Positions 1-62,593 of a DNA stretch of 62,593 nt are shown here, piece after piece; the stretch's first letter is position 1; every line of letters begins with the position of its first letter. Source of the stretch: a virus; IMG/VR virus record IMGVR_UViG_3300042914_000630, positions 1-62,593 of that record; one strand, given 5' to 3'. The position numbers were made by a program, and so were the translations under genes. The notes below the pieces were generated by a model. It did no database searches. It saw only the letters and a program-made list of their open reading frames with translations, and had not been told where the DNA came from.

Positions 1-18
1 AAGGATAAATATGTCTAA
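1..18 (+). CDS. 3' end of small coiled-coil gene (partial)
   Basis: The first 18 bases are the last codons (KDKYV, stop) of the gene seen complete at 62119-62295. The match shows that the right end of the window runs into the left end. Confidence 0.7.
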   Translation, partial: KDKYV

Positions 19-175
19 GAATAAACCGTGGCTAAAAGCTAAGAAAAGAGATCATACTACTGGTGCTGGCAAGGGCGATAAGTATCGTCCGGTTGACCGT
101 GAGCAGTATGAAAAGAATTATGATGCTATCTTCAATCCAACAAATAAGAACAACGATGACAAAGACACTAAGTGA
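11..175 (+). CDS. Small basic hypothetical protein, variant copy
   Basis: A 54-residue Lys/Asp-rich protein beginning MSKNKPWLKAKKRDHTTGAG. It is the allele of the 68-residue protein at 62288-62494. The two agree for about 42 residues and then diverge, and this copy is shorter. It overlaps the next gene by 20 bases in another frame. No family recognised. A role in the early or replication region is inferred only from position. Confidence 0.65.
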   Translation: MSKNKPWLKAKKRDHTTGAGKGDKYRPVDREQYEKNYDAIFNPTNKNNDDKDTK

Positions 176-377
176 ACTTGAGGAGATGGTCTATGATCTT
201 GCAGCCCTTAGCTACAAGGTTGGACGCCTTGAGACAGATGGTACATCGACTCAGGCAAAGTATGATAAACTGGTTGAACAGCGTGACAATCTGAGAAATG
301 AGATTGCTGGTGTGTTCAAGTCTATGAGAAACCCATACACCCCGGAACTAGGTTGGGGTAAAGGAAAAGACGAATGA
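156..377 (+). CDS. Small hypothetical protein, coiled-coil-like
   Basis: A 73-residue acidic helical protein (MTKTLSELEEMVYDLAALSY...). The start chosen is the ATG at 156, because the upstream in-frame extension overlaps the previous gene and is not conserved in the second copy at the right end. Heptad-like Leu/Val spacing in residues 3-55 suggests a short coiled coil. Its stop overlaps the next start. Confidence 0.6.
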   Translation: MTKTLSELEEMVYDLAALSYKVGRLETDGTSTQAKYDKLVEQRDNLRNEIAGVFKSMRNPYTPELGWGKGKDE

Positions 378-673
378 TGAATAACACTGATACAAGTGAG
401 TGGCTGCAGATGAACTTCCCCGTTGGTGGTGGTCCAGAGATTATTGGTGGTGGCGATTGCCAACCATCTAAGCAGCTCTATATGAAGATTGAGTTTCCAA
501 CTGAGTCTCCTACTGCATACTTTATTATCTCCGAGACTCCGCATACTGATGGTTTCCGTACCCGTGAGGATACTCCGGTGGTTGCCTTTAGTATGTCTGA
601 TGAGTTGCTTCTTAAGATTGTCCGCACCATTGCAGTAAGCAAGGGTGTTACCTACAACGAAGAGAACTGGTGA
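374..673 (+). CDS. Hypothetical protein
   Basis: A 99-residue protein starting MMNNTDTSEWLQMNFPVGGG, with a four-base ATGA overlap with the preceding gene and only three bases before the primase-helicase. No family recognised. Tight coupling to the helicase gene suggests co-translation with the replication genes. Confidence 0.6.
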   Translation: MMNNTDTSEWLQMNFPVGGGPEIIGGGDCQPSKQLYMKIEFPTESPTAYFIISETPHTDGFRTREDTPVVAFSMSDELLLKIVRTIAVSKGVTYNEENW

Positions 674-676
674 TGA

Positions 677-2398
677 ATGAGTCTGTTCCAAAAGAAAACC
701 GAATGCCCCCGCTGTACATCTAAAGGTGAAGATCGCAGCGGAGACAATCTCGCGGTCTATGATGACCATGTATATTGTTTCAAGTGCAATTATCACCGTA
801 ACACAAAAGGAAAAGAGATGCTAGATGAAACAACTACGATACAGACTAAGGAGTTCAAGCCTATCGCTGGCTCTTACATTGATCTTGAGGATCGTGGTAT
901 TACGGAAAAGACTTGCCGACTCTATGGCTATCAGGTAGCCAAGGTCAATGGCAAGGAGGTTCATGTCGCCAACTACTATCAGAATGGCGAGTTACTAGGT
1001 CAGCATCTCCGTGGTCCTAACAAGCAGTTTGCTTGGAAAGGATCGGCAAAGGGTGCTGAGCTTTTTGGACAGAACCTATGGAAGAATGGTGGCAAGCGTC
1101 TGGTCATTACCGAGGGTGAGATCGACTGCATGACTGTCAATCAGGTACTTGGCGGTACATGGCCTGTCGTATCCATCCCAAATGGAGCGCAGTCTGCTGC
1201 CAAGTCTATCCGTGATAACCTTGAGTTCATCAATTCATATGCAGAGGTTGTTCTTTGCTTTGACATGGATGATCCGGGTATCAAGGCTGCTAACGAAGTG
1301 GCTGAGCTGTTGCCTCCGGGCAAGTGCAAGATTGCCAAGCTTCCCTACAAGGATGCCAATGAGTGTCTCGTCAATGCCCAGACCAAGCAGCTTGTATCTG
1401 CTATCTGGGAAGCGCACCAGTACTCTCCAGATGAGATCCTACATATCTCCAAGATTGTAGATACATCGGAAACAATTACGGCTACGAAGGTTTACCCCTT
1501 CCCCTATGATGGACTCTCCGAGTTCCTTATTGGACAGCGTGGTGGCGAGATTACCCTATGGGCATCTGGCACAGGATCAGGCAAGTCTACTATTCTGCGT
1601 GAGCTGATGATGCACCACCTTTCCGAAGGTCGCAGCGTAGGCTGCATCATGCTTGAGGAGTCTCCTCAGGAGACAATGGATGACATGATCAGCCTCATGC
1701 TTAACAAGCCTGTCCGTGCCATCCGTGCATGTCGCATGATGAATGACCTCCGTGTGCAAATGGGAAAGAATCCCATTCATATGCAGATGATTGATGATCT
1801 TACCGATGAAGAGTACTATACCGCCAAGCGCAAGCTCAGCGAGACTAGCTTCTACATCTATGATCACCTTGGCAATAACGCCATGCAGAATCTGCTTGCT
1901 CGTATGGAGTTCATGTCTGTGTCCCTTGGTGTTCAGGTAATCGTACTTGATCATATCACCGCTGCTGCGGCTGGTCTAATGGGAATGCATGACAAGGATG
2001 TTGAGGGTGGTGGTTCAGAGCGAATCATCATCGACACATTGATGAAGGAACTGAGAGCACTGGCTGTTCGTACAGGTGTCCACATCGACATCGTATCTCA
2101 GCTTAAGAAGTCGGAGAAAGCATATGAGGAAGGCGACCGCATTACTCTGCAGGATCTACGAGGCTCTGGTGCTTTGGCTAGTGTACCTAACACAGTCGTT
2201 GCCCTTGAGCGTGATCGTCAGAATGCAGACCACAAGATTGCCAATACTACAATTGTTCGCGTACTCAAGAATCGCCTGACAGGTCGGGCTGGTATTGCTG
2301 CTACGCTTTTCTATGACCATACTACTGGTCGCCTCAAGGAGATCGGCTTTGCCGTTGCTGAGGATGGCTCACTAGTCTTTGAACCAGAGGAGAACTAA
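677..2398 (+). CDS. DNA primase-helicase (T7 gp4-like)
   Basis: A bifunctional replisome protein of 573 residues, close to T7 gp4 (566). The N-terminal zinc-binding domain has Cys10, Cys13, Cys34 and Cys37. A Toprim primase domain follows, with ITEGEID near residue 157 and FDMDD near 196. The RecA-like DnaB-type helicase has Walker A GTGSGKST at 298-305 (Lys303) and a LDHI segment near 425. It unwinds DNA 5' to 3' and lays down primers for the polymerase encoded directly downstream (stop TAA, then ATG with no gap). Confidence 0.95.
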   Translation: MSLFQKKTECPRCTSKGEDRSGDNLAVYDDHVYCFKCNYHRNTKGKEMLDETTTIQTKEFKPIAGSYIDLEDRGITEKTCRLYGYQVAKVNGKEVHVANYYQNGELLGQHLRGPNKQFAWKGSAKGAELFGQNLWKNGGKRLVITEGEIDCMTVNQVLGGTWPVVSIPNGAQSAAKSIRDNLEFINSYAEVVLCFDMDDPGIKAANEVAELLPPGKCKIAKLPYKDANECLVNAQTKQLVSAIWEAHQYSPDEILHISKIVDTSETITATKVYPFPYDGLSEFLIGQRGGEITLWASGTGSGKSTILRELMMHHLSEGRSVGCIMLEESPQETMDDMISLMLNKPVRAIRACRMMNDLRVQMGKNPIHMQMIDDLTDEEYYTAKRKLSETSFYIYDHLGNNAMQNLLARMEFMSVSLGVQVIVLDHITAAAAGLMGMHDKDVEGGGSERIIIDTLMKELRALAVRTGVHIDIVSQLKKSEKAYEEGDRITLQDLRGSGALASVPNTVVALERDRQNADHKIANTTIVRVLKNRLTGRAGIAATLFYDHTTGRLKEIGFAVAEDGSLVFEPEEN

Positions 2399-4090
2399 AT
2401 GAAGGTATGCGTCCTTGACATTGAAGGTAACGGATTGGGTGAGCTTGTCCTTGACAGCAAGGGTAAGCCATATACAGAAGCGACTAGAGTTCTATGTGCC
2501 GCTACCAAAGTCAATGACGAAGACCCGATCCTTTGGCTAGAACACCAGATGAAAGATCTGGTCAAGTACCTTAGTGAGATGCCCGTGATTATCGGACACA
2601 ATATCTGGGGCTACGATTTTCCCGTAATGCGTAGACTGTACGGGATGGCGCGACCGAAGTGCATTGTTGATACGCTCGTTATCAGCAAGTTGATGCATCC
2701 AGACATCAACAATCACCCGCTAGGTGACAACTCTCTGGCTTCTTGGGGCAAGTATCTTAAGTTCCCTAAGATGGATTATACAGGTGGATGGGCGCAGTAC
2801 TCAGATGAGATGGGTACTTACTGCTTGCAGGATGCCAGACTAGGTATGGCAATCTATAATGCACAGAAGCCATTCATTACGAAGAACAAGGACTTGGTTC
2901 GCTTTGAGAGCCGAGTGTCCGAGATACTAATGGAGCAAGTAGAACATGGATTTAATTACGACCGTGATGCAGGAGAGAAGCTGTATCAAGACCTTATGCT
3001 GGAAAAGCTTGGCATTGAGGACGAGATGCGTCAAATCTTTCCTGACAAGATTATCATCCGCCATTCGGAAAAGACAGGCAAGCGTCTGAAGGACAAGATT
3101 GAGACTTTCAATCCCGGTAGCCGACAGCAGATTGCCTCCCGTCTTAACGAGAAGTATGGATGGGAGCCACCCCTGACCGACAAGGGTAATCCAAAGGTAG
3201 ACGAAGCAGTGCTTGCTACCCTTGACTATCCCGAGGCAAAGAAGCTGACTGAGTATTTCAACAATGTCAAGCTTATGGGTATGGTTGAGGATTGGAACAC
3301 CAGAGCAAACACAAGCAGAGATCGCCGCATTCACGGTGGCATCAATGCTCAGGGTGCTGCTACTGGTCGTTGCACACACAGCCAGCCCAACATTGCTCAG
3401 GTAAGTGGCGACCATCGTGCAAGAGAGTTATGGATTGCAGATCCCGGAGATGTCGTTGTCGGTGCTGACTTGTCAGGTCTTGAGCTGCGTATGCTTGCTC
3501 ACTTCATGGCTAAGTATGACAACGGCGAGTATGCCAAGGTTCTCCTTACCGGAGACATCCATACACACAATCAACAAGCTGCGGGTCTTGCGACTAGATC
3601 ACTTGCCAAATCATTCATCTACGCTTATCTATATGGCGCAGGAGACAAGAAGATTGCTATGGTATGCGACTGCTCCGTTGATGCCGCTCGTAAGTTGCGT
3701 GAGCGTTTCCAGAAGGAAATCCCCGCACTTGCCAAGGTACAGGAAGCCGTCAGGTTTGAGACAGTCAAGACAGGAAAGGTTCGTCTACCCGATGGCAGAC
3801 AGGTTCCCGTCCGTAGCGAACACGCTGCCCTGAATACGCTCCTGCAAGGTTCAGGCGCGGTCGTATCGAAGTACTGGATGGCTGAGGCTAGCAAGGCTGC
3901 GGCTCAACACAGGGCAAGCCAGCTTGCCTACATCCATGACGAATTGCAGTACTCTTGTCCCAAGTCTTGTGCCGATAGTTTCGGCAAGGCAGTTACACAG
4001 GCAGCAACGACTGCTGGAGAAATGCTTAAACTTAACATTCGTATTGATGCCGAGTATCGTGTAGGTACTAATTGGGCAGAGACACACTAA
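2399..4090 (+). CDS. DNA polymerase, family A (T7 gp5-like)
   Basis: The replicative polymerase with proofreading. The 3'-5' exonuclease domain begins DIEGNG (Asp7, Glu9) and includes GHNIWGYDFP and a YCLQDARLG exo III motif. The polymerase domain shows GRCTHSQPN, motif A GADLSGLELR (Asp357), motif B KSFIYAYLYGAG with the Tyr typical of T7, and motif C IHDELQ (Asp514-Glu515). The C-terminus, GTNWAETH, mirrors that of T7. At 563 residues it is about 140 shorter than T7 gp5. The thumb runs straight into FNPGSRQQI, where T7 carries its thioredoxin-binding insertion, so processivity probably does not use host thioredoxin. Confidence 0.96.
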   Translation: MKVCVLDIEGNGLGELVLDSKGKPYTEATRVLCAATKVNDEDPILWLEHQMKDLVKYLSEMPVIIGHNIWGYDFPVMRRLYGMARPKCIVDTLVISKLMHPDINNHPLGDNSLASWGKYLKFPKMDYTGGWAQYSDEMGTYCLQDARLGMAIYNAQKPFITKNKDLVRFESRVSEILMEQVEHGFNYDRDAGEKLYQDLMLEKLGIEDEMRQIFPDKIIIRHSEKTGKRLKDKIETFNPGSRQQIASRLNEKYGWEPPLTDKGNPKVDEAVLATLDYPEAKKLTEYFNNVKLMGMVEDWNTRANTSRDRRIHGGINAQGAATGRCTHSQPNIAQVSGDHRARELWIADPGDVVVGADLSGLELRMLAHFMAKYDNGEYAKVLLTGDIHTHNQQAAGLATRSLAKSFIYAYLYGAGDKKIAMVCDCSVDAARKLRERFQKEIPALAKVQEAVRFETVKTGKVRLPDGRQVPVRSEHAALNTLLQGSGAVVSKYWMAEASKAAAQHRASQLAYIHDELQYSCPKSCADSFGKAVTQAATTAGEMLKLNIRIDAEYRVGTNWAETH

Positions 4091-4098
4091 GGAGTAAT

Positions 4099-4431
4099 AT
4101 GAGTTCACTTACTATGTACATTGCTGGTCCAATGAGGGGATATCCGAATCATAACTTTGATGCTTTTTATAAGGCAGAAAAAAAGTGGGTAAAGAACCCA
4201 ATGATTGAAAAGATTTATAACCCAGCTCGTATGGATGAGGACGAAGGATTCGATCCATCAACAGCTGAAGATTCTAAAGAACACCTCCGTTCATGCATGA
4301 AGAGGGACTTGAATGCAATTCTAAACTGCAACGCTATGGTAATGCTACATGGATGGGAGCATTCCGAAGGAGCTAGAGTTGAGCATTCACTCGCAACATA
4401 TTTAGGGATGCCAATTTTCTATGAAAGTTAA
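4099..4431 (+). CDS. DUF4406-like (nucleoside deoxyribosyltransferase fold) protein
   Basis: A 110-residue protein starting MSSLTMYIAGPMRGYPNHNF, the signature start of the DUF4406 family, which resembles nucleoside 2-deoxyribosyltransferases. A later segment, MVMLHGWEHSEGARVEHSLA, matches the family's second motif. The start was chosen at 4099 because AAGGAGT lies just upstream; a longer reading would overlap the polymerase. A role in base exchange or salvage is inferred, not shown. Confidence 0.75.
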   Translation: MSSLTMYIAGPMRGYPNHNFDAFYKAEKKWVKNPMIEKIYNPARMDEDEGFDPSTAEDSKEHLRSCMKRDLNAILNCNAMVMLHGWEHSEGARVEHSLATYLGMPIFYES

Positions 4432-4924
4432 TGCTAAGATTGCCTTCTATAAATTCAAGCCACTACAAGCATGGCGTTATGCCTTTATACGCATACTTAC
4501 TAATGCTAAGCATACTCATGCTCATCTTGAGTTTAGTACTGAACCACCAATAGCTGTTATTGTTATTGATGGAAAGGCTGCTGAGATTATGCAAGTGGCC
4601 TCGCTTTCTAAACTTAAGGTAGAAAAGTATTATGAATATGATATCGGTGATCTTGAGTTATCTTCTAATGACTTCCAGTTTTTTCAGAGATACCGTCAGA
4701 TCAACGCAATCAAGATGATTTTCTATTATGCTATTGGTCGTTTCTTTGGTATGAAAAAACCAGCTAGTTGCGTAACATTTATCTGTGACTATTTAAAATT
4801 CAAGGGTTGGGATATCCCCGATCTATTCAGTCCAAAGGAATTATGGGAGAGTTTACATGCTGATAATAATGATCGGTGGAAAGGCCCGCGTGGGCAAAAC
4901 CACTCTAGCCAAGTGGCTAAGTGA
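4421..4924 (+). CDS. Possible permuted papain-like (NlpC/P60-type) protein
   Basis: A 167-residue protein. Residues 32-37 read THAHLE. Near residue 116 comes PASCVTFICDYL, followed by a hydrophobic stretch ending FSPKELWESL. A histidine segment before a cysteine-bearing helix is the order expected of circularly permuted papain-like amidases and peptidases. The assignment is tentative. It overlaps the previous gene by 11 bases and the next by 68 bases, which is unusually long. If right, it might cut peptidoglycan or peptide bonds; no signal peptide is visible. Confidence 0.5.
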   Translation: MKVNAKIAFYKFKPLQAWRYAFIRILTNAKHTHAHLEFSTEPPIAVIVIDGKAAEIMQVASLSKLKVEKYYEYDIGDLELSSNDFQFFQRYRQINAIKMIFYYAIGRFFGMKKPASCVTFICDYLKFKGWDIPDLFSPKELWESLHADNNDRWKGPRGQNHSSQVAK

Positions 4925-5588
4925 GTATGCCTACAATGAAGGCTATACCCCTGTAATTCTACCCTTTGCTCAGGCACTCAAGGATGAGGCAGAGAAGCGT
5001 GGTTATTCCAAGGATAAGAATCCCGAAGAGTATCGTGCATTCTGCCAGACCCTTGGATCTGAAGCCCGAAAGGAAGACGAGGATTTCTGGGTAAAGAAGT
5101 TCAAGGAAAAGATCAAGTTCATGTATGAGCAGGAGCAAAAGGCTTTGGCTGAAGAGCCTGATACTTGGCATGAGAAGGCAATCATTGTTGATGACTGTCG
5201 ATACATGAATGAGGTTGCTGCTGCCCGAGAGTTAAAAGCTCTCACGGTGTTTGTCTCTTCAGGTAAAAGAGAATTACCCGAAGAAAAAGCAGAATGGCGT
5301 GAGCATGAATCTGAAGCAATGGCTAATGCAATCGACGGTCAAGATAAGAACTACACTGAGGTTTTTGATTATGTTATTCGTAATGAATATTCAGAGCGTC
5401 AGTACAAGAACAAGGTCACTGAGAAGTTTGAGGAGTGGTTTCATATCCTATCAGAAGGATTGGTTGGCAACCTCTGTACCTGTGAGATGTGCATTGCCTC
5501 AAGAGAAGACCGTGATCCCGATGCCGAAAGAGTAGTTCAGCATATACTGGATATTATCCTAGGAGAAAAGAACGATGGAAAGACCTGA
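4857..5588 (+). CDS. Deoxynucleoside monophosphate kinase-like P-loop protein
   Basis: A 243-residue protein with a P-loop GGKARVGKTT at residues 7-16 and a later IIVDDCRYMNE Walker B-like segment near 112, as in phage dNMP kinases. It would phosphorylate dNMPs to dNDPs for replication. A Cys-rich segment (CTCEMC) near residue 204 could bind a metal. The gene starts inside the previous one (68-base overlap) and its end overlaps the exonuclease start. Confidence 0.7.
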   Translation: MLIIMIGGKARVGKTTLAKWLSEYAYNEGYTPVILPFAQALKDEAEKRGYSKDKNPEEYRAFCQTLGSEARKEDEDFWVKKFKEKIKFMYEQEQKALAEEPDTWHEKAIIVDDCRYMNEVAAARELKALTVFVSSGKRELPEEKAEWREHESEAMANAIDGQDKNYTEVFDYVIRNEYSERQYKNKVTEKFEEWFHILSEGLVGNLCTCEMCIASREDRDPDAERVVQHILDIILGEKNDGKT

Positions 5589-6318
5589 TGTTGCTGTGCT
5601 TGATGGAGATATCCTATGTTATCGTGCTGCTTTCTGGGCAGACCAAGAGGGTGTAGAATACCTAGAGGAAAGACTTGAGCATGATATCAAGGCTTGGACT
5701 CCAGCTGGTATGACCAAGACATACATTGCCATGTCTTGCAGCCGCAAGGATAATTACAGACGAGACTTCTGGGAATCCTATAAGGCTCACCGGGATGTCC
5801 GTAAGCAGACTCCAGATAGCATGGACTATGCTCTGGAGCTGATCCATCAGCATGACATCCTAACAGTACCTAGGCTGGAGGCTGATGATATCATGGGTAT
5901 TATGGCTTCCTCTGGCAAGGGTATTGCCGTGACAATCGACAAGGATCTTAGATCCGTACCCGGTTGGCACTGGAATCCAGACAAGGAACATACACCAGAT
6001 ATTGTGGATGAATATACCGCAGACCTGAATTTCCACAAGCAGTGGATTACCGGGGATACCACAGATAACATCCCCGGTATCTGGAAGTGGGGGCCAGCCA
6101 AGGCTGAGAAGTGGCTAAAGTATGTCCACCCCCGGAACTGGACCGCTGCTGTATTGGCGGCTTATGACCAAGCCAAGCCACAGGATGGCACTAAATATAA
6201 TTATGAGTATTGTTTATCTATGGCTAGGTGCGTTCGCATCCTACGGGATGGCGAGTACGACAAGAAGACCAAGCAGATTAAACTATACTGCCCAATAGTT
6301 GGGGCTACTGAAGAATAA
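5575..6318 (+). CDS. 5'-3' exonuclease (T7 gp6-like, FEN family)
   Basis: A 247-residue flap-type nuclease. N-terminal LDGDILCYRAAF carries the first metal aspartate. LEADDIMGIMA near residue 101 and TIDKDLRSVPG near 122 are the next acidic motifs. TGDTTDNIPGIWKWGPAKA near 160 is the helix-3-turn-helix DNA-binding element. It removes primers and degrades DNA during replication and recombination. The last codons contain one copy of the GTTGGGGCTAC motif. Confidence 0.92.
   Translation: MERPDVAVLDGDILCYRAAFWADQEGVEYLEERLEHDIKAWTPAGMTKTYIAMSCSRKDNYRRDFWESYKAHRDVRKQTPDSMDYALELIHQHDILTVPRLEADDIMGIMASSGKGIAVTIDKDLRSVPGWHWNPDKEHTPDIVDEYTADLNFHKQWITGDTTDNIPGIWKWGPAKAEKWLKYVHPRNWTAAVLAAYDQAKPQDGTKYNYEYCLSMARCVRILRDGEYDKKTKQIKLYCPIVGATEE
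6298..6308 (+). promoter_or_regulatory. GTTGGGGCTAC motif, copy 1 (candidate phage promoter element)
   Basis: An exact 11-base copy inside the last codons of the exonuclease gene, 27 bases before the dUTPase start. The surrounding bases (CCAATA before, .GAAGA after) also match copy 2 at 46426. That it is a promoter is inferred from repetition and position. Confidence 0.45.
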
Positions 6319-6334
6319 ACCAAAGGAGATACTA

Positions 6335-6847
6335 ATGGATACTAAAGTTACTTGCTACGATACTAACTCAGCTGTCTATGCTGATAACAATAATTACAAC
6401 ACTTCTACTTATACCTATAGACCAGATAGTATCCCTATGGTTCTCCATACTGACTATTGTAAACCAGAGTATAAGACTAAAGGATCAGCTGGGGCCGACT
6501 TAAAAATTGTAACAGATATTACTCTGTTACCCGGTGCTAGCTACCTTGTTGCTACTGGTGTATCTTTGGCTATTCCAGAAGGCTATGTTGGTCTTGTATT
6601 CCCACGGTCTGGCTTAGCTTCCAAGGGTATTACCCTGAGAAACTCAGTTGGTGTGATCGACTCTGATTACCGTGGTGAAATTATGGTTGCCCTAGTAAAC
6701 AACTCATATGAGACTGTCGTACTAACTAAGGGTGATCGTGTTGCACAAATTGTTTTCCTCCCTGTTACTCAATTCCCATTCATCTCTGTCGATAAACTAC
6801 CAGAGACTACAAGAGGAACTGGTGGTTTTGGAAGTACAGGTTTATAA
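6335..6847 (+). CDS. dut: dUTPase (trimeric type)
   Basis: Converts dUTP to dUMP and pyrophosphate, keeping uracil out of DNA and feeding thymidylate synthesis. All five motifs are present: KGSAGADL, PRSGLASKG, GVIDSDYRGEI, GDRVAQIVF and the C-terminal RGTGGFGSTG. The protein has 170 residues from the ATG at 6335, which has AAAGGAGA eight bases upstream. An in-frame ATG at 6299 lies within the exonuclease gene and lacks such a site. Confidence 0.95.
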   Translation: MDTKVTCYDTNSAVYADNNNYNTSTYTYRPDSIPMVLHTDYCKPEYKTKGSAGADLKIVTDITLLPGASYLVATGVSLAIPEGYVGLVFPRSGLASKGITLRNSVGVIDSDYRGEIMVALVNNSYETVVLTKGDRVAQIVFLPVTQFPFISVDKLPETTRGTGGFGSTGL

Positions 6848-6874
6848 AAAACTAGCCGTTTAAGAAGGACAGAT

Positions 6875-8767
6875 ATGGATACATTTCAAAACTTTATTGC
6901 CATCTCTCGGTATAGCCGATGGATGGATTCTGAATCTCGCCGTGAGACTTGGGATGAAACCGTGGATCGTTGGTGGAATTACTTTACGACCAAGGTTCCT
7001 GCCCTAGCTTCACGACCAGATGTTCGTGATGCAATTCTAAACCTTGAGGTTCTACCCTCAATGCGTGGGCTTATGACCGCAGGACCAGCTCTGGACCGCG
7101 ACCATACAGCCCTCTACAATTGCTCTTATCTTGAGATTGATTCACCACGATCATTCTCAAATCTAATGTACATTCTAATGTGCGGTACTGGTGTTGGCTA
7201 TACTGTTGAGCGTAGATGCACAGACAAGCTTCCCACCATTCCCACAATACACAAGATGTTCGATCAGGTAATGACAGTCGATGACAGCCGCGAAGGTTGG
7301 TGCGACTCCCTCCATTACCTAATCAAGAATCTTTACATGGGTGTCCACCTCAAGTGGGATACCAGCAAGATTCGCAAGGCTGGAGAAAGACTCAAGACTT
7401 TCGGAGGACGCGCAAGTGGTCCTGCCCCGCTTGAGGAAGTATTCCGCTTTGTCGTTCAGACATTCTACAAGGCTCAGGGACGAAGACTCACTCCGCTTGA
7501 GTGTCACGACATTTGCTGCAAGATTGCTCAGTCAGTCATCGTTGGTGGCGTTCGCCGCTCAGCAATGATCTCTCTCAGTGATCTCGCGGATCGTGAGATG
7601 GCAACATGCAAGAGTGGTGCTTGGTGGGAATCATCAGGACACCGCGCCCTAGCCAACAATTCCGCTGTTTACAATGGTCGCCCTTCAATGGGACAATTCC
7701 TAGAGGAGTGGACAGACCTGTACAACTCTCACAGCGGAGAGCGCGGTATCTGCAACCGTGATGCGATGAAGGCTATTGCAGTTACGGCTGGTCGTAGTGA
7801 TGAATATTATTATGGGACCAACCCTTGCTCTGAGATTATCCTCAGACCTAATCAGTTCTGCAACCTATCGACCGTTGTAGTCCGCGCTTCAGATACACCT
7901 GAGACATTGGCTAAGAAGATTGAGATGGCTACAATCATCGGCACAATCCAAAGCATGTTCACTTACTTTCCATATCTTTCCCGTGAGGATTCCTCATGGG
8001 CAAAGAACTGTGAAGAGGAGCGATTGCTTGGCGTGTCGATGACAGGCATCTTTGACAACAAGCTGATGTCTGGCCTCCTTAGTTACGGAAAGCTCATGCA
8101 TGTTCTTGAACTTCTTCGTGAGGTTGCTATCAAGACAAATCTTGATTGGGCTAAGCAGCTGGGTATCAACCCAAGCAAGTCAATCACTTGCATCAAGCCA
8201 GAGGGAACTACCTCATGCTTGGCTAATTCGGCCAGCGGTCTTCATCCAAGATATGCTGAGTACTATTATCGTAGAGTTCGTATCGACAAGAAAGATCCGT
8301 TGTACATGCTGATGCGTGATGCTCAGGTTCCTGTCGAAGACTGCGTAATGAATCCTGATTCAACAGCAGTATTCACATTTGCTCAGGCTGCTCCCTCTGG
8401 TTCTCTTACACAAGATGAACTACAGGCAATCGACCACCTTAATCTGTGGCTTGCCTATCAGGAATGCTACTGCCAGCACAAGCCAAGCATCACCGTCAAC
8501 TATTCCGACAGTGAGTTTATGCCAGTAGGTCAGTGGGTATGGGAGAACTTTGACAAGATCTCTGGTATCTCCTTCCTGCCAAAGTCTGACCATGTATATG
8601 CTCAGGCTCCGTTTGAGGCAATCACCAAGGAAATGTATGATGCATATACGATGGTTCCTGTCGATTTTAATCATCTATCTTTCTATGAAAAGACAGACAC
8701 AACAACATCCTCTCATACAATGGCATGCACCGCTGGTGCGTGTGAGATTATAGATCTCAAAGGATAA
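6875..8767 (+). CDS. nrdJ: Adenosylcobalamin-dependent ribonucleotide reductase (class II, monomeric)
   Basis: Makes deoxyribonucleotides from ribonucleotides using B12 instead of an oxygen-requiring radical subunit. The 630 residues begin ISRYSRWMDSESRRETWDETVDR, typical of monomeric class II enzymes. NPCSE places the expected thiyl-radical cysteine at Cys318. Cys329 (NQFCNL), 11 residues later, and Cys83 (LYNCSY) would form the redox pair. The C-terminal Cys618/Cys623 pair (CTAGAC) is the thioredoxin-reduced tail. All key residues are intact. The host must supply or import cobalamin. Confidence 0.92.
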   Translation: MDTFQNFIAISRYSRWMDSESRRETWDETVDRWWNYFTTKVPALASRPDVRDAILNLEVLPSMRGLMTAGPALDRDHTALYNCSYLEIDSPRSFSNLMYILMCGTGVGYTVERRCTDKLPTIPTIHKMFDQVMTVDDSREGWCDSLHYLIKNLYMGVHLKWDTSKIRKAGERLKTFGGRASGPAPLEEVFRFVVQTFYKAQGRRLTPLECHDICCKIAQSVIVGGVRRSAMISLSDLADREMATCKSGAWWESSGHRALANNSAVYNGRPSMGQFLEEWTDLYNSHSGERGICNRDAMKAIAVTAGRSDEYYYGTNPCSEIILRPNQFCNLSTVVVRASDTPETLAKKIEMATIIGTIQSMFTYFPYLSREDSSWAKNCEEERLLGVSMTGIFDNKLMSGLLSYGKLMHVLELLREVAIKTNLDWAKQLGINPSKSITCIKPEGTTSCLANSASGLHPRYAEYYYRRVRIDKKDPLYMLMRDAQVPVEDCVMNPDSTAVFTFAQAAPSGSLTQDELQAIDHLNLWLAYQECYCQHKPSITVNYSDSEFMPVGQWVWENFDKISGISFLPKSDHVYAQAPFEAITKEMYDAYTMVPVDFNHLSFYEKTDTTTSSHTMACTAGACEIIDLKG

Positions 8768-8770
8768 CAT

Positions 8771-9487
8771 ATGGCTACAAAAGCAGAACTCCAAAAGCAA
8801 CTAGCCACTATTGAGGCTGGTCTTTTGGATTTTACGGCGGTAGGAGAGCAAGCATATCTAAAGCAAACAGGACAAACAAAACTGAAAGCTAAAGAAACAC
8901 CTACTTATTCTTCTATTTATGATCCTATTTACAAAGCTACAAAAGATGTTCAGTTTTCTTTGGGTGCTGATGCTAGAACATCAGCAGCTGGGGATCGCGC
9001 TTTTTATGTTTTTAATCCTGCAGTAGAAGCTGAAAAGCAAACTCAAAAAAAGCTAGCAGACATTGAAACATTCAATACCAGTGTTAAGCAGCAAGAAGAA
9101 AACATTAAGAAATTTCTTGTTTCTGAAAAAGAAACAGCTAAAACAGCTGTCTTACAGTCTTATCTCTCAACTATGTTAAATCCCCAGTTGAAGTTTGGGG
9201 AAAGAAATCCTTTTGAATGGGAAGCAGTAGATGTAAATACAAAAGAAGGATTTGAACGCTTTCAAAAAACAAGAGAAAGAGTTGTAGATAGACCCAGATA
9301 TTCTGGTTCTGGTCGAAGCATGGCAGCTACTTACTATGTAAAGCTTACTCCAGAACAGGCTGCTGCTAAAAGAAAGCTAACAGAGTCTATTGAAACAACA
9401 CGCTTTATGGCTAGTCCATCTTTGCAGAAAACATATGCAGAGAAATACAGAGCACAGCTACAAGCTCAATTAAAGAAGATGAAATAA
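8771..9487 (+). CDS. Hypothetical protein
   Basis: 238 residues, charged and rich in Lys, Gln and Ala, with helical stretches around residues 85-125 and at the Lys-rich C-terminus. Codon use (many AGA and AAA) resembles the virion genes more than the replication genes to its left. No family recognised. It opens the late region ahead of the portal. Confidence 0.65.
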   Translation: MATKAELQKQLATIEAGLLDFTAVGEQAYLKQTGQTKLKAKETPTYSSIYDPIYKATKDVQFSLGADARTSAAGDRAFYVFNPAVEAEKQTQKKLADIETFNTSVKQQEENIKKFLVSEKETAKTAVLQSYLSTMLNPQLKFGERNPFEWEAVDVNTKEGFERFQKTRERVVDRPRYSGSGRSMAATYYVKLTPEQAAAKRKLTESIETTRFMASPSLQKTYAEKYRAQLQAQLKKMK

Positions 9488-9490
9488 AAC

Positions 9491-9670
9491 ATGGTAACTA
9501 ATATTCAGTCAGCTATAACAAAACTAGGGCTATCAGCTCCGATTGATACCCCTGAGATTAAGCTAATGCTCAAAGACATCTATGCAAAACTAGATGAACT
9601 AACAAATGAAATCAGAAAAGTTTCCGAGAATCGACCCCGAATTAATAAAGATTCTGGAAGAACTCTATAA
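9491..9670 (+). CDS. Small hypothetical helical protein
   Basis: 59 residues (MVTNIQSAITKLGLSAPIDT...). The second half, LKDIYAKLDELTNEIRKV, looks like a short coiled coil. It starts four bases after the previous stop and overlaps the next gene by 65 bases in another frame. It may be a small virion or assembly factor; nothing in the sequence decides this. Confidence 0.5.
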   Translation: MVTNIQSAITKLGLSAPIDTPEIKLMLKDIYAKLDELTNEIRKVSENRPRINKDSGRTL

Positions 9671-9797
9671 ACCTCTAGAGTATGATCCTACTGTATGTGA
9701 TCAGGTCTTCACACGAAGAGCTGCTTTCAGAGCAGGACAGATAGAGGTTGTTGACAAACTCAAAGCTGTCCTCAAACAACAGCAAGGAGGCAGATAA
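9606..9797 (+). CDS. Small hypothetical protein
   Basis: 63 residues (MKSEKFPRIDPELIKILEEL...), with Cys31 and a Gln-rich basic tail. The AGGAGG near its 3' end is the ribosome binding site of the next gene, which begins two bases after the stop. Confidence 0.55.
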   Translation: MKSEKFPRIDPELIKILEELYKPLEYDPTVCDQVFTRRAAFRAGQIEVVDKLKAVLKQQQGGR

Positions 9798-9798
9798 T

Positions 9799-10134
9799 AT
9801 GGGTGGTTCCCCTAAAATCAGTGGTGGAATGACTTTTGCTGAACAGCAGAAGCTTCTAAAAGATGAAAGAGAATTCCAAAAACAACAGGAAGAAGAGCGA
9901 AGAAAGGCTGCTGAAGATGCAGAAACCCGACGAGTCGCTAGAGAAGAAGCCGAGAGATCCCGAACTAAGGCCCAAGAAGAACGCGCTATACAAGAAGCGT
10001 CACAAGCTGAACAAGAAGCGGTACTAGAAGCCCAAGCTCAGGCTGAAGAAACCCAGATGCAGGGTATTCAGGGTACTAATGTTCGTGCTCTTGACTTCTA
10101 TTCTTCATTATACAATGGCATGAATAACCAGTAA
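9799..10134 (+). CDS. Coiled-coil hypothetical protein upstream of portal
   Basis: 111 residues. Residues 13-90 are almost uninterrupted Glu/Lys/Arg/Ala/Gln helix, a strong coiled-coil signature, and the ends are Gly-rich. The start at 9799 was chosen over an upstream in-frame codon because AAGGAGG precedes it. The position directly before the portal suggests a virion or assembly role, as for small pre-portal genes of T7 relatives. Confidence 0.65.
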   Translation: MGGSPKISGGMTFAEQQKLLKDEREFQKQQEEERRKAAEDAETRRVAREEAERSRTKAQEERAIQEASQAEQEAVLEAQAQAEETQMQGIQGTNVRALDFYSSLYNGMNNQ

Positions 10135-10144
10135 GGAGGCATCA

Positions 10145-11749
10145 ATGACAAACAATCTTGCTGATCGCTTCCGTATGCTGGATGCAATGAGAACATCCAA
10201 ACTTTATAGAGCTAGACTTTGCTCAGCTCTTACAATTCCAAGCATCCTTCCACCCGAAGGATGGACTGAAGAAATGGAACTACCTCAACCCAACTCATCT
10301 GTTGGCTCCAGAGGTGTCACTTCTTTGGCAAGTCGAATGCTATCAGCAATGATGCCTTTGAATGATACGCCATTCTTTAAGTTTGGATTACGCAGTGGTG
10401 TCGAACCAACTGCAGAAATCTCTCAGTATCTAGAGACAATGAGTTATCAGGTCTATCGAAAACTCATTAGTACAAATTTAAGAGAAACAATTTATCAAGC
10501 TATCCAGAACTTAATTGTTGCTGGAGATTGCTTGGTACATGAGATGGATGATTTTAAATTCCGTGTCACACGCCTTGATCAGTACGCAGTACAGCGTGAT
10601 GTAACAGGCATTGTAAATGAAATCATTCATATTGAATATGACTTGGTTGATCCAGAGGCAATTAGTCCACACTATTCGCTTCCACAGTCAGCTAAGAAAG
10701 GATATAAAACAACCTACTGCCAGTATCTAAGGGAGGACGATGTATGGAAATACAGAAAGGAAGACTCCGAAGGTACGCTACTAGCGGAGGGTGTATACGA
10801 AATCTGTCCTGTGACGGTTCTACGGTGGTATGGCATACCCGGAGAAAACTACGGGAGATCGCACTGCGAAGATATCCTAGGAGATCTATCAAGTCTGGAC
10901 GGATACACAAAGGCAATGCTTGATGGCATGGCAGCTGCTTCAGCATTCTGGATGGGCTTAGATCCATCCGGTATTTCTGAAGTAGACGATGTTGCCGATG
11001 CTCCCAATGGTTCATGGATTCCAATTAGACAGCAGGATGTATTTGTCCTGTCGCCTTCACAGACCATGAATCCACAGATTGGTGCTGCACAGACAGCTGT
11101 TGAAACAATGCGTAGAGAAATCGGTCAGGCATTCTTAATGTCTTCTTCCGCTATTCCAAGCGGCGACCGTGTTACTGCTACTGCCGTAAGAATGATTGGC
11201 TCAGAACTTGAGACAGTCTTGGGTGGTGCGTTCTCTGCAATTGCCAGAGATCTTATGGAGCCAATCGTAAAGCGAAGCGTTTTCCTTATGATTGAAAACG
11301 AAGAGCTAGACAACAGAATGTATGAGCAATTCTTTGATAAAGAAGGTTCACTATCTGTTGAAGTAATCACTGGTCTTCAGGCTCTTAGCCGCGACACTGA
11401 TCTACAGAAGCTCATGCAGATGGGCGAGATGGTACGCAATCTCCCAGAACAGGCAGCAATGTCGTTCAAGTGGGAAGAGTATGCCCGTGCCTTGATTACC
11501 TCTCTTGGCTTTGATGCTCGTAATTGGGTACGCTCTGCCGAAGATATTCAGAGAGAACAGATGGCACAGCAGCAGCAGATGATGCAGCAGCAAGCAATGC
11601 AAGCTGGTGGTCAGGCCGTATCTGGTGCTCTTGGAAACCTAGCTATGAGTGCTGGTCAGCAAGACCTAGCACAGAATGGTGGACAGGGCATTCTAAATGT
11701 TCTACAGAATTCTGGCGCAGATATGTCTGCATTTACAGGAGGTCAGTGA
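10145..11749 (+). CDS. Portal (head-tail connector) protein, T7 gp8-like
   Basis: 534 residues, about the length of T7 gp8. It forms the dodecameric ring through which DNA is packaged and ejected. Typical features are ADRFRMLDAMRTSKLYRARLC near the start, a GSRGVTSLASRMLSAMMP segment, and a Gln/Met-rich C-terminal tail (QMAQQQQMMQQQAMQAGG). AAGGAGG precedes the ATG. Its stop overlaps the next start as TGATG. Confidence 0.93.
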   Translation: MTNNLADRFRMLDAMRTSKLYRARLCSALTIPSILPPEGWTEEMELPQPNSSVGSRGVTSLASRMLSAMMPLNDTPFFKFGLRSGVEPTAEISQYLETMSYQVYRKLISTNLRETIYQAIQNLIVAGDCLVHEMDDFKFRVTRLDQYAVQRDVTGIVNEIIHIEYDLVDPEAISPHYSLPQSAKKGYKTTYCQYLREDDVWKYRKEDSEGTLLAEGVYEICPVTVLRWYGIPGENYGRSHCEDILGDLSSLDGYTKAMLDGMAAASAFWMGLDPSGISEVDDVADAPNGSWIPIRQQDVFVLSPSQTMNPQIGAAQTAVETMRREIGQAFLMSSSAIPSGDRVTATAVRMIGSELETVLGGAFSAIARDLMEPIVKRSVFLMIENEELDNRMYEQFFDKEGSLSVEVITGLQALSRDTDLQKLMQMGEMVRNLPEQAAMSFKWEEYARALITSLGFDARNWVRSAEDIQREQMAQQQQMMQQQAMQAGGQAVSGALGNLAMSAGQQDLAQNGGQGILNVLQNSGADMSAFTGGQ

Positions 11750-12048
11750 TGGCTAAGAAACTAAACAAAGCAAGCATGCCTTGCAATCGACCACAGAAAT
11801 CTCCTAATCCCAACAAGAAAAAAGTAGTCAAGGCTTGTGCCAATGGACAGGAAAAGATCATTCACTACGGAGCTACGGGCTATGGTCATAACTATAGTGC
11901 TGCTGCCCGTAAGTCTTTCCGTGCAAGACACAAGTGTGGCTCTGCCAAAAACAAACTTACTGCTCAGTATTGGGCTTGCAAGAACCTATGGGCTGGTCCC
12001 GGCGGTTCAAAGGCAAGCTGCCCAAAGGGAAGGAAGTGCAAGAAGTAA
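11749..12048 (+). CDS. Small basic Cys-containing protein
   Basis: 99 residues, strongly basic (MAKKLNKASMPCNRPQKSPN...) with six cysteines and an HYGATGYGHNYS segment. It is the first of four tiny basic genes linked by TAATG overlaps. Proteins of this look recur in aquatic phages without known function. Nucleic-acid binding, or packaging inside the head, is a guess from charge and position. Confidence 0.65.
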   Translation: MAKKLNKASMPCNRPQKSPNPNKKKVVKACANGQEKIIHYGATGYGHNYSAAARKSFRARHKCGSAKNKLTAQYWACKNLWAGPGGSKASCPKGRKCKK

Positions 12049-12185
12049 TGGCTAAAGACGCATGCTATCGCAAAGTAAAGTCCCGCTACAAGAAGTGGCC
12101 TTCGGCTTATGCCTCGGGTGCTTTGGTTCAGTGCCGTAAAGTCGGTGCTGCAAAGTGGGGTTCAAAATCCAAGAGGAAAAAGTAA
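12048..12185 (+). CDS. Tiny basic protein
   Basis: 45 residues (MAKDACYRKVKSRYKKWPSA...) with two cysteines and a KSKRKK end. TAATG overlaps join it to both neighbours. The arrangement implies translational coupling with the rest of the basic-protein cluster. Confidence 0.65.
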   Translation: MAKDACYRKVKSRYKKWPSAYASGALVQCRKVGAAKWGSKSKRKK

Positions 12186-12418
12186 TGCCCAGAAAAAAGA
12201 AGGCTGACTTCTCTCTTGAGAAAAAGAAAGGATTGCATGGTTGGTTTGCACGAAACAACGGAAAAGGTTGGATCGACTGCAAGACAGGTAAACCATGTGG
12301 TCGTAAAAGCGCAAGCGACAAAAGCAGGAAGTATCCTGCCTGTCGTCCAACCAAATCAATGTGTACCGCCAAGGGCGTTCGCGCCAAGAAAAGCGGTAAG
12401 CAAGTAAGGTGGGAATAA
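12185..12418 (+). CDS. Small basic Cys-containing protein
   Basis: 77 residues, Lys-rich at both ends with a core LHGWFARNNGKGWIDCKTG followed by CRPTKSMC-type cysteines. It resembles other small phage proteins with a GWFARN...GWIDC pattern. Coupled by TAATG to its neighbours. Function unknown. Confidence 0.65.
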   Translation: MPRKKKADFSLEKKKGLHGWFARNNGKGWIDCKTGKPCGRKSASDKSRKYPACRPTKSMCTAKGVRAKKSGKQVRWE

Positions 12419-12543
12419 TGCCATTCAAATCTCAACAACAGCGTAAATTTATGTATGCAGTCCACCCAAAGATTGCAGCCCGTTGGTCGAAAGAAACACC
12501 AAAGGGAACTAAACTTCCAAAGCGAAAGAAAAAGAAAAAGTGA
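12418..12543 (+). CDS. Tiny basic SQQQRKFMYAVHP-type phage protein
   Basis: 41 residues: MPFKSQQQRKFMYAVHPKIA, then RWSKETPKG and a run of lysines. The S-Q-x-Q-R-K-(F/W)-M pattern followed by A..W.KETPKG is widespread among phage genomes with unknown role. Last of the TAATG-linked cluster. Confidence 0.75.
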   Translation: MPFKSQQQRKFMYAVHPKIAARWSKETPKGTKLPKRKKKKK

Positions 12544-12544
12544 A

Positions 12545-12985
12545 ATGCATCGAAATAGAACTTGGTCTTTTACTTCTCCACTTTGGAGACTTGATCACAA
12601 TAGAATATTAAACACAGATGGTTTTATTCCAGCATTGCTTTACCTTTTCTGGTCCCCTTTTAATGTTGTACTACTTACGCAGCTAACTGTACTTAATCCT
12701 CTTAGAAATGCTAATACAATTTCTGAAACTTATCAACCAGTTTGTCTTAAGTGGACTTTAATAACAGGCGGTGTTCCTAGGAATGTAATATTATACTATC
12801 GTAAAAATGGCGGTGCTTGGGTATCTTTTGCTGAAAATACATTTACAGCTGTAACTTTTACAAATGGAGATACATTTCAACTAGGTGCTCAGACAGGCAC
12901 TGCTACAGGTACTTTTAGTCTTGCGTTATTCAATGATGCAGACGGCTTGCAATGTTCGGAAGTACTCTCAATATCTGTTATTTAA
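12545..12985 (+). CDS. Putative virion surface protein with MHR-type N-terminal tag
   Basis: 146 residues. The N-terminus, MHRNRTWSFTSPLWRLDHNR, is clearly related to that of the adhesin at 13518 (MHRFRSWTLDPPEWRTQRNR), while the rest differs: a beta-rich, Gly/Thr-rich domain. A shared head with different bodies suggests a common docking peptide on the virion. The start at 12545 is one base after the previous stop. Confidence 0.6.
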   Translation: MHRNRTWSFTSPLWRLDHNRILNTDGFIPALLYLFWSPFNVVLLTQLTVLNPLRNANTISETYQPVCLKWTLITGGVPRNVILYYRKNGGAWVSFAENTFTAVTFTNGDTFQLGAQTGTATGTFSLALFNDADGLQCSEVLSISVI

Positions 12986-12999
12986 ACAAAGGATATTAA

Positions 13000-13518
13000 A
13001 TGATTCACACACATACAATGACACAATTGAAAACAGTTCAGGAACCAATGAAGTGGTTGTCGGCTAATATCCCAACAAACACAACAACAATTCCCAATGA
13101 AGCACCAACAGTTACTGCACCAAGTGGTGCTGGTGTACTTTCAAACTCAAGCTTGAACTATATTAAGATTGTTCCAATGCTTAATGCTTTGGCGACATCT
13201 CAAACTATTAGAGTAACTGGATGGAGCAAAGCTATTGTTGGTACAACAACATATTATGTTCCTCAGCTTTTGTTTTATGGTTCTATAACTGCCTTAAACA
13301 CAACAGCCACAGCCCTTACACTTAACTCTGTTACTTTGCTACCTGTAGCTACAATTACCAAGACACAGGGTGATGCCAAGATTTATAACTCAACAAGCAT
13401 CAATTCGACTTCTTCGATTCTTGTCGATACTCTTGGATGCGAGCTTGTTGAAGTAGAATACTTTGCAACTGCTGGTGGTTCTTCTACTGGTGGTAATCTT
13501 TTCTACGGAGCAATCTAA
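13000..13518 (+). CDS. Putative virion structural protein, beta-rich
   Basis: 172 residues, rich in Thr, Ser, Ala and Gly, without charged clusters, as expected for a capsid or tail decoration protein. AAAGGA lies upstream of the ATG; a second in-frame ATG follows at 13018. Its stop overlaps the adhesin start as TAATG. No family recognised. Confidence 0.6.
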   Translation: MIHTHTMTQLKTVQEPMKWLSANIPTNTTTIPNEAPTVTAPSGAGVLSNSSLNYIKIVPMLNALATSQTIRVTGWSKAIVGTTTYYVPQLLFYGSITALNTTATALTLNSVTLLPVATITKTQGDAKIYNSTSINSTSSILVDTLGCELVEVEYFATAGGSSTGGNLFYGAI

Positions 13519-14801
13519 TGCATCGCTTCAGGTCTTGGACATTAGATCCACCTGAATGGAGAACGCAGAGGAATCGTATTCTTGCTGTTGAAGGTGGAGA
13601 TGGTTCTACTTTGTCATTAGATTTTACTACAGGAGTGCTTGATCCACGCCTGACGTTCACGCGGGCGAGCACCACGGCGACGTACATCAATTCGAGCGGC
13701 TACGTCACGACGGCAGGCACGAACGTCGCCCGCTTCGACCACGACCCGACCACGCTAGCTCCTCGCGGTCTGCTGATTGAGGGAAGCGCGACAAACCTTG
13801 CGCTACGCAGCGGTGATTTCAATACTACGGTGACTGATGGCACGAATTGGAGTGCAAGCGGCTACACAGCGGGAACGTTGTCAACAAGTCTTCCAGACGG
13901 AACCACGGGCAACGCACGAAGGATCAGTATTGCGTCTGGATCTGGGTCGTTCCGTTCAACAACGATTACGGTGACGGCATCAACTGCGTACACGTTCTCG
14001 TTTTGGGCGCGAAACAACGGCGGATCGCAGGCACGATTCCGTGTCTGGAACGTAACGGCTGGTTCTTCCATCGTTGACTACACGCAATCCATCAACAACT
14101 ATGTCTCGCAGATTGGCGGCGCAAACAACACATCCTCTACCTGGGTTCGCGTGTCCGTTCAATTTACGACGCCCGCAGGATGCACAGCAATCTACGTCTA
14201 CCCAACTTCAAGCGATTCCGGCACGGTTGATCTTCTGGTTTGGGGCGCACAGGTCGAAGCAGGTTCCGGTGCCTCCTCGTACATCCCCACGGGCGCGAGT
14301 CAGGCGACGAGGGTGCAGGATCTTGTGTCGATCACATCGACGAATTTCTCGTCGTGGTGGACATCAAACAATCCCGCATCGTTCCTTGTAGATGTTTCAT
14401 CGACAAACCGGCCGCTGGCAAACCACATCTTCCGGATCGCAGATAGCAGCGGGTCTGCATATGGATATCAGTCGTACTTCAACAGCACGACGATGCCGAT
14501 GCAAGTCCGTGCGGCAATGAGTTCGACCGCAAGCAGCGACGTGGCAATCGGAAGCAACCTCGCGGCAAATACGCGCACCAAAATCGGCTTTACCGTTGAA
14601 ACAGCATCGCTCAAGCGATTCCGCGACGGAAGCCCCGCCAGTACCTTGAACACGCCGACGCTTCCCCCGAACATGTTGACGCAAATGTACATCGGCGGTA
14701 CTTCCACGTTTGGCAATTCGAGCGCGGATTTCCACATCAGGCAATTCAAGTATTGGCCCATCACGCTGTCCGATGCGGTCATGCAGGGACTCACCACATG
14801 A
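13518..14801 (+). CDS. LamG/lectin-like adhesin, mostly GC-rich import
   Basis: 427 residues. Residues 1-37 carry the MHR tag and have the local base composition. From about base 13630 the DNA turns GC-rich: 38 of 60 bases are G or C in 13681-13740, against 25 of 60 in 16441-16500. The body has LTFTRASTATY-like and APRGLLIEGSATNLALRS segments followed by lectin-like beta domains, and ends FKYWPITLSDAVMQGLTT, a common end of concanavalin-type phage domains. Probable receptor or polysaccharide binder on the virion, recently exchanged. Confidence 0.7.
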   Translation: MHRFRSWTLDPPEWRTQRNRILAVEGGDGSTLSLDFTTGVLDPRLTFTRASTTATYINSSGYVTTAGTNVARFDHDPTTLAPRGLLIEGSATNLALRSGDFNTTVTDGTNWSASGYTAGTLSTSLPDGTTGNARRISIASGSGSFRSTTITVTASTAYTFSFWARNNGGSQARFRVWNVTAGSSIVDYTQSINNYVSQIGGANNTSSTWVRVSVQFTTPAGCTAIYVYPTSSDSGTVDLLVWGAQVEAGSGASSYIPTGASQATRVQDLVSITSTNFSSWWTSNNPASFLVDVSSTNRPLANHIFRIADSSGSAYGYQSYFNSTTMPMQVRAAMSSTASSDVAIGSNLAANTRTKIGFTVETASLKRFRDGSPASTLNTPTLPPNMLTQMYIGGTSTFGNSSADFHIRQFKYWPITLSDAVMQGLTT

Positions 14802-14959
14802 ACGACTTCATGCTCCGAACCATCACCGAGGCGCAGATGGACGATGCGCTGGAAGCCGCAGGACTGCTTGTTGAGCAGGACATGGGCGGCGGCGAACTCA
14901 AATATTGGCCTATCACAAAAACTTTAGCAGAGCTTAATGCTTTGACTACAGGAGTATAA
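14798..14959 (+). CDS. Chimeric small ORF at the right edge of the GC-rich import
   Basis: 53 residues. Residues 1-33 (MNDFMLRTITEAQMDDALEA...) resemble the start of the next gene (MDYLLRLNTKEEMEQTLLSA). Residues 34-53 (LKYWPITKTLAELNALTTGV) instead resemble an adhesin C-terminus. The base composition changes near 14895. The ORF looks like a fusion of an imported neighbour gene to the residual tail of the displaced adhesin, and may not be functional. It overlaps the adhesin stop as ATGA. Confidence 0.55.
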   Translation: MNDFMLRTITEAQMDDALEAAGLLVEQDMGGGELKYWPITKTLAELNALTTGV

Positions 14960-14960
14960 T

Positions 14961-15272
14961 ATGGATTATTTACTTCGCTTAAACACAAAAGAAGAAATGG
15001 AACAAACTTTATTATCCGCTTCTTTATTACAAACCCATACCATAGACGAACAGGAAGTTAAACTTCCAGTTTCTGGTGTCTATGTGGATTATATTGGTTC
15101 TATTACCAAAGGTGGTCAATGGGATGAAAATGGACAGGAAGTGGTAGCACCAACTACTGATTCAAGATTTCACACCAATATTAGAGTAACTATTGATCTG
15201 ACTGCAGAGCAAATTGCTGCTCTTCCACAGGTCGATCCGCCTCCCGCAATTCCCTATAGAGTATTTGCATAA
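14961..15272 (+). CDS. Small protein, possible tail-fibre accessory
   Basis: 103 residues (MDYLLRLNTKEEMEQTLLSA...), with its first third related to the chimeric ORF before it. It lies between adhesin-type genes. A fibre-associated or chaperone role is inferred from context only. AGGAGTATAAT precedes the start; the stop overlaps the next gene as TAATG. Confidence 0.6.
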   Translation: MDYLLRLNTKEEMEQTLLSASLLQTHTIDEQEVKLPVSGVYVDYIGSITKGGQWDENGQEVVAPTTDSRFHTNIRVTIDLTAEQIAALPQVDPPPAIPYRVFA

Positions 15273-15559
15273 TGAACCTAAACAGCAAACTACAGCAACA
15301 AGCTTTGTTGAATAAGAAGTTGCAGCGTTTGCTTGCTTCTTCTCTTCAACAACTCTCAGATGTTAAATCATCTACCGATTCTGCTACCAAAGCTGCAAAT
15401 GATGCACTTCAAGCTGCAGATGCTTCTGTTAAACCAACAGCTTTAACTTCTGGTTTAGCAGGTAAAGCTAATTTAGTACATACTCATTCTGTAGCTGATA
15501 TTATAGGATTAACTACTGGTGGTTCTTATACAGAACTGAAAGGTTGGTTTTTCCTATGA
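15272..15559 (+). CDS. Short tail-fibre-like coiled-coil protein
   Basis: 95 residues. Residues 1-60 are a Gln/Leu/Ala coiled coil (ALLNKKLQRLLASSLQQL) and GKANLVHTHSVADI follows, an HxH motif common in trimeric phage fibres. Its end overlaps the following lectin-like gene as ATGA. It may act as a stalk for that protein. Confidence 0.6.
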   Translation: MNLNSKLQQQALLNKKLQRLLASSLQQLSDVKSSTDSATKAANDALQAADASVKPTALTSGLAGKANLVHTHSVADIIGLTTGGSYTELKGWFFL

Positions 15560-16425
15560 GAAGATGGAGACTCAATTCAGGATACTGTGGCAACACAGAC
15601 CAACGCCGCACCAAAGCGGGAACCATTCCTGCTCTGAAGCACTACATTGAGAGGGCTTTGGGGCAGTTTAATAGCACTCCTTGGACACCATCACAAATCA
15701 CGACAGACCTTTGGTTTGATGCAGCCGATGCATCTACTATAACTCTTAATGGTAGCACCGTATCTCAATGGAACGACAAGAGTGGAAATGCTAGAAATAT
15801 ATCACAGGTTACAACAGCAAACCAACCCACATACAGTAGTGTAAACTCAGAAATTGTATTTGATGGAAGTAATGATATTCTTAGCAACGCTTCTGTGGGA
15901 GCAGCCAATTTGGTTTCAGTAACTATAATTACTGTAATGAAAATGAATAGTGGTGGTGGAACCGAAGATGTTCTTATGGGAATCGGTGAAACAGGAAATC
16001 TAGGGAGAATCAGAACATTTTATAGAAGTCCTAATCAAACAACGGTAGGATTTGCAGGTTGGGGAGCAGATGTTGGGACTTCAACACACAGTTGGGATAT
16101 TGGTGGTGGTTATCACATTTTCTCTGGATGGAACACCGCACTTGGCGCATCAAGCAATGTTCGTTTATCCCGTGATGGTGTCACCCCAACAGTACATTCT
16201 CCAAATGGCTCTTTAGTCGCATCTATTAACGGTTTCAGCGTTGGTTCTCTTCGGGGAGGAGCGGTTGGAAATTATTACTCTGCAATTAGTGTGAAAGAAA
16301 TAGTTGTTTTGTATTCCGCAGTCACAGACACCAACAGACAACTCATTGAAGGATATCTTGCATGGAAATGGGGACTATCCGCAAATCTTCCATCAGATCA
16401 CCCGTACAAAAGCGCAGCACCATAA
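15556..16425 (+). CDS. LamG/concanavalin-like receptor-binding protein
   Basis: 289 residues. A short Arg-rich head (MRRWRLNSGYCGNTDQRR) is followed by a domain starting LWFDAADASTITLNGSTVSQ and QWNDKSGNARN, and ending IEGYLAWKWGLSANLP. These are hallmarks of phage lectin-like domains of the LamG/concanavalin class. The probable role is binding cell-surface sugars. The start at 15556 was chosen for the ATGA coupling; GC content is that of the genome, unlike the adhesin upstream. Confidence 0.7.
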   Translation: MRRWRLNSGYCGNTDQRRTKAGTIPALKHYIERALGQFNSTPWTPSQITTDLWFDAADASTITLNGSTVSQWNDKSGNARNISQVTTANQPTYSSVNSEIVFDGSNDILSNASVGAANLVSVTIITVMKMNSGGGTEDVLMGIGETGNLGRIRTFYRSPNQTTVGFAGWGADVGTSTHSWDIGGGYHIFSGWNTALGASSNVRLSRDGVTPTVHSPNGSLVASINGFSVGSLRGGAVGNYYSAISVKEIVVLYSAVTDTNRQLIEGYLAWKWGLSANLPSDHPYKSAAP

Positions 16426-16449
16426 GCATAAATATCAAAGGAAATACTA

Positions 16450-16770
16450 ATGCCAGACGCATATAAAAACTATGCCACATCCGTTGGAGTGACTACTGCT
16501 ACTACAGTTTATGCGGGTATTACTGGCACTGCGATTGTGAATGCAATTCATATTGCTAATACAAGTACAACACTAGCCAACAGCGTATCTGTTCAGTTAT
16601 TCAAAGGAGCAACTGGCTACTACATTGTTCGTGCAGCAGCAGTCCCAATTCAATCCACCTACCAAGTATTAGATTCACCTATTCCTCTAAATACAGGCGA
16701 TACAATTAAAGTAATTGCAGGGTCAACCGCAGGACTTGATGTTATTGTATCAGTGTTAGAAAGCACATAA
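16450..16770 (+). CDS. Small virion decoration-like protein
   Basis: 106 residues, beta-rich (residues 17-100), in the style of small phage head or tail decoration proteins. AAAGGAAATACTA precedes the ATG. Its stop overlaps the next tiny gene. No specific family recognised. Confidence 0.6.
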   Translation: MPDAYKNYATSVGVTTATTVYAGITGTAIVNAIHIANTSTTLANSVSVQLFKGATGYYIVRAAAVPIQSTYQVLDSPIPLNTGDTIKVIAGSTAGLDVIVSVLEST

Positions 16771-16868
16771 TGGCAAAGAAAACATACAAGTGCAACTGTG
16801 GCAAGACCACGACATGCACGGGCAAAGATGCCCAGAAAATGGTATACCTAAAGAAAGGAAAGAAATGA
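16770..16868 (+). CDS. Tiny Cys-rich basic protein
   Basis: 32 residues: MAKKTYKCNCGKTTTCTGKD, then AQKMVYLKKGKK. The C-N-C...T-C cysteines may bind zinc. Coupled by TAATG to the previous gene and by ATGA to the next. Confidence 0.55.
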   Translation: MAKKTYKCNCGKTTTCTGKDAQKMVYLKKGKK

Positions 16869-16945
16869 AGAAGCCAATGAAGAAGGCGGCTAAAAAGCCA
16901 GCTAAGAAGATGGCGGCTAAGAAGCCAGCCAAGAAAATGTATTGA
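16865..16945 (+). CDS. Tiny Lys/Ala/Pro repeat peptide (histone H1-tail-like)
   Basis: 26 residues made of repeated KKPAKKM(AA) units ending in MY. Composition matches histone H1-like tails and would bind DNA or RNA non-specifically. It overlaps the previous stop as ATGA. The ORF is short, but composition and coupling argue that it is real. Confidence 0.5.
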   Translation: MKKPMKKAAKKPAKKMAAKKPAKKMY

Positions 16946-16973
16946 TTTTAAACTCTAACGAAAGACACACACT

Positions 16974-17897
16974 ATGAATGAAGAGACTCCCGATATGATG
17001 GAACAATCCTCCGAGACTCCAGTAGTATCACAGGAACAATCTCTTACATCGACAGCAGAAGACGCTATCCTATCCCGTGAGAAGGCAGCATTTGATGCGT
17101 ATGTAAGAAACCAAGGCATGCAGGTTCCTGAGAATTTCAAGGATGCTGGTGCTTGGTTTGAAAGCCTCAAGAATGCCCAAAAGGAATTTACCAAGTCACG
17201 ACAGGAAGTAGCGGACCTGAAGAAGAAGTATGAGCAGACCCCCTCTACAGCAAACCCGGTCAAACAGGAGGCTGCGCCAACGAAGGAAGAAATTCCTGTC
17301 GTACCAGAGGTACTGAAGATTCCAGAGAAGAAGGCAGAAGAGACACCCAAGGTTGAGCCACAGGTTGCAACCGAGGATGATTGGAAGCAGTGGACCGTTG
17401 AGTTCGCCACCAATAACGATCTTTCTCCTGAGACTCTGGATACAATCAAGAAGAAGACTAACCTTCCTGAGTCGATCATCAATGAATATATGATGGGTCA
17501 GAAGGCAAAGCTTGAGATTGCCTATTCTAAAGCAGCCGAACTAATCGGTGGCAAGGATCAACTTGCCAAGATGTTTGATTGGGCTAGCAAGAATCTATCT
17601 CAGGCTGAGCAGAATTCAATTAATCAGAACCTCGCTTCTCCCGCTTGGGACATTGCTCTCTATGGCTTGCAAGCCAAGTATGCCAAGGCTACTGGCACAA
17701 GCAAGGCAGCAGAACCCAAGCAAACAGCAAGGGGTCAAGTACCTCTTGCTAGCACTCAGCAGAGTATTACCGCTTACCAAACTAAGCGAGAATTCAGTGC
17801 TGAGCGCAACAACCCAAAGTTCAATACTGATCCTAAGTTCCGCAATTATGTAGAACAACGGATGATGCGAACTGACTTTACAAAACTACCAAAATAA
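16974..17897 (+). CDS. Capsid scaffolding protein (T7 gp9-like)
   Basis: 307 residues, the same length class as T7 gp9. It is acidic at the N-terminus (MNEETPDMMEQSSETPVVSQ), then Lys/Glu/Pro-rich coiled coil, with a basic C-terminus that would contact the capsid protein. It lies directly upstream of the major capsid gene, as in T7. It directs procapsid assembly and then leaves. Confidence 0.88.
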   Translation: MNEETPDMMEQSSETPVVSQEQSLTSTAEDAILSREKAAFDAYVRNQGMQVPENFKDAGAWFESLKNAQKEFTKSRQEVADLKKKYEQTPSTANPVKQEAAPTKEEIPVVPEVLKIPEKKAEETPKVEPQVATEDDWKQWTVEFATNNDLSPETLDTIKKKTNLPESIINEYMMGQKAKLEIAYSKAAELIGGKDQLAKMFDWASKNLSQAEQNSINQNLASPAWDIALYGLQAKYAKATGTSKAAEPKQTARGQVPLASTQQSITAYQTKREFSAERNNPKFNTDPKFRNYVEQRMMRTDFTKLPK

Positions 17898-18056
17898 TCC
17901 GCACCTGAGACAGCGGATTGACTGAGGACAGCCTCTGGGCAAATCCCCCCGAGTGGTAATGGATGGCCCTTGGCTGGACTCACTCAAGCAAGTAGACTCC
18001 TTTAGGAACAATCGAACGATTGAGCTTTCTATTATTGTCTCACTTTTAGTCTACTT
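17896..18056 (+). promoter_or_regulatory. Structured leader of the capsid gene
   Basis: This gap holds several inverted repeats: AATCCGC 17896-17902 with GCGGATT 17913-17919; AAGTAGACT 17990-17998 with AGTCTACTT 18048-18056; and AATCG/CGATT at 18010-18021. GAGG...CCTC pairs lie near 17923-17934. Such an RNA could control or stabilise the capsid message. No known riboswitch class recognised. Confidence 0.45.
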
Positions 18057-18074
18057 AAATAAGGAATAAAACAA

Positions 18075-19271
18075 ATGGCTATTAACTCAGATTTAGGCGC
18101 AGGCGATTTAGTAATGCGCGGTTCCGTTACTGCTGGACCAGCCGGTGGAGCAGCGGGTGCAAACAAACTTTGGCTACCACTCTGGTCTGGCGAAGTAATT
18201 AATGCTTACGATGAGTACAATGTTTTTGAGAATCTTATTACCAATAAGACACTAACTGGTGGCTTCTCTTACGAGTTCCCCGTAACTGGAACCGTTGCTC
18301 TCAAGCCATCATGGAGTGCTGGTGAAGAGCTTGGTGGCGGTGATGCTAGCAGCACCACTTTCAAGGTAAACCTTGATCCACGCCCAATGGCTGCTCACTT
18401 TGAGACTGACAATGTTGACTTGCTCGTTACTCAGTGGGATTACCGTTCTGAGCTAGCTCGTCAGGCCGGTCTAACACTAGCTAACACCCGTGATAAGCAG
18501 ATTGTTTCTTCTCTCATTGCTGCTAGCGTTGTTGCTCCACTTACTTCAGATCCCCGTGGTCTTGTAGCAGCAAACTTCCCCGCTCCAGCTGTAGTTGCTA
18601 CAGGCACTCAGGCTATTGGTGTTGAAGTTTCTGCATGCACCGAGACAATCGCTCTCAGCATTCTCCAGAATATCGAGAACTACCTCGTATTCATGCAGGA
18701 AAATAACTTCCCTGTTGAGAATGTTTATTGCGCTGTTCCACCAAAGGTCTTCCAAGTCATTCGTGGTCTTGGTATTCCCCGTGCTACAAACGCCTTCGCA
18801 AACACACCAATGTTCACCGCTAGCGATGACTATGGTGCTGGTGCTCCAATTTCTGTTGGAATGAATAAACTATCTGATACCCTTGATTACATGGGCGTCA
18901 AGATCATCAAGACCAACCACATTCCCCGTGCTGATCTAACCGGAGCATCAATTGGCGCAGCTAAGTATAACCTAGTTTGCAACAGCGTCAACATCTTTGG
19001 TATAATCTTCCAGCCAGAGGCCGTTGCTGGTCTATCTCTCATGGGTATGAAGGTTGATACCGTACAGGATGTTCGCCGCAACACTCAGTTCACCGTTGCA
19101 AGCATGCTCAAGGGTACTGGTGTTCTCCGTCCAGAACTCTGCCAGATTCTCGTTGGTACTACCAGCGTTGCTGCTGGTGATACTTCTGCCGAGATTGATA
19201 CTCGTTCTGAACTAGCTGCTATCTTTGGTACTGGTTCTGGCTTCGGTGCAGAGTACGCTGTAACTGCATAA
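18075..19271 (+). CDS. Major capsid protein (T7 gp10-like)
   Basis: 398 residues forming the icosahedral shell. It has the order and style of T7 gp10: LPLWSGEVINAYDEYNVFEN near the start, FSYEFPVTGTVALKPSWSAG, then the QWDYRSELARQAGLTLA helix (compare YDVRSEYTSQLGESLA in T7). TAAGGAATAAAACAA precedes the ATG. A strong terminator follows the gene, consistent with very high expression. Confidence 0.93.
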   Translation: MAINSDLGAGDLVMRGSVTAGPAGGAAGANKLWLPLWSGEVINAYDEYNVFENLITNKTLTGGFSYEFPVTGTVALKPSWSAGEELGGGDASSTTFKVNLDPRPMAAHFETDNVDLLVTQWDYRSELARQAGLTLANTRDKQIVSSLIAASVVAPLTSDPRGLVAANFPAPAVVATGTQAIGVEVSACTETIALSILQNIENYLVFMQENNFPVENVYCAVPPKVFQVIRGLGIPRATNAFANTPMFTASDDYGAGAPISVGMNKLSDTLDYMGVKIIKTNHIPRADLTGASIGAAKYNLVCNSVNIFGIIFQPEAVAGLSLMGMKVDTVQDVRRNTQFTVASMLKGTGVLRPELCQILVGTTSVAAGDTSAEIDTRSELAAIFGTGSGFGAEYAVTA

Positions 19272-19344
19272 TGATTTTATCCACTTCTGAAAGGGGGTTT
19301 AGTTTGTTTACTAACCTAGCTTGAAGAGGAGGTGATCATTATCT

Positions 19345-19384
19345 ACCCCCGGCTCCCTTAAGTGGGAGCCGGGTGGTTTTTTTT
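19345..19384 (+). terminator. Rho-independent terminator after the capsid gene
   Basis: The stem GGCTCCC (19351-19357) pairs with GGGAGCC (19364-19370). It extends through CCC/GGG and, past a one-base bulge, ACC/GGT. The loop is TTAAGT, followed by eight T. It sits where T7 has its late terminator. Confidence 0.9.
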
Positions 19385-19397
19385 CTAAGGAGGCTAT

Positions 19398-20075
19398 ATG
19401 GGCTTAATTACTAAGTTACAGGCAATTAACCAAATGCTGTTGGCTTCAGGTGAAAACCTTGTAGCCGACCTAGAAGGTGAGTCCGGTATCGACACCGGAA
19501 TTGCTGAAACAATTCTAGAGCAGACTAGCTTGGATTATCAGCTAAGAGGTCTTGCTTCAAATAAATTTGTAAAGAAGATTACTTTAACAACTGATGGATA
19601 TATTAGAATGCCTACCCCTGATTCAGATGAAGAAGGCATTCTTGCTGTTGAATTAGTATCTCAGCATCTATCAGCAGAAGACACAATCATCAAGGCAAGA
19701 GTATTGAATAACTCTGAGCCAGCAAGATTGTGGAATATAACAGAAGATACGGATATATGGATTGCAACTAAAGGTCCATACTATCTTGAGTTCACAATGA
19801 AACTACCTTGGGAAAATCTTGAGACTACCGTGCAGCGAGCTATCCTAGCCACTGCTATGCGGCACTATCAAAGCATTACCCAAGGCGATGAGGCTACCGA
19901 TGCATTCTTGGGATTCCAAGAACAACTACACAGCATCAAGCACAAAGCAGCAGACATCAACGACAAGAAGAAAAGTATCTTTTCCTCTAACAGTATTCTG
20001 CAGGATGCCTCATTCCGCTCTCGCTACTACAGCGATCCAAACAGATTTAGGTACTGGCGTACCAGAGGTTTTTAA
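19398..20075 (+). CDS. Tail tubular protein A (T7 gp11-like)
   Basis: 225 residues (T7 gp11: 196). It begins MGLITKLQAINQMLLASGEN, characteristic of this family, and continues with GIAETILEQTSLDYQLRGLA. It forms the adaptor ring between portal and nozzle. TAAGGAGGC precedes the start. The stop overlaps the nozzle gene start as TAATG. Confidence 0.9.
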   Translation: MGLITKLQAINQMLLASGENLVADLEGESGIDTGIAETILEQTSLDYQLRGLASNKFVKKITLTTDGYIRMPTPDSDEEGILAVELVSQHLSAEDTIIKARVLNNSEPARLWNITEDTDIWIATKGPYYLEFTMKLPWENLETTVQRAILATAMRHYQSITQGDEATDAFLGFQEQLHSIKHKAADINDKKKSIFSSNSILQDASFRSRYYSDPNRFRYWRTRGF

Positions 20076-23000
20076 TGGCTATACGAAGACGAGGCCCACG
20101 GGCTGGTTTAGTAACAACTAAGATTCCTGTCTATACCTTAAATAGTGTAGGCAGACAGTCGCCTAACCGCAGACAGCCAAACGAGGCTGAGAACATTGAC
20201 AATGCTCTAGTCTCTCTTGAAAGAAACTTTGAGAAGCGTCCGGGCTTTGAGATCGTACCACAAAAGACCGTAACAACAGCAACATCATGGGATCTCAGTT
20301 CCAATACAATTAGATTAGATCTTTACTCTCTTGCCTCAGTAGATCCATCACATGACTTGTGGTATTACTGGTACAGCATCAACGAAGAAAACACATTCTT
20401 GGTTGTCATTGATTTCGACGCAACTGCAGATGGAGACAAATTGTTTTATATCTTCCGTGTATATCCTACCGGATCATGGGAAGATCTAACTCCACCCACA
20501 CAGACAGAAGCTAGTAATGTAGTTAGTATGACAACTAGAGCATACATTACCCATAAGTCAGGAACAAAGACTGCCAAAGAATCTCTTAAGGCCGTGTCCT
20601 TAGGATCAAGCGTAGTCATTCTCAATAAGAATGTACGGGCTGGGTTTAGCTCAGATGTCGCTGGAAAGTTATTTGATCTTGATGGTGTCGTTACGGCTAC
20701 GGATGATATCGAAGGTCGTAAGGTAACTTACTATTCAGCATCCAAGGTAATGAAGGTATATGATAAAGGTGATGATGGTTTAGCAGCTACACCAGATGAT
20801 GTTCTATTAGGTTGGCGACCAAGTATACATACTGGTCAAGCAACTAATGGTGGTGCTAATGATATTCATTTGTCAAACTCTGCTTCAAATGCGAATGATG
20901 CTTATAATGGAATGTATATTACTATTACTTCGGGAACTGGAGCTGGGCAAACAAGAAGAATTACTGATTATACTGGAAGCTCAAAAATAGCAGCAGTTAC
21001 TCCAAGCTGGAGTCCACATCCAAGTTCTAGTTCTTACTATTCAATTGATCTTAGTACCACAATGTTTACTGGTACTGCTCAGTCAGGTACAACTAACTCA
21101 ATAACTTTAGCTACTACCGAAACAACAGTCAATGGTTATTATGCTGGTTCTTCTATTTCTATAGTTAGTGGTACTGGCTCTGGTCAGACCAGAACAATTA
21201 CTTCTTACAATGGATCAACCAAAGGTGCTGGTGTAACTCCTGATTGGACGACCACACCAAATAATACCTCTGTTTATGAAATCACTAGTAAATCAGCTAC
21301 ATATATTCCAGCTGAAGATTACTATTATTTTAGTTCTACCTATAATTACTTAGGTCAGAAGGTTGATGATCTAGGAGAAATTAGACTACCACCTGAAGAT
21401 GATGATTGGTATTCAAATAACTCAGATCTAAATGCCAATGATACTACAGCAAGACAAATGTTAAAGCTGTTGCACGACCCAGACACAAATTATAACGGTA
21501 TAATCGACGGTCGTGGTAAGATTTACTTTACCGTAAATCCATATCTAAATTCAACCAGTGGATTCTATCGTGTTGTTTCGTGGAATAACACAGGTAAAAC
21601 TTTCTACTACGCTCCTAGTGATCCCTTAAAGGGAATCTATTCTTTCTCTGGTACAACAGGAGCAATTACACACACAACAGCAATTACTCCAGCTGGTCGT
21701 CCATATCTCCAGAAGGTAAGAACACCAGACGAGCATTCCTATCTTGATCCAAGACGAATGCCTCAGAAGCTGGTGGTAACTATCTCGGCATCCAATGTCA
21801 CTGATTGGAAGATGGAACCCATTAAGTGGACTCCACGAACTTCCGGTGACAAGAGATCCAACCCCGGTCCAAGTATTTTTAAAACTGTCGATAGGAAGTC
21901 TCTAAGACAAGTACCAATCACAAGCATTGCCGTATTCAAGGATAGACTCTGGTTTGCTGCGGATGATGTTGTATTCTCCTCACAGATGGGTGAATACGAG
22001 AATCTATTCTATGATGATCCATCCAATATTGTAAGCACAGATCCTATTGATATTCGTGTCTCTTCAAACAACTATTGTGAAATCACAAGCATGACTCCAT
22101 TTGAAGATTACATGTTTATCAATACAAAGGCAAATACGCAGTTCCAGTTGGCTGGTGCATCTACTGCTGAGATTTCACCAAGCAATGTCGCGGTAGCTCC
22201 AGTAACTTATTACTCTACTGCACCTATTCTTGATCCTCAGTTTATTGGATCACGCCTATACTTCTTTGACTCACAGCGTCTATTCCTGTTTACAGGCAAG
22301 GGCAGCATGGGCTTTGCTTCGGCTGTCGAAGTATCCAGCCAAGCTGCTGGCTATCTTCCTAGAAAGTATCGTGCTGCTGCTACGGCTCCAGCTCAAGATA
22401 CCTTGCTGTTTGTAGATGACGATCAGCCTAATCATATCTATGGTTATATCAATAGATATAGTGGCGATAGAGTAATTCAGAATTCATTCTATCGTCATAT
22501 CCTAGCAGAAGAAGATTCAATTGAAACTCTTCAATGCTATGATAACTATATGTATGTTGTTAGTAAAAGAGAAACAAGCGCAACATCAGGAACATATGCT
22601 TATTATCTGTACAGAAATCTCATGTTAAATGAGGATGTATATGTACCTCGTCTTGATCGTATGTTTAAGATGAAGGTTATTAATAGCACTATAGAGCCAA
22701 CTAACTGGAATGCTGACTACGATCCATATACAGCAAGTACTACTTATAGATTACCCGGACATACTGATATTACAGATATATCTAAATACTTTGTAGTCTT
22801 ATTTAAAGGATGGGAAACAGCTTCAGAAGATTTAAGTAATGTTGCTATTCAACCATTATCTGTAACAAACAAAGTAGATGCTAGTTCTAATCCATATACA
22901 GAAATTGTAGTTCTTGGTGCAGACTATGCAGTACAAGATTATTATGTTTATATTGGCATCAAGTATAAGATGCGAGTAGAACTTAGTACGCTGTTTGTTA

Positions 23001-23335
23001 GAGATGACAATAACAATATTATTGATGGTGTCTTGAATATTCGTAGTGCTGTCTTTAGACATTACTACACAGGCCCATATGATATTGAAGTTACTCATAG
23101 AGGAAGAACTGCATTTACTACAAGTTATATTCCAACTAGACCTGAATACACAGCCTATGAAGATACTCTTCCACTTGAAATTTTCCAAGTTCAAGGAGAG
23201 TTTGTTACAAAGATTATGGGCTATTCAGACTCAACTACAATATCTATTTCCAGTGAATACCCTACTCCAGTAAACATTACAAACATGGAATTCAAGGGCA
23301 AGTTCAAACAGAAGTATACAACCATTGATACTTAA
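20075..23335 (+). CDS. Tail tubular protein B / nozzle (T7 gp12-like), with duplicated insert
   Basis: 1086 residues against 794 in T7. The N-terminus has the family's SPNRRQPNEAENIDNALVS and KRPGFE segments, and the centre has LWFAADDVVFSSQMGEYENL. Residues about 262-325 and 340-405 are two related units, each with a (T/V)SGTG(A/S)GQTR.IT.Y.GS.K pattern, absent from T7. They account for much of the extra length and may be surface-exposed. The protein forms the hexameric tail nozzle. Confidence 0.92.
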   Translation: MAIRRRGPRAGLVTTKIPVYTLNSVGRQSPNRRQPNEAENIDNALVSLERNFEKRPGFEIVPQKTVTTATSWDLSSNTIRLDLYSLASVDPSHDLWYYWYSINEENTFLVVIDFDATADGDKLFYIFRVYPTGSWEDLTPPTQTEASNVVSMTTRAYITHKSGTKTAKESLKAVSLGSSVVILNKNVRAGFSSDVAGKLFDLDGVVTATDDIEGRKVTYYSASKVMKVYDKGDDGLAATPDDVLLGWRPSIHTGQATNGGANDIHLSNSASNANDAYNGMYITITSGTGAGQTRRITDYTGSSKIAAVTPSWSPHPSSSSYYSIDLSTTMFTGTAQSGTTNSITLATTETTVNGYYAGSSISIVSGTGSGQTRTITSYNGSTKGAGVTPDWTTTPNNTSVYEITSKSATYIPAEDYYYFSSTYNYLGQKVDDLGEIRLPPEDDDWYSNNSDLNANDTTARQMLKLLHDPDTNYNGIIDGRGKIYFTVNPYLNSTSGFYRVVSWNNTGKTFYYAPSDPLKGIYSFSGTTGAITHTTAITPAGRPYLQKVRTPDEHSYLDPRRMPQKLVVTISASNVTDWKMEPIKWTPRTSGDKRSNPGPSIFKTVDRKSLRQVPITSIAVFKDRLWFAADDVVFSSQMGEYENLFYDDPSNIVSTDPIDIRVSSNNYCEITSMTPFEDYMFINTKANTQFQLAGASTAEISPSNVAVAPVTYYSTAPILDPQFIGSRLYFFDSQRLFLFTGKGSMGFASAVEVSSQAAGYLPRKYRAAATAPAQDTLLFVDDDQPNHIYGYINRYSGDRVIQNSFYRHILAEEDSIETLQCYDNYMYVVSKRETSATSGTYAYYLYRNLMLNEDVYVPRLDRMFKMKVINSTIEPTNWNADYDPYTASTTYRLPGHTDITDISKYFVVLFKGWETASEDLSNVAIQPLSVTNKVDASSNPYTEIVVLGADYAVQDYYVYIGIKYKMRVELSTLFVRDDNNNIIDGVLNIRSAVFRHYYTGPYDIEVTHRGRTAFTTSYIPTRPEYTAYEDTLPLEIFQVQGEFVTKIMGYSDSTTISISSEYPTPVNITNMEFKGKFKQKYTTIDT

Positions 23336-23346
23336 TCGGAGAAATA

Positions 23347-26300
23347 ATGACAACATATAATAACTTAGAAATTGCAGAAGTTTCTCTGACATTTTCAGGG
23401 GAACTTGATCCTTCTATTTCTACTAGAACATTCGATTTAAGCACACTTAGCTTTCTTCCTAATGTTCCTCTTATAGATCAAATTGAGGTCGAGCGTATCT
23501 TTGATACAGGCTATGACACAAAGTTTGGTGAGAATATATTTACCATTGCTGATAGACGGCAAATATTTATTCTACCTAAAGCATGGTATTCAATCAACGA
23601 ACAGACAAAGATTTTAACTGTTGTTGATCTTAGTACTATTCCAACTTATACTACTAATGGTTTATATTATCCATCATCTAGAACATTTGTATTAGAGACT
23701 CTAGATTCAAATAATGCCCAACAAACTTTAGATATTCCTAACTTTTTAGTTAACAATGTTGGTACAAATGTCAATGGCGTTGTAAGACAGCCCGATACTG
23801 TAATCATTAGAAGAAAAACTTTATCTATTGATAGTATTGTTACTTTTGCTCCCGGCACAAGACTAACTACAACACAGCTGAATCTTCAGTTTAATCAGCT
23901 AAAGTATATTCTTCAGGAGCTTGTTGCTAAAGTTAGAAACGAAATTATTCTGAAGTTTGATGAGAATGCTGTTGACGGCCCCTTCTTAGGTGGCAGTGAT
24001 CTTAAGATGTCTAACAATTACATTAACGATCTAAATAGTTTGTCTATTGGTGAAGTTAATGAAGAGTTTAGTACTGGTGTTGGTGCTGGTATAGTATCTG
24101 GTGCAACTTTTGCAACCAATGTTGGTGCCGTTTATGATGCCTTGACACAAGGAACAGTACACCGAACAACCATGAATGGTGGCGTAACTGTACCATTCTC
24201 TGGTCATTTTACAGCAACTCCTGATGGCGGTTCTCCATTGAGAATTACTAATATGGCTAATGCTGTCGATGATACAGACGCAGCCACCCTTGGTCAGATT
24301 AGAAACGCAAGCAATCTAACACAAGGTACGCTTGATCCAGCGAGAATCCAAACCAATAGCTTACCATTAACTAAGTTATCAGAAGCTTCAGGACAAGGAT
24401 ATACACTCCCTGTCGATGCTTTGGCAAACAGCGGAGCAACCGCAGGAAACTATGGTGTATCTACAGCTGGTAATACCAATAACATGGTATACATGACTGT
24501 CGATGCTAAGGGTAGAGCAACTACTATTTCTTCTAGAAACATGACTGTAGATGATCTACCCATTTCTGGTGTAAATGCATCTACTTATGGTAATGGAGCT
24601 ACTCCTTTGGTTGAACTTGTTGTAGACTCTAAGGGTCGTATTACAGGAGCTACCGAACGAGCAATAGCAGCTGGCGATCTTCTTGATATTAGTGCTACTA
24701 ATATTATTACAGGTACTCTTAATGCAGACAGATTAGCTACTAGTGGAGTCTCTGCTGGTACTACAACTATTCCTAATTCTATTACTGTTGATAATAAAGG
24801 AAGAGTAACAGCAATTGCTGGTGGCAGTATTCCTGCTGCTAATGTGTCAGGCTTTGATACTCAAGTTCGCACAAATAGACTTGATCAAATGGCTGCACCT
24901 ACAGCAAGCGTAAGCTTTGGTAATCAAAAGATTACAAATCTAGATACACCAGCTGTTTCTGCAGATGCTGCTACTAAGGGTTATGTCGATGGTTATGCAG
25001 CTCCTCTATCAACTTTTAATACAAATGTTACTAATCTCATTCAAACAAACTCTGTTTATTGGGATAGCGGTAATGATAGATATACAGCCCAGCGTAGTGC
25101 TATTAATAAAAAGATTACTGGTGTTGCAGACCCAAGTAATAGTAATGATGTTGTAAACTTAAACTATTTTAACACCAATGCTTTGGCTGTTTCTGGCGGT
25201 GTTATTAATGCTAATAGCAACCCAATCATTAATGTTACAATGCGTTCTGGTGGCTCGCTAGCCGCTAATGATGCTGTAAACTATGGGTATGTACAAGCCC
25301 TTACTCTTTATGGTCAGGCTGTCACAGACCCACAAACCTTTACAAATGCTTGGCCTACTGCTGGTACTATAGTAAATGGTAATAAACCTTATGAGTTTTC
25401 TTTAGCCACTCTTGCTGCAACAACAGCAGAAATGCTAATAGTAACTGATTCAGAAGGTCGTATTTATATTCCAAGTACAGCGGTTCCAGCCGCAGCTGGT
25501 AGATTCTTCCGTTTAGATACAGGCGTAAGTCCTAAGAAAGTAATTGTCTATTTAGATAGTGCTATTACTCCTTCAGGTTCTGTGTTTATCAGAAACTTTG
25601 GAACATCTAGATCAGTATCTGCTAGCATTGCTGGCGCAGCTACACTAGGTTTAGTTCAGGTTCCTACGGCTGGTGGTTTATTAATCAATAGTGGTACAGG
25701 TGATATTACTCTCAATACAGCAACTGCTGCTCAAATTGGTGGTATTAAACTTGGTACTGGTCTTGTTGATATTGGCTCTAGTGTTATAAAAGTAGATCTT
25801 TCTGATTCAACTTCACTAAATAGCTCAGTTAAGGCTGCTTCTTCTAAAGCAGTAAAAGATACTTATGACTATGCTGTTGGTGTAAATAGCACAGTAAGTT
25901 CCTTAAGCTCAACAGTTTCATCTGTTAGCGCAACAGCAACAGCAGCTCAGAACACAGCAAATGCCGCTCTAGCTCGTTCTGGTGGAACAATGACAGGTAA
26001 ACTAATAACAGTAACTCCAGCTTCTGGTGCTGCTAGTATTGTATTACCTTCTGGTTCTGCTCCAACTACTCCTATATCTGGTGATGTTTGGAACAACGCA
26101 GGAACTTTACAGTTCTATAATGGTTCTGCTACTAAGAGTATTGCCTTTACTGATTCTAGTATTACAGGCAATGCAGCTACAGCAACACAGTGGACTACTG
26201 GTCGTACTATTCAATTAACTGGTGCAGTTACAGGAACAAGCGGTTCTTTCAACGGAACTTCTAATCTAAGTTTTGCTACTACTTTAAGTGCGTCTGCTGC

Positions 26301-27615
26301 TGTTATTTCACTACAAGGAACTGCAAATCAAGTTCTTGTAAATTCAACAAGTGGAACAGCTACTGCTGGAGCAATTACACTAACATTACCTCAGTCTATT
26401 GGTACATCATCTACACCAACCTTTGCTGGCTTGACTTCAAACAATATTCAGGTTGGTAATACTTCAGGAACCATTACAACAACTACAACAAATCAAAATC
26501 TTATCTTGTCTGCAAACGGTACTGGTTTTGTAAACATTGCAGATAATGCCGATATTGATGGTACACTAAATGTTGATGGTGCTTCTACTTTAGTTGGTAA
26601 TACAACCATACAAGGTTCTGTATCGGTAACAGCAGGAGCATCTAAGATTGCTATGGGTGCTGATGCAAGTACTGCAACAACTAGTATCAATAGACAAAAC
26701 ACAACAGCATCTCCTGCTGATGTCGGAGATTTGATACTAAGAGTTCCTACAGACCGTAAAGCATTCCTTGTTGCAAATAATACAATTGCGACAGCAGCAG
26801 TTGCTAATGATGAGCTTATAACTAGACATTCTTTAAATCAAGCACTAACTCCTTATGCACTAACATCAAGCCTTAGTACTTATATGGCAACTTCAGGTAC
26901 TTTGGTAACTGGAGCTACAAACCAAGTACTTGGTACTGGTGCATCTGCTACAGGAAGCTTTATTGTTAAGACTGATAATACAGATAGACTTACAATTAAT
27001 GCTGCTGGTACTACATCAATAGCTAGTGGTCTTAGTGTAACTGGTAATGCATTATTTAGTAATAATTTAACTGTAAGTGGTACTACCAGTTTAAATGGTA
27101 CTGTTACCTTAAATAATGCTCTTAAAAATAGTGATATTACTGTATACGCATCTGCTACTATAGACTCTTATCTCACAAAAGCACAGCATTTACTTAGAAA
27201 TGCTGATCGTTATTACGAAGTAAACATTGGAGGTATATATAAGGACTTTGATACTACTGCAAACTTTAATTTTCCACTGGATGGGCTTCCTGTTTGGCTT
27301 CATTGGTATGTAGCAGGATCAAACAGCGGATCTAGAATAGTAAGGTTGGTTGTACCAGCAAATCAAGTTATTTATATAGTTGGTTATACCGGAGTCCACC
27401 TACAATCGGTTATAACAAGTAGAGGAATATTATCTCCGTGGAGTTCTTTTGTTGTACCCACCCAAATTGTAAGCGACACCACTTTTGGTTTAACTCTTAG
27501 AGGGGCTATACCCACTCCAATACCAGTGTCAACAACAAACCAAACTTATATCTTAATGAATACAACCAGTGCCAGTGGTGGAGGACATCGTGTTGGTTTC
27601 CTCCGTGTTAAATAA
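23347..27615 (+). CDS. Tail fibre protein (T7 gp17-like N-terminus)
   Basis: 1422 residues. Residues 1-160 have the T7 fibre attachment-domain pattern (LPNVPLIDQIEVERIF, then VTFAPGTRLTTTQLNLQFNQ). A long shaft follows with repeated fibre motifs: DTDAATLGQI, SADAATKGYVD, NDAVNYGYV, several GVSAGT and TLNADRL-type units, a coiled coil near 850-880 and GGTMTGKL. The C-terminal 150 residues are a distinct globular domain likely to contact the receptor. It lies before the terminase genes, not at the end of the late region as in T7. Confidence 0.88.
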   Translation: MTTYNNLEIAEVSLTFSGELDPSISTRTFDLSTLSFLPNVPLIDQIEVERIFDTGYDTKFGENIFTIADRRQIFILPKAWYSINEQTKILTVVDLSTIPTYTTNGLYYPSSRTFVLETLDSNNAQQTLDIPNFLVNNVGTNVNGVVRQPDTVIIRRKTLSIDSIVTFAPGTRLTTTQLNLQFNQLKYILQELVAKVRNEIILKFDENAVDGPFLGGSDLKMSNNYINDLNSLSIGEVNEEFSTGVGAGIVSGATFATNVGAVYDALTQGTVHRTTMNGGVTVPFSGHFTATPDGGSPLRITNMANAVDDTDAATLGQIRNASNLTQGTLDPARIQTNSLPLTKLSEASGQGYTLPVDALANSGATAGNYGVSTAGNTNNMVYMTVDAKGRATTISSRNMTVDDLPISGVNASTYGNGATPLVELVVDSKGRITGATERAIAAGDLLDISATNIITGTLNADRLATSGVSAGTTTIPNSITVDNKGRVTAIAGGSIPAANVSGFDTQVRTNRLDQMAAPTASVSFGNQKITNLDTPAVSADAATKGYVDGYAAPLSTFNTNVTNLIQTNSVYWDSGNDRYTAQRSAINKKITGVADPSNSNDVVNLNYFNTNALAVSGGVINANSNPIINVTMRSGGSLAANDAVNYGYVQALTLYGQAVTDPQTFTNAWPTAGTIVNGNKPYEFSLATLAATTAEMLIVTDSEGRIYIPSTAVPAAAGRFFRLDTGVSPKKVIVYLDSAITPSGSVFIRNFGTSRSVSASIAGAATLGLVQVPTAGGLLINSGTGDITLNTATAAQIGGIKLGTGLVDIGSSVIKVDLSDSTSLNSSVKAASSKAVKDTYDYAVGVNSTVSSLSSTVSSVSATATAAQNTANAALARSGGTMTGKLITVTPASGAASIVLPSGSAPTTPISGDVWNNAGTLQFYNGSATKSIAFTDSSITGNAATATQWTTGRTIQLTGAVTGTSGSFNGTSNLSFATTLSASAAVISLQGTANQVLVNSTSGTATAGAITLTLPQSIGTSSTPTFAGLTSNNIQVGNTSGTITTTTTNQNLILSANGTGFVNIADNADIDGTLNVDGASTLVGNTTIQGSVSVTAGASKIAMGADASTATTSINRQNTTASPADVGDLILRVPTDRKAFLVANNTIATAAVANDELITRHSLNQALTPYALTSSLSTYMATSGTLVTGATNQVLGTGASATGSFIVKTDNTDRLTINAAGTTSIASGLSVTGNALFSNNLTVSGTTSLNGTVTLNNALKNSDITVYASATIDSYLTKAQHLLRNADRYYEVNIGGIYKDFDTTANFNFPLDGLPVWLHWYVAGSNSGSRIVRLVVPANQVIYIVGYTGVHLQSVITSRGILSPWSSFVVPTQIVSDTTFGLTLRGAIPTPIPVSTTNQTYILMNTTSASGGGHRVGFLRVK

Positions 27616-27624
27616 GGAGTAACT

Positions 27625-27879
27625 ATGGTAGAGAATAACCTTGCAATATATGTTTCTGTTATGCAGTTGGCTATTCTCACCATCGGTGTAGTCACTGTCA
27701 TTGTCAAGCTTGGTAAGCGAGAAGCCCTAATAGAATCCAATGCCGAAGAGTTAAAGCAACTCAAGGAGATAACAAAGGATCTAGTAAAGGCTGACATTGA
27801 GAACGGCAAGAATATCCTAACAGTAGTTGGGGATCTCAAGGCACTGAAATACCGTGTCGAAATGCTGGAGTCAAAATGA
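27625..27879 (+). CDS. Small membrane protein with coiled coil (lysis candidate)
   Basis: 84 residues. A single hydrophobic segment at about 7-27 (AIYVSVMQLAILTIGVVTVI) is followed by a charged coiled coil to the end. This is the layout of an i-spanin or a membrane-anchored accessory protein. It overlaps the next gene by four bases (ATGA). A lysis role is inferred from the neighbouring lipoprotein. Confidence 0.6.
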   Translation: MVENNLAIYVSVMQLAILTIGVVTVIVKLGKREALIESNAEELKQLKEITKDLVKADIENGKNILTVVGDLKALKYRVEMLESK

Positions 27880-28346
27880 TTCGCTATCTTTGGTTTTTAT
27901 TTCTGGTTGGATGCTCTTCAACCCAAGAGATATCCACCAGCAACCATTACATCCAAAAAGAAGCAATGTCCATTCTTCGTACCGCCGATATCAAGGTAGC
28001 TCACAAGCATGCCCACAATATCATAGGTGAATCTGCTGACATTGCAGGAGCGGTTGGCAATGTAAAAGATACTACCCCGTGGTGGGGAGACATGATCACA
28101 TACGGGGCTATTGCCTTGGCCGTGATTGGCGTTTGTTTCCTTCTCTGGTATACCGGAGTAGGTACTCTAATTAAAAAGGTGGTCTATTCATTAGGCCTGT
28201 TCATCCCGGATAAAAAGCTTCAGCAAGCCAAGGTTCTTGCCGAGGCCAAGGATGAAACAGATCCAACCACCATTCGTGAAGCAATAGCAGTCATGCGAGC
28301 CAGTGATCCTGCGTTCGATGCTGCATACAAGAAAGTGAGTAAGTAA
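27876..28346 (+). CDS. Lipoprotein with internal membrane segment (lysis candidate)
   Basis: 156 residues. The signal peptide MIRYLWFLFLVGCSS has a lipobox L-V-G-C with Cys13, so the mature protein is probably a lipoprotein. A second hydrophobic segment at about 74-98 (ITYGAIALAVIGVCFLLWYT) follows, then a soluble helical tail. O-spanins have the lipobox but no second transmembrane segment, so this may be an unusual spanin or a holin-like hybrid. Confidence 0.6.
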   Translation: MIRYLWFLFLVGCSSTQEISTSNHYIQKEAMSILRTADIKVAHKHAHNIIGESADIAGAVGNVKDTTPWWGDMITYGAIALAVIGVCFLLWYTGVGTLIKKVVYSLGLFIPDKKLQQAKVLAEAKDETDPTTIREAIAVMRASDPAFDAAYKKVSK

Positions 28347-28347
28347 T

Positions 28348-28461
28348 ATGGATTCATTCCTAGGTTCAGTTTGGTTCGCTCTTATGCTCTTTGCAGTCGG
28401 CTACATTGCGGGTTCTGTCGTTCCCGTAAGTAAGCTGCCTGAGCTTTTCAAGAAGAAGTGA
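28348..28461 (+). CDS. Tiny single-span membrane protein (holin-like)
   Basis: 37 residues: MDSFLGSVWFALMLFAVGYI, then AGSVVPVSKLPELFKKK. One transmembrane helix with a KKK tail is holin-like. It sits between the lipoprotein and the small terminase and overlaps the GTG of the latter. T7 has its holin (gp17.5) in a comparable place next to gp18. Confidence 0.65.
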   Translation: MDSFLGSVWFALMLFAVGYIAGSVVPVSKLPELFKKK

Positions 28462-28682
28462 ACAAAGAACTAATCAACCTCCTTAATCAGCGTCTGGTAG
28501 AACGACTACTGGATGATCTTAAGGACGATACTAAATCAACCCCCGGCCTATACCAAGTCGTTCGCGGCGTGGTAAACGACAACCGGGAAGCGTTGGATGG
28601 TATTCCCTCCAGCACTCTGGATACCCTTGAGGAATCCATGAAGGCTAGGATGCCATTTAAGTTTAAGTCTTCTCAGATTTAA
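28458..28682 (+). CDS. Terminase small subunit-like (T7 gp18-like)
   Basis: 74 residues from a GTG start that overlaps the previous stop (GTGA). The pattern LLNQRLVERLLDDLKDD...GLYQVVRGVVNDNREALDGI fits the short T7 gp18 family (89 residues), which recognises concatemers and regulates the packaging motor. Its place just before the large terminase supports this. Confidence 0.7.
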   Translation: MNKELINLLNQRLVERLLDDLKDDTKSTPGLYQVVRGVVNDNREALDGIPSSTLDTLEESMKARMPFKFKSSQI

Positions 28683-28687
28683 TACCC

Positions 28688-28723
28688 GGCTTCTAGGGGC
28701 AGAAATGCCTCTAGGAGCCTTTT
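28688..28723 (+). terminator. GAAA-tetraloop hairpin between the terminase genes
   Basis: A 14-base stem at 28688-28701 pairs with 28706-28719 (two G-U pairs) around a GAAA loop and is followed by TTTT. It fits a terminator or attenuator. It ends 80 bases before the large terminase start. Confidence 0.7.
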
Positions 28724-28802
28724 GTTTGATTCAGGCTACCCAGATAGCCAAGATCCATTAGAACCGTTTATAGGCCATTCTAGGGCCATTAGGAGGCAAA
28801 CC

Positions 28803-30485
28803 ATGAAGCCACCCCCAGAGGTCATAGACGACTTCCGTAATCACCTATACTTTTGTTTCAAGTATTTGGGTCTAGGTGAACCCACCCCACTCCAGTATGC
28901 CATAGCCCATAGGCTGCAGGACGGTCCTAGTGACCACATCCTACAGGCAGGGCGAGGTGCTGGCAAGAGTGTAATTACGGCTTGTTATGTTTCGTGGATT
29001 CTACTACGGAATCCCAATACTACAGTACTTGTACTTTCTGCTACGGCTGACAAGGCCATCAAGTTCGTGTCGCAGACCAGATCAATCCTGACTCTGGTTC
29101 CCTACATGAAGACCCTTGAGCCACAGGAGTTTGACAAGGACAGCGCATTCGGATTTAATGTAAACAATAGAACTAAATTCACTCAGGATCTATCCGTTAC
29201 CGCCAGAGGTATCACCTCCCAGATCACAGGTCTACACGCAGACAAGATCATTGGCGATGACATTGAGATCCCTGAGAACTCAGACAGTCCACAGGCCAGA
29301 GAGAAACTCTGGGAGAGATGTCTTGAGCTTGAAAATGTAAAGAACAAAGAAGAAGATTGTTCAATTCGATTCCTAGGTACGCCACAATCCAAGGACTCCG
29401 TATACAACAAACTAGGTGGCATATACAAAATTATCAAGTTCCCCGCAGTAATGCCAGACTTGGATAATGCAGAGGATGTTGAAGATGTTGATACCTATGT
29501 GTTGCGATTGGGCTTGGAGCCGGGTTGTTCGACTCAGCCGGAAAGATTCTCGGATGAGAAACTTGCTGAACTTGAAGCAAAGATTGGTCCTACAAACTTT
29601 GAACTCCACTATAAACTCAAAACGACTTCAGCAGACAACAAGAAGTATCCGCTCAGGCTTCAAGACCTGATCGTTATTGATGTCGATCCAGAAGTATTTC
29701 CCGTAAAGGTAGTCCATGCAAAGAGCGTGGTCAATCGACGGGTATCCTCGTTTGGTATGAAGGGAGATCTGGTCTATGAGCCGATGCACATTGAACCTAA
29801 GTTTGTCCCGTACTCACAGACCGTTCTCTTCATTGACCCCTCTGGTCGTGGCGCGGATGAAACTGCAATATGCGTTGCGTCATTCGCTCATGGTTATGTT
29901 GTCATCCATGAACTCCTTGGCATTCAGGGTGGATACGACACGCCAACATTAAAGCAAATCTGCAAGTTAATCAATCAGTACGATATTAGTCTAGTTCGAT
30001 ATGAGTCCAACTATGGTGATGGTATGTTCGGAAAGATCCTTGCACCAGTAGTCATGCAGAACTGTGGTCAGGTAGCCATTGAGGAATTCAAGGTATCTGG
30101 TCAAAAGGAAGTACGGATAATTAATACCCTTGAGCCTATCATGTCTCAACATAGACTTGTAATGGATACTCAGGTATTGCTTAACAAAGATAATCAAATT
30201 CAGATTACCAGAATGCAGGAAAAGCGTGGAGCACTAAAGCACGATGACCGTGTGGATGTCCTTGCTGCTGCCGTATCTTACTGGACTGATGCCTTGGCAA
30301 TCGACCCAGAAAAAGAAATGGTTGTCAGGCAGGAAGAAGATTACAAGAACAAAGTAAAAGAATGGATGAGTAACAAGAGATCCCTAGGTATTCTAGGAGA
30401 AAGAATCTCTGGTGCTATCCTATTAAATGGAAAAGAACCAAAAGAAAAGAAGTTTGGTAAATCCATACTAAGGAGAAAACGATAA
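28803..30485 (+). CDS. Terminase large subunit (T7 gp19-like)
   Basis: 560 residues from the ATG at 28803, which has TAGGAGGC upstream. A longer reading from TTG at 28722 would begin right at the hairpin and is less likely. ATPase: QAGRGAGKS with Lys55 (Walker A) and KIIGDDIEIP (Walker B). Nuclease: FIDPSGRGADET, YESNYGDGMFG and HDDRVDVLAAA, all close to T7 gp19. It cuts concatemers and drives DNA into the head. Confidence 0.93.
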   Translation: MKPPPEVIDDFRNHLYFCFKYLGLGEPTPLQYAIAHRLQDGPSDHILQAGRGAGKSVITACYVSWILLRNPNTTVLVLSATADKAIKFVSQTRSILTLVPYMKTLEPQEFDKDSAFGFNVNNRTKFTQDLSVTARGITSQITGLHADKIIGDDIEIPENSDSPQAREKLWERCLELENVKNKEEDCSIRFLGTPQSKDSVYNKLGGIYKIIKFPAVMPDLDNAEDVEDVDTYVLRLGLEPGCSTQPERFSDEKLAELEAKIGPTNFELHYKLKTTSADNKKYPLRLQDLIVIDVDPEVFPVKVVHAKSVVNRRVSSFGMKGDLVYEPMHIEPKFVPYSQTVLFIDPSGRGADETAICVASFAHGYVVIHELLGIQGGYDTPTLKQICKLINQYDISLVRYESNYGDGMFGKILAPVVMQNCGQVAIEEFKVSGQKEVRIINTLEPIMSQHRLVMDTQVLLNKDNQIQITRMQEKRGALKHDDRVDVLAAAVSYWTDALAIDPEKEMVVRQEEDYKNKVKEWMSNKRSLGILGERISGAILLNGKEPKEKKFGKSILRRKR

Positions 30486-31318
30486 TGTTTGACCCCGTTT
30501 CAATAGGTGTTATGGGTGGTTTATCGCTTGCTCAGGGAGTCTTTGGTGCGCTTGGTGCATCAAGTCAAGCCAAAGCTCAGGCTATGGCTGCAGAAATCCA
30601 GCAGCGTAATGCAAACTTTCAGGCACAGTGGCAAAAGGAAGCGCAAGATAGAAACACAATGCGCCAGTTCCAAGCCAATCTTGAAAGAAATATTCAAATA
30701 GAAAAAGCAGCCAACAAAGAAAGAGCGATGGCTGAGCTTTATTTAGATAAGACTTTTTCAAATCAAAAGAGTACCCTCAGCAAGCAGACTGCACAAGTCA
30801 ATGCTCAGTTCTTGGCAGCAACCACAAGACGGGGAATGAACCCAACTAGTGGTACAGCCCGAGCCTTGTTCCGTCAGAACATTGAGTCGCTTGGAAATAA
30901 CATGGTGGCTCTAAAGTTAAATCATAGAAGTGCATATCAGGATATTGTAACTCAGCAGCAAGCAAGACTTGCTCAGAGGGCATCATCCATCAGCCCTGAT
31001 CTTGGTGTCTTTATCCCAGCTAAGGGTGGCATTCCAGATAATTCTAGTGCTGCTTTGACAACAGGGCTTATTCAGGCCGGTCTACAGGGCGTTGCAACAG
31101 GAGTTAATACTTATCTAAAATATGGTCAGCAACCAAATCCAAGCCAAGGAGGAGGAAACTCTTCATCTCCTATGCCTTTCTCTGAAAGAGCTGGCGGTGG
31201 AGATACTATGGGAAGCGGTTATTCTGGTCCTTATTCTGGTAGAGGCGGAAATTCACTCCCAGCTTATACAGGAATGGGTAGTGCATCTTTTTCTGATATT
31301 CAAACTTTTCAATTTTAA
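30485..31318 (+). CDS. Internal virion protein (T7 gp14-like)
   Basis: 277 residues. A hydrophobic N-terminus (GVMGGLSLAQGVFGALGASS) is followed by a long Ala/Gln/Lys helix and a Gly/Ser-rich tail. This is the layout of the smallest T7 inner-core protein, which inserts into the host outer membrane during ejection. It starts in overlap with the terminase stop. Confidence 0.78.
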   Translation: MFDPVSIGVMGGLSLAQGVFGALGASSQAKAQAMAAEIQQRNANFQAQWQKEAQDRNTMRQFQANLERNIQIEKAANKERAMAELYLDKTFSNQKSTLSKQTAQVNAQFLAATTRRGMNPTSGTARALFRQNIESLGNNMVALKLNHRSAYQDIVTQQQARLAQRASSISPDLGVFIPAKGGIPDNSSAALTTGLIQAGLQGVATGVNTYLKYGQQPNPSQGGGNSSSPMPFSERAGGGDTMGSGYSGPYSGRGGNSLPAYTGMGSASFSDIQTFQF

Positions 31319-31331
31319 ACGGAGGTAGTTA

Positions 31332-32384
31332 ATGGCTAAGAAAGATCTTATGTCTTCTTTGCAGAAGATTGCTTCTGAATCTATAACCGGAACAGTAATA
31401 CCGGAAGCAAAAGAACAAGAATTAATTGATACTCAAGATGTTGCAAAGATTAAGCAGATTGCTGAAGTTGCAAATCGAATGTATCCAAATAACCCAGCTA
31501 ATCGTTTTAATTACTGGAAAAAGAATATTAGTATAGATGGTATGTCAAACACTGCTAGAAATGAGTATTGGAAGATATACCAAAACACTCACCCAAGAGG
31601 TTTAGATGGTGCTAAGTCTGATTTTGTAAATGTAACTCTAAACGAAATTAACCTAATTAATGGTGTTTCAAATAAAGAGTTTTTCTTACGAGATCGTCTT
31701 GATAACTCACCATCATGGGCTAAGGAAGTACTTGAACCAGAACTTGCAAAGCTATCAACAACTGTTGCAAATGCAAACCTAAGCAAAGCAAGTCAAGTCT
31801 ATAGCAAAAGCCTAGAAGAAAAGGTTAACACCTTTATTCTTCAGAATGATTTAGATCCAGATGTTTCCGTTGAACAACACACAGCCGACTTTGTAAGATT
31901 AGAGCAACTGAATTTATTTGATGTTGCTAATGTTATTAATGGTCGTATTGGAATCTATGGACAGAACAATGAGTTTGTTCCCGGCTTTGCTGTAGAAAAT
32001 AGACAACAGGTATTCCCTAAAGATCAGTTCGGTGCTCCTTCGTTTGCTGAGCAAGTATTAGTTCGGGATAATGCAATCAACCCAATCAAACAAGCAGTTG
32101 ATATGAAGCTCTCGGCACAACGCTCAGCTATTTCAATGCAAGAGCGACAGTCTGCAATGGAAGCCACAAAGCTTCTTGAGCAAGGCTTCTATACTATTGA
32201 TCGCTGGGGAGAGGCATTTTCAATCAATGCCGAAAGCAGTCCTAAAGACCAGATCATTCGTGGTCTTAAAGGAGAGATTGCCAGCAAAAGAATCACTAAT
32301 GAACAAGAACTTGCTGAAAGTATTTACACAGCAATGACAAAGTATCCAAACATGTTCGGAGATTTAAATGGCAAAACAGAATAA
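31332..32384 (+). CDS. Putative internal virion protein
   Basis: 350 residues, mainly helical, no motif recognised. It lies between the gp14-like and the large internal proteins, with a GGAGG site before the start and a 17-base overlap with the next gene. It may be one part of the T7 gp15 function split over two genes. Confidence 0.6.
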   Translation: MAKKDLMSSLQKIASESITGTVIPEAKEQELIDTQDVAKIKQIAEVANRMYPNNPANRFNYWKKNISIDGMSNTARNEYWKIYQNTHPRGLDGAKSDFVNVTLNEINLINGVSNKEFFLRDRLDNSPSWAKEVLEPELAKLSTTVANANLSKASQVYSKSLEEKVNTFILQNDLDPDVSVEQHTADFVRLEQLNLFDVANVINGRIGIYGQNNEFVPGFAVENRQQVFPKDQFGAPSFAEQVLVRDNAINPIKQAVDMKLSAQRSAISMQERQSAMEATKLLEQGFYTIDRWGEAFSINAESSPKDQIIRGLKGEIASKRITNEQELAESIYTAMTKYPNMFGDLNGKTE

Positions 32385-35300
32385 TGTAAGTAAAGAACTA
32401 CAAAAGTTACTTGGTGGTTCTAAGAATTTAGATCCCATTGAACAAACAATATTTGAGACAGGCCCACAGGCTGGATTCACTCCACCAGAAGTTGCCAATG
32501 TTTATCAAGAAGGTCAGACACAGTTTGCTCAGCAGCAGATCGGTGTCGAAGCTGCTAACATTGATTGGTATACTCTTGGTCAGAATGCTTCTCAGCTTGC
32601 AGCACAGACTTACGAAAATGTACTAGACTACCTTATTACATCTAAAAGAAATGGTGTAGTTGAATTAAAAGATAAGTATCAGAGTACTTTGGATGATTAT
32701 TATCTCCAGCAAAGTACTGAGCTTTATAACGCAGACAAAGAAAAAAGACCACCAAACTCCAAAGTAATCAATGATTTGGTAACACGAATCAAAGAAACTA
32801 AGGATGCTTTTAAGACTGATGCTATTAAAGTATTAGGTAATGATGGTTACTTTGCGGAAGATCTTGATGTACCAAGCTTAGGTCTTAAGTACCAAGAGTT
32901 GGCTGTAACATCTAGAAACTCTTTACGAGATATTGATAGGTTTGCAAATAAGCTTCTCTATGAAACACAGAGAGTTGTTAATGGTCTTGTCAAAGAAGAA
33001 GAAGGCTTTAGTGCATGGAAAAATGGAGCTGGTGTTAGAGATCCTAAGATTCAACCACAAGTTTTCATGGGAGTCTTGCCACTACCAACTCATCCAGACA
33101 ATCCAGAACTACCTATCATTGGATTTGAAAAAGACATGTCTGGTAATTGGATGCCCCTTTCAGCAACTGATCCAATGACAGGCGCACAAAACGCTCCTGT
33201 AATTCAAAGAGCAGATGGTAAGTGGTATCTAAGACCTGAATATATTGATGCTTTTAAATCAGCAGATGAGTTTAAAACACTGATAGATATTGATCAGTAT
33301 TCTTACGGTCCATATAGTGCTGTAAGTAATGCAACAGGTCAGTTTACTGTTGATATGGAAAGAATAATAAAAGATGTTGTAGAAACTGAACAGCCAAACA
33401 TTGGAGTAGCTGCTTATGTTTCAACTGCTCTTGCTAATATTCCAGATCATCTTGCTGATAATGCAATAGATCGTATTGATGGTCTTGATGAAGATCAGAA
33501 GATCAAGCTATCTATGATGCGTATGCATGTCAAGAATGGTTTTGAAATCCAGCAGCTTCCGCAAATCACAGGTCTTAAGAGAGATCTACTTAAGTCTACT
33601 TATGGTAGAGTGCAGAAACTAAAAGCAGGAACTACAATTTATAATGTAGCAGAAAACGAACAAGAAGTAGAAAAGTTTGCGGAGTTAACTTCAATTCTTT
33701 CTGCTGTTATGCAAGAATATGGCTCTCCTCTTGACGAAGATGCTCTGTCTTTTGAAGCTACTGGTCAAAATCTAATTGACGAAACACCAGAGATGTCTGC
33801 TTCTGCATTGCTCACACAGAATCCTCAGCTTGTCCCAATGGTTGCTAGAATTGCTGCAACACTGGATGCGAACGAAAATCTGTATAGAGATAATCCAGAA
33901 CAAAAAGCAGAAGACATGAAGAAACTATTGAAGGAACATATCAAAAGAGAAGGCTATTTGGTAATGCCAAATGATGCTACAGGTATTCCTAATATTCTGT
34001 ATGCACCCAATCTAATGTACTTTAATGGTGCAAGAGATACACTACTAAGCCCACAAAAGCTTGCTGGTCTACCAGAGGAAAAGCGAGAAAGACTGATAGC
34101 TGATCCTAGAGAACAAAACAAAGCTCTTGCCAATGCTCACCTATTCAGCACAAACTGGACAGGCAATGTTGGTGGTGAAAACCTAGAGGATATTGCTCTT
34201 CGTTTTGCTCAGCGAATAAGCCCTAAGCTTGATACTGAAGTCTTTACGACTTTAGTTAATGGAGCTGTTTATACTAAGCGAGATGATAAAGGAGCTAGAG
34301 TTCGTAGCGCAATGCCATTGGCAGAATTGCTGCGACTAACTATTGCTGCAACTCCATCAGCAATGGAAAAGCAAGGCTTGACTCCAAGCATTAGCGAAGA
34401 AACACGACCATCTTTTGATGATCGCTTGGCATATGCTAAAAAGATTTATGATGATCTTCCTATGATGTCAGAGCAAGGAGCTATTCCTTGGCTACAAGCA
34501 GACCTAGATATCACACAGCAGAACTATAACTTTGTGGGAACACCAAGAGGTGGCCTCCCTATTAAGTTCCTTGAAATCAAAGGAACATCGGGAGTCGATT
34601 ACAAAGATGTTATGACTGTTCGTGGTTCTAAAGAACTTGGTGCTATTACTCCAAGAACAAATGATGGTATGCCTTTAATCTTTATTCCATCTCAAACAGA
34701 TAAATCTGGAGATGTAGCTAAAGAGTTTAAGGATGGCTTGAATAGATATCTAGAAGCAGAGCAAGGTGATTACAACATTGCTCCTGTATCTTACGATGTA
34801 GAGTCTGTTCCCAACAGAGGACCAATGACTCCTGCAGAGGTCTTTAGTCAAGTAAATGAATCATATCTACCAGCTAGAGCTGCTATCTTGGTTAGCGTAG
34901 ATGAGCCACTTTCATCTTTTGAAAAGGCTCTCACATTCTTTACACAAAACAATACAGCATTCCATGATATTGTTAAATCAGATCCTGAGTTGACAGATGT
35001 TCAGAAGCTAGCTTGGGAAGTTGCTATTACCCCAGATGGTAAGCAAATCTACAATAAGAACAAAGCACTGTTTACAGAAGAAAACCTTAGGCTTCTTTAC
35101 GACAAGGCTGTAGCAAATGGAGCTAAGACCCATGTTGATTTCATGGGTTATATCTTCAATGCAATGAGAGTCTATGGCGATAATAAGGAGCTTGTTGGTG
35201 GTCGTTTAACAGGTGTAGAATATGTAACCAAGTCAACATCAGAAGACTTCTTAGGAAAAGAAGGAAAGAAAGCTGGCATTGTTCTTTATGAACCAACCAG

Positions 35301-36573
35301 CCCAGCTTTCTATGATGGCGTGTTTGATCGTCTAAATCAAGGATATAACCTCTACAAAAAAGACGGTCAGTTCTATATGTTTACACCCGACAAAGCAACT
35401 AAAGATTTTACTATGGTTATTGATTCTTCAAAGCCACAAGAAGTAGTTGAATCTGAAGTTGGTAAGTTTAAGGTTAAGCAGGATAGAGTTAATAAGGCTA
35501 AGCAGATGTTCTTCACTGGAAAGAAGATGCCAAGTTCTAAAGGCATTGCTGAACTAGCCAGACCTTCCACAATCTCTGCAGAAAAGATCGACAGCTTCCA
35601 TAAAGATTTTATGAAGTACTCTTATGATAATGATCTGCAGGAGTTTACTGATTTCCGTTTTATTGATTGGCCTCAGATTTATGCAGAGCACGGTCGCTTC
35701 CCCTTTAAGCCAGCAGAAGTTCCTGAGCAATACTTCTTGCCCGGACATTCGGCTAGCCTAAGCAGACGCGGTAAACTAGCTCTTAAAAATATCAGAGACA
35801 AAGACGCTACCTTTATTGGAGCTGGTGTTGATGAAGCAATGAAGGATGTTGAACCTTTTGTTTCATTAGATGGCTATCAGCCACATCAGGTTCTCCTAAA
35901 ACTTAATGCTTACTTACGAGGAGCTAGTGCTGGTCTAGTATACGGTGCGTTGGATGCGGCAAAGACCGAAGAAGATGTCTACCGTATGGAAGGCGTAAAG
36001 CAAGAGCCAATGAAGTGGTTCAATAAAATCTTTGGTAATGACGATACAGCTCTGTTGCGAAGAAGCAAGATGCCTTCTGGTGATAACATAACAATTCCAG
36101 AAAAGGCATTTAATCTTGTTAACTTTGCAAAAGCTACTGATTATCCTTATGACTCAAAAGCATTTGGTGGTCTTTCTCAACAGGCGTGGACTACGATTAA
36201 GGAATCTAAGTTTACTCCACTAGAGTTAGAATATCAAATCAGAGTACAGGCTGCAACAACGCATAAAGACAAGAAAGAAATTGAGCAACTAAATGCCGCA
36301 CTTGAAACTATTGCAAACGACTCGTTTGTATTGGATTCAACAAAGGCAAACCAGTTTGCCACTGAGCTTTATCAGGCATCCTTGTCTCCACAAGAAACTA
36401 TGACAAAAGAAGAAGCAAAGGCATTGGCTTTCAATCCAGCTGCATTGGTTGAGATCAAAAGACGATACTTTGCTATGACACTAAAACCAGATGGGTACTT
36501 TACCCGTCCCGGCAAGAATGCTTTTACTTCAAGAGTAAGCATGATTTCCGATATGCTTAAACAACAACAATAA
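32368..36573 (+). CDS. Large internal virion protein (gp15 position)
   Basis: 1401 residues, about twice T7 gp15 (747), mostly helical with a Gln-rich N-terminus (SKELQKLLGGSKNLDPIEQT). No catalytic motif recognised. Codon use is AT-rich with many AGA codons. By position it should form part of the inner core and be ejected into the host envelope. Homology to gp15 is not evident by eye. Confidence 0.65.
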   Translation: MAKQNNVSKELQKLLGGSKNLDPIEQTIFETGPQAGFTPPEVANVYQEGQTQFAQQQIGVEAANIDWYTLGQNASQLAAQTYENVLDYLITSKRNGVVELKDKYQSTLDDYYLQQSTELYNADKEKRPPNSKVINDLVTRIKETKDAFKTDAIKVLGNDGYFAEDLDVPSLGLKYQELAVTSRNSLRDIDRFANKLLYETQRVVNGLVKEEEGFSAWKNGAGVRDPKIQPQVFMGVLPLPTHPDNPELPIIGFEKDMSGNWMPLSATDPMTGAQNAPVIQRADGKWYLRPEYIDAFKSADEFKTLIDIDQYSYGPYSAVSNATGQFTVDMERIIKDVVETEQPNIGVAAYVSTALANIPDHLADNAIDRIDGLDEDQKIKLSMMRMHVKNGFEIQQLPQITGLKRDLLKSTYGRVQKLKAGTTIYNVAENEQEVEKFAELTSILSAVMQEYGSPLDEDALSFEATGQNLIDETPEMSASALLTQNPQLVPMVARIAATLDANENLYRDNPEQKAEDMKKLLKEHIKREGYLVMPNDATGIPNILYAPNLMYFNGARDTLLSPQKLAGLPEEKRERLIADPREQNKALANAHLFSTNWTGNVGGENLEDIALRFAQRISPKLDTEVFTTLVNGAVYTKRDDKGARVRSAMPLAELLRLTIAATPSAMEKQGLTPSISEETRPSFDDRLAYAKKIYDDLPMMSEQGAIPWLQADLDITQQNYNFVGTPRGGLPIKFLEIKGTSGVDYKDVMTVRGSKELGAITPRTNDGMPLIFIPSQTDKSGDVAKEFKDGLNRYLEAEQGDYNIAPVSYDVESVPNRGPMTPAEVFSQVNESYLPARAAILVSVDEPLSSFEKALTFFTQNNTAFHDIVKSDPELTDVQKLAWEVAITPDGKQIYNKNKALFTEENLRLLYDKAVANGAKTHVDFMGYIFNAMRVYGDNKELVGGRLTGVEYVTKSTSEDFLGKEGKKAGIVLYEPTSPAFYDGVFDRLNQGYNLYKKDGQFYMFTPDKATKDFTMVIDSSKPQEVVESEVGKFKVKQDRVNKAKQMFFTGKKMPSSKGIAELARPSTISAEKIDSFHKDFMKYSYDNDLQEFTDFRFIDWPQIYAEHGRFPFKPAEVPEQYFLPGHSASLSRRGKLALKNIRDKDATFIGAGVDEAMKDVEPFVSLDGYQPHQVLLKLNAYLRGASAGLVYGALDAAKTEEDVYRMEGVKQEPMKWFNKIFGNDDTALLRRSKMPSGDNITIPEKAFNLVNFAKATDYPYDSKAFGGLSQQAWTTIKESKFTPLELEYQIRVQAATTHKDKKEIEQLNAALETIANDSFVLDSTKANQFATELYQASLSPQETMTKEEAKALAFNPAALVEIKRRYFAMTLKPDGYFTRPGKNAFTSRVSMISDMLKQQQ

Positions 36574-36609
36574 CCTATTCATGGCGCATAGCTCCCAGAA
36601 AGGATACTA

Positions 36610-39600
36610 ATGTTAAATTTCTCTGAAGGTTTTCCCATAATTCCAGAGACACCATCGGCGGGGCCATTGAGACTCAATGCTTATTCCCCCGGTCAGGTAC
36701 TGGCTGCTTATGACGGAGATGATCTAGAGTTCCTAGATCCATCTCAGTTAACCAATCCACTCGTTTATACCCGAGGGGATATCAAGAAGGTAGAAACCTA
36801 TAACCAGTACTACGCACTAACACAAGCTCTTGGTGCTTTGGAAGGAAACCTTACTGGTGTATCAGACGGCATTCTTGGTATTGCCAATGATCCCACAAAG
36901 GGTGCAGCATGGCGACAACTAATCGGTAAAGCTCCACTAACACCTATTCGTTATGGTGATTCTGAGCTTACTCAAGAAGCCATTGATGCAGATCTAAAGA
37001 GTCTAAACATGATGCTGGAGGCCGAGGAGGGGGTAGATTTTTCTACCCTCTCCTACGACCAGCTATCAGATAGACAAAAGCAAATAAGAGATATCACTGC
37101 AAAAGTTTCGTATGCTGAGGCAAGAAACAAGGCAGCTGAAAAGCTTGGCTTTGATTGGCTTGATCAAGTCGCAGCACAGGATATCTTTGGAATAACAAGT
37201 ATACTATCAGATAAAGAATTGGCTGGAGATACTCAAGATATTGAAAAGCTAATGAACAGAGAAGATCCAAACTTTGATTATAAGTCATGGTTTGGTACTA
37301 AATTCTCAAATGAAATTGTTTCTCAGTACCTTGTTGAAAATGGAATCACAGACGATTTCATTAGCGACTCTCCAAATGCAGATCACGCAATGATGCGTAT
37401 CATGGCTCAGTTGAATACATCCGATATTCAAAGACGGATGGAAACTTATAAGCCAACAAATCTAGATTCTTTTAGATTACTTAGAGATGGCTTTATCGGC
37501 GGTATGATCAACAGCCCAGACACAATTCCAAGCGTTGTAGCTGAACTAGGATTAGTCGGTATTTCAACCTTGGCTGGTTCTTTGCTTGCTCCCGGCGCAG
37601 GAACCGTTGCTGGTGCTGCTGCTGGTGTAGCCGCAGCTGAGGGTATCTCTACGGCACTAGGCGCATCTTCAGTCTTTATGAGACTCAAGAAAGCATATGA
37701 TGCTTCTACCTTTGCTGGTCGTGCTTTACGGGCAACTGCCTATACTACAGAAACCCTTTATAAGCTTCCATTGGGTATGATGCCCGGTTATGTAGCAAAC
37801 TTTGGTTTGATTCGCGGAGCTACTGCATCATTTACTTTCGGTGTTGTACAGGGTGGTCTTGCAGAGTACGCTAGACAAAAGCGAGAGATTGCTTTTGGTG
37901 CAGCAACTCTATATGCCAATCCAAATGCAATGACCGATTACAATGCTTCTCTAATAGCTACAACTGCTTTAGAGTCTGGCCTATTGTTCGGCGGTGTCTT
38001 CGGTCTTGGTGGTGGCTTACTCCGTAGTGGTATTGGTGCATTTCAGAATAGAGTAAAAGGTGTAATGATCGACCCCAAGACAGGGTTTAGAAACATTGCA
38101 GACACTCGCTTTACTTTTGAGAACACCCCGCTAGGAAACACAATAGATAATATCCGTGGCTTTGTAAACAGAAAAGAACGAGCACTTATTGATGCTCCTG
38201 TCACTGAGAAAGCAGCTGTAGAATCTGTAATTGAAAACACAGAAGTAACTCCAGAAAAGTTAGCAGCAGATACAGAAGCACGGGTAGATCGTGTCGAAAC
38301 AAGAGAGGCTACTGCTTCTCCTGATGCCGCAAGAGCGACACCAGAAGACGCTGGTACACGCAGATATGAAGGCGAAACAATCCCTGAGTATGTTGCCCGT
38401 GTTGGTCCTAACAGAGCAGTCCGAAACATCTATGAGATTGTTACCGAGGTTGCTAGACGAACAAAAGCAGAAGGCAGTGAGAGACTTATTGAAGCCTCTG
38501 AACAGTTTGATCAGATGTCTATTCAAGACCAGATGCGTGTTCTATTCAATACCAAAAAAGTATTGGATGACGCGAAGAAAGCTGAGACAGATGCTGTCGG
38601 TCTTCCAAAAGAACGAGAGCGTCTTTATGATGAGCTAGAGAAAAGTCGAAAGGCTTGGTTTGCTCGTCTTAAGAAGAAGCTACCAAAGGAAGCTTTCAAA
38701 GCACTTAAGGAAGAGCTAGAAGAAAACAAAAAGGCTTCAGGCAGAAAGCTACCTGAGCTTCTTAAGGAAGCCAGAGATACAGCAAAACCAGCTGCAGAGC
38801 GCAAGGCTGCTTCTGATGAGATGGCTGCTAAGTTGCTTGAGTCTATTTCAGCAGCTGCTGCTTCTCCTGAGCGTGAAGCCCAGATCAAAGCACAAGTTCC
38901 ACCAGAAGTTATTGATACAGTAGATGCTGCAATTGTAGAACACAAGCTTACGGGTACAGTAAGTGACGCAACTGCTGAAGCTCTTAAGGCTGATATTGCA
39001 GGTGTAAAGAAGCAACCAAAAGTTGGTCCTGTAGATAGAATGCTAAATGCAATTTCAAAAAGCATAATTGCAGCTAAGATTGATCCCAATCGTGTAAAAA
39101 AGATTAAAGCTGTAATCAGAGATCCTGATGCATTCGTTAGTCTTGTAGATGGCGATAAAGATAATGCTACTAGGTTCTTTGATTATCTAAATGAACTGGT
39201 TATCAATAATATGATTTCCAGCGCAGACAGACAATTAGTACTTGCTTCTGTTGTTCATTTAAACTTTAGTTCAAAAGCTTTTGGTATTAATTTTAAAGTT
39301 GAAAGCATTCTTGACAAAGCAGGAAACAAGCAAGAGGATCTTATCGGCTCGTTTAGACGCTCTAATAACTCCTTGATTATGAACTTGGATTTTGCTGGTA
39401 CTACTAATGATTTAAAGAGAAGACGAGCAAAAGCTTTACTCCATGAGCTAGGTCATGCTTATTTTGCTCACGAAGCAAGTGGTGATAACTATCTATCGGC
39501 TTTGCGTCTGTACAATAAAACAATTATTTCAAGCGGCATTGAGCTGATGCGGTATCGACCAGATACTCCAGATCCTCTATTGAATTCAGGTTTCTTAAAT

Positions 39601-42600
39601 CAGTATCATATGCAGAATGCTGAAGAAGTCTTTGTTCAGACCTTCTCTCAGATTCTGTTCTCAGAAGCAGAGGCTGTTATTGGAACATGGAGTCCAATGC
39701 AAGTCAGTCGAACAAAGTTTGTTCTAGACAAGATTGCAACCAGTGTTGCACTAGCTGCTACACTGTTTGATAGTTCAGAACACTACGCAGCTGCAAAAGA
39801 AATCATTGACTCTATTACAGACATTGATAATAAAACAAAGTCATTCATCTCAATGCCAACATTGGCTAGAGCATATGGCAATCTCCACAGCATGCTTGAC
39901 TCAGTTGATGATCTGGCTGAATATAATAAGAAGCTTGATGCTGAGTTCCCTGATAGAGATATGAAACCATATCATCTAAATAAAGCTGAGCTAACTCTAT
40001 TTAAAAATAGCAGTAAAGATCCCGGCTTCATAATTGCAATGACCATTATGAAAGCAGATCAAAAGAGTTTTGTCGATTCTAATGGTAACTTTACTCGCGG
40101 CATTAATGATCTAGTAAAAGCCTATAAGGAATACAAACTAGCTCAGCTAACCTCAATGCAAATTAAAGTAGCATTCTTGGTTGGTTCTAATGATTATAAA
40201 GTACTCAAAGGATTGGATAAATTTGATAGACTTGACTTTGTAAAAGACGAGTTGTTCTCTCTTTATTCCCGTGAGTTTGTAAATGGTAAATCAAAGCGAA
40301 CAATCCTACCAGCTACCTATGAAGATCTGGATGCTTTACGCAATCTAGATACAATGGATTATTTAGATCCCACTGGTAGCAGTGTTCCTTATGCTGTCGG
40401 TTTCTTTGGAACAACTGGTGATATTCTAATTGATGCTATTGAGTCAGTCGTTCCTACCGGAAAAGCTCTGGCTTCTGATACACTATCTGCAGAACAAGTA
40501 TCTGCACTAGTTGGAAGCTTGAGAGTAGACGATGCATTAACCACCAATCTAATAGATCAGCTCCGAGTTTATTTGGATAACATTGGATTGGAAGAACTAT
40601 CTGAAGTTGTTATAGAAGCACAGCATCTTGCGTATATTCAGAAACTGAAAAACGATGGCATGCTGGATATAGAAGAACCTTCTAGATCAACTCCAGAATG
40701 GTCTAATAAACAAATAGCTATCACATCTCTTGGTTTGATGCTGAAAGAAAAACTATCCGTAGATCAAATCAAAGTAATCTTGAAAAACAATCTTTCAAGT
40801 TCTATGTATACTTATCTAATCAATAATCACAAGATACCAAAGAAATTGATTGGTGCGGTTAGTAAACTACTGGAAGAAGATGGTATTGTTCTAAACGAAG
40901 ACTCTAAAACATGGGGTATTAGAACAAGTAAGCCAGCAACTAAAGTTACAGCGGCTGCTCAAGAAGCAGCAGTTAGCTTTGAGTCTACAGCTCTAACAAA
41001 GGATAATCTAGTTGATGTTGTTTCTCGTATTATCAAACAATCAATGCGAGGAAATGTTACAGACAATTACTTTGTAGATGCTGCTGGAAGTATGATTACG
41101 CCTAAGCCTGATGCAAAGACTGTGGGTAAAAAAGCTTATGCTGGTAACTTAGAGCTAATTCTCTCTAAGATTGAAAACGGTAGTTTAAAGACTGTTAAAG
41201 ATCTTATCGGTTATATTCACACTACCGCATTCAATCTAAAGAAGGCAGATGTAGCTGAAAGAGAAAGCTTAGAAACCCCAGATGGCGTAGAGAGAACTGT
41301 TGTTGAAGGTCGTCCAGCTACCGCTGCTGATAGAATTGTCACAACCAAAAAAGGTATTCGTAAGACAATTCTTACAGAAGCTCTGGATTTAAACACAGGT
41401 ACAAATGGTAGGCTGCTTACTGCAGAAGAAACCGAACTTGTTAATGTATTTACTACAGCACCAACCAACAAAGAAGCTGGCGTTAAACTTGGTGTTTCAG
41501 AATCAACAGCAGGAAGATATAGAAGAACTCTAATTGCCAAGCTTGTTGATGTCTTTGAGCAATCAGCAATCAGTTTGGATAGCGGCAGAGATCAGATTAT
41601 CTCTGGTCTAAATAAACACTTTGATACTGTAGAGAAAAAAGTAAATGCAGCTAAGCCAAACAGTGAAGAGGCTGTCATTAAAAAGGCAAAAGAAAAGAAG
41701 CCAAAGCCAGAAGCAGATCCCGTTGTTTCTGGAGCAAGAGCTTTGCAAACAGCGGCTTTAGCTGAAAAACTTAGAAACAAAAATCCAGAAGCTGTTATTG
41801 TTCCCTTGCCAAAAGACGCTGAAGGTGTTATGTACAAGGTTACTGATGAAGTTACTGGCAATGAACCAGAAAAGGTTTTCCGGCCTTCTGAACAAGCTGA
41901 TGCTGTTATGCATGGATCTCCAACAGCGTCTAAAGAAGCTGTATCGTTTGTTCCAAAGAAGCCTTTGCCCATGAACTATGGGACCAGTACAGATCTAACA
42001 TCACAGCCAAAGAAACTAGAAAGCACTCTTAAGAGCGCAAGTAGACTTGGTGTTGATGCTCTTGTATTCAAGGATGGTTCTGTAATTCCTGTTAATATCG
42101 AAGAACTTCCAGTTATCGGTAAGACAGAAGTTAAGAAAGAACCTGATGCTGAACCTGAAGTTACTCTCACTGTTGAGAATAAGAAACCAGTACTTAGCGT
42201 TATTTCTAAAGAGCGCAAGCCAACAGAACCAAAACCAAAGAAGGAAAACTTCCCTGTTAAGGTTGAAAAGAAGAAGCTGCCACGCAAACCAAAAGCAACA
42301 ACAGCTGCTCCTGAAACCACAGGACCAAGAATTCCAATGCCTCCTAAGAAGGAGGTTCCTGTTGAAAAGACTCCAAGTGATCAAGTAAAGACACCTGAGG
42401 TCGATGTCGTTGAGCGTAAGGTCAATGAAGACCCAAAGCTTTTACGACAGTCTGGAATGGATTCTAACTTCTTGAAAACATTCATTAAGAAGTATTGGGA
42501 GTCAAAGGTTGAGGCTGATGGTCGCAATACAATGACACCAATGTTTAAGAAAATGTGGTCACACTTTGTGAATGTAAACCAATACATTGCAGATGCCAAT

Positions 42601-45600
42601 AAGAGAATCCTTGGTGATGACATCATGGATAAGTTCTGGACAGCTGTTGATCGCATTCGTGCGGAGTCCCTACGACTAAAGGTAACTGAAGGCCCACAGG
42701 GAAAGAAGCCCTTGTCATACCGCCAGATTCTAGAGCAAGCAGCAAAGGAAGTACAGGTCGAAGGTAAGCCTGAGTTTGTAATTCCATTGTTGCCTGATGA
42801 AGTTAAGTTCGTTAAGGAGAATGAAGCTGGTGATTATAGGCTTTCTGCCCGAAGCAAGAAAGCCAAGGAAATCATCAATGCTGCTGGAGAAGATCCAGTT
42901 ATTCCCCCACCCCCAAGTGCAGATGCCATTGTCCGTGCTGGTGAAGGTCAGCCTGAAGTTCCAGTAGTTGCGGAGCCTGAGCCACCCACACCAAAAGAAA
43001 AGCTTATTGGTCAAGGCATCAATCAGTCTGAGGGTGGTGCTTCAAGACTGCTGCGCTTGAACAACCTTGTTGGTTGGATCTTTGGTGGAAACCAAAGAGA
43101 GAATCGAACTTGGTTTGAAAACTTAATGAACAAGGGAAGCAACGCAACTCAAAGTGCAACTCAGCTTGGCAACACTCTTAGAAGTCAAGTTGATATGCTA
43201 TCGTTTGTTTCCAGATTCTTTGATGATACAAAGACACAGACAGGTCACTTGGTTGGTGCAGGAAAGACTGCATTCAGAACCGCTATGCAGCTCCGGGCAG
43301 AAGAGGGTCGCTTAATGACCCGCATCTTCCGCGAGTATGCTAAGGTTCATAACCTTGTTCCTAGACTGACAAGCGATGTACGGTCTGCTCTGGATATGTA
43401 TATTTATGAATCGCTATTCAAGAATAGACAGCCAAACAAAGCAGACCTAGTTGCGTTGGGTATTCCAGCATATCAAGCTGATGCTGTTGCAAAGCAAGCA
43501 TCCTTGGTAATCAAGTCTGCTCAGATTGCAAACAGAAACATACTTGAGCTGGAAGCACAGACAGGACGCATGAGCATTGTGGATGAGAACGGTAATCCCG
43601 TTTCCCCAACAACCTATGCTCCTGTTCAGTTGGATCACGAAGGGTTGGCACGGTTGGATCAGAACAGCAGATCTGCGCTTATTAAGGCAATGGTTGCTGC
43701 TCGTACAAACCGTAAGCTAAACGATCCAATGCTAGATATAAATACCATGATTGTAATGGGCTGGCTAGATGTAGCCTTTGATGAGGATGCAAAGACACTG
43801 AATGTATTTGCAACTGATCGCACAATCAAGTATTCAGAAGCTTCAAACATGTTTAGTAATGAGACATTGCTAAAGTTGTTCGACGCTGAAATCAAGAAGG
43901 AGGGAATCACTGGTCGTAAGTCAGATCTTCTCAAGCTGCTCCGAAAGAGCAACCCAGAGAAATACTTTGTCTTGGAGTTCGATGATAAGTATGTTATCTA
44001 CCGCATTCCAGAAAAGGTTACTGATCTAGCACCAGCTGATAAGGCTAAGTACATGGAAGCCGTCAAGGGCAATACAGCAATGTATACCGAGAAGTGGCGT
44101 AAGCAACTTAACAATCAGAACTTGATTGAACGGGAAATGAAGGAGATACTTAAGTATAAGACTAAGCAGTATCCCTACAATAACCCCGATGACTTCAACT
44201 CAGTTACGAAGCAACCTTTCTTCAAGATTGATCCAGAAGGAAAGACAGTTCTCCCAATCAGAGGACTCACTCCAGAAGAGCTACTGGCTGCTCCAGAAAC
44301 CAGAGCTGTCCTACGCACAAACCTAGCCGAGTCATACTTCTACTTCCTGAAGGGCCGACACTTTGAGTTGGCCTTCCAGAGAGAGCTGGATAGAATGTTC
44401 GGACAGACAGGAATCACAATCTTGGATGTGTTTGACTATGTAGAAAAGACAGGCTATGAGAACTTTGAGAAGATAGCTGAGCTGGCTAACTGGACTCCTC
44501 AAGAACTCAGCACCGCCCAAAAGGGATTGGCTGATGGCTTGAAGAGACTGAGAGAGGAATATCAGTTCAATGCTGATACCTTACCCTACCTCAACTCCGA
44601 AGTTGGACACTCAGCCAGAATCGGCCTAGCCGCTATCCGCTTCAAGTTCTCAGCTGGCTATGGTATTTCAGCTTTCACTGAAACCTTGGCAGAGCTTGCA
44701 AAGCAAAGTCCTGAGTTCTATAGTATTCCAAAGAATATCGTTAATGCCTTGCGTTATGTATTGGCAGACTACAGATTCTCAAAGCAAAAGCTTTTGGAAT
44801 CTGATATTGGCGATATGACCTTTGTTCTAGAAAACTTCAGGACAGATCTTGCCAACCGTTTCATGGGAGAGATTGGATACGGATCATTCCGTACAGACTC
44901 TCGCCTTGGAACCAAGGTTTCCAACTCAATGCTCAATATCCGAGATGCTCAGGGTGGCCTTGAAACAGCGACCAGAACATTTGAGGAAGCGGGTAAGTGG
45001 ATGCAGAGCATCGGCTCACTACAGGCAGTCACCAATGGAACCCGTGCTTTGGCTAAGCAGAGAATCCAGAGAATGATCTGGAAGCATATCCAAAAGGGTA
45101 ACATTGAAAGATTGTTTGATGTATTGCAGGAGTCTGCTACCGCTGATGAGTTGGCTCAGCTAAAGAAAGCAGCTGCTACTGATAGCAGAGCAGAGGCTTC
45201 TCTTTGGAAGAAGTTTGCTGGCCTTGCCAGACATCAAGCCAAGTTTGGAGATGCCAATGAAGCTGCCTTGTTCCTGAAGTATGGTCTGACCACCAAGGAA
45301 CAGATTGTTCATCTCAAGTGGGCAATGGAAAAGGCAGGACATAGGGATGGTAGAATAAACATCTTTAATCTCTTGGATATCCATGAAGATCTCAGGGATA
45401 ATCCAGTAGATGGGTTCAGTCCTGATATTCTTGAATCAGCCATTTCAGCTTATGCTCACATGGTTGAAGACCTGATTATCAAGACATCTACCTCTGAACT
45501 TAAGGGCTTGAATAAGATCACCTCCTTGGATTCCAGAAGTGCCTTGGGCAGAATGTGGTATGCCCTTACCTCTTGGGTACGGTCATATCAAGACAATGTT

Positions 45601-46338
45601 ATCTTGGACTTCGGAAGCCGTAGCACCGTCAAGTATCTTGCCAGCGGTATATTCCTATATGCTGCTTTGGATACCATTGTCGGTCTGTTTAAGGAATGGT
45701 TGGCTGGTCGTGAAACCGAGGATATGCTAAAGGAGTTGGAAGAACAGCCAGGTCAGTATGTCCTCCGTGGAGTGTCCAGAGTTCCCTTCCTAGGCATTGC
45801 CAATGGTCTGGTTGAATCTGGTGTCAGTACCATCTCCGGATTGACCGGAGGTACTTACAAGTACTATGGTATCCCCCTCATGCCAGCTGGTGCTGGAGCG
45901 GGTATGGGAGCCATTGAGACTGACTATAGGAACATGACAAAGATCGTAGAAGATCCCCTGTCAGCCAGATCCTTGAAAGCAGCTAGTGATCTATTCGGTG
46001 CTACCTCTTTGGTAAACCGTAGCCCCGTAGCTATCCCTGTCCGTTTGCTTGAGGATATGAATACCTTCAAGGAAATGGATGCCATTCAGAAGTATCTGGA
46101 TATGGTCCAAAGAGATCCATACCCATACTCCAAGAAGGCTGCTGGTAAGTTTAAACCAATTGAATTGGATTACGAGACTACCCCAAGGAACTACGCCTTG
46201 GAGCAGCAGATGGCTACCCAAGCTATGCAAAGAGAGATGGCTAGAAGACCTATGCCACAACCTGAGTCACCCAATACATTCCCAATGGTTAACGACCAGA
46301 AGGGTGTATCTGAAAGACTAGGAGAATTGTTAGATTAA
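36610..46338 (+). CDS. Giant internal virion protein (gp16 position) with zincin motif and sigma-like segment
   Basis: 3242 residues (T7 gp16: 1318). Order: a helical N-terminus; Gly/Ala-rich hydrophobic segments near 312-347 and 455-475 that could cross a membrane; a zincin-type HELGH at 945-949 with a candidate third ligand at Glu1005/1006 (NAEEVFVQTF); a segment at about 1505-1650 that reads like a small sigma factor (GSLKTVKDLIGYIHTTAFNL, then an HTH NKEAGVKLGVSESTAGRYRR); Lys/Pro/Glu-rich linkers at about 1690-1960; and a long helical C-terminal half. No lytic transglycosylase motif, which T7 gp16 carries, is visible. By position it is ejected into the host. Confidence 0.82.
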   Translation: MLNFSEGFPIIPETPSAGPLRLNAYSPGQVLAAYDGDDLEFLDPSQLTNPLVYTRGDIKKVETYNQYYALTQALGALEGNLTGVSDGILGIANDPTKGAAWRQLIGKAPLTPIRYGDSELTQEAIDADLKSLNMMLEAEEGVDFSTLSYDQLSDRQKQIRDITAKVSYAEARNKAAEKLGFDWLDQVAAQDIFGITSILSDKELAGDTQDIEKLMNREDPNFDYKSWFGTKFSNEIVSQYLVENGITDDFISDSPNADHAMMRIMAQLNTSDIQRRMETYKPTNLDSFRLLRDGFIGGMINSPDTIPSVVAELGLVGISTLAGSLLAPGAGTVAGAAAGVAAAEGISTALGASSVFMRLKKAYDASTFAGRALRATAYTTETLYKLPLGMMPGYVANFGLIRGATASFTFGVVQGGLAEYARQKREIAFGAATLYANPNAMTDYNASLIATTALESGLLFGGVFGLGGGLLRSGIGAFQNRVKGVMIDPKTGFRNIADTRFTFENTPLGNTIDNIRGFVNRKERALIDAPVTEKAAVESVIENTEVTPEKLAADTEARVDRVETREATASPDAARATPEDAGTRRYEGETIPEYVARVGPNRAVRNIYEIVTEVARRTKAEGSERLIEASEQFDQMSIQDQMRVLFNTKKVLDDAKKAETDAVGLPKERERLYDELEKSRKAWFARLKKKLPKEAFKALKEELEENKKASGRKLPELLKEARDTAKPAAERKAASDEMAAKLLESISAAAASPEREAQIKAQVPPEVIDTVDAAIVEHKLTGTVSDATAEALKADIAGVKKQPKVGPVDRMLNAISKSIIAAKIDPNRVKKIKAVIRDPDAFVSLVDGDKDNATRFFDYLNELVINNMISSADRQLVLASVVHLNFSSKAFGINFKVESILDKAGNKQEDLIGSFRRSNNSLIMNLDFAGTTNDLKRRRAKALLHELGHAYFAHEASGDNYLSALRLYNKTIISSGIELMRYRPDTPDPLLNSGFLNQYHMQNAEEVFVQTFSQILFSEAEAVIGTWSPMQVSRTKFVLDKIATSVALAATLFDSSEHYAAAKEIIDSITDIDNKTKSFISMPTLARAYGNLHSMLDSVDDLAEYNKKLDAEFPDRDMKPYHLNKAELTLFKNSSKDPGFIIAMTIMKADQKSFVDSNGNFTRGINDLVKAYKEYKLAQLTSMQIKVAFLVGSNDYKVLKGLDKFDRLDFVKDELFSLYSREFVNGKSKRTILPATYEDLDALRNLDTMDYLDPTGSSVPYAVGFFGTTGDILIDAIESVVPTGKALASDTLSAEQVSALVGSLRVDDALTTNLIDQLRVYLDNIGLEELSEVVIEAQHLAYIQKLKNDGMLDIEEPSRSTPEWSNKQIAITSLGLMLKEKLSVDQIKVILKNNLSSSMYTYLINNHKIPKKLIGAVSKLLEEDGIVLNEDSKTWGIRTSKPATKVTAAAQEAAVSFESTALTKDNLVDVVSRIIKQSMRGNVTDNYFVDAAGSMITPKPDAKTVGKKAYAGNLELILSKIENGSLKTVKDLIGYIHTTAFNLKKADVAERESLETPDGVERTVVEGRPATAADRIVTTKKGIRKTILTEALDLNTGTNGRLLTAEETELVNVFTTAPTNKEAGVKLGVSESTAGRYRRTLIAKLVDVFEQSAISLDSGRDQIISGLNKHFDTVEKKVNAAKPNSEEAVIKKAKEKKPKPEADPVVSGARALQTAALAEKLRNKNPEAVIVPLPKDAEGVMYKVTDEVTGNEPEKVFRPSEQADAVMHGSPTASKEAVSFVPKKPLPMNYGTSTDLTSQPKKLESTLKSASRLGVDALVFKDGSVIPVNIEELPVIGKTEVKKEPDAEPEVTLTVENKKPVLSVISKERKPTEPKPKKENFPVKVEKKKLPRKPKATTAAPETTGPRIPMPPKKEVPVEKTPSDQVKTPEVDVVERKVNEDPKLLRQSGMDSNFLKTFIKKYWESKVEADGRNTMTPMFKKMWSHFVNVNQYIADANKRILGDDIMDKFWTAVDRIRAESLRLKVTEGPQGKKPLSYRQILEQAAKEVQVEGKPEFVIPLLPDEVKFVKENEAGDYRLSARSKKAKEIINAAGEDPVIPPPPSADAIVRAGEGQPEVPVVAEPEPPTPKEKLIGQGINQSEGGASRLLRLNNLVGWIFGGNQRENRTWFENLMNKGSNATQSATQLGNTLRSQVDMLSFVSRFFDDTKTQTGHLVGAGKTAFRTAMQLRAEEGRLMTRIFREYAKVHNLVPRLTSDVRSALDMYIYESLFKNRQPNKADLVALGIPAYQADAVAKQASLVIKSAQIANRNILELEAQTGRMSIVDENGNPVSPTTYAPVQLDHEGLARLDQNSRSALIKAMVAARTNRKLNDPMLDINTMIVMGWLDVAFDEDAKTLNVFATDRTIKYSEASNMFSNETLLKLFDAEIKKEGITGRKSDLLKLLRKSNPEKYFVLEFDDKYVIYRIPEKVTDLAPADKAKYMEAVKGNTAMYTEKWRKQLNNQNLIEREMKEILKYKTKQYPYNNPDDFNSVTKQPFFKIDPEGKTVLPIRGLTPEELLAAPETRAVLRTNLAESYFYFLKGRHFELAFQRELDRMFGQTGITILDVFDYVEKTGYENFEKIAELANWTPQELSTAQKGLADGLKRLREEYQFNADTLPYLNSEVGHSARIGLAAIRFKFSAGYGISAFTETLAELAKQSPEFYSIPKNIVNALRYVLADYRFSKQKLLESDIGDMTFVLENFRTDLANRFMGEIGYGSFRTDSRLGTKVSNSMLNIRDAQGGLETATRTFEEAGKWMQSIGSLQAVTNGTRALAKQRIQRMIWKHIQKGNIERLFDVLQESATADELAQLKKAAATDSRAEASLWKKFAGLARHQAKFGDANEAALFLKYGLTTKEQIVHLKWAMEKAGHRDGRINIFNLLDIHEDLRDNPVDGFSPDILESAISAYAHMVEDLIIKTSTSELKGLNKITSLDSRSALGRMWYALTSWVRSYQDNVILDFGSRSTVKYLASGIFLYAALDTIVGLFKEWLAGRETEDMLKELEEQPGQYVLRGVSRVPFLGIANGLVESGVSTISGLTGGTYKYYGIPLMPAGAGAGMGAIETDYRNMTKIVEDPLSARSLKAASDLFGATSLVNRSPVAIPVRLLEDMNTFKEMDAIQKYLDMVQRDPYPYSKKAAGKFKPIELDYETTPRNYALEQQMATQAMQREMARRPMPQPESPNTFPMVNDQKGVSERLGELLD

Positions 46339-46344
46339 ACCATA

Positions 46345-46380
46345 GGGGATACCTAGGGAAACCTAGGTATCCCCATTCTT
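46345..46380 (+). terminator. Terminator after the giant virion gene
   Basis: A perfect 13-base stem (46345-46357 with 46362-46374, including CCTAGG) closes on a GAAA tetraloop and is followed by ATTCTTTT. It ends the late operon. Confidence 0.85.
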
Positions 46381-46425
46381 TTATCGACATGTATTTGTAC
46401 AATCATGGTCACAGAGTGACCAATA

Positions 46426-46436
46426 GTTGGGGCTAC
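46426..46436 (+). promoter_or_regulatory. GTTGGGGCTAC motif, copy 2 (candidate phage promoter element)
   Basis: An exact copy in non-coding DNA, in the wider context CCAATA-motif-AGAAGA shared with copy 1. Not being constrained by a reading frame here supports a regulatory role. Confidence 0.5.
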
Positions 46437-46628
46437 AGAAGATATACCATAGGGATAACCTAGGTGTCTATGGATATCCCCTATAGGTTTTATTATTGTT
46501 TGTGTATAGTCTTAGCTAAGACCCCTAGGTTAACCTAAGTATATCCCTTGTTAACCACAGTTAATACATCAACAATAATAACAATAGAACAGAGCACTCC
46601 GGGGTTTAACCCCCCGGTTTGATCCCTT

Positions 46629-46773
46629 GTCGATTTCCTTGGATTCTAACGGGCCTAGGATGCCCGGAGAACCGCCGGGATAGCGAAGGTGGCCCTCGGG
46701 GTCATTCACAACATAAACCCCCTTATAGGGAATCCTAGGGCTGTATGTGTTTTAGAGCTGTCGATTTCCTTGG
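46629..46773 (+). repeat. Direct repeat GTCGATTTCCTTGG (two copies)
   Basis: Exact 14-base copies at 46629-46642 and 46760-46773, 131 bases apart. They may be binding sites or part of the end region; function unknown. Confidence 0.75.
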
Positions 46774-46941
46774 TAAGTCTTTTGGGACTCCCGTAAGTGT
46801 TTTACACAAAGGTTAAAGAAAGTTTAACTTTTAGGAAAATCGACTTAGGGGTAAAAAATTAGCGAAGGGGTATCCCCCGTAGGTACCTTACCCCTTCCCC
46901 CCGGCATCCCCCCTGCGAGTTACCGGACGCATGCCTGCGGT

Positions 46942-47002
46942 TCCGATAACCTAGCCGGGGCAGAGTCCGATAACCTAGGCTGCGCCCACGGGTGTTATCG
47001 GA
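46942..47002. repeat. Direct repeat TCCGATAACCTAG with competing inverted copy
   Basis: Copies at 46942-46954 and 46966-46978. GTTATCGGA at 46994-47002 can pair with either copy, giving two mutually exclusive hairpins. This would fit a structured RNA or a protein-binding array. Confidence 0.65.
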
Positions 47003-47128
47003 CGCTATCGGCAAAGTTTGACCGATTCTAGCGTGGTATCCCTTTCCATTGTCCCCGCCGATGCGAGGACGGGTAAATGCGGGAGCCTGATGAATCCCCT
47101 GCGTTCTTTCTGACGGAGAATCTACACA

Positions 47129-47431
47129 ATGGTTGGAACAAATCTCATGGCGGTTGTTGAGGAGTCCATCGGGAATCTCAACGGAGGCCGCGCACAACTT
47201 GAGCCTACCCTCACGGAAGTCGTGCGCCATGCTGCGGAGTTCTTCGGGAATGATAACCGTAGCATTCGCATGGTGGTGAATACGGTACTGGAATCGTGCG
47301 GCCATGATCGGGAATCGCGTGATGAAATCATCGAGGCTCTTTATCGGAAGAACATCATGGTCAAGAAGACCTATGCGGCGAATCCGATGGCGAAACTCCG
47401 CAAGAAGATCGCGGAGCAGGCGGCGAAGTAA
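47129..47431 (+). CDS. GC-rich early hypothetical protein
   Basis: 100 residues (MVGTNLMAVVEESIGNLNGG...) with a basic C-terminus. 36 of 60 bases are G or C in 47161-47220, well above most of the genome, so this pair of genes may be of different origin. CGGAG lies upstream of the ATG. No family recognised. The first gene after the non-coding region, hence probably an early host-takeover gene. Confidence 0.65.
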   Translation: MVGTNLMAVVEESIGNLNGGRAQLEPTLTEVVRHAAEFFGNDNRSIRMVVNTVLESCGHDRESRDEIIEALYRKNIMVKKTYAANPMAKLRKKIAEQAAK

Positions 47432-47544
47432 TCCCCTGCGGATTGTGACGGGCTATCCTACGGGCTACCGTAGGGTATCCCCTCGGGGAATCCCACGGGG
47501 ATTCCTCAAGGGAATACCTTACCCCTAACCAACGGAGGTTTCGC
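47432..47544 (+). promoter_or_regulatory. Run of overlapping hairpins between two early genes
   Basis: A nine-base-pair stem with loop GCTA (47455-47476) is followed by a TCCCC/GGGGA palindrome (47478-47489). AATCCC/GGGATT (47489-47503) and ATTCCT/GGGAAT (47501-47515) come next, the last two sharing bases. The shared arms mean the hairpins compete, as in attenuators. Ends with AACGGAGG before the next gene. Confidence 0.55.
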
Positions 47545-47814
47545 ATGGACATTCTCTCGGAAGTTCGTCAAGTTTCGACGGTCATTCAAGCGGTTCATTT
47601 CGCCAAGCGACTAGCAAAGTTTGCGGATATTCCTGCAAAGACTGCGCTAGAGTTTGTGCGGGAGAAGCGTGGGATTGAAGTTACCCCGGAAGAATACCGG
47701 AAGTACGCGAACTATGTTCCGTCTTTCACGGTGAACACTCGGGCAGAATCTCGGGATATTCGGCAGGATTCTTCGGGACATCTTCCCCGATTCGACCGAA
47801 TCATGGCGCGGTGA
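47545..47814 (+). CDS. GC-rich early hypothetical protein
   Basis: 89 residues (MDILSEVRQVSTVIQAVHFA...). A helical first half is followed by a segment with EVTPEEYRKYANYV. ACGGAGG stands before the ATG. Unrecognised; same GC-rich style as the gene at 47129. Confidence 0.65.
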   Translation: MDILSEVRQVSTVIQAVHFAKRLAKFADIPAKTALEFVREKRGIEVTPEEYRKYANYVPSFTVNTRAESRDIRQDSSGHLPRFDRIMAR

Positions 47815-47919
47815 ATCCTTCGGGGATTCTTGGAATCCTACTTGTGCGCTTCCACAAGTATAAATAAGCGGAAGATATGGTGGTAATACCACTAGACATA
47901 TTATGAGGAAACTTGTAAT

Positions 47920-48012
47920 ATGTCATTGCTTGTGGGTCTAGTAACCCTCGGTGGAAGTTACCTCAACTTCCTGCAAAGTGTGTGTTCACTATTGGCACAC
48001 TTCAAGATGTAA
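47920..48012 (+). CDS. Doubtful 30-residue hydrophobic peptide
   Basis: MSLLVGLVTLGGSYLNFLQS plus ten residues, stop at 48010-48012. The ribosome site (GAGGA) is rather far upstream and lies inside a hairpin, so expression is uncertain. Confidence 0.25.
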   Translation: MSLLVGLVTLGGSYLNFLQSVCSLLAHFKM

Positions 48013-48020
48013 ATAGTTTG

Positions 48021-48053
48021 GGTATATCATAGGGAAACCTATGGTATATCTTT
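48021..48053 (+). terminator. GAAA-tetraloop hairpin
   Basis: A 13-base-pair stem (48021-48033 with 48038-48050, two G-U pairs) around GAAA, then TTT. Same design as the hairpin at 46345. Confidence 0.6.
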
Positions 48054-48092
48054 CCGTCTGATTTCTTTCTCTCTAACTTTAGGAGACAAACA

Positions 48093-48179
48093 ATGTTTGA
48101 GTTTCTCTTTCTGTTGGGTGGTGTTTCTTTCATGTATGCTTTGCTTTGGTGTATTCGTGAGAATGAAGATCTAAAGTAA
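48093..48179 (+). CDS. 28-residue membrane peptide
   Basis: MFEFLFLLGGVSFMYALLWC, then IRENEDLK: one hydrophobic helix with a charged tail. A good TTTAGGAGA site precedes the ATG. Early position; perhaps a membrane-acting host-takeover peptide. Confidence 0.55.
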   Translation: MFEFLFLLGGVSFMYALLWCIRENEDLK

Positions 48180-48202
48180 CTACCTTTCGTCCACCTTGGT
48201 AA

Positions 48203-48252
48203 GTCCCGAATAGGCTTCGGCTCTGTATTGCTTCGGCAATGCTAGGGATTAC
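48203..48252 (+). promoter_or_regulatory. Compact three-way-junction-like element with two TTCG loops
   Basis: The outer stem AGTCCC/GGGATT encloses GGC-TTCG-GCT and ATTGC-TTCG-GCAAT. Two TTCG tetraloops in about 50 bases upstream of the early gene run suggest a stable leader RNA. Confidence 0.45.
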
Positions 48253-48273
48253 TTTCTTTCTTTAGGAGAACTA

Positions 48274-48435
48274 ATGAATCCGTATGACATCTGTGTTGTC
48301 TTTGGTGATGACGAGGTTTGTTGTCATCAGGTTTGGGCAGCGAATGAATCCGAGGCTCATCGTTCCGTGATGGTGTTCTATAAGGACAGTACTGTTATCG
48401 GTGTTGTCTTTGGTTCCGATGGGCTAGGAGGATGA
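48274..48435 (+). CDS. Early hypothetical protein
   Basis: 53 residues (MNPYDICVVFGDDEVCCHQV...). TTTAGGAGAACTA precedes the ATG. It opens a run of small genes that overlap or nearly touch. No family recognised. Confidence 0.6.
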   Translation: MNPYDICVVFGDDEVCCHQVWAANESEAHRSVMVFYKDSTVIGVVFGSDGLGG

Positions 48436-48437
48436 CG

Positions 48438-48581
48438 ATGGATGTTTGCTTCAAGTGTGGTAAGGAACATGAGGAAGCCTTTGCTAAAGTTCGTATTGAC
48501 TATCCCGATACGGAAGATTGGGAATCGTTTGAACTTTGTCCTGACTGTTTGATTGATCTCTTCAATAAGGAGAATGACTAA
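48438..48581 (+). CDS. Small zinc-ribbon-like early protein
   Basis: 47 residues with CFKC near the start and CPDC near the end, spaced like a zinc ribbon. TAATG overlap with the next gene. May bind nucleic acid or a host protein. Confidence 0.65.
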   Translation: MDVCFKCGKEHEEAFAKVRIDYPDTEDWESFELCPDCLIDLFNKEND

Positions 48582-48724
48582 TGCATCAGTACCATGTGGT
48601 TGTTGAGGGTGTTAGTGTCGCGGTCTATGACAACAAGTACAATGCCGCTCGTCATGCCATGCAGTATTCTCTTGGGCATGATGGTGCTAATGTTGTTGTG
48701 GAGTACCGCTATGTCTCAGCCTGA
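48581..48724 (+). CDS. Early hypothetical protein
   Basis: 47 residues (MHQYHVVVEGVSVAVYDNKY...), linked by TAATG to the zinc-ribbon gene and overlapping the next start by 14 bases. Unrecognised. Confidence 0.55.
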   Translation: MHQYHVVVEGVSVAVYDNKYNAARHAMQYSLGHDGANVVVEYRYVSA

Positions 48725-48920
48725 AGTGTGGTACAACTTTACCTTTTGGCAGAATAATAGCGGAGGATACTTCATTGGTCCTTCGGAGTTTACTGTTACT
48801 GCAAAGACAGAGAAGGATGCCTTTGCTATTCTAAAGTCACAACCTTGGTATTCGGAGAATCATTGCGAGTGTTGTGGTGTTAGGTGGTTTGATCTTGCTC
48901 ATTTTCAGGAGAGAATCTAA
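48711..48920 (+). CDS. Early hypothetical protein with CxCC cysteines
   Basis: 69 residues (MSQPEVWYNFTFWQNNSGGY...) with HCECC near residue 56. An upstream in-frame ATG at 48594 lies inside the previous gene. Stop overlaps the next start. Confidence 0.6.
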   Translation: MSQPEVWYNFTFWQNNSGGYFIGPSEFTVTAKTEKDAFAILKSQPWYSENHCECCGVRWFDLAHFQERI

Positions 48921-49138
48921 TGAATATTGGAAGAGCATATAATGCTAGTAATGGATTCGTGACTGTCGTTGTTCTCAATGATGGTGAAACCTTTAGTGAT
49001 ATTCATAACTGCAGTATCTGTATTGTTCCTATTGAGCAATACGAGAGTGTTATGGCTAGTGGTGGAGATGCAAAGGACTTTATTCCTGTTTCAGAGATTG
49101 GACTCAACAATATTACCGTTCCAAAGGAGTATCTGTAA
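48920..49138 (+). CDS. Early hypothetical protein
   Basis: 72 residues (MNIGRAYNASNGFVTVVVLN...), joined by TAATG overlaps to both neighbours. No family recognised. Confidence 0.6.
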   Translation: MNIGRAYNASNGFVTVVVLNDGETFSDIHNCSICIVPIEQYESVMASGGDAKDFIPVSEIGLNNITVPKEYL

Positions 49139-49467
49139 TGGCATATAAGCACACGGTTTACATTCCGCAGCATGACAATGATCATTCGGAGTCGTCTTAT
49201 GTTCTCGCTCCTACCATCAAGTCAACTTTGGTTGAAGCCTTTGTCGTGAACTTTGGTGGGGCTACTGTTACCGAGGGATATGGTTACTATAAGATGAGCG
49301 ATGGGTTTACCGTGGAGGATAAGGTCTGGATTGTTCAGACTATCGCTGATGTACCCTCTATTGATGGTATCCTTGCCTTTCACATTACCAATATCAAGAA
49401 TGTTCTGAAGCAGGAATCTGTTCTTTACACTACGGAGAATCTCAACAATGTCACCTTCGTTTCCTGA
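49138..49467 (+). CDS. Early hypothetical protein
   Basis: 109 residues with His-rich segments near the start (YIPQHDNDHSE) and a mixed alpha/beta look. It overlaps the next gene by 20 bases. No family recognised. Confidence 0.6.
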   Translation: MAYKHTVYIPQHDNDHSESSYVLAPTIKSTLVEAFVVNFGGATVTEGYGYYKMSDGFTVEDKVWIVQTIADVPSIDGILAFHITNIKNVLKQESVLYTTENLNNVTFVS

Positions 49468-49654
49468 TGATTACTGCCCTGATGTGGACGCTATCTATGA
49501 GGAGCGTCATCTGAATCCTGCCTATATGGAGGAACTAAACTCTTCCCGTTACGAGGATTTCTATGGTCCCTATGATGGTGGATATGATGATGATTGTCCG
49601 CCGGATGATTGGGAGGATGAGGATGAAGACTATGAAGAGGAGGATGACCGATGA
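49448..49654 (+). CDS. Small highly acidic early protein
   Basis: 68 residues. The last 25 are almost all Asp, Glu and Tyr (DDWEDEDEDYEEEDD). Such DNA-mimic-like acidity is seen in some phage inhibitors of host DNA-binding proteins; that role is only a suggestion. Confidence 0.6.
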   Translation: MSPSFPDDYCPDVDAIYEERHLNPAYMEELNSSRYEDFYGPYDGGYDDDCPPDDWEDEDEDYEEEDDR

Positions 49655-49803
49655 AGGTTATCGTTGTCTTTGACTTTCCCGATGTTGTGGATGTAGACTC
49701 TGATCATGCCGACAATGTGATTGATGAACTGACGATTGATCTCAAGCGTCTTGAGAATACGGTAGGTTATACTTGGTATATTGAGGAGGCATACAATGAC
49801 TAG
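49651..49803 (+). CDS. Early hypothetical protein
   Basis: 50 residues (MKVIVVFDFPDVVDVDSDHA...), with an ATGA overlap at its start and an eight-base overlap with the next gene. Unrecognised. Confidence 0.55.
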   Translation: MKVIVVFDFPDVVDVDSDHADNVIDELTIDLKRLENTVGYTWYIEEAYND

Positions 49804-50665
49804 CGTTGGAGAACTAAAGTCTGTTGTTCGTCCTGTTACTGGTAAGGCTCCGTCATTTGAAGGTGAGAGGTTCAAGGCTAAGTCTTATGTGTTTGATGCG
49901 GAGCTGAATGAGTGGGTTAGTTTCTATTGGATTCTTACTGATAGTGCTAACCGTGATGGCTGTGGTAATCAATGTGATTGGTATGACAATAATGCCGAGG
50001 TCGATAATGAGGAACACTTTGGCATCAAGTTGACCGATCAGAATCTTGGCACTAGCAATGCAAAGGCTGCTGCTCTTGCAATGTATCAGCGACAGAAGTT
50101 GGCGGCAGACAATGGACTTGCTCCTCCTGTGCATGGTATGTGTTGCGTGAAGTTCTATCGCAAGGATTCTAGTAAGATTGAAACTGCATGGGGCTATCTT
50201 TCTAGCCGTGCTGTTACTGACTTTGATCCTGTAGAGCATCCTGATTCTCTTGCTGCTTTCGAGGAGTACCTTGAAGAATGCAGGAATGCTTGGGATAAGT
50301 ATGAGGAACTGGAATCTTATCTTGAGTCCTGTGATTGGATTGATAGTTATAATCAGCGTCGAATGCTGAGTGATGCTAGGGATTGTGTTGGGTATCCACA
50401 TCCTGATGATGTTTCATTTAGTGAGTGGTGCTATGATAACGATATGGCTGTCCATGATCTTGATGGATTGAAGGAGGAACTCAGGGATCTTGATGCTGGT
50501 GGTTTGCAGCATGACTTTTATCCTCTTGGTCATAAGTATCCCCGTGGTACTTGGATGGGATCTGATCTGCATGAGCAGAATGTAGCGTTGTGGCAGGGTA
50601 AGATTGTGTGCATTGACTTTGGACACCATTGCCTAGGAAAGAGGTATCGACATGAGCATGCATAA
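49796..50665 (+). CDS. Large early hypothetical protein
   Basis: 289 residues from the ATG at 49796 with GAGGAGG upstream. Rich in Asp, Trp and Cys. The C-terminus is His-rich (CIDFGHHCLG, then YRHEHA), which could bind metal. It is the largest protein of the leading early block and sits among takeover-type genes, but no family or catalytic motif is recognised. Confidence 0.65.
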   Translation: MTSVGELKSVVRPVTGKAPSFEGERFKAKSYVFDAELNEWVSFYWILTDSANRDGCGNQCDWYDNNAEVDNEEHFGIKLTDQNLGTSNAKAAALAMYQRQKLAADNGLAPPVHGMCCVKFYRKDSSKIETAWGYLSSRAVTDFDPVEHPDSLAAFEEYLEECRNAWDKYEELESYLESCDWIDSYNQRRMLSDARDCVGYPHPDDVSFSEWCYDNDMAVHDLDGLKEELRDLDAGGLQHDFYPLGHKYPRGTWMGSDLHEQNVALWQGKIVCIDFGHHCLGKRYRHEHA

Positions 50666-50858
50666 TAAGTATATCGTAAAGCAGGAGGACTGCTGGGATG
50701 GAACATGGTTTGCAGTGTATGTTAATGGACAATATGTATCGGCATTCCGAGAGAGTGGTGATGCCCATTTCTATGGACTGTGGTGTGCAAATCCAAATCC
50801 TTCCAACAAGAATGAACGACCGCAAAGTGTATGTGATTCAGGTAATCACTCCGAGTAA
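50652..50858 (+). CDS. Early hypothetical protein
   Basis: 68 residues (MSMHNKYIVKQEDCWDGTWF...), overlapping the previous gene by 14 bases and the next by 47. A second ATG lies at 50658. Unrecognised. Confidence 0.5.
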   Translation: MSMHNKYIVKQEDCWDGTWFAVYVNGQYVSAFRESGDAHFYGLWCANPNPSNKNERPQSVCDSGNHSE

Positions 50859-50964
50859 TCCCCGGTGGATTACCGTAGGGGTATCCGAAACTCCTGCACT
50901 TGCACTAACCGCCCTCTGCCGAATGGTTGGGGCTACTGATACAGTACTACAGGGAGACTCGTAA
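50812..50964 (+). CDS. Small ORF containing hairpin and GTTGGGGCTAC motif
   Basis: 50 residues (MNDRKVYVIQVITPSNPRWI...). The DNA also holds a GTAATCC/GGATTAC hairpin (50855-50873), a TACCGTAGGGGTATCC element, and a motif copy. Coding is plausible but may be secondary to regulation. Confidence 0.4.
   Translation: MNDRKVYVIQVITPSNPRWITVGVSETPALALTALCRMVGATDTVLQGDS
50871..50886. repeat. Dispersed element TACCGTAGGGGTATCC
   Basis: It differs by one inserted G from TACCGTAGGGTATCC at 47466-47480. Both lie next to perfect hairpins, which suggests a dispersed palindromic element. Confidence 0.55.
50926..50936 (+). promoter_or_regulatory. GTTGGGGCTAC motif, copy 3 (candidate phage promoter element)
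   Basis: An exact copy followed by TGATACAGTACTACAGGGAGAC, whose end resembles the CACTATAGGGAGA end of the T7 promoter. 28 bases before the ATG at 50965. Confidence 0.5.
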
Positions 50965-51210
50965 ATGAACAGAACTAATAGACACAATACAACAATCCAT
51001 ACTTACTATGGAGAAGTTGATGTAGAGTTTGATGTTATTTGGACTATGGATAGTAGCAACAACTGGTGTTTTACTGATGTAGATATCGTGGATCTTCCTT
51101 ATGATTCTACTGTTGAGTATGATACTGTTCGTAGTGATGTAAGGAACTTTGCACAAACTTATTGCGATCCCTTTGGAGGTATCAATGAAGACTCTGATTA
51201 TTCAGATTGA
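50965..51210 (+). CDS. Early hypothetical protein
   Basis: 81 residues (MNRTNRHNTTIHTYYGEVDV...), acidic. Preceded by AGGGAGACTCGTAA directly after the third GTTGGGGCTAC copy, so it may head a transcription unit. Overlaps the next gene by 26 bases. Confidence 0.6.
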   Translation: MNRTNRHNTTIHTYYGEVDVEFDVIWTMDSSNNWCFTDVDIVDLPYDSTVEYDTVRSDVRNFAQTYCDPFGGINEDSDYSD

Positions 51211-51424
51211 GGTCGATGACTCTGCTCAGCAACAGTTACTTTATGATGTACTACAGGAGATGATTGAGGAGCGACAACTTAGAGGATACTTTACGCTGGT
51301 CGATGATGGTGAACCCGTGGATGATCTTCCTGATTACATGGCGTTTGAAATGAATAAGTTGATTCCCGAGATTGTTAAACTGGAGAAGTGCCGTGCATCA
51401 TACAAGCACAAGCATTGTGAGTGA
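51185..51424 (+). CDS. Early hypothetical protein
   Basis: 79 residues from the ATG at 51185, which has GGAGGT upstream. Helical, with VLQEMIEERQLRGYFTLVDD in the first half. Unrecognised. Confidence 0.6.
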   Translation: MKTLIIQIEVDDSAQQQLLYDVLQEMIEERQLRGYFTLVDDGEPVDDLPDYMAFEMNKLIPEIVKLEKCRASYKHKHCE

Positions 51425-51611
51425 TAACATTGAGTTCATTGGTGAAGCATGGGGTAACATGCATAACTGGATGGACAATAAGGGTAAGAGAAAGAAAGCA
51501 TTGCAAATGCTGAACGAGTTTCAGCAACAGGTTAATAACGAGTATTGGATTACTGATGACGAGGAACTGTTTCTCGCCACTATTTCGCACACTATTGAAA
51601 GTTCTTGCTAA
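51417..51611 (+). CDS. Early hypothetical protein (GTG start)
   Basis: 64 residues (SDNIEFIGEAWGNMHNW...) starting at a GTG that overlaps the previous stop by eight bases. A TTG at 51372 is in frame, but has less to recommend it. The ATG of the next gene overlaps this stop. Confidence 0.5.
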   Translation: MSDNIEFIGEAWGNMHNWMDNKGKRKKALQMLNEFQQQVNNEYWITDDEELFLATISHTIESSC

Positions 51612-51856
51612 TGTCTACTACTGATACTAATACCACTGCTATGACTCAGGCTATCGAAGTTCTCGCTGAGGCTATTGCTTCCGAGGTTATGAAGAACCTT
51701 CAGTCTACGATTGAGCGGAAGGTTGAGCGCGCTATGAGCGATTACTTGGATGGTTCGGACTTCACCTATCAGCTTGAGGATGTCATCAAGGATAAGATGG
51801 AGTCGCTCGTTGATGATTATGTTTCGGATGTTTCCCTCTCTATTCGGGTGGACTGA
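51611..51856 (+). CDS. Early hypothetical helical protein
   Basis: 81 residues, Thr-rich start then a long helix (AIEVLAEAIASEVMKNLQST). Linked by TAATG and TGATG overlaps to its neighbours. Unrecognised. Confidence 0.6.
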   Translation: MSTTDTNTTAMTQAIEVLAEAIASEVMKNLQSTIERKVERAMSDYLDGSDFTYQLEDVIKDKMESLVDDYVSDVSLSIRVD

Positions 51857-52080
51857 TGCAGGAAGATAACACCATTAACTATTGGCGAGATTGGATGGAT
51901 GCATTCAATGTAGATCACAGTCGATATACCGAAAAGGAATTTATCGAATGGGTGAATGACATGGAATGCTTTGTCGGTGATGCTTTGGATTCTCTCATGC
52001 CTGATGAGTGGATTCCAGAGAACGATGATGAGGATAATGATTGGGAAGATCTTCCATCAGAGGATGCTGAAGATGATTGA
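51856..52080 (+). CDS. Small acidic early protein
   Basis: 74 residues ending in a strongly acidic tail (NDDEDNDWEDLPSEDAEDD). Second acidic small protein in the early block; it overlaps the next membrane protein gene by eight bases. Confidence 0.6.
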   Translation: MQEDNTINYWRDWMDAFNVDHSRYTEKEFIEWVNDMECFVGDALDSLMPDEWIPENDDEDNDWEDLPSEDAEDD

Positions 52081-52279
52081 TTATGTTGTAATCCTTTTCA
52101 TCATTGCACCATATGTTAGTACACTGCTACTTAATCATCTGATATCTAAGGATATTATGCAGCTCTATCAGGCTATTACAAAACTGCAGGATGAGGTCAA
52201 GGTTCTAAGTACTCATGCTGCATCTATGGATTCCAAGATTAACTATTGGAATCCCTACTCAAAGAAAGGTGATAAGTGA
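52073..52279 (+). CDS. Small membrane protein with coiled coil
   Basis: 68 residues: hydrophobic helix at 3-22 (DYVVILFIIAPYVSTLLLNH), then a coiled coil (MQLYQAITKLQDEVKVL). Start at 52073 chosen because it begins at the membrane segment. It pairs with the next, similarly built gene. Confidence 0.6.
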   Translation: MIDYVVILFIIAPYVSTLLLNHLISKDIMQLYQAITKLQDEVKVLSTHAASMDSKINYWNPYSKKGDK

Positions 52280-52518
52280 TTTACGGAATTCTAACTAGCG
52301 TCTGTCTTGTTGCTCCTATTATGTATCTTCTTGTGTGTAACATCAGGAATGATAAGCGTATTGCCTACATGAATAGCGAGCTTACTCAGATTAAGAACAA
52401 GCAGGAAGCTTTGAATTGTAAGATTGAGTTTGTTAAGGGCAACGATAAGGCTGAGCTTTGCTATAAGATTCTTAAGGATCAATGCAAGCGCATGGGTACT
52501 TGCGGAATGTTCAAGTAA
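52276..52518 (+). CDS. Small membrane protein with coiled coil (GTG start)
   Basis: 80 residues from a GTG overlapping the previous stop (GTGA). One hydrophobic helix (YGILTSVCLVAPIMYLLVC), then a coiled coil with several Cys. The two adjacent proteins could form a membrane complex, for example in superinfection exclusion; this is inferred from layout only. Confidence 0.6.
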   Translation: MIYGILTSVCLVAPIMYLLVCNIRNDKRIAYMNSELTQIKNKQEALNCKIEFVKGNDKAELCYKILKDQCKRMGTCGMFK

Positions 52519-52524
52519 TAACTA

Positions 52525-52600
52525 GGAAGGGTGGCTGAAAAGTAGTTAGAGCGCATGCCTTATAAGCGTGAATATGTGGGTGCAACTCCCGCCCCTTCCA
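52525..52600 (+). tRNA. tRNA-Ile (anticodon TAT)
   Basis: Acceptor GGAAGGG pairs with CCCTTCC. The anticodon stem CATGC/GCGTG has loop CTTATAA. The T arm GTGGG/CCCGC has loop TGCAACT. The TAT anticodon reads ATA. CCA is not encoded. The D stem is short. Confidence 0.8.
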
Positions 52601-52605
52601 CATTT

Positions 52606-52679
52606 GTCCCTGTAGCTCAACTGGATAGAGCAATGACCTTCTAAGTCATAGGCTACAGGTTCGATCCCTGTCAGGGATG
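52606..52679 (+). tRNA. tRNA-Arg (anticodon TCT)
   Basis: Acceptor GTCCCTG pairs with CAGGGAT. The D arm is CTCA...GAGC. The anticodon stem ATGAC/GTCAT has loop CTTCTAA, and the T arm is ACAGG-TTCGATC-CCTGT. Reads AGA, a codon frequent in the virion genes. Confidence 0.92.
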
Positions 52680-52697
52680 TTTACCAGAAAGGTTTGT

Positions 52698-52991
52698 ATG
52701 AGTAATAAGAATTGGGATATGCTGCGCCACGATATGGATGTATCCTGTCTACCTTCTTCCGAGTATTTGATTCATCTGTTTCAAACTTTGGAAGCACTTA
52801 AGAATAGGTGTGATGTTCTGGAGCGAGAGGCTCGCCTCAACAAGACTAAGTATTGTGATTTGATTGATGCTCTTGAGGCTAAGTTCAAGCCAGCAATGAA
52901 GTCACATATGTATCTCATGGATAATCAAGTTGAAGTTTATAGATATGTTGCTGCTCTAACTACCAAGAAAACTGGTAAGAAAAAGAAGTAA
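52698..52991 (+). CDS. Hypothetical protein between tRNA genes
   Basis: 97 residues from the ATG at 52698 (AGAAAGG upstream), helical with a Lys-rich end (KKTGKKKK). It separates the first and second tRNA pairs. Unrecognised. Confidence 0.6.
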   Translation: MSNKNWDMLRHDMDVSCLPSSEYLIHLFQTLEALKNRCDVLEREARLNKTKYCDLIDALEAKFKPAMKSHMYLMDNQVEVYRYVAALTTKKTGKKKK

Positions 52992-53009
52992 GTTTTTCTT
53001 ACAAGTATT

Positions 53010-53049
53010 CCAAGTATACAGCGGGCTTTGACCCCGCCAAGGTACTTGG
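53010..53049 (+). other. Two-stem hairpin between gene and tRNA
   Basis: The outer stem CCAAGTA (53010-53016) with TACTTGG (53043-53049) encloses GCGGG (53021-53025) with CCCGC (53033-53037). It has no T run, so a processing signal or RNA element is more likely than a terminator. Confidence 0.5.
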
Positions 53050-53055
53050 ATATAT

Positions 53056-53128
53056 GGCACTGTAGCCCAAAGGCAGAGGCAATCGACTCAAAATCGACCA
53101 AGTGTGGGTTCGACTCCCACCAGTGCTA
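53056..53128 (+). tRNA. tRNA with anticodon CAA (Leu by code, short variable loop)
   Basis: Acceptor GGCACTG pairs with CAGTGCT. The T arm is GTGGG-TTCGACT-CCCAC. The anticodon loop CTCAAAA gives CAA, which reads TTG (Leu). The variable loop is only five bases, whereas bacterial Leu tRNAs have a long arm, and the outer anticodon pair is A-C. Identity should be treated as open. Confidence 0.75.
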
Positions 53129-53132
53129 CTTT

Positions 53133-53205
53133 GGGTTGGTAGCTCAATAGGTAGAGCAGTTGACTTTTAATCAATTGGTTGAGAGTTCAAGTCTCTCCCG
53201 ACCCA
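53133..53205 (+). tRNA. tRNA-Lys (anticodon TTT)
   Basis: Acceptor GGGTTGG pairs with CCGACCC. The D arm is GCTC/GAGC. The anticodon stem GTTGA/TCAAT has loop CTTTTAA, and the T arm is GAGAG-TTCAAGT-CTCTC. A standard cloverleaf. Confidence 0.93.
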
Positions 53206-53224
53206 TTCCATAGAAAGGATTACA

Positions 53225-53569
53225 ATGGGACTTGATTTGTTCGCGCATGGTGTTGATCCTAAGAAGTTTGAACGCATTCCTCCGCTGCTGTGTGGCAGCA
53301 TGTTTAGTGATGGACAGTCCAGCATTCGCGGTAAAGTGTATGCTGGGTTCATCAATGAGATCTGTGATGTCGATCTTTATCAAGAGAAACTCAAGCCCGA
53401 TGAACTTCAGCGTGTCATCACTAGGCTTCAAATGTATCTGATGGATGTCGCTGATAATCCGCGAAGTAATCCCGAGTATGATGACTTCAGTTACGAAGAG
53501 GTTGCTGCCCTGTTGATGTGGTTTACAATCATAAAGGAAAACAATGGAACAGTCATCGGATGGTGGTAA
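53225..53569 (+). CDS. Hypothetical protein
   Basis: 114 residues (MGLDLFAHGVDPKKFERIPP...). A TAGAAAGGATTACA site precedes the ATG. Helical; ends ENNGTVIGWW. It overlaps the next gene by 26 bases. Unrecognised. Confidence 0.6.
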   Translation: MGLDLFAHGVDPKKFERIPPLLCGSMFSDGQSSIRGKVYAGFINEICDVDLYQEKLKPDELQRVITRLQMYLMDVADNPRSNPEYDDFSYEEVAALLMWFTIIKENNGTVIGWW

Positions 53570-53828
53570 GTACGAAGAGTTTGTAGGTAGTATGGTGATC
53601 ATCTATTGGGATGATATTGCTGGGTTTGCTGATGCATGGATGGACTTCAAGGAGATCTATGAGATGCGTCCTCACAAGTGCTACACTATTGGTATCTTGT
53701 TTGAAGTAACCGAAGAATATATTACTATCGCATCCACTTGCGATGACTTGCGAACTATCGTATCGGATATCAACTGTATTCCGATTGGCTGCATTACTTC
53801 TATTAATAAGCTTAAGGAAATTAAATGA
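53544..53828 (+). CDS. Hypothetical protein
   Basis: 94 residues (MEQSSDGGKYEEFVGSMVII...). The AAGGAAAACA site lies inside the previous gene. ATGA overlap with the next gene. Unrecognised. Confidence 0.6.
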   Translation: MEQSSDGGKYEEFVGSMVIIYWDDIAGFADAWMDFKEIYEMRPHKCYTIGILFEVTEEYITIASTCDDLRTIVSDINCIPIGCITSINKLKEIK

Positions 53829-54136
53829 TTAAAGCAAGTAAAACTAAGACTGTTGGAACTAGGCCGGATGATTATACGATTGTGTCATTGATGGTGAATG
53901 AATGTAATATGGGTTGGGGTGATAAGTATGATTTTATTACCGTAAATATCCTAAAGAATAACAACGGCACAATGACTGTTATTCAGCAGCATCTTTCTCT
54001 TGAAGATGTTGATGAGCTTGCAAGCACACTTTATCAGATTAAATGGGACTATGAGCGAAGACAGAGAGAAAAGAAGGAAGCGACTGCAGCAGAAGCAGAA
54101 GCACAAGGAATTGGAACCGAAAAAGCCGAGGCTTAA
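53825..54136 (+). CDS. Hypothetical protein
   Basis: 103 residues. Beta-rich first 60, then a charged helical tail with many Glu, Lys and Ala. Coupled by ATGA to the previous gene and overlapping the next by 86 bases. Confidence 0.6.
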   Translation: MIKASKTKTVGTRPDDYTIVSLMVNECNMGWGDKYDFITVNILKNNNGTMTVIQQHLSLEDVDELASTLYQIKWDYERRQREKKEATAAEAEAQGIGTEKAEA

Positions 54137-54212
54137 TCCATATAGTCGAAGCAAGACACGCGACAATGATCGTCATGGTCGCTTTGAACAAGATGACGAA
54201 ACCCTTTATTAA
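54051..54212 (+). CDS. Small basic protein in long overlap
   Basis: 53 residues (MSEDREKRRKRLQQKQKHKE...), very basic. It starts inside the previous gene (86-base overlap) and ends eight bases before the DUF932-type gene. Moderately likely to be real. Confidence 0.45.
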   Translation: MSEDREKRRKRLQQKQKHKELEPKKPRLNPYSRSKTRDNDRHGRFEQDDETLY

Positions 54213-54220
54213 GGAAACTA

Positions 54221-55216
54221 ATGGCTCACAATATTACGGATACTGATGGCGCGGTCTTTCATAAGGTTGCTGCTTGGCACGGACTTGGTTTGATTGTTGA
54301 GGATGCAATGTCTCCGACCGAGGCTATGCAGATCGCTGGTCTTGATTGGGAAGTGAATAAGGTTGGTCCTGTGTTTGCAGGTAATCCCCTCACCAATGCT
54401 CCGTCCTCTGATGACTATGTTGCCATCGTTCGCAGCGACAACAATAAGATCCTGTCTATTCAGTCGCCTGACTATCAGCCTATTCAGAACTCCGAAGTGT
54501 TTGAGATGGCATACAATCTTGGTGCTGATATCAAGGTTGAGTCTGCGCTCTCCATGAATGGCGGTCGCCGCTTGGTTGTTCTTTGCAAGACTGATACTAT
54601 GGATGGAGTCAACAGCAACGATCCGATTGAGAAGTACATGGCTTTCATCAACAGCCATGATGGTACTCTTGCTCATTCTGCTATGCCTACCAGTGTGCGT
54701 ATCGTCTGCCAGAATACTTTGAGTATGGCTATGGCATCCGGTGCTAAGAAGGCTTTCCGTATCGTCCACTCTGGCGATATGAAGAAGAAGCAGGAGGCTA
54801 TGGCTGAGGCTCTCAAGTTCTACACTAAGACGGGCAAGTTGTTTGAGGAGAAGGTGTCTACCCTTGTCCGCAAGGAACTTACCAAGGCTGACATTCAGAA
54901 GTTCTGGATTGATGTCTGGGGTATCCTTGAGACTCCTGTTGATGCTAACCCGCAGACCGAGGCTGAATATACTAACTATCTCAAGGCTACTACCACTGTT
55001 GCTAAGTGGGCGGATATCTTTGACAAGGAGATGCGTGAGTTGAATTGCGGTGCTAACCTGTGGCTTGCTTCCAATGCTGTCACTAAGGAACTTCAGCACC
55101 GTATTCCTGCCCGTGGTAAGAAGCCTACCTTTGAGTCGAATGCCTACAGCAATCTCATGGGTAAGAATCAGGACTCCACGATTGATGTTATGCGTTACGC
55201 TTTGACCCTTGCTTAA
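54221..55216 (+). CDS. DUF932-family (phage/plasmid-like TIGR03299) protein
   Basis: 331 residues. FHKVAAWHGLGLIVEDAMSP near the start, DYQPIQNSEVFEMAYNLG near 90 and TSVRIVCQNTLSMAM near 150 are hallmarks of the DUF932 family found in phages and plasmids. Biochemical role unknown. TAAGGAAACTA precedes the ATG. Confidence 0.82.
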   Translation: MAHNITDTDGAVFHKVAAWHGLGLIVEDAMSPTEAMQIAGLDWEVNKVGPVFAGNPLTNAPSSDDYVAIVRSDNNKILSIQSPDYQPIQNSEVFEMAYNLGADIKVESALSMNGGRRLVVLCKTDTMDGVNSNDPIEKYMAFINSHDGTLAHSAMPTSVRIVCQNTLSMAMASGAKKAFRIVHSGDMKKKQEAMAEALKFYTKTGKLFEEKVSTLVRKELTKADIQKFWIDVWGILETPVDANPQTEAEYTNYLKATTTVAKWADIFDKEMRELNCGANLWLASNAVTKELQHRIPARGKKPTFESNAYSNLMGKNQDSTIDVMRYALTLA

Positions 55217-55224
55217 GGAAACAT

Positions 55225-55440
55225 ATGGCTACTAAGAAGAAGACTACTATTAACTATCGTAAGATTGCCGAAGAGTTTGCTATTGAGGTTGATGATGTGT
55301 TGTTTACTCTCTATGAGACAAAGGATATGACGCTTAATGGAGAGCTTACTCATAAGGATCTAATCAACGATCTCTTTAATTTGTGCAGCAAGCTTGAGAA
55401 TGCTATGGCTAAGTATGAAGAGAGTACTGACGAGGATTAA
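55225..55440 (+). CDS. Hypothetical protein
   Basis: 71 residues, basic start (MATKKKTTINYRKIAEEF), then an acidic helix. TTAAGGAAACAT precedes the ATG. Ends exactly one base before the next gene. Unrecognised. Confidence 0.6.
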   Translation: MATKKKTTINYRKIAEEFAIEVDDVLFTLYETKDMTLNGELTHKDLINDLFNLCSKLENAMAKYEESTDED

Positions 55441-55899
55441 ATGAATATCTTTGTACTTGACAACAGCCCAGAGTTTGCAGCAAAGTATCAATGTGACAAG
55501 CATGTTGTGAAGATGGTTCTTGAAACGGCTCAGCTTCTTTGCTCAGCCCATGAGACTGCGCCTTATAAGCGTACTCATTATAATCATCCGTGTGCTATCT
55601 GGACTAGATCAAGTCTTAGTAATTATGATTGGCTTGTGCGGCATGGACTCGCACTTGCAAGGGAGTATACTTTCAGGTACAATAAGATACACAAGAGCAC
55701 CGAGGTCATTGAATGGGCATGGCAGAATAAGCCTACCATTCTTGACCTTGGACTCTTGCCCTTTGCTCAAGCCATGCCTGATCAGTATAAAGATCCCGAT
55801 CCTGTCGTAGCGTACCGTAACTATTACATGAAGGAGAAAGCAAGACTTGCCACTTGGAAGTTCTGCGATACTCCGCATTGGTTTGAGGTTACACCATGA
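55441..55899 (+). CDS. Pyrimidine dimer DNA glycosylase-like phage protein
   Basis: 152 residues. MNIFVLDNSPEFAAKYQCDK followed by HVVKMVLETAQLLCSAH is the conserved start of a family common in large phages and annotated as pyrimidine dimer DNA glycosylase-like. If so, it repairs UV damage; the activity is not evident from motifs alone. ATGA overlap with the next gene. Confidence 0.6.
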   Translation: MNIFVLDNSPEFAAKYQCDKHVVKMVLETAQLLCSAHETAPYKRTHYNHPCAIWTRSSLSNYDWLVRHGLALAREYTFRYNKIHKSTEVIEWAWQNKPTILDLGLLPFAQAMPDQYKDPDPVVAYRNYYMKEKARLATWKFCDTPHWFEVTP

Positions 55900-56087
55900 A
55901 GCAGAATAGAAACTACTATAGCGAAGAACATGGTTATGTATGCGACTGTCGCCCTTCAACAGAACCTTATGAGCAACTCTGTTGGTGCTGTCAGCAATAT
56001 GTCGATAACCTAAAGTCATACGAGGAGGACATTGATGACGAGACTATGGAATCAGCTGACGAACGAAGAGAAGGAGAAGCGGAATAA
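55896..56087 (+). CDS. Small Cys-rich acidic protein
   Basis: 63 residues with CDC and CWCC cysteine groups and an acidic tail. The GAGGAGG that serves the RNA polymerase start lies inside its 3' half, so the two are coupled by a 53-base overlap. Confidence 0.55.
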   Translation: MKQNRNYYSEEHGYVCDCRPSTEPYEQLCWCCQQYVDNLKSYEEDIDDETMESADERREGEAE

Positions 56088-58506
56088 TCTTCAAGTAGTT
56101 CTTGAAGAAGACATGCTCTGTCTTTCCGAGCGTAAGTATTGGGAGGCTTACAATGCTAATCCTGATGAGGGAATTCCAGAGCAGACTTTGATTGATGCAT
56201 GTGTGATCCATCTGACACCTTTCTATCAGCAGTGGATTGATACTATCTCAAGCAATAGAAAGACTCCTGAGTGGGCTGTTCCTTTGTTTGCCGTTGGTGC
56301 TGCTAAGATGGCAGACATTACCGTTCGTGCCTTGATTCTTGAATGGTTCAACTCTTCTTTCTGGGAGCGTAAGTATGAGGGAGATCTGTTCCCTCTGCCT
56401 ACGGCTCAGCATATTGCCCATGTCATTTCCGAGATGGTCATTGAGATCGTAGCCTATCAGCAAGCCAAGAAACAATTCCGTGAGGATTGGGCAAAGCAGT
56501 CACACTATCAGAAGAAGTGGACGCCCAAGCGTTGCAAGGCTTTTGCCTACAAGATGGGTACGCTTAACAAGAAGAACTTTAATAGGAAGCAGCGTGAGGA
56601 TTTCGGTCATCATATGCTGCGTATCGCTGAGATGTCTGAGATTATTCAGCTCAAGAACATTCGCAAGCATACGGGTAGGCGTTGGTCTGAGCGTGTGGTT
56701 GTTACCTTTACTGATGACATTCTCAAAGAGTTGCACAAGCGACACAAGGATGTCATTGCCAAGGCAGCTTTGCTCTATCGACCAATGATCGTTCCTCCTG
56801 TTGAGCATACGCTTACCAGCAGCGGTGGTAATGTACTGCCGTATGTTCGTAAGCCTGTGGTTCAGAAGTTCAAGGATGTCATGTGGGATGAGAAGGTTCA
56901 CCAAAAAGGTAGTACACCATCACAGACCGTGATCGACGGTCTTAATGTGATGATGCATACCGAGTGGACTATCAACGAGCGTGTGCTTGAGGTAATGGAA
57001 ACACTCTTCAAGAACAATACACGCGATGCCAATCTTCCTGCCTATGACTTCTCTGCCTTTGACTTTGCTGAGCCTTATCCTGCCAATGGAACTAAGGAAG
57101 AGCAAGCCAAGTGGTGTGCTCAGAAGGAAGAGGCATACAGCAATTGGTACAAGGAGGAACAGCTCCGTGGTCGTATGCTTGTCAGGCTTCAGCTTGCCAA
57201 GTCTATGATCCCGCAGAAGTTCTTCTATCATATCTTTACATGTGACTTCCGTGGTCGTGCTAACTCTGCCTGTGATCTTCTGTCGCCACAAGCTTCAGAC
57301 TTTGATCGTGGGTTGATCATGTTTGCAGAGCCAAGGAAGCAGACAACTAATGGTTTGTTCTGGCTTAAGGTACATGTCGCTAATCTGTTTGATCAGGACA
57401 AAGTTCCCTTTGCAGACAGAGCCAAGTGGGTTGATGACAACATGGCTATGCTGCGGCAGATCAATGACAATCCATACGATACTAGAAAGCTATGGGTATC
57501 AGATAAAAAGAAAAAGAACCCTAGCTTTCAGCGTCTTGCTGCAGTGTTTGATCTATGTCGTACTGATGGTATGACTCAGGTTGCCGTGCAGATGGATGGT
57601 TCCTGCAATGGTGTTCAGCATTGGGCTGCGCTTATGCGTGACCCCGTGCTTGCCAAGAAGGTGAATCTGATTCAGACAGAAAAGCCGCAGGATCTATATC
57701 AGTTTGTTGCAGATAGTATGACCAACAAAATGACTGAGGTTAAGGACGAAGACAGTAATAAGGGGCGGTGGGCTACCAAGTTTCTTGAGTATTGGGAAGG
57801 GGATATTGATAGGTCTGTTGTGAAGAGAGCGGTTATGACTGATCCATATGGAGTTACCTTCTATGGTATCCGCCGATACTGCAAGACCGAAGGACATCTT
57901 GATTGGGTAGGCAAAGACCAGATTGCTGGTGCAGTCATGGAGCTTGCCACCTTTATTGATCAAGCCCTCAAGGGTACATTGATCGAACCCAACAAGGGTA
58001 AGGCTTGGCTCAAGGTCGTAGCTGATATGTTCTCTGAGGTCGGTAAGAATGTTGAGTGGACTACGCCGTGTGGCTTTAAGGTTGTCCACCAGTACTATGA
58101 GATACTAACTAGACGATCAGTAGCCAAACTGTTCGACATGAAGGAGCTGCATTTCGGTGCTCCAGATAAGGAAACAATAGATGGAAGCTCAGTTAATCTG
58201 GCTATCTCTCCAAATTACATACACTCCTTGGATGCGAGTCATATGTGGTCTACCATCAAGCGAATGAAGGAAGCTGGTATTACACAATACAGCATGATCC
58301 ATGATTCGTATGGCTGTCCTGCACCTGATGTCAATCTGATGCGAGTCTATACTAACGAGGAGTTCCACAGAATGCACAGCACTAACTTGCTGGCTGATAT
58401 GCGGACTGAACTTATGAATAACATTGACATGGAGCTGCCGGATGTTCCCGAAGTCGGAGTATTCGACATGGATAATGTGCTTGATGCCGAGTACTTCTTC
58501 CAATGA
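56035..58506 (+). CDS. Single-subunit DNA-directed RNA polymerase (T7 gp1-like)
   Basis: 823 residues (T7: 883), from the ATG at 56035 with GAGGAGG seven bases upstream. Motifs: DGSCNGVQHW with Asp521 (T7 Asp537), VVKRAVMTDPYG with Lys597 and Tyr605 (T7 Lys631, Tyr639), and IHDSYG with Asp757 (T7 Asp812). The C-terminus EYFFQ keeps an aromatic foot. The region before SPNYIHSLD corresponds to the promoter specificity loop and differs from T7, so its promoters should differ too. It transcribes the phage middle and late genes. Confidence 0.96.
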   Translation: MTRLWNQLTNEEKEKRNNLQVVLEEDMLCLSERKYWEAYNANPDEGIPEQTLIDACVIHLTPFYQQWIDTISSNRKTPEWAVPLFAVGAAKMADITVRALILEWFNSSFWERKYEGDLFPLPTAQHIAHVISEMVIEIVAYQQAKKQFREDWAKQSHYQKKWTPKRCKAFAYKMGTLNKKNFNRKQREDFGHHMLRIAEMSEIIQLKNIRKHTGRRWSERVVVTFTDDILKELHKRHKDVIAKAALLYRPMIVPPVEHTLTSSGGNVLPYVRKPVVQKFKDVMWDEKVHQKGSTPSQTVIDGLNVMMHTEWTINERVLEVMETLFKNNTRDANLPAYDFSAFDFAEPYPANGTKEEQAKWCAQKEEAYSNWYKEEQLRGRMLVRLQLAKSMIPQKFFYHIFTCDFRGRANSACDLLSPQASDFDRGLIMFAEPRKQTTNGLFWLKVHVANLFDQDKVPFADRAKWVDDNMAMLRQINDNPYDTRKLWVSDKKKKNPSFQRLAAVFDLCRTDGMTQVAVQMDGSCNGVQHWAALMRDPVLAKKVNLIQTEKPQDLYQFVADSMTNKMTEVKDEDSNKGRWATKFLEYWEGDIDRSVVKRAVMTDPYGVTFYGIRRYCKTEGHLDWVGKDQIAGAVMELATFIDQALKGTLIEPNKGKAWLKVVADMFSEVGKNVEWTTPCGFKVVHQYYEILTRRSVAKLFDMKELHFGAPDKETIDGSSVNLAISPNYIHSLDASHMWSTIKRMKEAGITQYSMIHDSYGCPAPDVNLMRVYTNEEFHRMHSTNLLADMRTELMNNIDMELPDVPEVGVFDMDNVLDAEYFFQ

Positions 58507-58763
58507 AGAGCAAGGTATACAAGGTTTGCAGCGAAGGTGACATGGAGGAGGCGGTTAAAATGTTCACCGCCTTGGCTCTGTCTAACAAGAGAAGAAAGAA
58601 GCTGTCGTTCTGGTTTGCTACTGAAGCATTCAGTGATATCTTTTTGAATGCAGCATACACTGAGTTTGCTTTCAGAAACATTCCACCACAGCCTAATATG
58701 AACATTAATATTTACATCGGAGGAGATAACGACGATGATTTGGAAACCGAACAAGATGCTTAA
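58503..58763 (+). CDS. Hypothetical protein
   Basis: 86 residues: basic helical half, then NMNINIYIGGDNDDD acidic end. ATGA overlap with the RNA polymerase stop. Unrecognised. Confidence 0.6.
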   Translation: MKSKVYKVCSEGDMEEAVKMFTALALSNKRRKKLSFWFATEAFSDIFLNAAYTEFAFRNIPPQPNMNINIYIGGDNDDDLETEQDA

Positions 58764-58920
58764 CGGAAAGCATTGGCGTTGGGGTGATCTCTATGATTCA
58801 TGGAATCAGACACAGAAGGATCATTTTGACGGCAAGCTTGATGTCTATGCACCGCAAGGTAACATGCCATCTATTGCACAGCAATGGAAGGATCAGTTCA
58901 AGCGAAGGCGGCGCAAGTGA
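58735..58920 (+). CDS. Small basic-tailed protein
   Basis: 61 residues (MIWKPNKMLNGKHWRWGDLY...), ending FKRRRRK. Overlaps the previous gene by 29 bases and the next by four. Unrecognised. Confidence 0.6.
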   Translation: MIWKPNKMLNGKHWRWGDLYDSWNQTQKDHFDGKLDVYAPQGNMPSIAQQWKDQFKRRRRK

Positions 58921-59573
58921 GTAGAATCCTAGTGATTGGAGATACTCACTTTCCCGCAGTGCTTGATGGCTATCTGCAGTTTGTGAAGGATGTCAAGAAG
59001 GAATACAAGTGTGACAAGGTTGTTCATATCGGTGATGTGATCGACCACCATTGCATCTCATTCCATACGAAGCATCCTGAGCATCCCGGTGCTGTCAAGG
59101 AATACGAGATGGCTATGGAGTGCGTGAAGGAATGGAAGTCTTCTTTCAAGAATATGATCGTGACTATCGGCAATCACGACGAGCGAGTTCGTAGACTTGC
59201 TGCTGATGCTGGTATTCCAGACTTCTATATCAAGGCATACAATGAAATTTATAACACAACTTGGCAATGGGTTAAGAACTACACTGTTGATAATGTGTTT
59301 TATTATCATGGCGTTGGGGGTGGCGGTCTATATCCTGCTTTCAACACTGCTAAGGGTATGGGTATTTCTGTGGTTGCTGGTCATCACCATTCTTGCGCCG
59401 GAATCAACTGGCAAGTTAGTCCGCTTCATGCAATCTTTGGCATGAATGTTGGATGTGGTGTTGACCGCAAGCATCTTGCCATGAAGTATGGCGAAGACCA
59501 TATCAAGAAGCCCGTGATTAGTTGCGGCGTTGTCGTTGACGGCAAGCCCTACATTGAAATGATGAGTCTTTAA
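58917..59573 (+). CDS. Calcineurin-like metallophosphoesterase
   Basis: 218 residues from a GTG overlapping the previous stop (GTGA). Motifs in order: GDTHFP, GDVIDHH, GNHDER and GHHHS, the full set of metal ligands. Could act as a phosphodiesterase or phosphatase on nucleotides or DNA; the substrate is unknown. Placed between the RNA polymerase and replication genes. Confidence 0.88.
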   Translation: MSRILVIGDTHFPAVLDGYLQFVKDVKKEYKCDKVVHIGDVIDHHCISFHTKHPEHPGAVKEYEMAMECVKEWKSSFKNMIVTIGNHDERVRRLAADAGIPDFYIKAYNEIYNTTWQWVKNYTVDNVFYYHGVGGGGLYPAFNTAKGMGISVVAGHHHSCAGINWQVSPLHAIFGMNVGCGVDRKHLAMKYGEDHIKKPVISCGVVVDGKPYIEMMSL

Positions 59574-59585
59574 GTAATCCCTATG

Positions 59586-59596
59586 GTTGGGGCTAC
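59586..59596 (+). promoter_or_regulatory. GTTGGGGCTAC motif, copy 4 (candidate phage promoter element)
   Basis: An exact copy followed at once by AGATATACTGTATATC, which contains the perfect palindrome GATATAC-T-GTATATC. It stands in the gap before the gene at 59632, ahead of the SSB and resolvase genes. Confidence 0.5.
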
Positions 59597-59631
59597 AGAT
59601 ATACTGTATATCAGAAAGGAGAAAAGAAATT

Positions 59632-59838
59632 ATGAACACGAACGAAGTAATTGATGGCGAAGTTACCTCTGCTACTACTACTCCCGCACAGGAAATGGTT
59701 CCTGCTATCCGCAGCGATAGCGTAGTTGCGTATCTCAGCGGACTTGCTTCCGGTCTGAGTGCTATTGTTAACGACCTCAATATGCAGGTCGCTCAGATCA
59801 CTGACGCTATGAAGAAGGACGAAACCACTAATGGTTAA
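59632..59838 (+). CDS. Small hypothetical protein
   Basis: 68 residues (MNTNEVIDGEVTSATTTPAQ...), with a helical second half. AGAAAGGAGAAAAGAAATT precedes the ATG. It directly follows the fourth motif copy and overlaps the SSB-like gene by eight bases. Confidence 0.6.
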   Translation: MNTNEVIDGEVTSATTTPAQEMVPAIRSDSVVAYLSGLASGLSAIVNDLNMQVAQITDAMKKDETTNG

Positions 59839-60373
59839 TAACAAGAAGATGAAGAAGATGCCGCAGTTTGTTACCGAAGTGCTTGAGGTTAAGTGGAGCA
59901 ATCTACTTAAGCCTGATACCGCTTTCGGTGAGGCATCTGCGAATCACAACATTACCGTGATTCTTGACAAGAATCTTGAGAAGCAGCTTGCTGATATCCT
60001 CAAGAAGTCTGGTGCTAAGAAGATCAATGGTATCATGGAAAAGGATGGAGTCAAGACACTCAAGGCTAAGAGCCGAGTGCATGTTGAGCATGGCAAGTTC
60101 CCTTGCGTTGACTCTGCTGCTCAGGAGACTGAGGCAGTACCCTTTGGTGGAGACAAGGTTCGTCTGAAGCTTGCCCCTGCGGTTGTCGCCCGTGATAACA
60201 GTCTCTCAGTCTATCTCAATGGCATTCAGATTGTTGAGAAGAATGCCAACAATACCACAGGTGTTAGCACTGGTGGCTTTGGCGCAGTCGATGGTGGCTT
60301 TGTCGGGACTCCCGCAAAGAAGGCTCCGGTTGCTGAGGTTGAAGAGACTGAGGATGAAGACCTTCCGTTCTAA
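59831..60373 (+). CDS. Single-stranded DNA-binding protein (gp2.5/DUF2815-like)
   Basis: 180 residues. The body has KPDTAFGEASANHNITVILD and FGGDKVRLKLAP segments of DUF2815-type phage SSBs. The tail is acidic and ends EDEDLPF, the hydrophobic-tipped tail SSBs use to recruit polymerase and helicase. It protects ssDNA at the fork. Coupled to the resolvase by overlap. Confidence 0.8.
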   Translation: MVNNKKMKKMPQFVTEVLEVKWSNLLKPDTAFGEASANHNITVILDKNLEKQLADILKKSGAKKINGIMEKDGVKTLKAKSRVHVEHGKFPCVDSAAQETEAVPFGGDKVRLKLAPAVVARDNSLSVYLNGIQIVEKNANNTTGVSTGGFGAVDGGFVGTPAKKAPVAEVEETEDEDLPF

Positions 60374-60744
60374 TGAATTGGAAGTTTGATATCAATCCCG
60401 TGGCTGCATCCAGACCACGGGTTGGTAAATGGGGTGCTTACTATACAGGTACTTACAAGGAGTTCAGAGAGAAAGCAGCAGAGATCGTATGGGATACCAT
60501 CGGTAAGGACTTTGAGGCTATCGACATAGAACTTGCAGTAAGTATTGAGTTATATGTAAAGCGTCCCAAGTCTACTGAGAGGGAATGGCCGAAGGCAGAT
60601 ATCGACAACTTTGCCAAGGCTGTTCTGGATACCATGAACGGAAAGATCTGGAAGGATGACTCCCAGATAACTTCCCTTCATGTATCCAAGCAGTGGGCTG
60701 ACAAGGGTGAAGATGGTTACTTCACCTTAGAAGTAAATACCTAA
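60373..60744 (+). CDS. RusA-like Holliday junction resolvase
   Basis: 123 residues. KADIDNFAKAVLDTMNGKIW followed by KDDSQI is the RusA signature, with the catalytic aspartates in DxDN and DD. It resolves recombination branches in concatemeric DNA, taking the place of T7 endonuclease I, which is not seen here. Followed by a terminator. Confidence 0.88.
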   Translation: MNWKFDINPVAASRPRVGKWGAYYTGTYKEFREKAAEIVWDTIGKDFEAIDIELAVSIELYVKRPKSTEREWPKADIDNFAKAVLDTMNGKIWKDDSQITSLHVSKQWADKGEDGYFTLEVNT

Positions 60745-60777
60745 AAGGATTGGGGAGAAATCCCCTTTCCTTTTTTC
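60743..60777 (+). terminator. GAAA-tetraloop terminator
   Basis: GGGGA/TCCCC (60752-60756 and 60761-60765) closes on GAAA. An AAAAGGA/TCCTTTT extension follows across a small internal loop, ending in a T run (60771-60776). Confidence 0.85.
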
Positions 60778-60789
60778 AAAAGGAGAACA

Positions 60790-61446
60790 ATGTACGAACA
60801 TATTTCAGTTGAGTTGATCGACAAGATGGGAACAGACAACACGGTTGTCGATGCTGCTAGAGTGTCGTTCAGCAAAGAAGCTGCCAACTACACAGAGGAG
60901 CAGAACAGCAAGCTTATCAAGTACTTGGCAAAGCACAATCACTGGAGTCCTTTCGCTCATTGTACTCTGCAATTCAGAATTAAGGCTCCCATCTTTGTTG
61001 CCCGACAGCTGCAGAAGCATCAGGTCGGGTTTGCTTGGAATGAGGTAAGCCGCCGCTATGTTGACTATGATCCCACCTTCTGGAATCCCAGTGGTAACTG
61101 GAGAAAGAAGGCTGAGAACAAGAAGCAGGGATCTATGGATGATCTGATCGATGATCCTCTGGAGTCTCAGGATGTCTTTGAGGATGCTATGCGTTACTGT
61201 ATGCTGACCTACAATCTAATGCTTGCCAACGGTGTATGCCCGGAGCAAGCCCGTGCCGTGCTTCCTCAGTCTATGATGACTGAGTGGTACTGGACGGGTT
61301 CTCTGTACGGCTTTGCCCGTGTATGCCAGCTGCGGCTTGATTCCCATGCCCAGAATGAATGCCGACAGGTTGCCATGTGTCTCAATGAGGCATGTGCCGA
61401 GGCATTCCCGATATCTTGGAAGGCTCTTAATGGAACACTGGATTGA
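60790..61446 (+). CDS. thyX: Flavin-dependent thymidylate synthase ThyX
   Basis: 218 residues. Converts dUMP to dTMP with FAD and methylene-tetrahydrofolate. The motif region reads RQLQKHQVGFAWNEVSRRY: the usual RHR is KHQ, while the NEVSRRY part is intact; phage ThyX proteins show similar changes. AAAGGAGAACA precedes the ATG. It works downstream of dUTPase and the deaminase-like protein next to it. Confidence 0.92.
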   Translation: MYEHISVELIDKMGTDNTVVDAARVSFSKEAANYTEEQNSKLIKYLAKHNHWSPFAHCTLQFRIKAPIFVARQLQKHQVGFAWNEVSRRYVDYDPTFWNPSGNWRKKAENKKQGSMDDLIDDPLESQDVFEDAMRYCMLTYNLMLANGVCPEQARAVLPQSMMTEWYWTGSLYGFARVCQLRLDSHAQNECRQVAMCLNEACAEAFPISWKALNGTLD

Positions 61447-61786
61447 ACTGGCTAAGCATATTGCATCGACTGTCGATAGAGACAGAGCGCATATCTCGCT
61501 GATCGTCAGAAAGAATAGACTGCTTGCTGTCGGAACTAATAACTGGAAGACGCATCCCAAGACTGCTGAGTATGGGTACATGTATCCGTATCTCCACTCT
61601 GAGCTGGATGCCTTCCGAAAAATAAAGACACCACAAGATAAACTGGTTCTTTATAACTTTCGATTCAGTAAAACAGTAGGTAGGTTGGGAATGGCTAAGC
61701 CGTGCAAGTTCTGCATGCCTTGGTGTTCCCATGTATTTGATCGAATCGTTTACTCTAACGAGGAAGGTAAGATTATAAATGCCTGA
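61430..61786 (+). CDS. Cytidine/dCMP deaminase-like zinc protein
   Basis: 118 residues from the ATG at 61430. HSELDAFRKI supplies a His and Glu, and KPCKFCMPWC the Pro-Cys-x-x-Cys zinc ligands of the deaminase superfamily. Overlaps thyX by 17 bases; a dCMP deaminase making dUMP for ThyX is the natural reading, though the substrate is inferred. Confidence 0.7.
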   Translation: MEHWIELAKHIASTVDRDRAHISLIVRKNRLLAVGTNNWKTHPKTAEYGYMYPYLHSELDAFRKIKTPQDKLVLYNFRFSKTVGRLGMAKPCKFCMPWCSHVFDRIVYSNEEGKIINA

Positions 61787-62126
61787 TAGAGATTCAAATG
61801 GTGTAGATATCCTTGATCGCTTCTTGGCTTACAAGAATCGGTTCATGCAATTTAGCGTGACTGAAGATGTCTTTAATCAAGTAGTTGAGTATATCAAGGA
61901 ACTACGCGTCGAGCGCGACGAGGTAAGAGCTTTGTATTGTAAGCAACTGTCTCCCGCAGATCCTCAAAAGATTGCTGAGAAGTGGAGATGGGATTGCTTT
62001 GACAATGGTAAGAACGCATGGCTACTCCCCGAGAGCAAGAAAACTATGGATCGGTTAGTGGAGTTGGGGGAAGAACTGGAAGCTAACCATAACAATCAAA
62101 AGTACAGGGTAACTGACGGTGAGTGA
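61779..62126 (+). CDS. Hypothetical protein
   Basis: 115 residues (MPDRDSNGVDILDRFLAYKN...), helical with a Trp-rich middle (EKWRWDCFDNGKNAWLLP). Overlaps both neighbours by eight bases. Unrecognised. Confidence 0.6.
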   Translation: MPDRDSNGVDILDRFLAYKNRFMQFSVTEDVFNQVVEYIKELRVERDEVRALYCKQLSPADPQKIAEKWRWDCFDNGKNAWLLPESKKTMDRLVELGEELEANHNNQKYRVTDGE

Positions 62127-62295
62127 CGATCCTCTGGCTCAAGCTGTTCAAGAGTTAGAGTGGGTCACTCACGAAAGAGATCAGGCAAGAAGAGAACTGA
62201 TTGCCTATGATGCAATACACTTTAAGCTTTCAGTAGTCGAAGCTGCTAAAGCAAGAGGTTGGGGTTATCTAATTACAAAGGATAAATATGTCTAA
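62119..62295 (+). CDS. Small coiled-coil protein (GTG start)
   Basis: 58 residues (SDDPLAQAVQELEWVTHERD...) from a GTG that overlaps the previous stop. Helical heptads in residues 5-30. Its last codons are repeated at bases 1-18. Confidence 0.55.
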   Translation: MSDDPLAQAVQELEWVTHERDQARRELIAYDAIHFKLSVVEAAKARGWGYLITKDKYV

Positions 62296-62494
62296 GAATA
62301 AACCGTGGCTAAAAGCTAAGAAAAGAGATCATACTACTGGTGCTGGCAAGGGCGATAAGTATCGTCCGGTTGACCGAGAGCAATATGAAAAAAATTATGA
62401 TGCTATCTTTAACTCTGCAAAGAAGGTAAATGAAAAGCACAAGAAGACCTTAGAGAAACTGAATGATGAAGACAAAGACATTAAGCGAACTTGA
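62288..62494 (+). CDS. Small basic hypothetical protein, longer allele
   Basis: 68 residues. The first 42 match the protein at 11-175 except for silent or minor changes. The Lys/Glu-rich end is longer, and a T-to-C change removes the stop used in the left copy. It overlaps the next gene by 29 bases. Confidence 0.65.
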   Translation: MSKNKPWLKAKKRDHTTGAGKGDKYRPVDREQYEKNYDAIFNSAKKVNEKHKKTLEKLNDEDKDIKRT

Positions 62495-62593
62495 GGAGAT
62501 GGTCTATGATCTTGCAGCCCTTAGCTACAAGGTTGGACGCCTTGAGACAGATGGTACATCGACTCAGGCAAAGTATGATAAACTGGTTGAACA
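62466..62593 (+). CDS. 5' part of small coiled-coil gene (runs off window)
   Basis: MKTKTLSELEEMVYDLAALS onward: the second copy of the gene at 156-377, one codon longer at the start (an ATG also lies at 62463). Cut by the window end. Confidence 0.65.
   Translation, partial: MKTKTLSELEEMVYDLAALSYKVGRLETDGTSTQAKYDKLVE

Follow-up and report, generated by a model that had tools for sequence, protein, structure and literature searches.

Does a giant phage protein that probably enters the host with the genome carry a sigma-factor-like module, and what could such a module do at the start of infection? The question is raised by a 62,593-nucleotide stretch of DNA (hereafter the window) from an uncultured, T7-like phage. 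A 3242-aa protein encoded there was predicted, from the sequence alone, to contain a segment reminiscent of small ECF-type sigma factors, starting at about position 41180, which could redirect the host RNA polymerase. As far as can be judged from sequence comparisons, this segment is real, conserved, mobile and sigma-like, and it sits in a probable ejection protein.

The giant gene and its protein

Homologues of the giant protein are present in nine IMG/VR contigs. Upstream of its gene (Table 1), the portal, major capsid, tail proteins, TerL and a gp14-like internal virion protein were recognised, while Pfam and PHROG searches with the neighbouring 1401-aa protein returned no matches. The window and two related genomes (67.4 and 66.2 kb) share the same circular order, namely the early region, RNA polymerase, replication genes, structural genes, TerL, ejection-type genes and giant gene. 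The giant gene is followed by a noncoding stretch (46339-47180) in which CCTAGG palindromes and hairpins abound and a 13-bp stem at 46345-46374 resembles a terminator; blocks of it are about 74-85% identical among three genomes, and an Rfam search of this region gave no match. The early region also includes four tRNA genes (Ile-TAT, Arg-TCT, Leu-CAA and Lys-TTT; 52525-53206).

By its sequence features, the giant protein is of the polyvalent type: it has a late-gene position and a zincin motif, and four of its relatives carry an ART-PolyVal domain. The zincin assignment is at the level of the motif, HE[LI]GHA near residue 945, which is conserved in nine of nine homologues in a region that matches no Pfam family. 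ART-PolyVal (PF18760) scores over the cut-off in four of ten records (L001, L003, L009 and L010) and is absent from the window copy, where the insertion point corresponds to about residue 1354, shortly upstream of the sigma-like segment. Two further insertions were observed. In L005, about 810 aa of different sequence (residues about 1350-2340; EEFQSDWHQKG ... GFDGVAWTTGQQQADRYN) occupy the ART insertion region and read as another polyvalent-type domain, with nothing significant in Pfam. In L003, a 210-aa insert in the Lys/Pro-rich region (residues about 2030-2240) is common to L003 and L006, absent from the other seven and also devoid of Pfam match. Polyvalent proteins are thought to be delivered with the DNA, and their own metallopeptidase may process them (PMC5512222). 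Given this context and the position of the gene, the giant protein is probably an ejection protein of this T7-like phage, injected into the host; gene position makes its packaging in virions and its ejection plausible.

Table 1. Positions in the window of the giant gene, its internal features and relevant neighbouring genes
Feature	Position	Strand	Basis or remark
gp14-like internal virion protein gene	30485..31318	+	upstream of giant gene; phrog_805, E 5.8e-4
1401-aa protein gene	32368-36573		directly before giant gene; position of T7 gp15-like ejection protein
Giant polyvalent-type protein, 3242 aa	36610..46338	+	closes late/ejection block; open frame, TerL and gp14-like upstream
Zincin metallopeptidase motif HELGHAYF	39442..39465	+	HExxH in all nine aligned giant proteins
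ART-PolyVal junction (L001, L003; more divergent L009, L010)	40671..40672	.	L001 compared with window sequence
Sigma-like module, residues 1455-1690	40972..41679	+	phrog_3512; AlphaFold2 model; fold-search matches mostly sigma factors
Region 2.2-like helix TDNYFVDAAGSMI	41059..41097	+	hhalign onto E. coli RpoE VPDVVQEAFIKAY, low probability
Region 2.3/2.4-like helix GSLKTVKDLIGYIHTTAFNL, residues 1524-1543	41179..41238	+	invariant Y and N; alignment to RpoE TWLYRIAVN
Flexible linker between sigma-like domains	41251..41361	+	segment residues 94-130, pLDDT <50
Region 4-like four-helix domain with helix-turn-helix	41350..41562	+	model helices 127-143, 151-162, 166-173, 177-197
Helix-turn-helix NKEAGVKLGVSESTAGRYRR, residues 1620-1639	41467..41526	+	GerE/LuxR-type and sigma-type profile matches
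T7-like single-subunit RNA polymerase gene	56032..58506	+	phrog_414, E 4.4e-144

Sigma-like features of residues 1455-1690

The three motifs quoted in the original prediction, GSLKTVKDLIGYIHTTAFNL, LTAEETELVNVF (residues 1603-1614) and NKEAGVKLGVSESTAGRYRR, do lie at those places in the giant protein, but the module that contains them begins earlier than proposed, at about residue 1455. Residues 1455-1690 matched the PHROG family phrog_3512, annotated as sigma factor, with an E-value of about 0.0021-0.0026. The same family ranked first among 38,880 PHROG families when the whole 3242-aa protein was used, with an E-value of only 0.048, and its single match across the six frames of the window fell on the module (E 3.9e-5 for this one record). 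A second sigma factor family, phrog_3282, matched the window at the module alone (E 0.0015, again for one record). The L009 protein, about 20% identical to the window copy in this segment, matched NCBIfam TIGR02937 (sigma70-ECF; E 1.3e-4) over positions 50-165 of the 165-position profile, a span that begins late in region 2 and takes in region 4, with 21.6 bits against a curated cut-off of 42.9. TIGR02937 gave no match on the window copy, Pfam Sigma70_r2 (PF04542) and Sigma70_r4_2 (PF08281) gave nothing at the segment, and no sigma-family score there exceeds a curated cut-off; an ad hoc sigma HMM placed the module barely above shuffled sequences.

Relatives outside this group of phages were sought with little return. 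A tblastn search of 50,697 phage records with the segment or with the C-terminal third of the protein revealed none, and none was found in the bacterial genomes searched. The L009 segment gave tail-fibre matches among phage records, which were set aside as chance. A PDB sequence search with the segment found nothing; PDB profile searches returned response regulators, DosR among them, as well as unrelated chains, and these were set aside.

The segment of the window was modelled using AlphaFold2, with the nine homologues as alignment. The model (mean pLDDT 69.5) consists of two helical domains with a linker of low confidence between them, in the order of a sigma2-linker-sigma4 arrangement. In a PDB fold search, the first five ranks include sigmaB, WhiG and the ECF factor SigL (E 0.1-0.8), the two remaining chains being presumably sigma subunits, judging by their entries and lengths. 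Among the predicted viral proteins of BFVD, the top match was an RpoE homologue (E 0.027, probability 0.77, 208 columns), about 20 of the 23 function-named entries in the best 50 were sigma factors or RNA polymerase subunits, and target TM-scores reached 0.66 for short proteins resembling region 4. The sigma matches in both libraries extend over about 190-240 columns; the region 4-like domain by itself resembled DosR, NarL and sigma region 4. Foldseek E-values for this model are weak overall (0.03-1), and the poor PDB scores are probably due to a differing placement of the two flexibly linked domains. The L009 model is more compact, and its fold search led to helical proteins of other kinds, not sigma factors, a genuine weakness of the case that may reflect the thin alignment. 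The two-domain layout anticipated for the segment is thus backed by matches of different homologues in two family libraries and by the fold search of one model, each line being weak when taken alone and the L009 model lacking a sigma match.

Direct profile comparison proved too weak to be decisive. With RpoE of E. coli and 15 further sigma factors, hhalign probabilities were at most 5.6%. In two broader alignments, the helix TDNYFVDAAGSMI (ITSEALQEALVNFF in L009) was nevertheless placed on the region 2.2 helix, LIGYIHTTAFN on FYTWLYRIAVN of RpoE, and the helix-turn-helix (HTH) on region 4.2. In the ECF motif WLyRIAxN, the W and N positions correspond to Y1535 and N1542. The pattern Y[IL]....xN, where Y replaces W, is found at the same place in all nine homologues; its Y and N columns are invariant, among few such columns, as is the recognition-helix R in the HTH. 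In sigma70, the QE pair of region 2.2 contacts the beta-prime clamp. This core-binding pair is kept in L009 and L010 and reads VD in the window and VE or TE in most others.

Taken together, these observations lead us to propose, tentatively and as a serious possibility rather than a probability, that residues 1455-1690 form a derived sigma-70/ECF-like module that is ejected within a polyvalent protein and docks on the host core RNA polymerase. A different and somewhat unlikely reading would give meaning to the C-terminal half only, as a DNA-binding HTH of the LuxR/sigma4 type, acting for instance on the phage genome while it is packaged or ejected, preceded by helices unrelated to region 2 and with no involvement of the polymerase. 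Indeed, the best HMM evidence falls on the HTH, whose scores are also compatible with LuxR/GerE (GerE 0.0082) and DosR-type response regulators; the best local match in the hhalign sliding-slice test was the HTH alone, on region 4 (24.0 versus 22.8 for reversed controls, a very small margin); and HTH domains do occur now and then in polyvalent proteins (PMC5512222). However, the TIGR02937 match of L009 begins in region 2, the fold matches are about 190-240 columns long in both libraries, and the invariant Y and N belong to the region 2.4 motif, all of which count against this reading.

Cassette exchange and selection

Few parts of the giant protein are less conserved than the sigma-like module. 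Along the giant gene, L009 and L010 are 98% identical in nucleotides (median), and all bins below 85% fall into two blocks, L009 residues 1341-1540 (ART) and 1681-1940 (sigma-like module), separated by a conserved spacer. When the window is compared with L001 (median 95%), identity is lowest in bins inside the module (1481-1560 and 1641-1660; 67-82%), with three isolated bins outside it at 82-83%. From these sequence patterns, the ART segment and the sigma-like segment each behave as an exchangeable cassette. Such swapping between near-identical phages suggests an adaptive role, possibly in matching the polymerases of different hosts.

Both dN and dS are raised in the module in the L009/L010 and window/L001 pairs, as expected from the replacement of divergent alleles rather than from relaxed constraint. 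The ratio dN/dS stays under 1 in every comparison, mostly at 0.2-0.5, the exceptions being short segments in other pairs (0.98 for the linker in one, 0.70 for the region 4-like part in another). In most comparisons, the module therefore appears to be under purifying selection.

Because divergent blocks are exchanged between relatives, the module is separable in evolution, which agrees in part with the original prediction that Lys/Pro-rich linkers following the module could make it a separable domain. A short Lys/Pro-rich stretch is indeed near the module (residues 1693-1704), but the main one (1836-1930) does not directly follow the HTH. No protease cleavage site was found, although an HExxH zincin motif is present in the same chain.

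The proximity of the two cassettes raises the possibility, to our mind quite unlikely, of a sigma-derived docking adaptor that does not initiate transcription and instead holds the giant protein on the host RNA polymerase, so that ART, where present, can ADP-ribosylate that enzyme, or blocks sigma exchange. ART-PolyVal does lie just upstream of the module in the four records that have it, both cassettes differ between L009 and L010, and the injected T4 protein Alt modifies RNA polymerase (PMC5512222). Against this, L004, L006, L008 and the window keep the module without ART, and the near-identical L003 and L006 differ in ART presence. ART is thus gained or lost alone, and the module does not need it. 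As for a chance resemblance or a decayed remnant, that is, a helical spacer of an ejection protein with no polymerase-related role, the low conservation of the module, the weakness of every individual score and an L005 copy that is hard to align would fit, but we consider it very unlikely given that several independent libraries agree on sigma, that the frame is open in all nine homologues with dN/dS below 1, and that in L009/L010 the boundaries of the module coincide with a divergent block.

Proposed role and comparison with known systems

In the proposed reading of residues 1455-1690 as a derived sigma-like module, the giant protein would most likely be packaged and then ejected with the genome at the start of infection. 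The module, with its region 2-like part, flexible linker and region 4-like HTH, would dock on the host core RNA polymerase through its sigma-like surfaces and favour transcription of the incoming early region until the T7-like polymerase of the phage is made. Gene position and the polyvalent, ejection-protein setting make entry of the module with the protein and redirection of the host polymerase plausible. What the analysis shows is the resemblance in sequence and fold, conservation among relatives, cassette exchange, purifying selection in most comparisons and the late-gene position; packaging, ejection, polymerase binding and promoter choice are inferred. We regard as rather doubtful the fuller version of this scheme, in which the injected module is a virion-borne sigma factor, joining the host core RNA polymerase and guiding it to the early region of the phage.

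The T7-like RNA polymerase gene of the phage lies downstream, with about 9.7 kb between it and the giant gene, and under the T7 scheme the host RNA polymerase must first read this stretch. Sigma70-like promoters are not in excess in the early region (15 found versus 18.7 expected); as this promoter model may not fit the host, the count neither supports nor excludes the proposal.

A first comparison is with ECF/sigma-70 factors (TIGR02937; E. coli RpoE). The module has the same order of region 2-like helices, linker and region 4-like HTH, its Y and N stand at the W and N positions of region 2.4, and it gives weak matches to these families. It differs in being embedded in a 3242-aa chain rather than encoded by a separate gene, in scoring below the curated cut-offs and, in the window, in lacking the core-binding QE. 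With polyvalent proteins (PMC5512222), the giant protein shares a very large size, a late-gene position, the zincin motif, domain swapping and, in relatives, ART-PolyVal, which the window copy lacks. Sigma goes unmentioned in the main text of the paper describing these proteins (Iyer et al. 2017, PMC5512222), and a literature search, thin on subscription papers, returned none describing virion proteins with a sigma-like domain.

Among ejected proteins, the giant gene recalls those at the T7 gp16 position, being the last of the ejection-protein genes, after the gp14-like and 1401-aa genes. Its product is much larger and multi-domain, and a PDB profile search with its C-terminal third gave no match to solved structures. 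Phage N4 (Schitoviridae) ejects a polymerase of about 3,500 residues with two smaller ejection proteins, starting transcription (PMC12633501). The giant protein studied here is comparable as a very large, probably ejected protein. The contrast with N4 drawn in the original prediction proves apt: Pfam and PHROG searches detected no RNA polymerase domain in the 3242 residues, the T7-like polymerase is encoded separately, and the module would act through the host enzyme. T4 Alt shares the proposed theme of virion-delivered control of the host RNA polymerase, and relatives of the window carry an ART cassette; it differs in that their ART belongs to another clade and the window copy has none.

Injection of a polymerase (N4) and of an enzyme that modifies polymerase (T4 Alt) is known from phages, and a delivered sigma-like module would represent a third route to taking over transcription at time zero. 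It would extend the repertoire of polyvalent proteins by a sigma-derived domain and, if the module works as a sigma factor, the phage could steer host transcription from the moment of entry.
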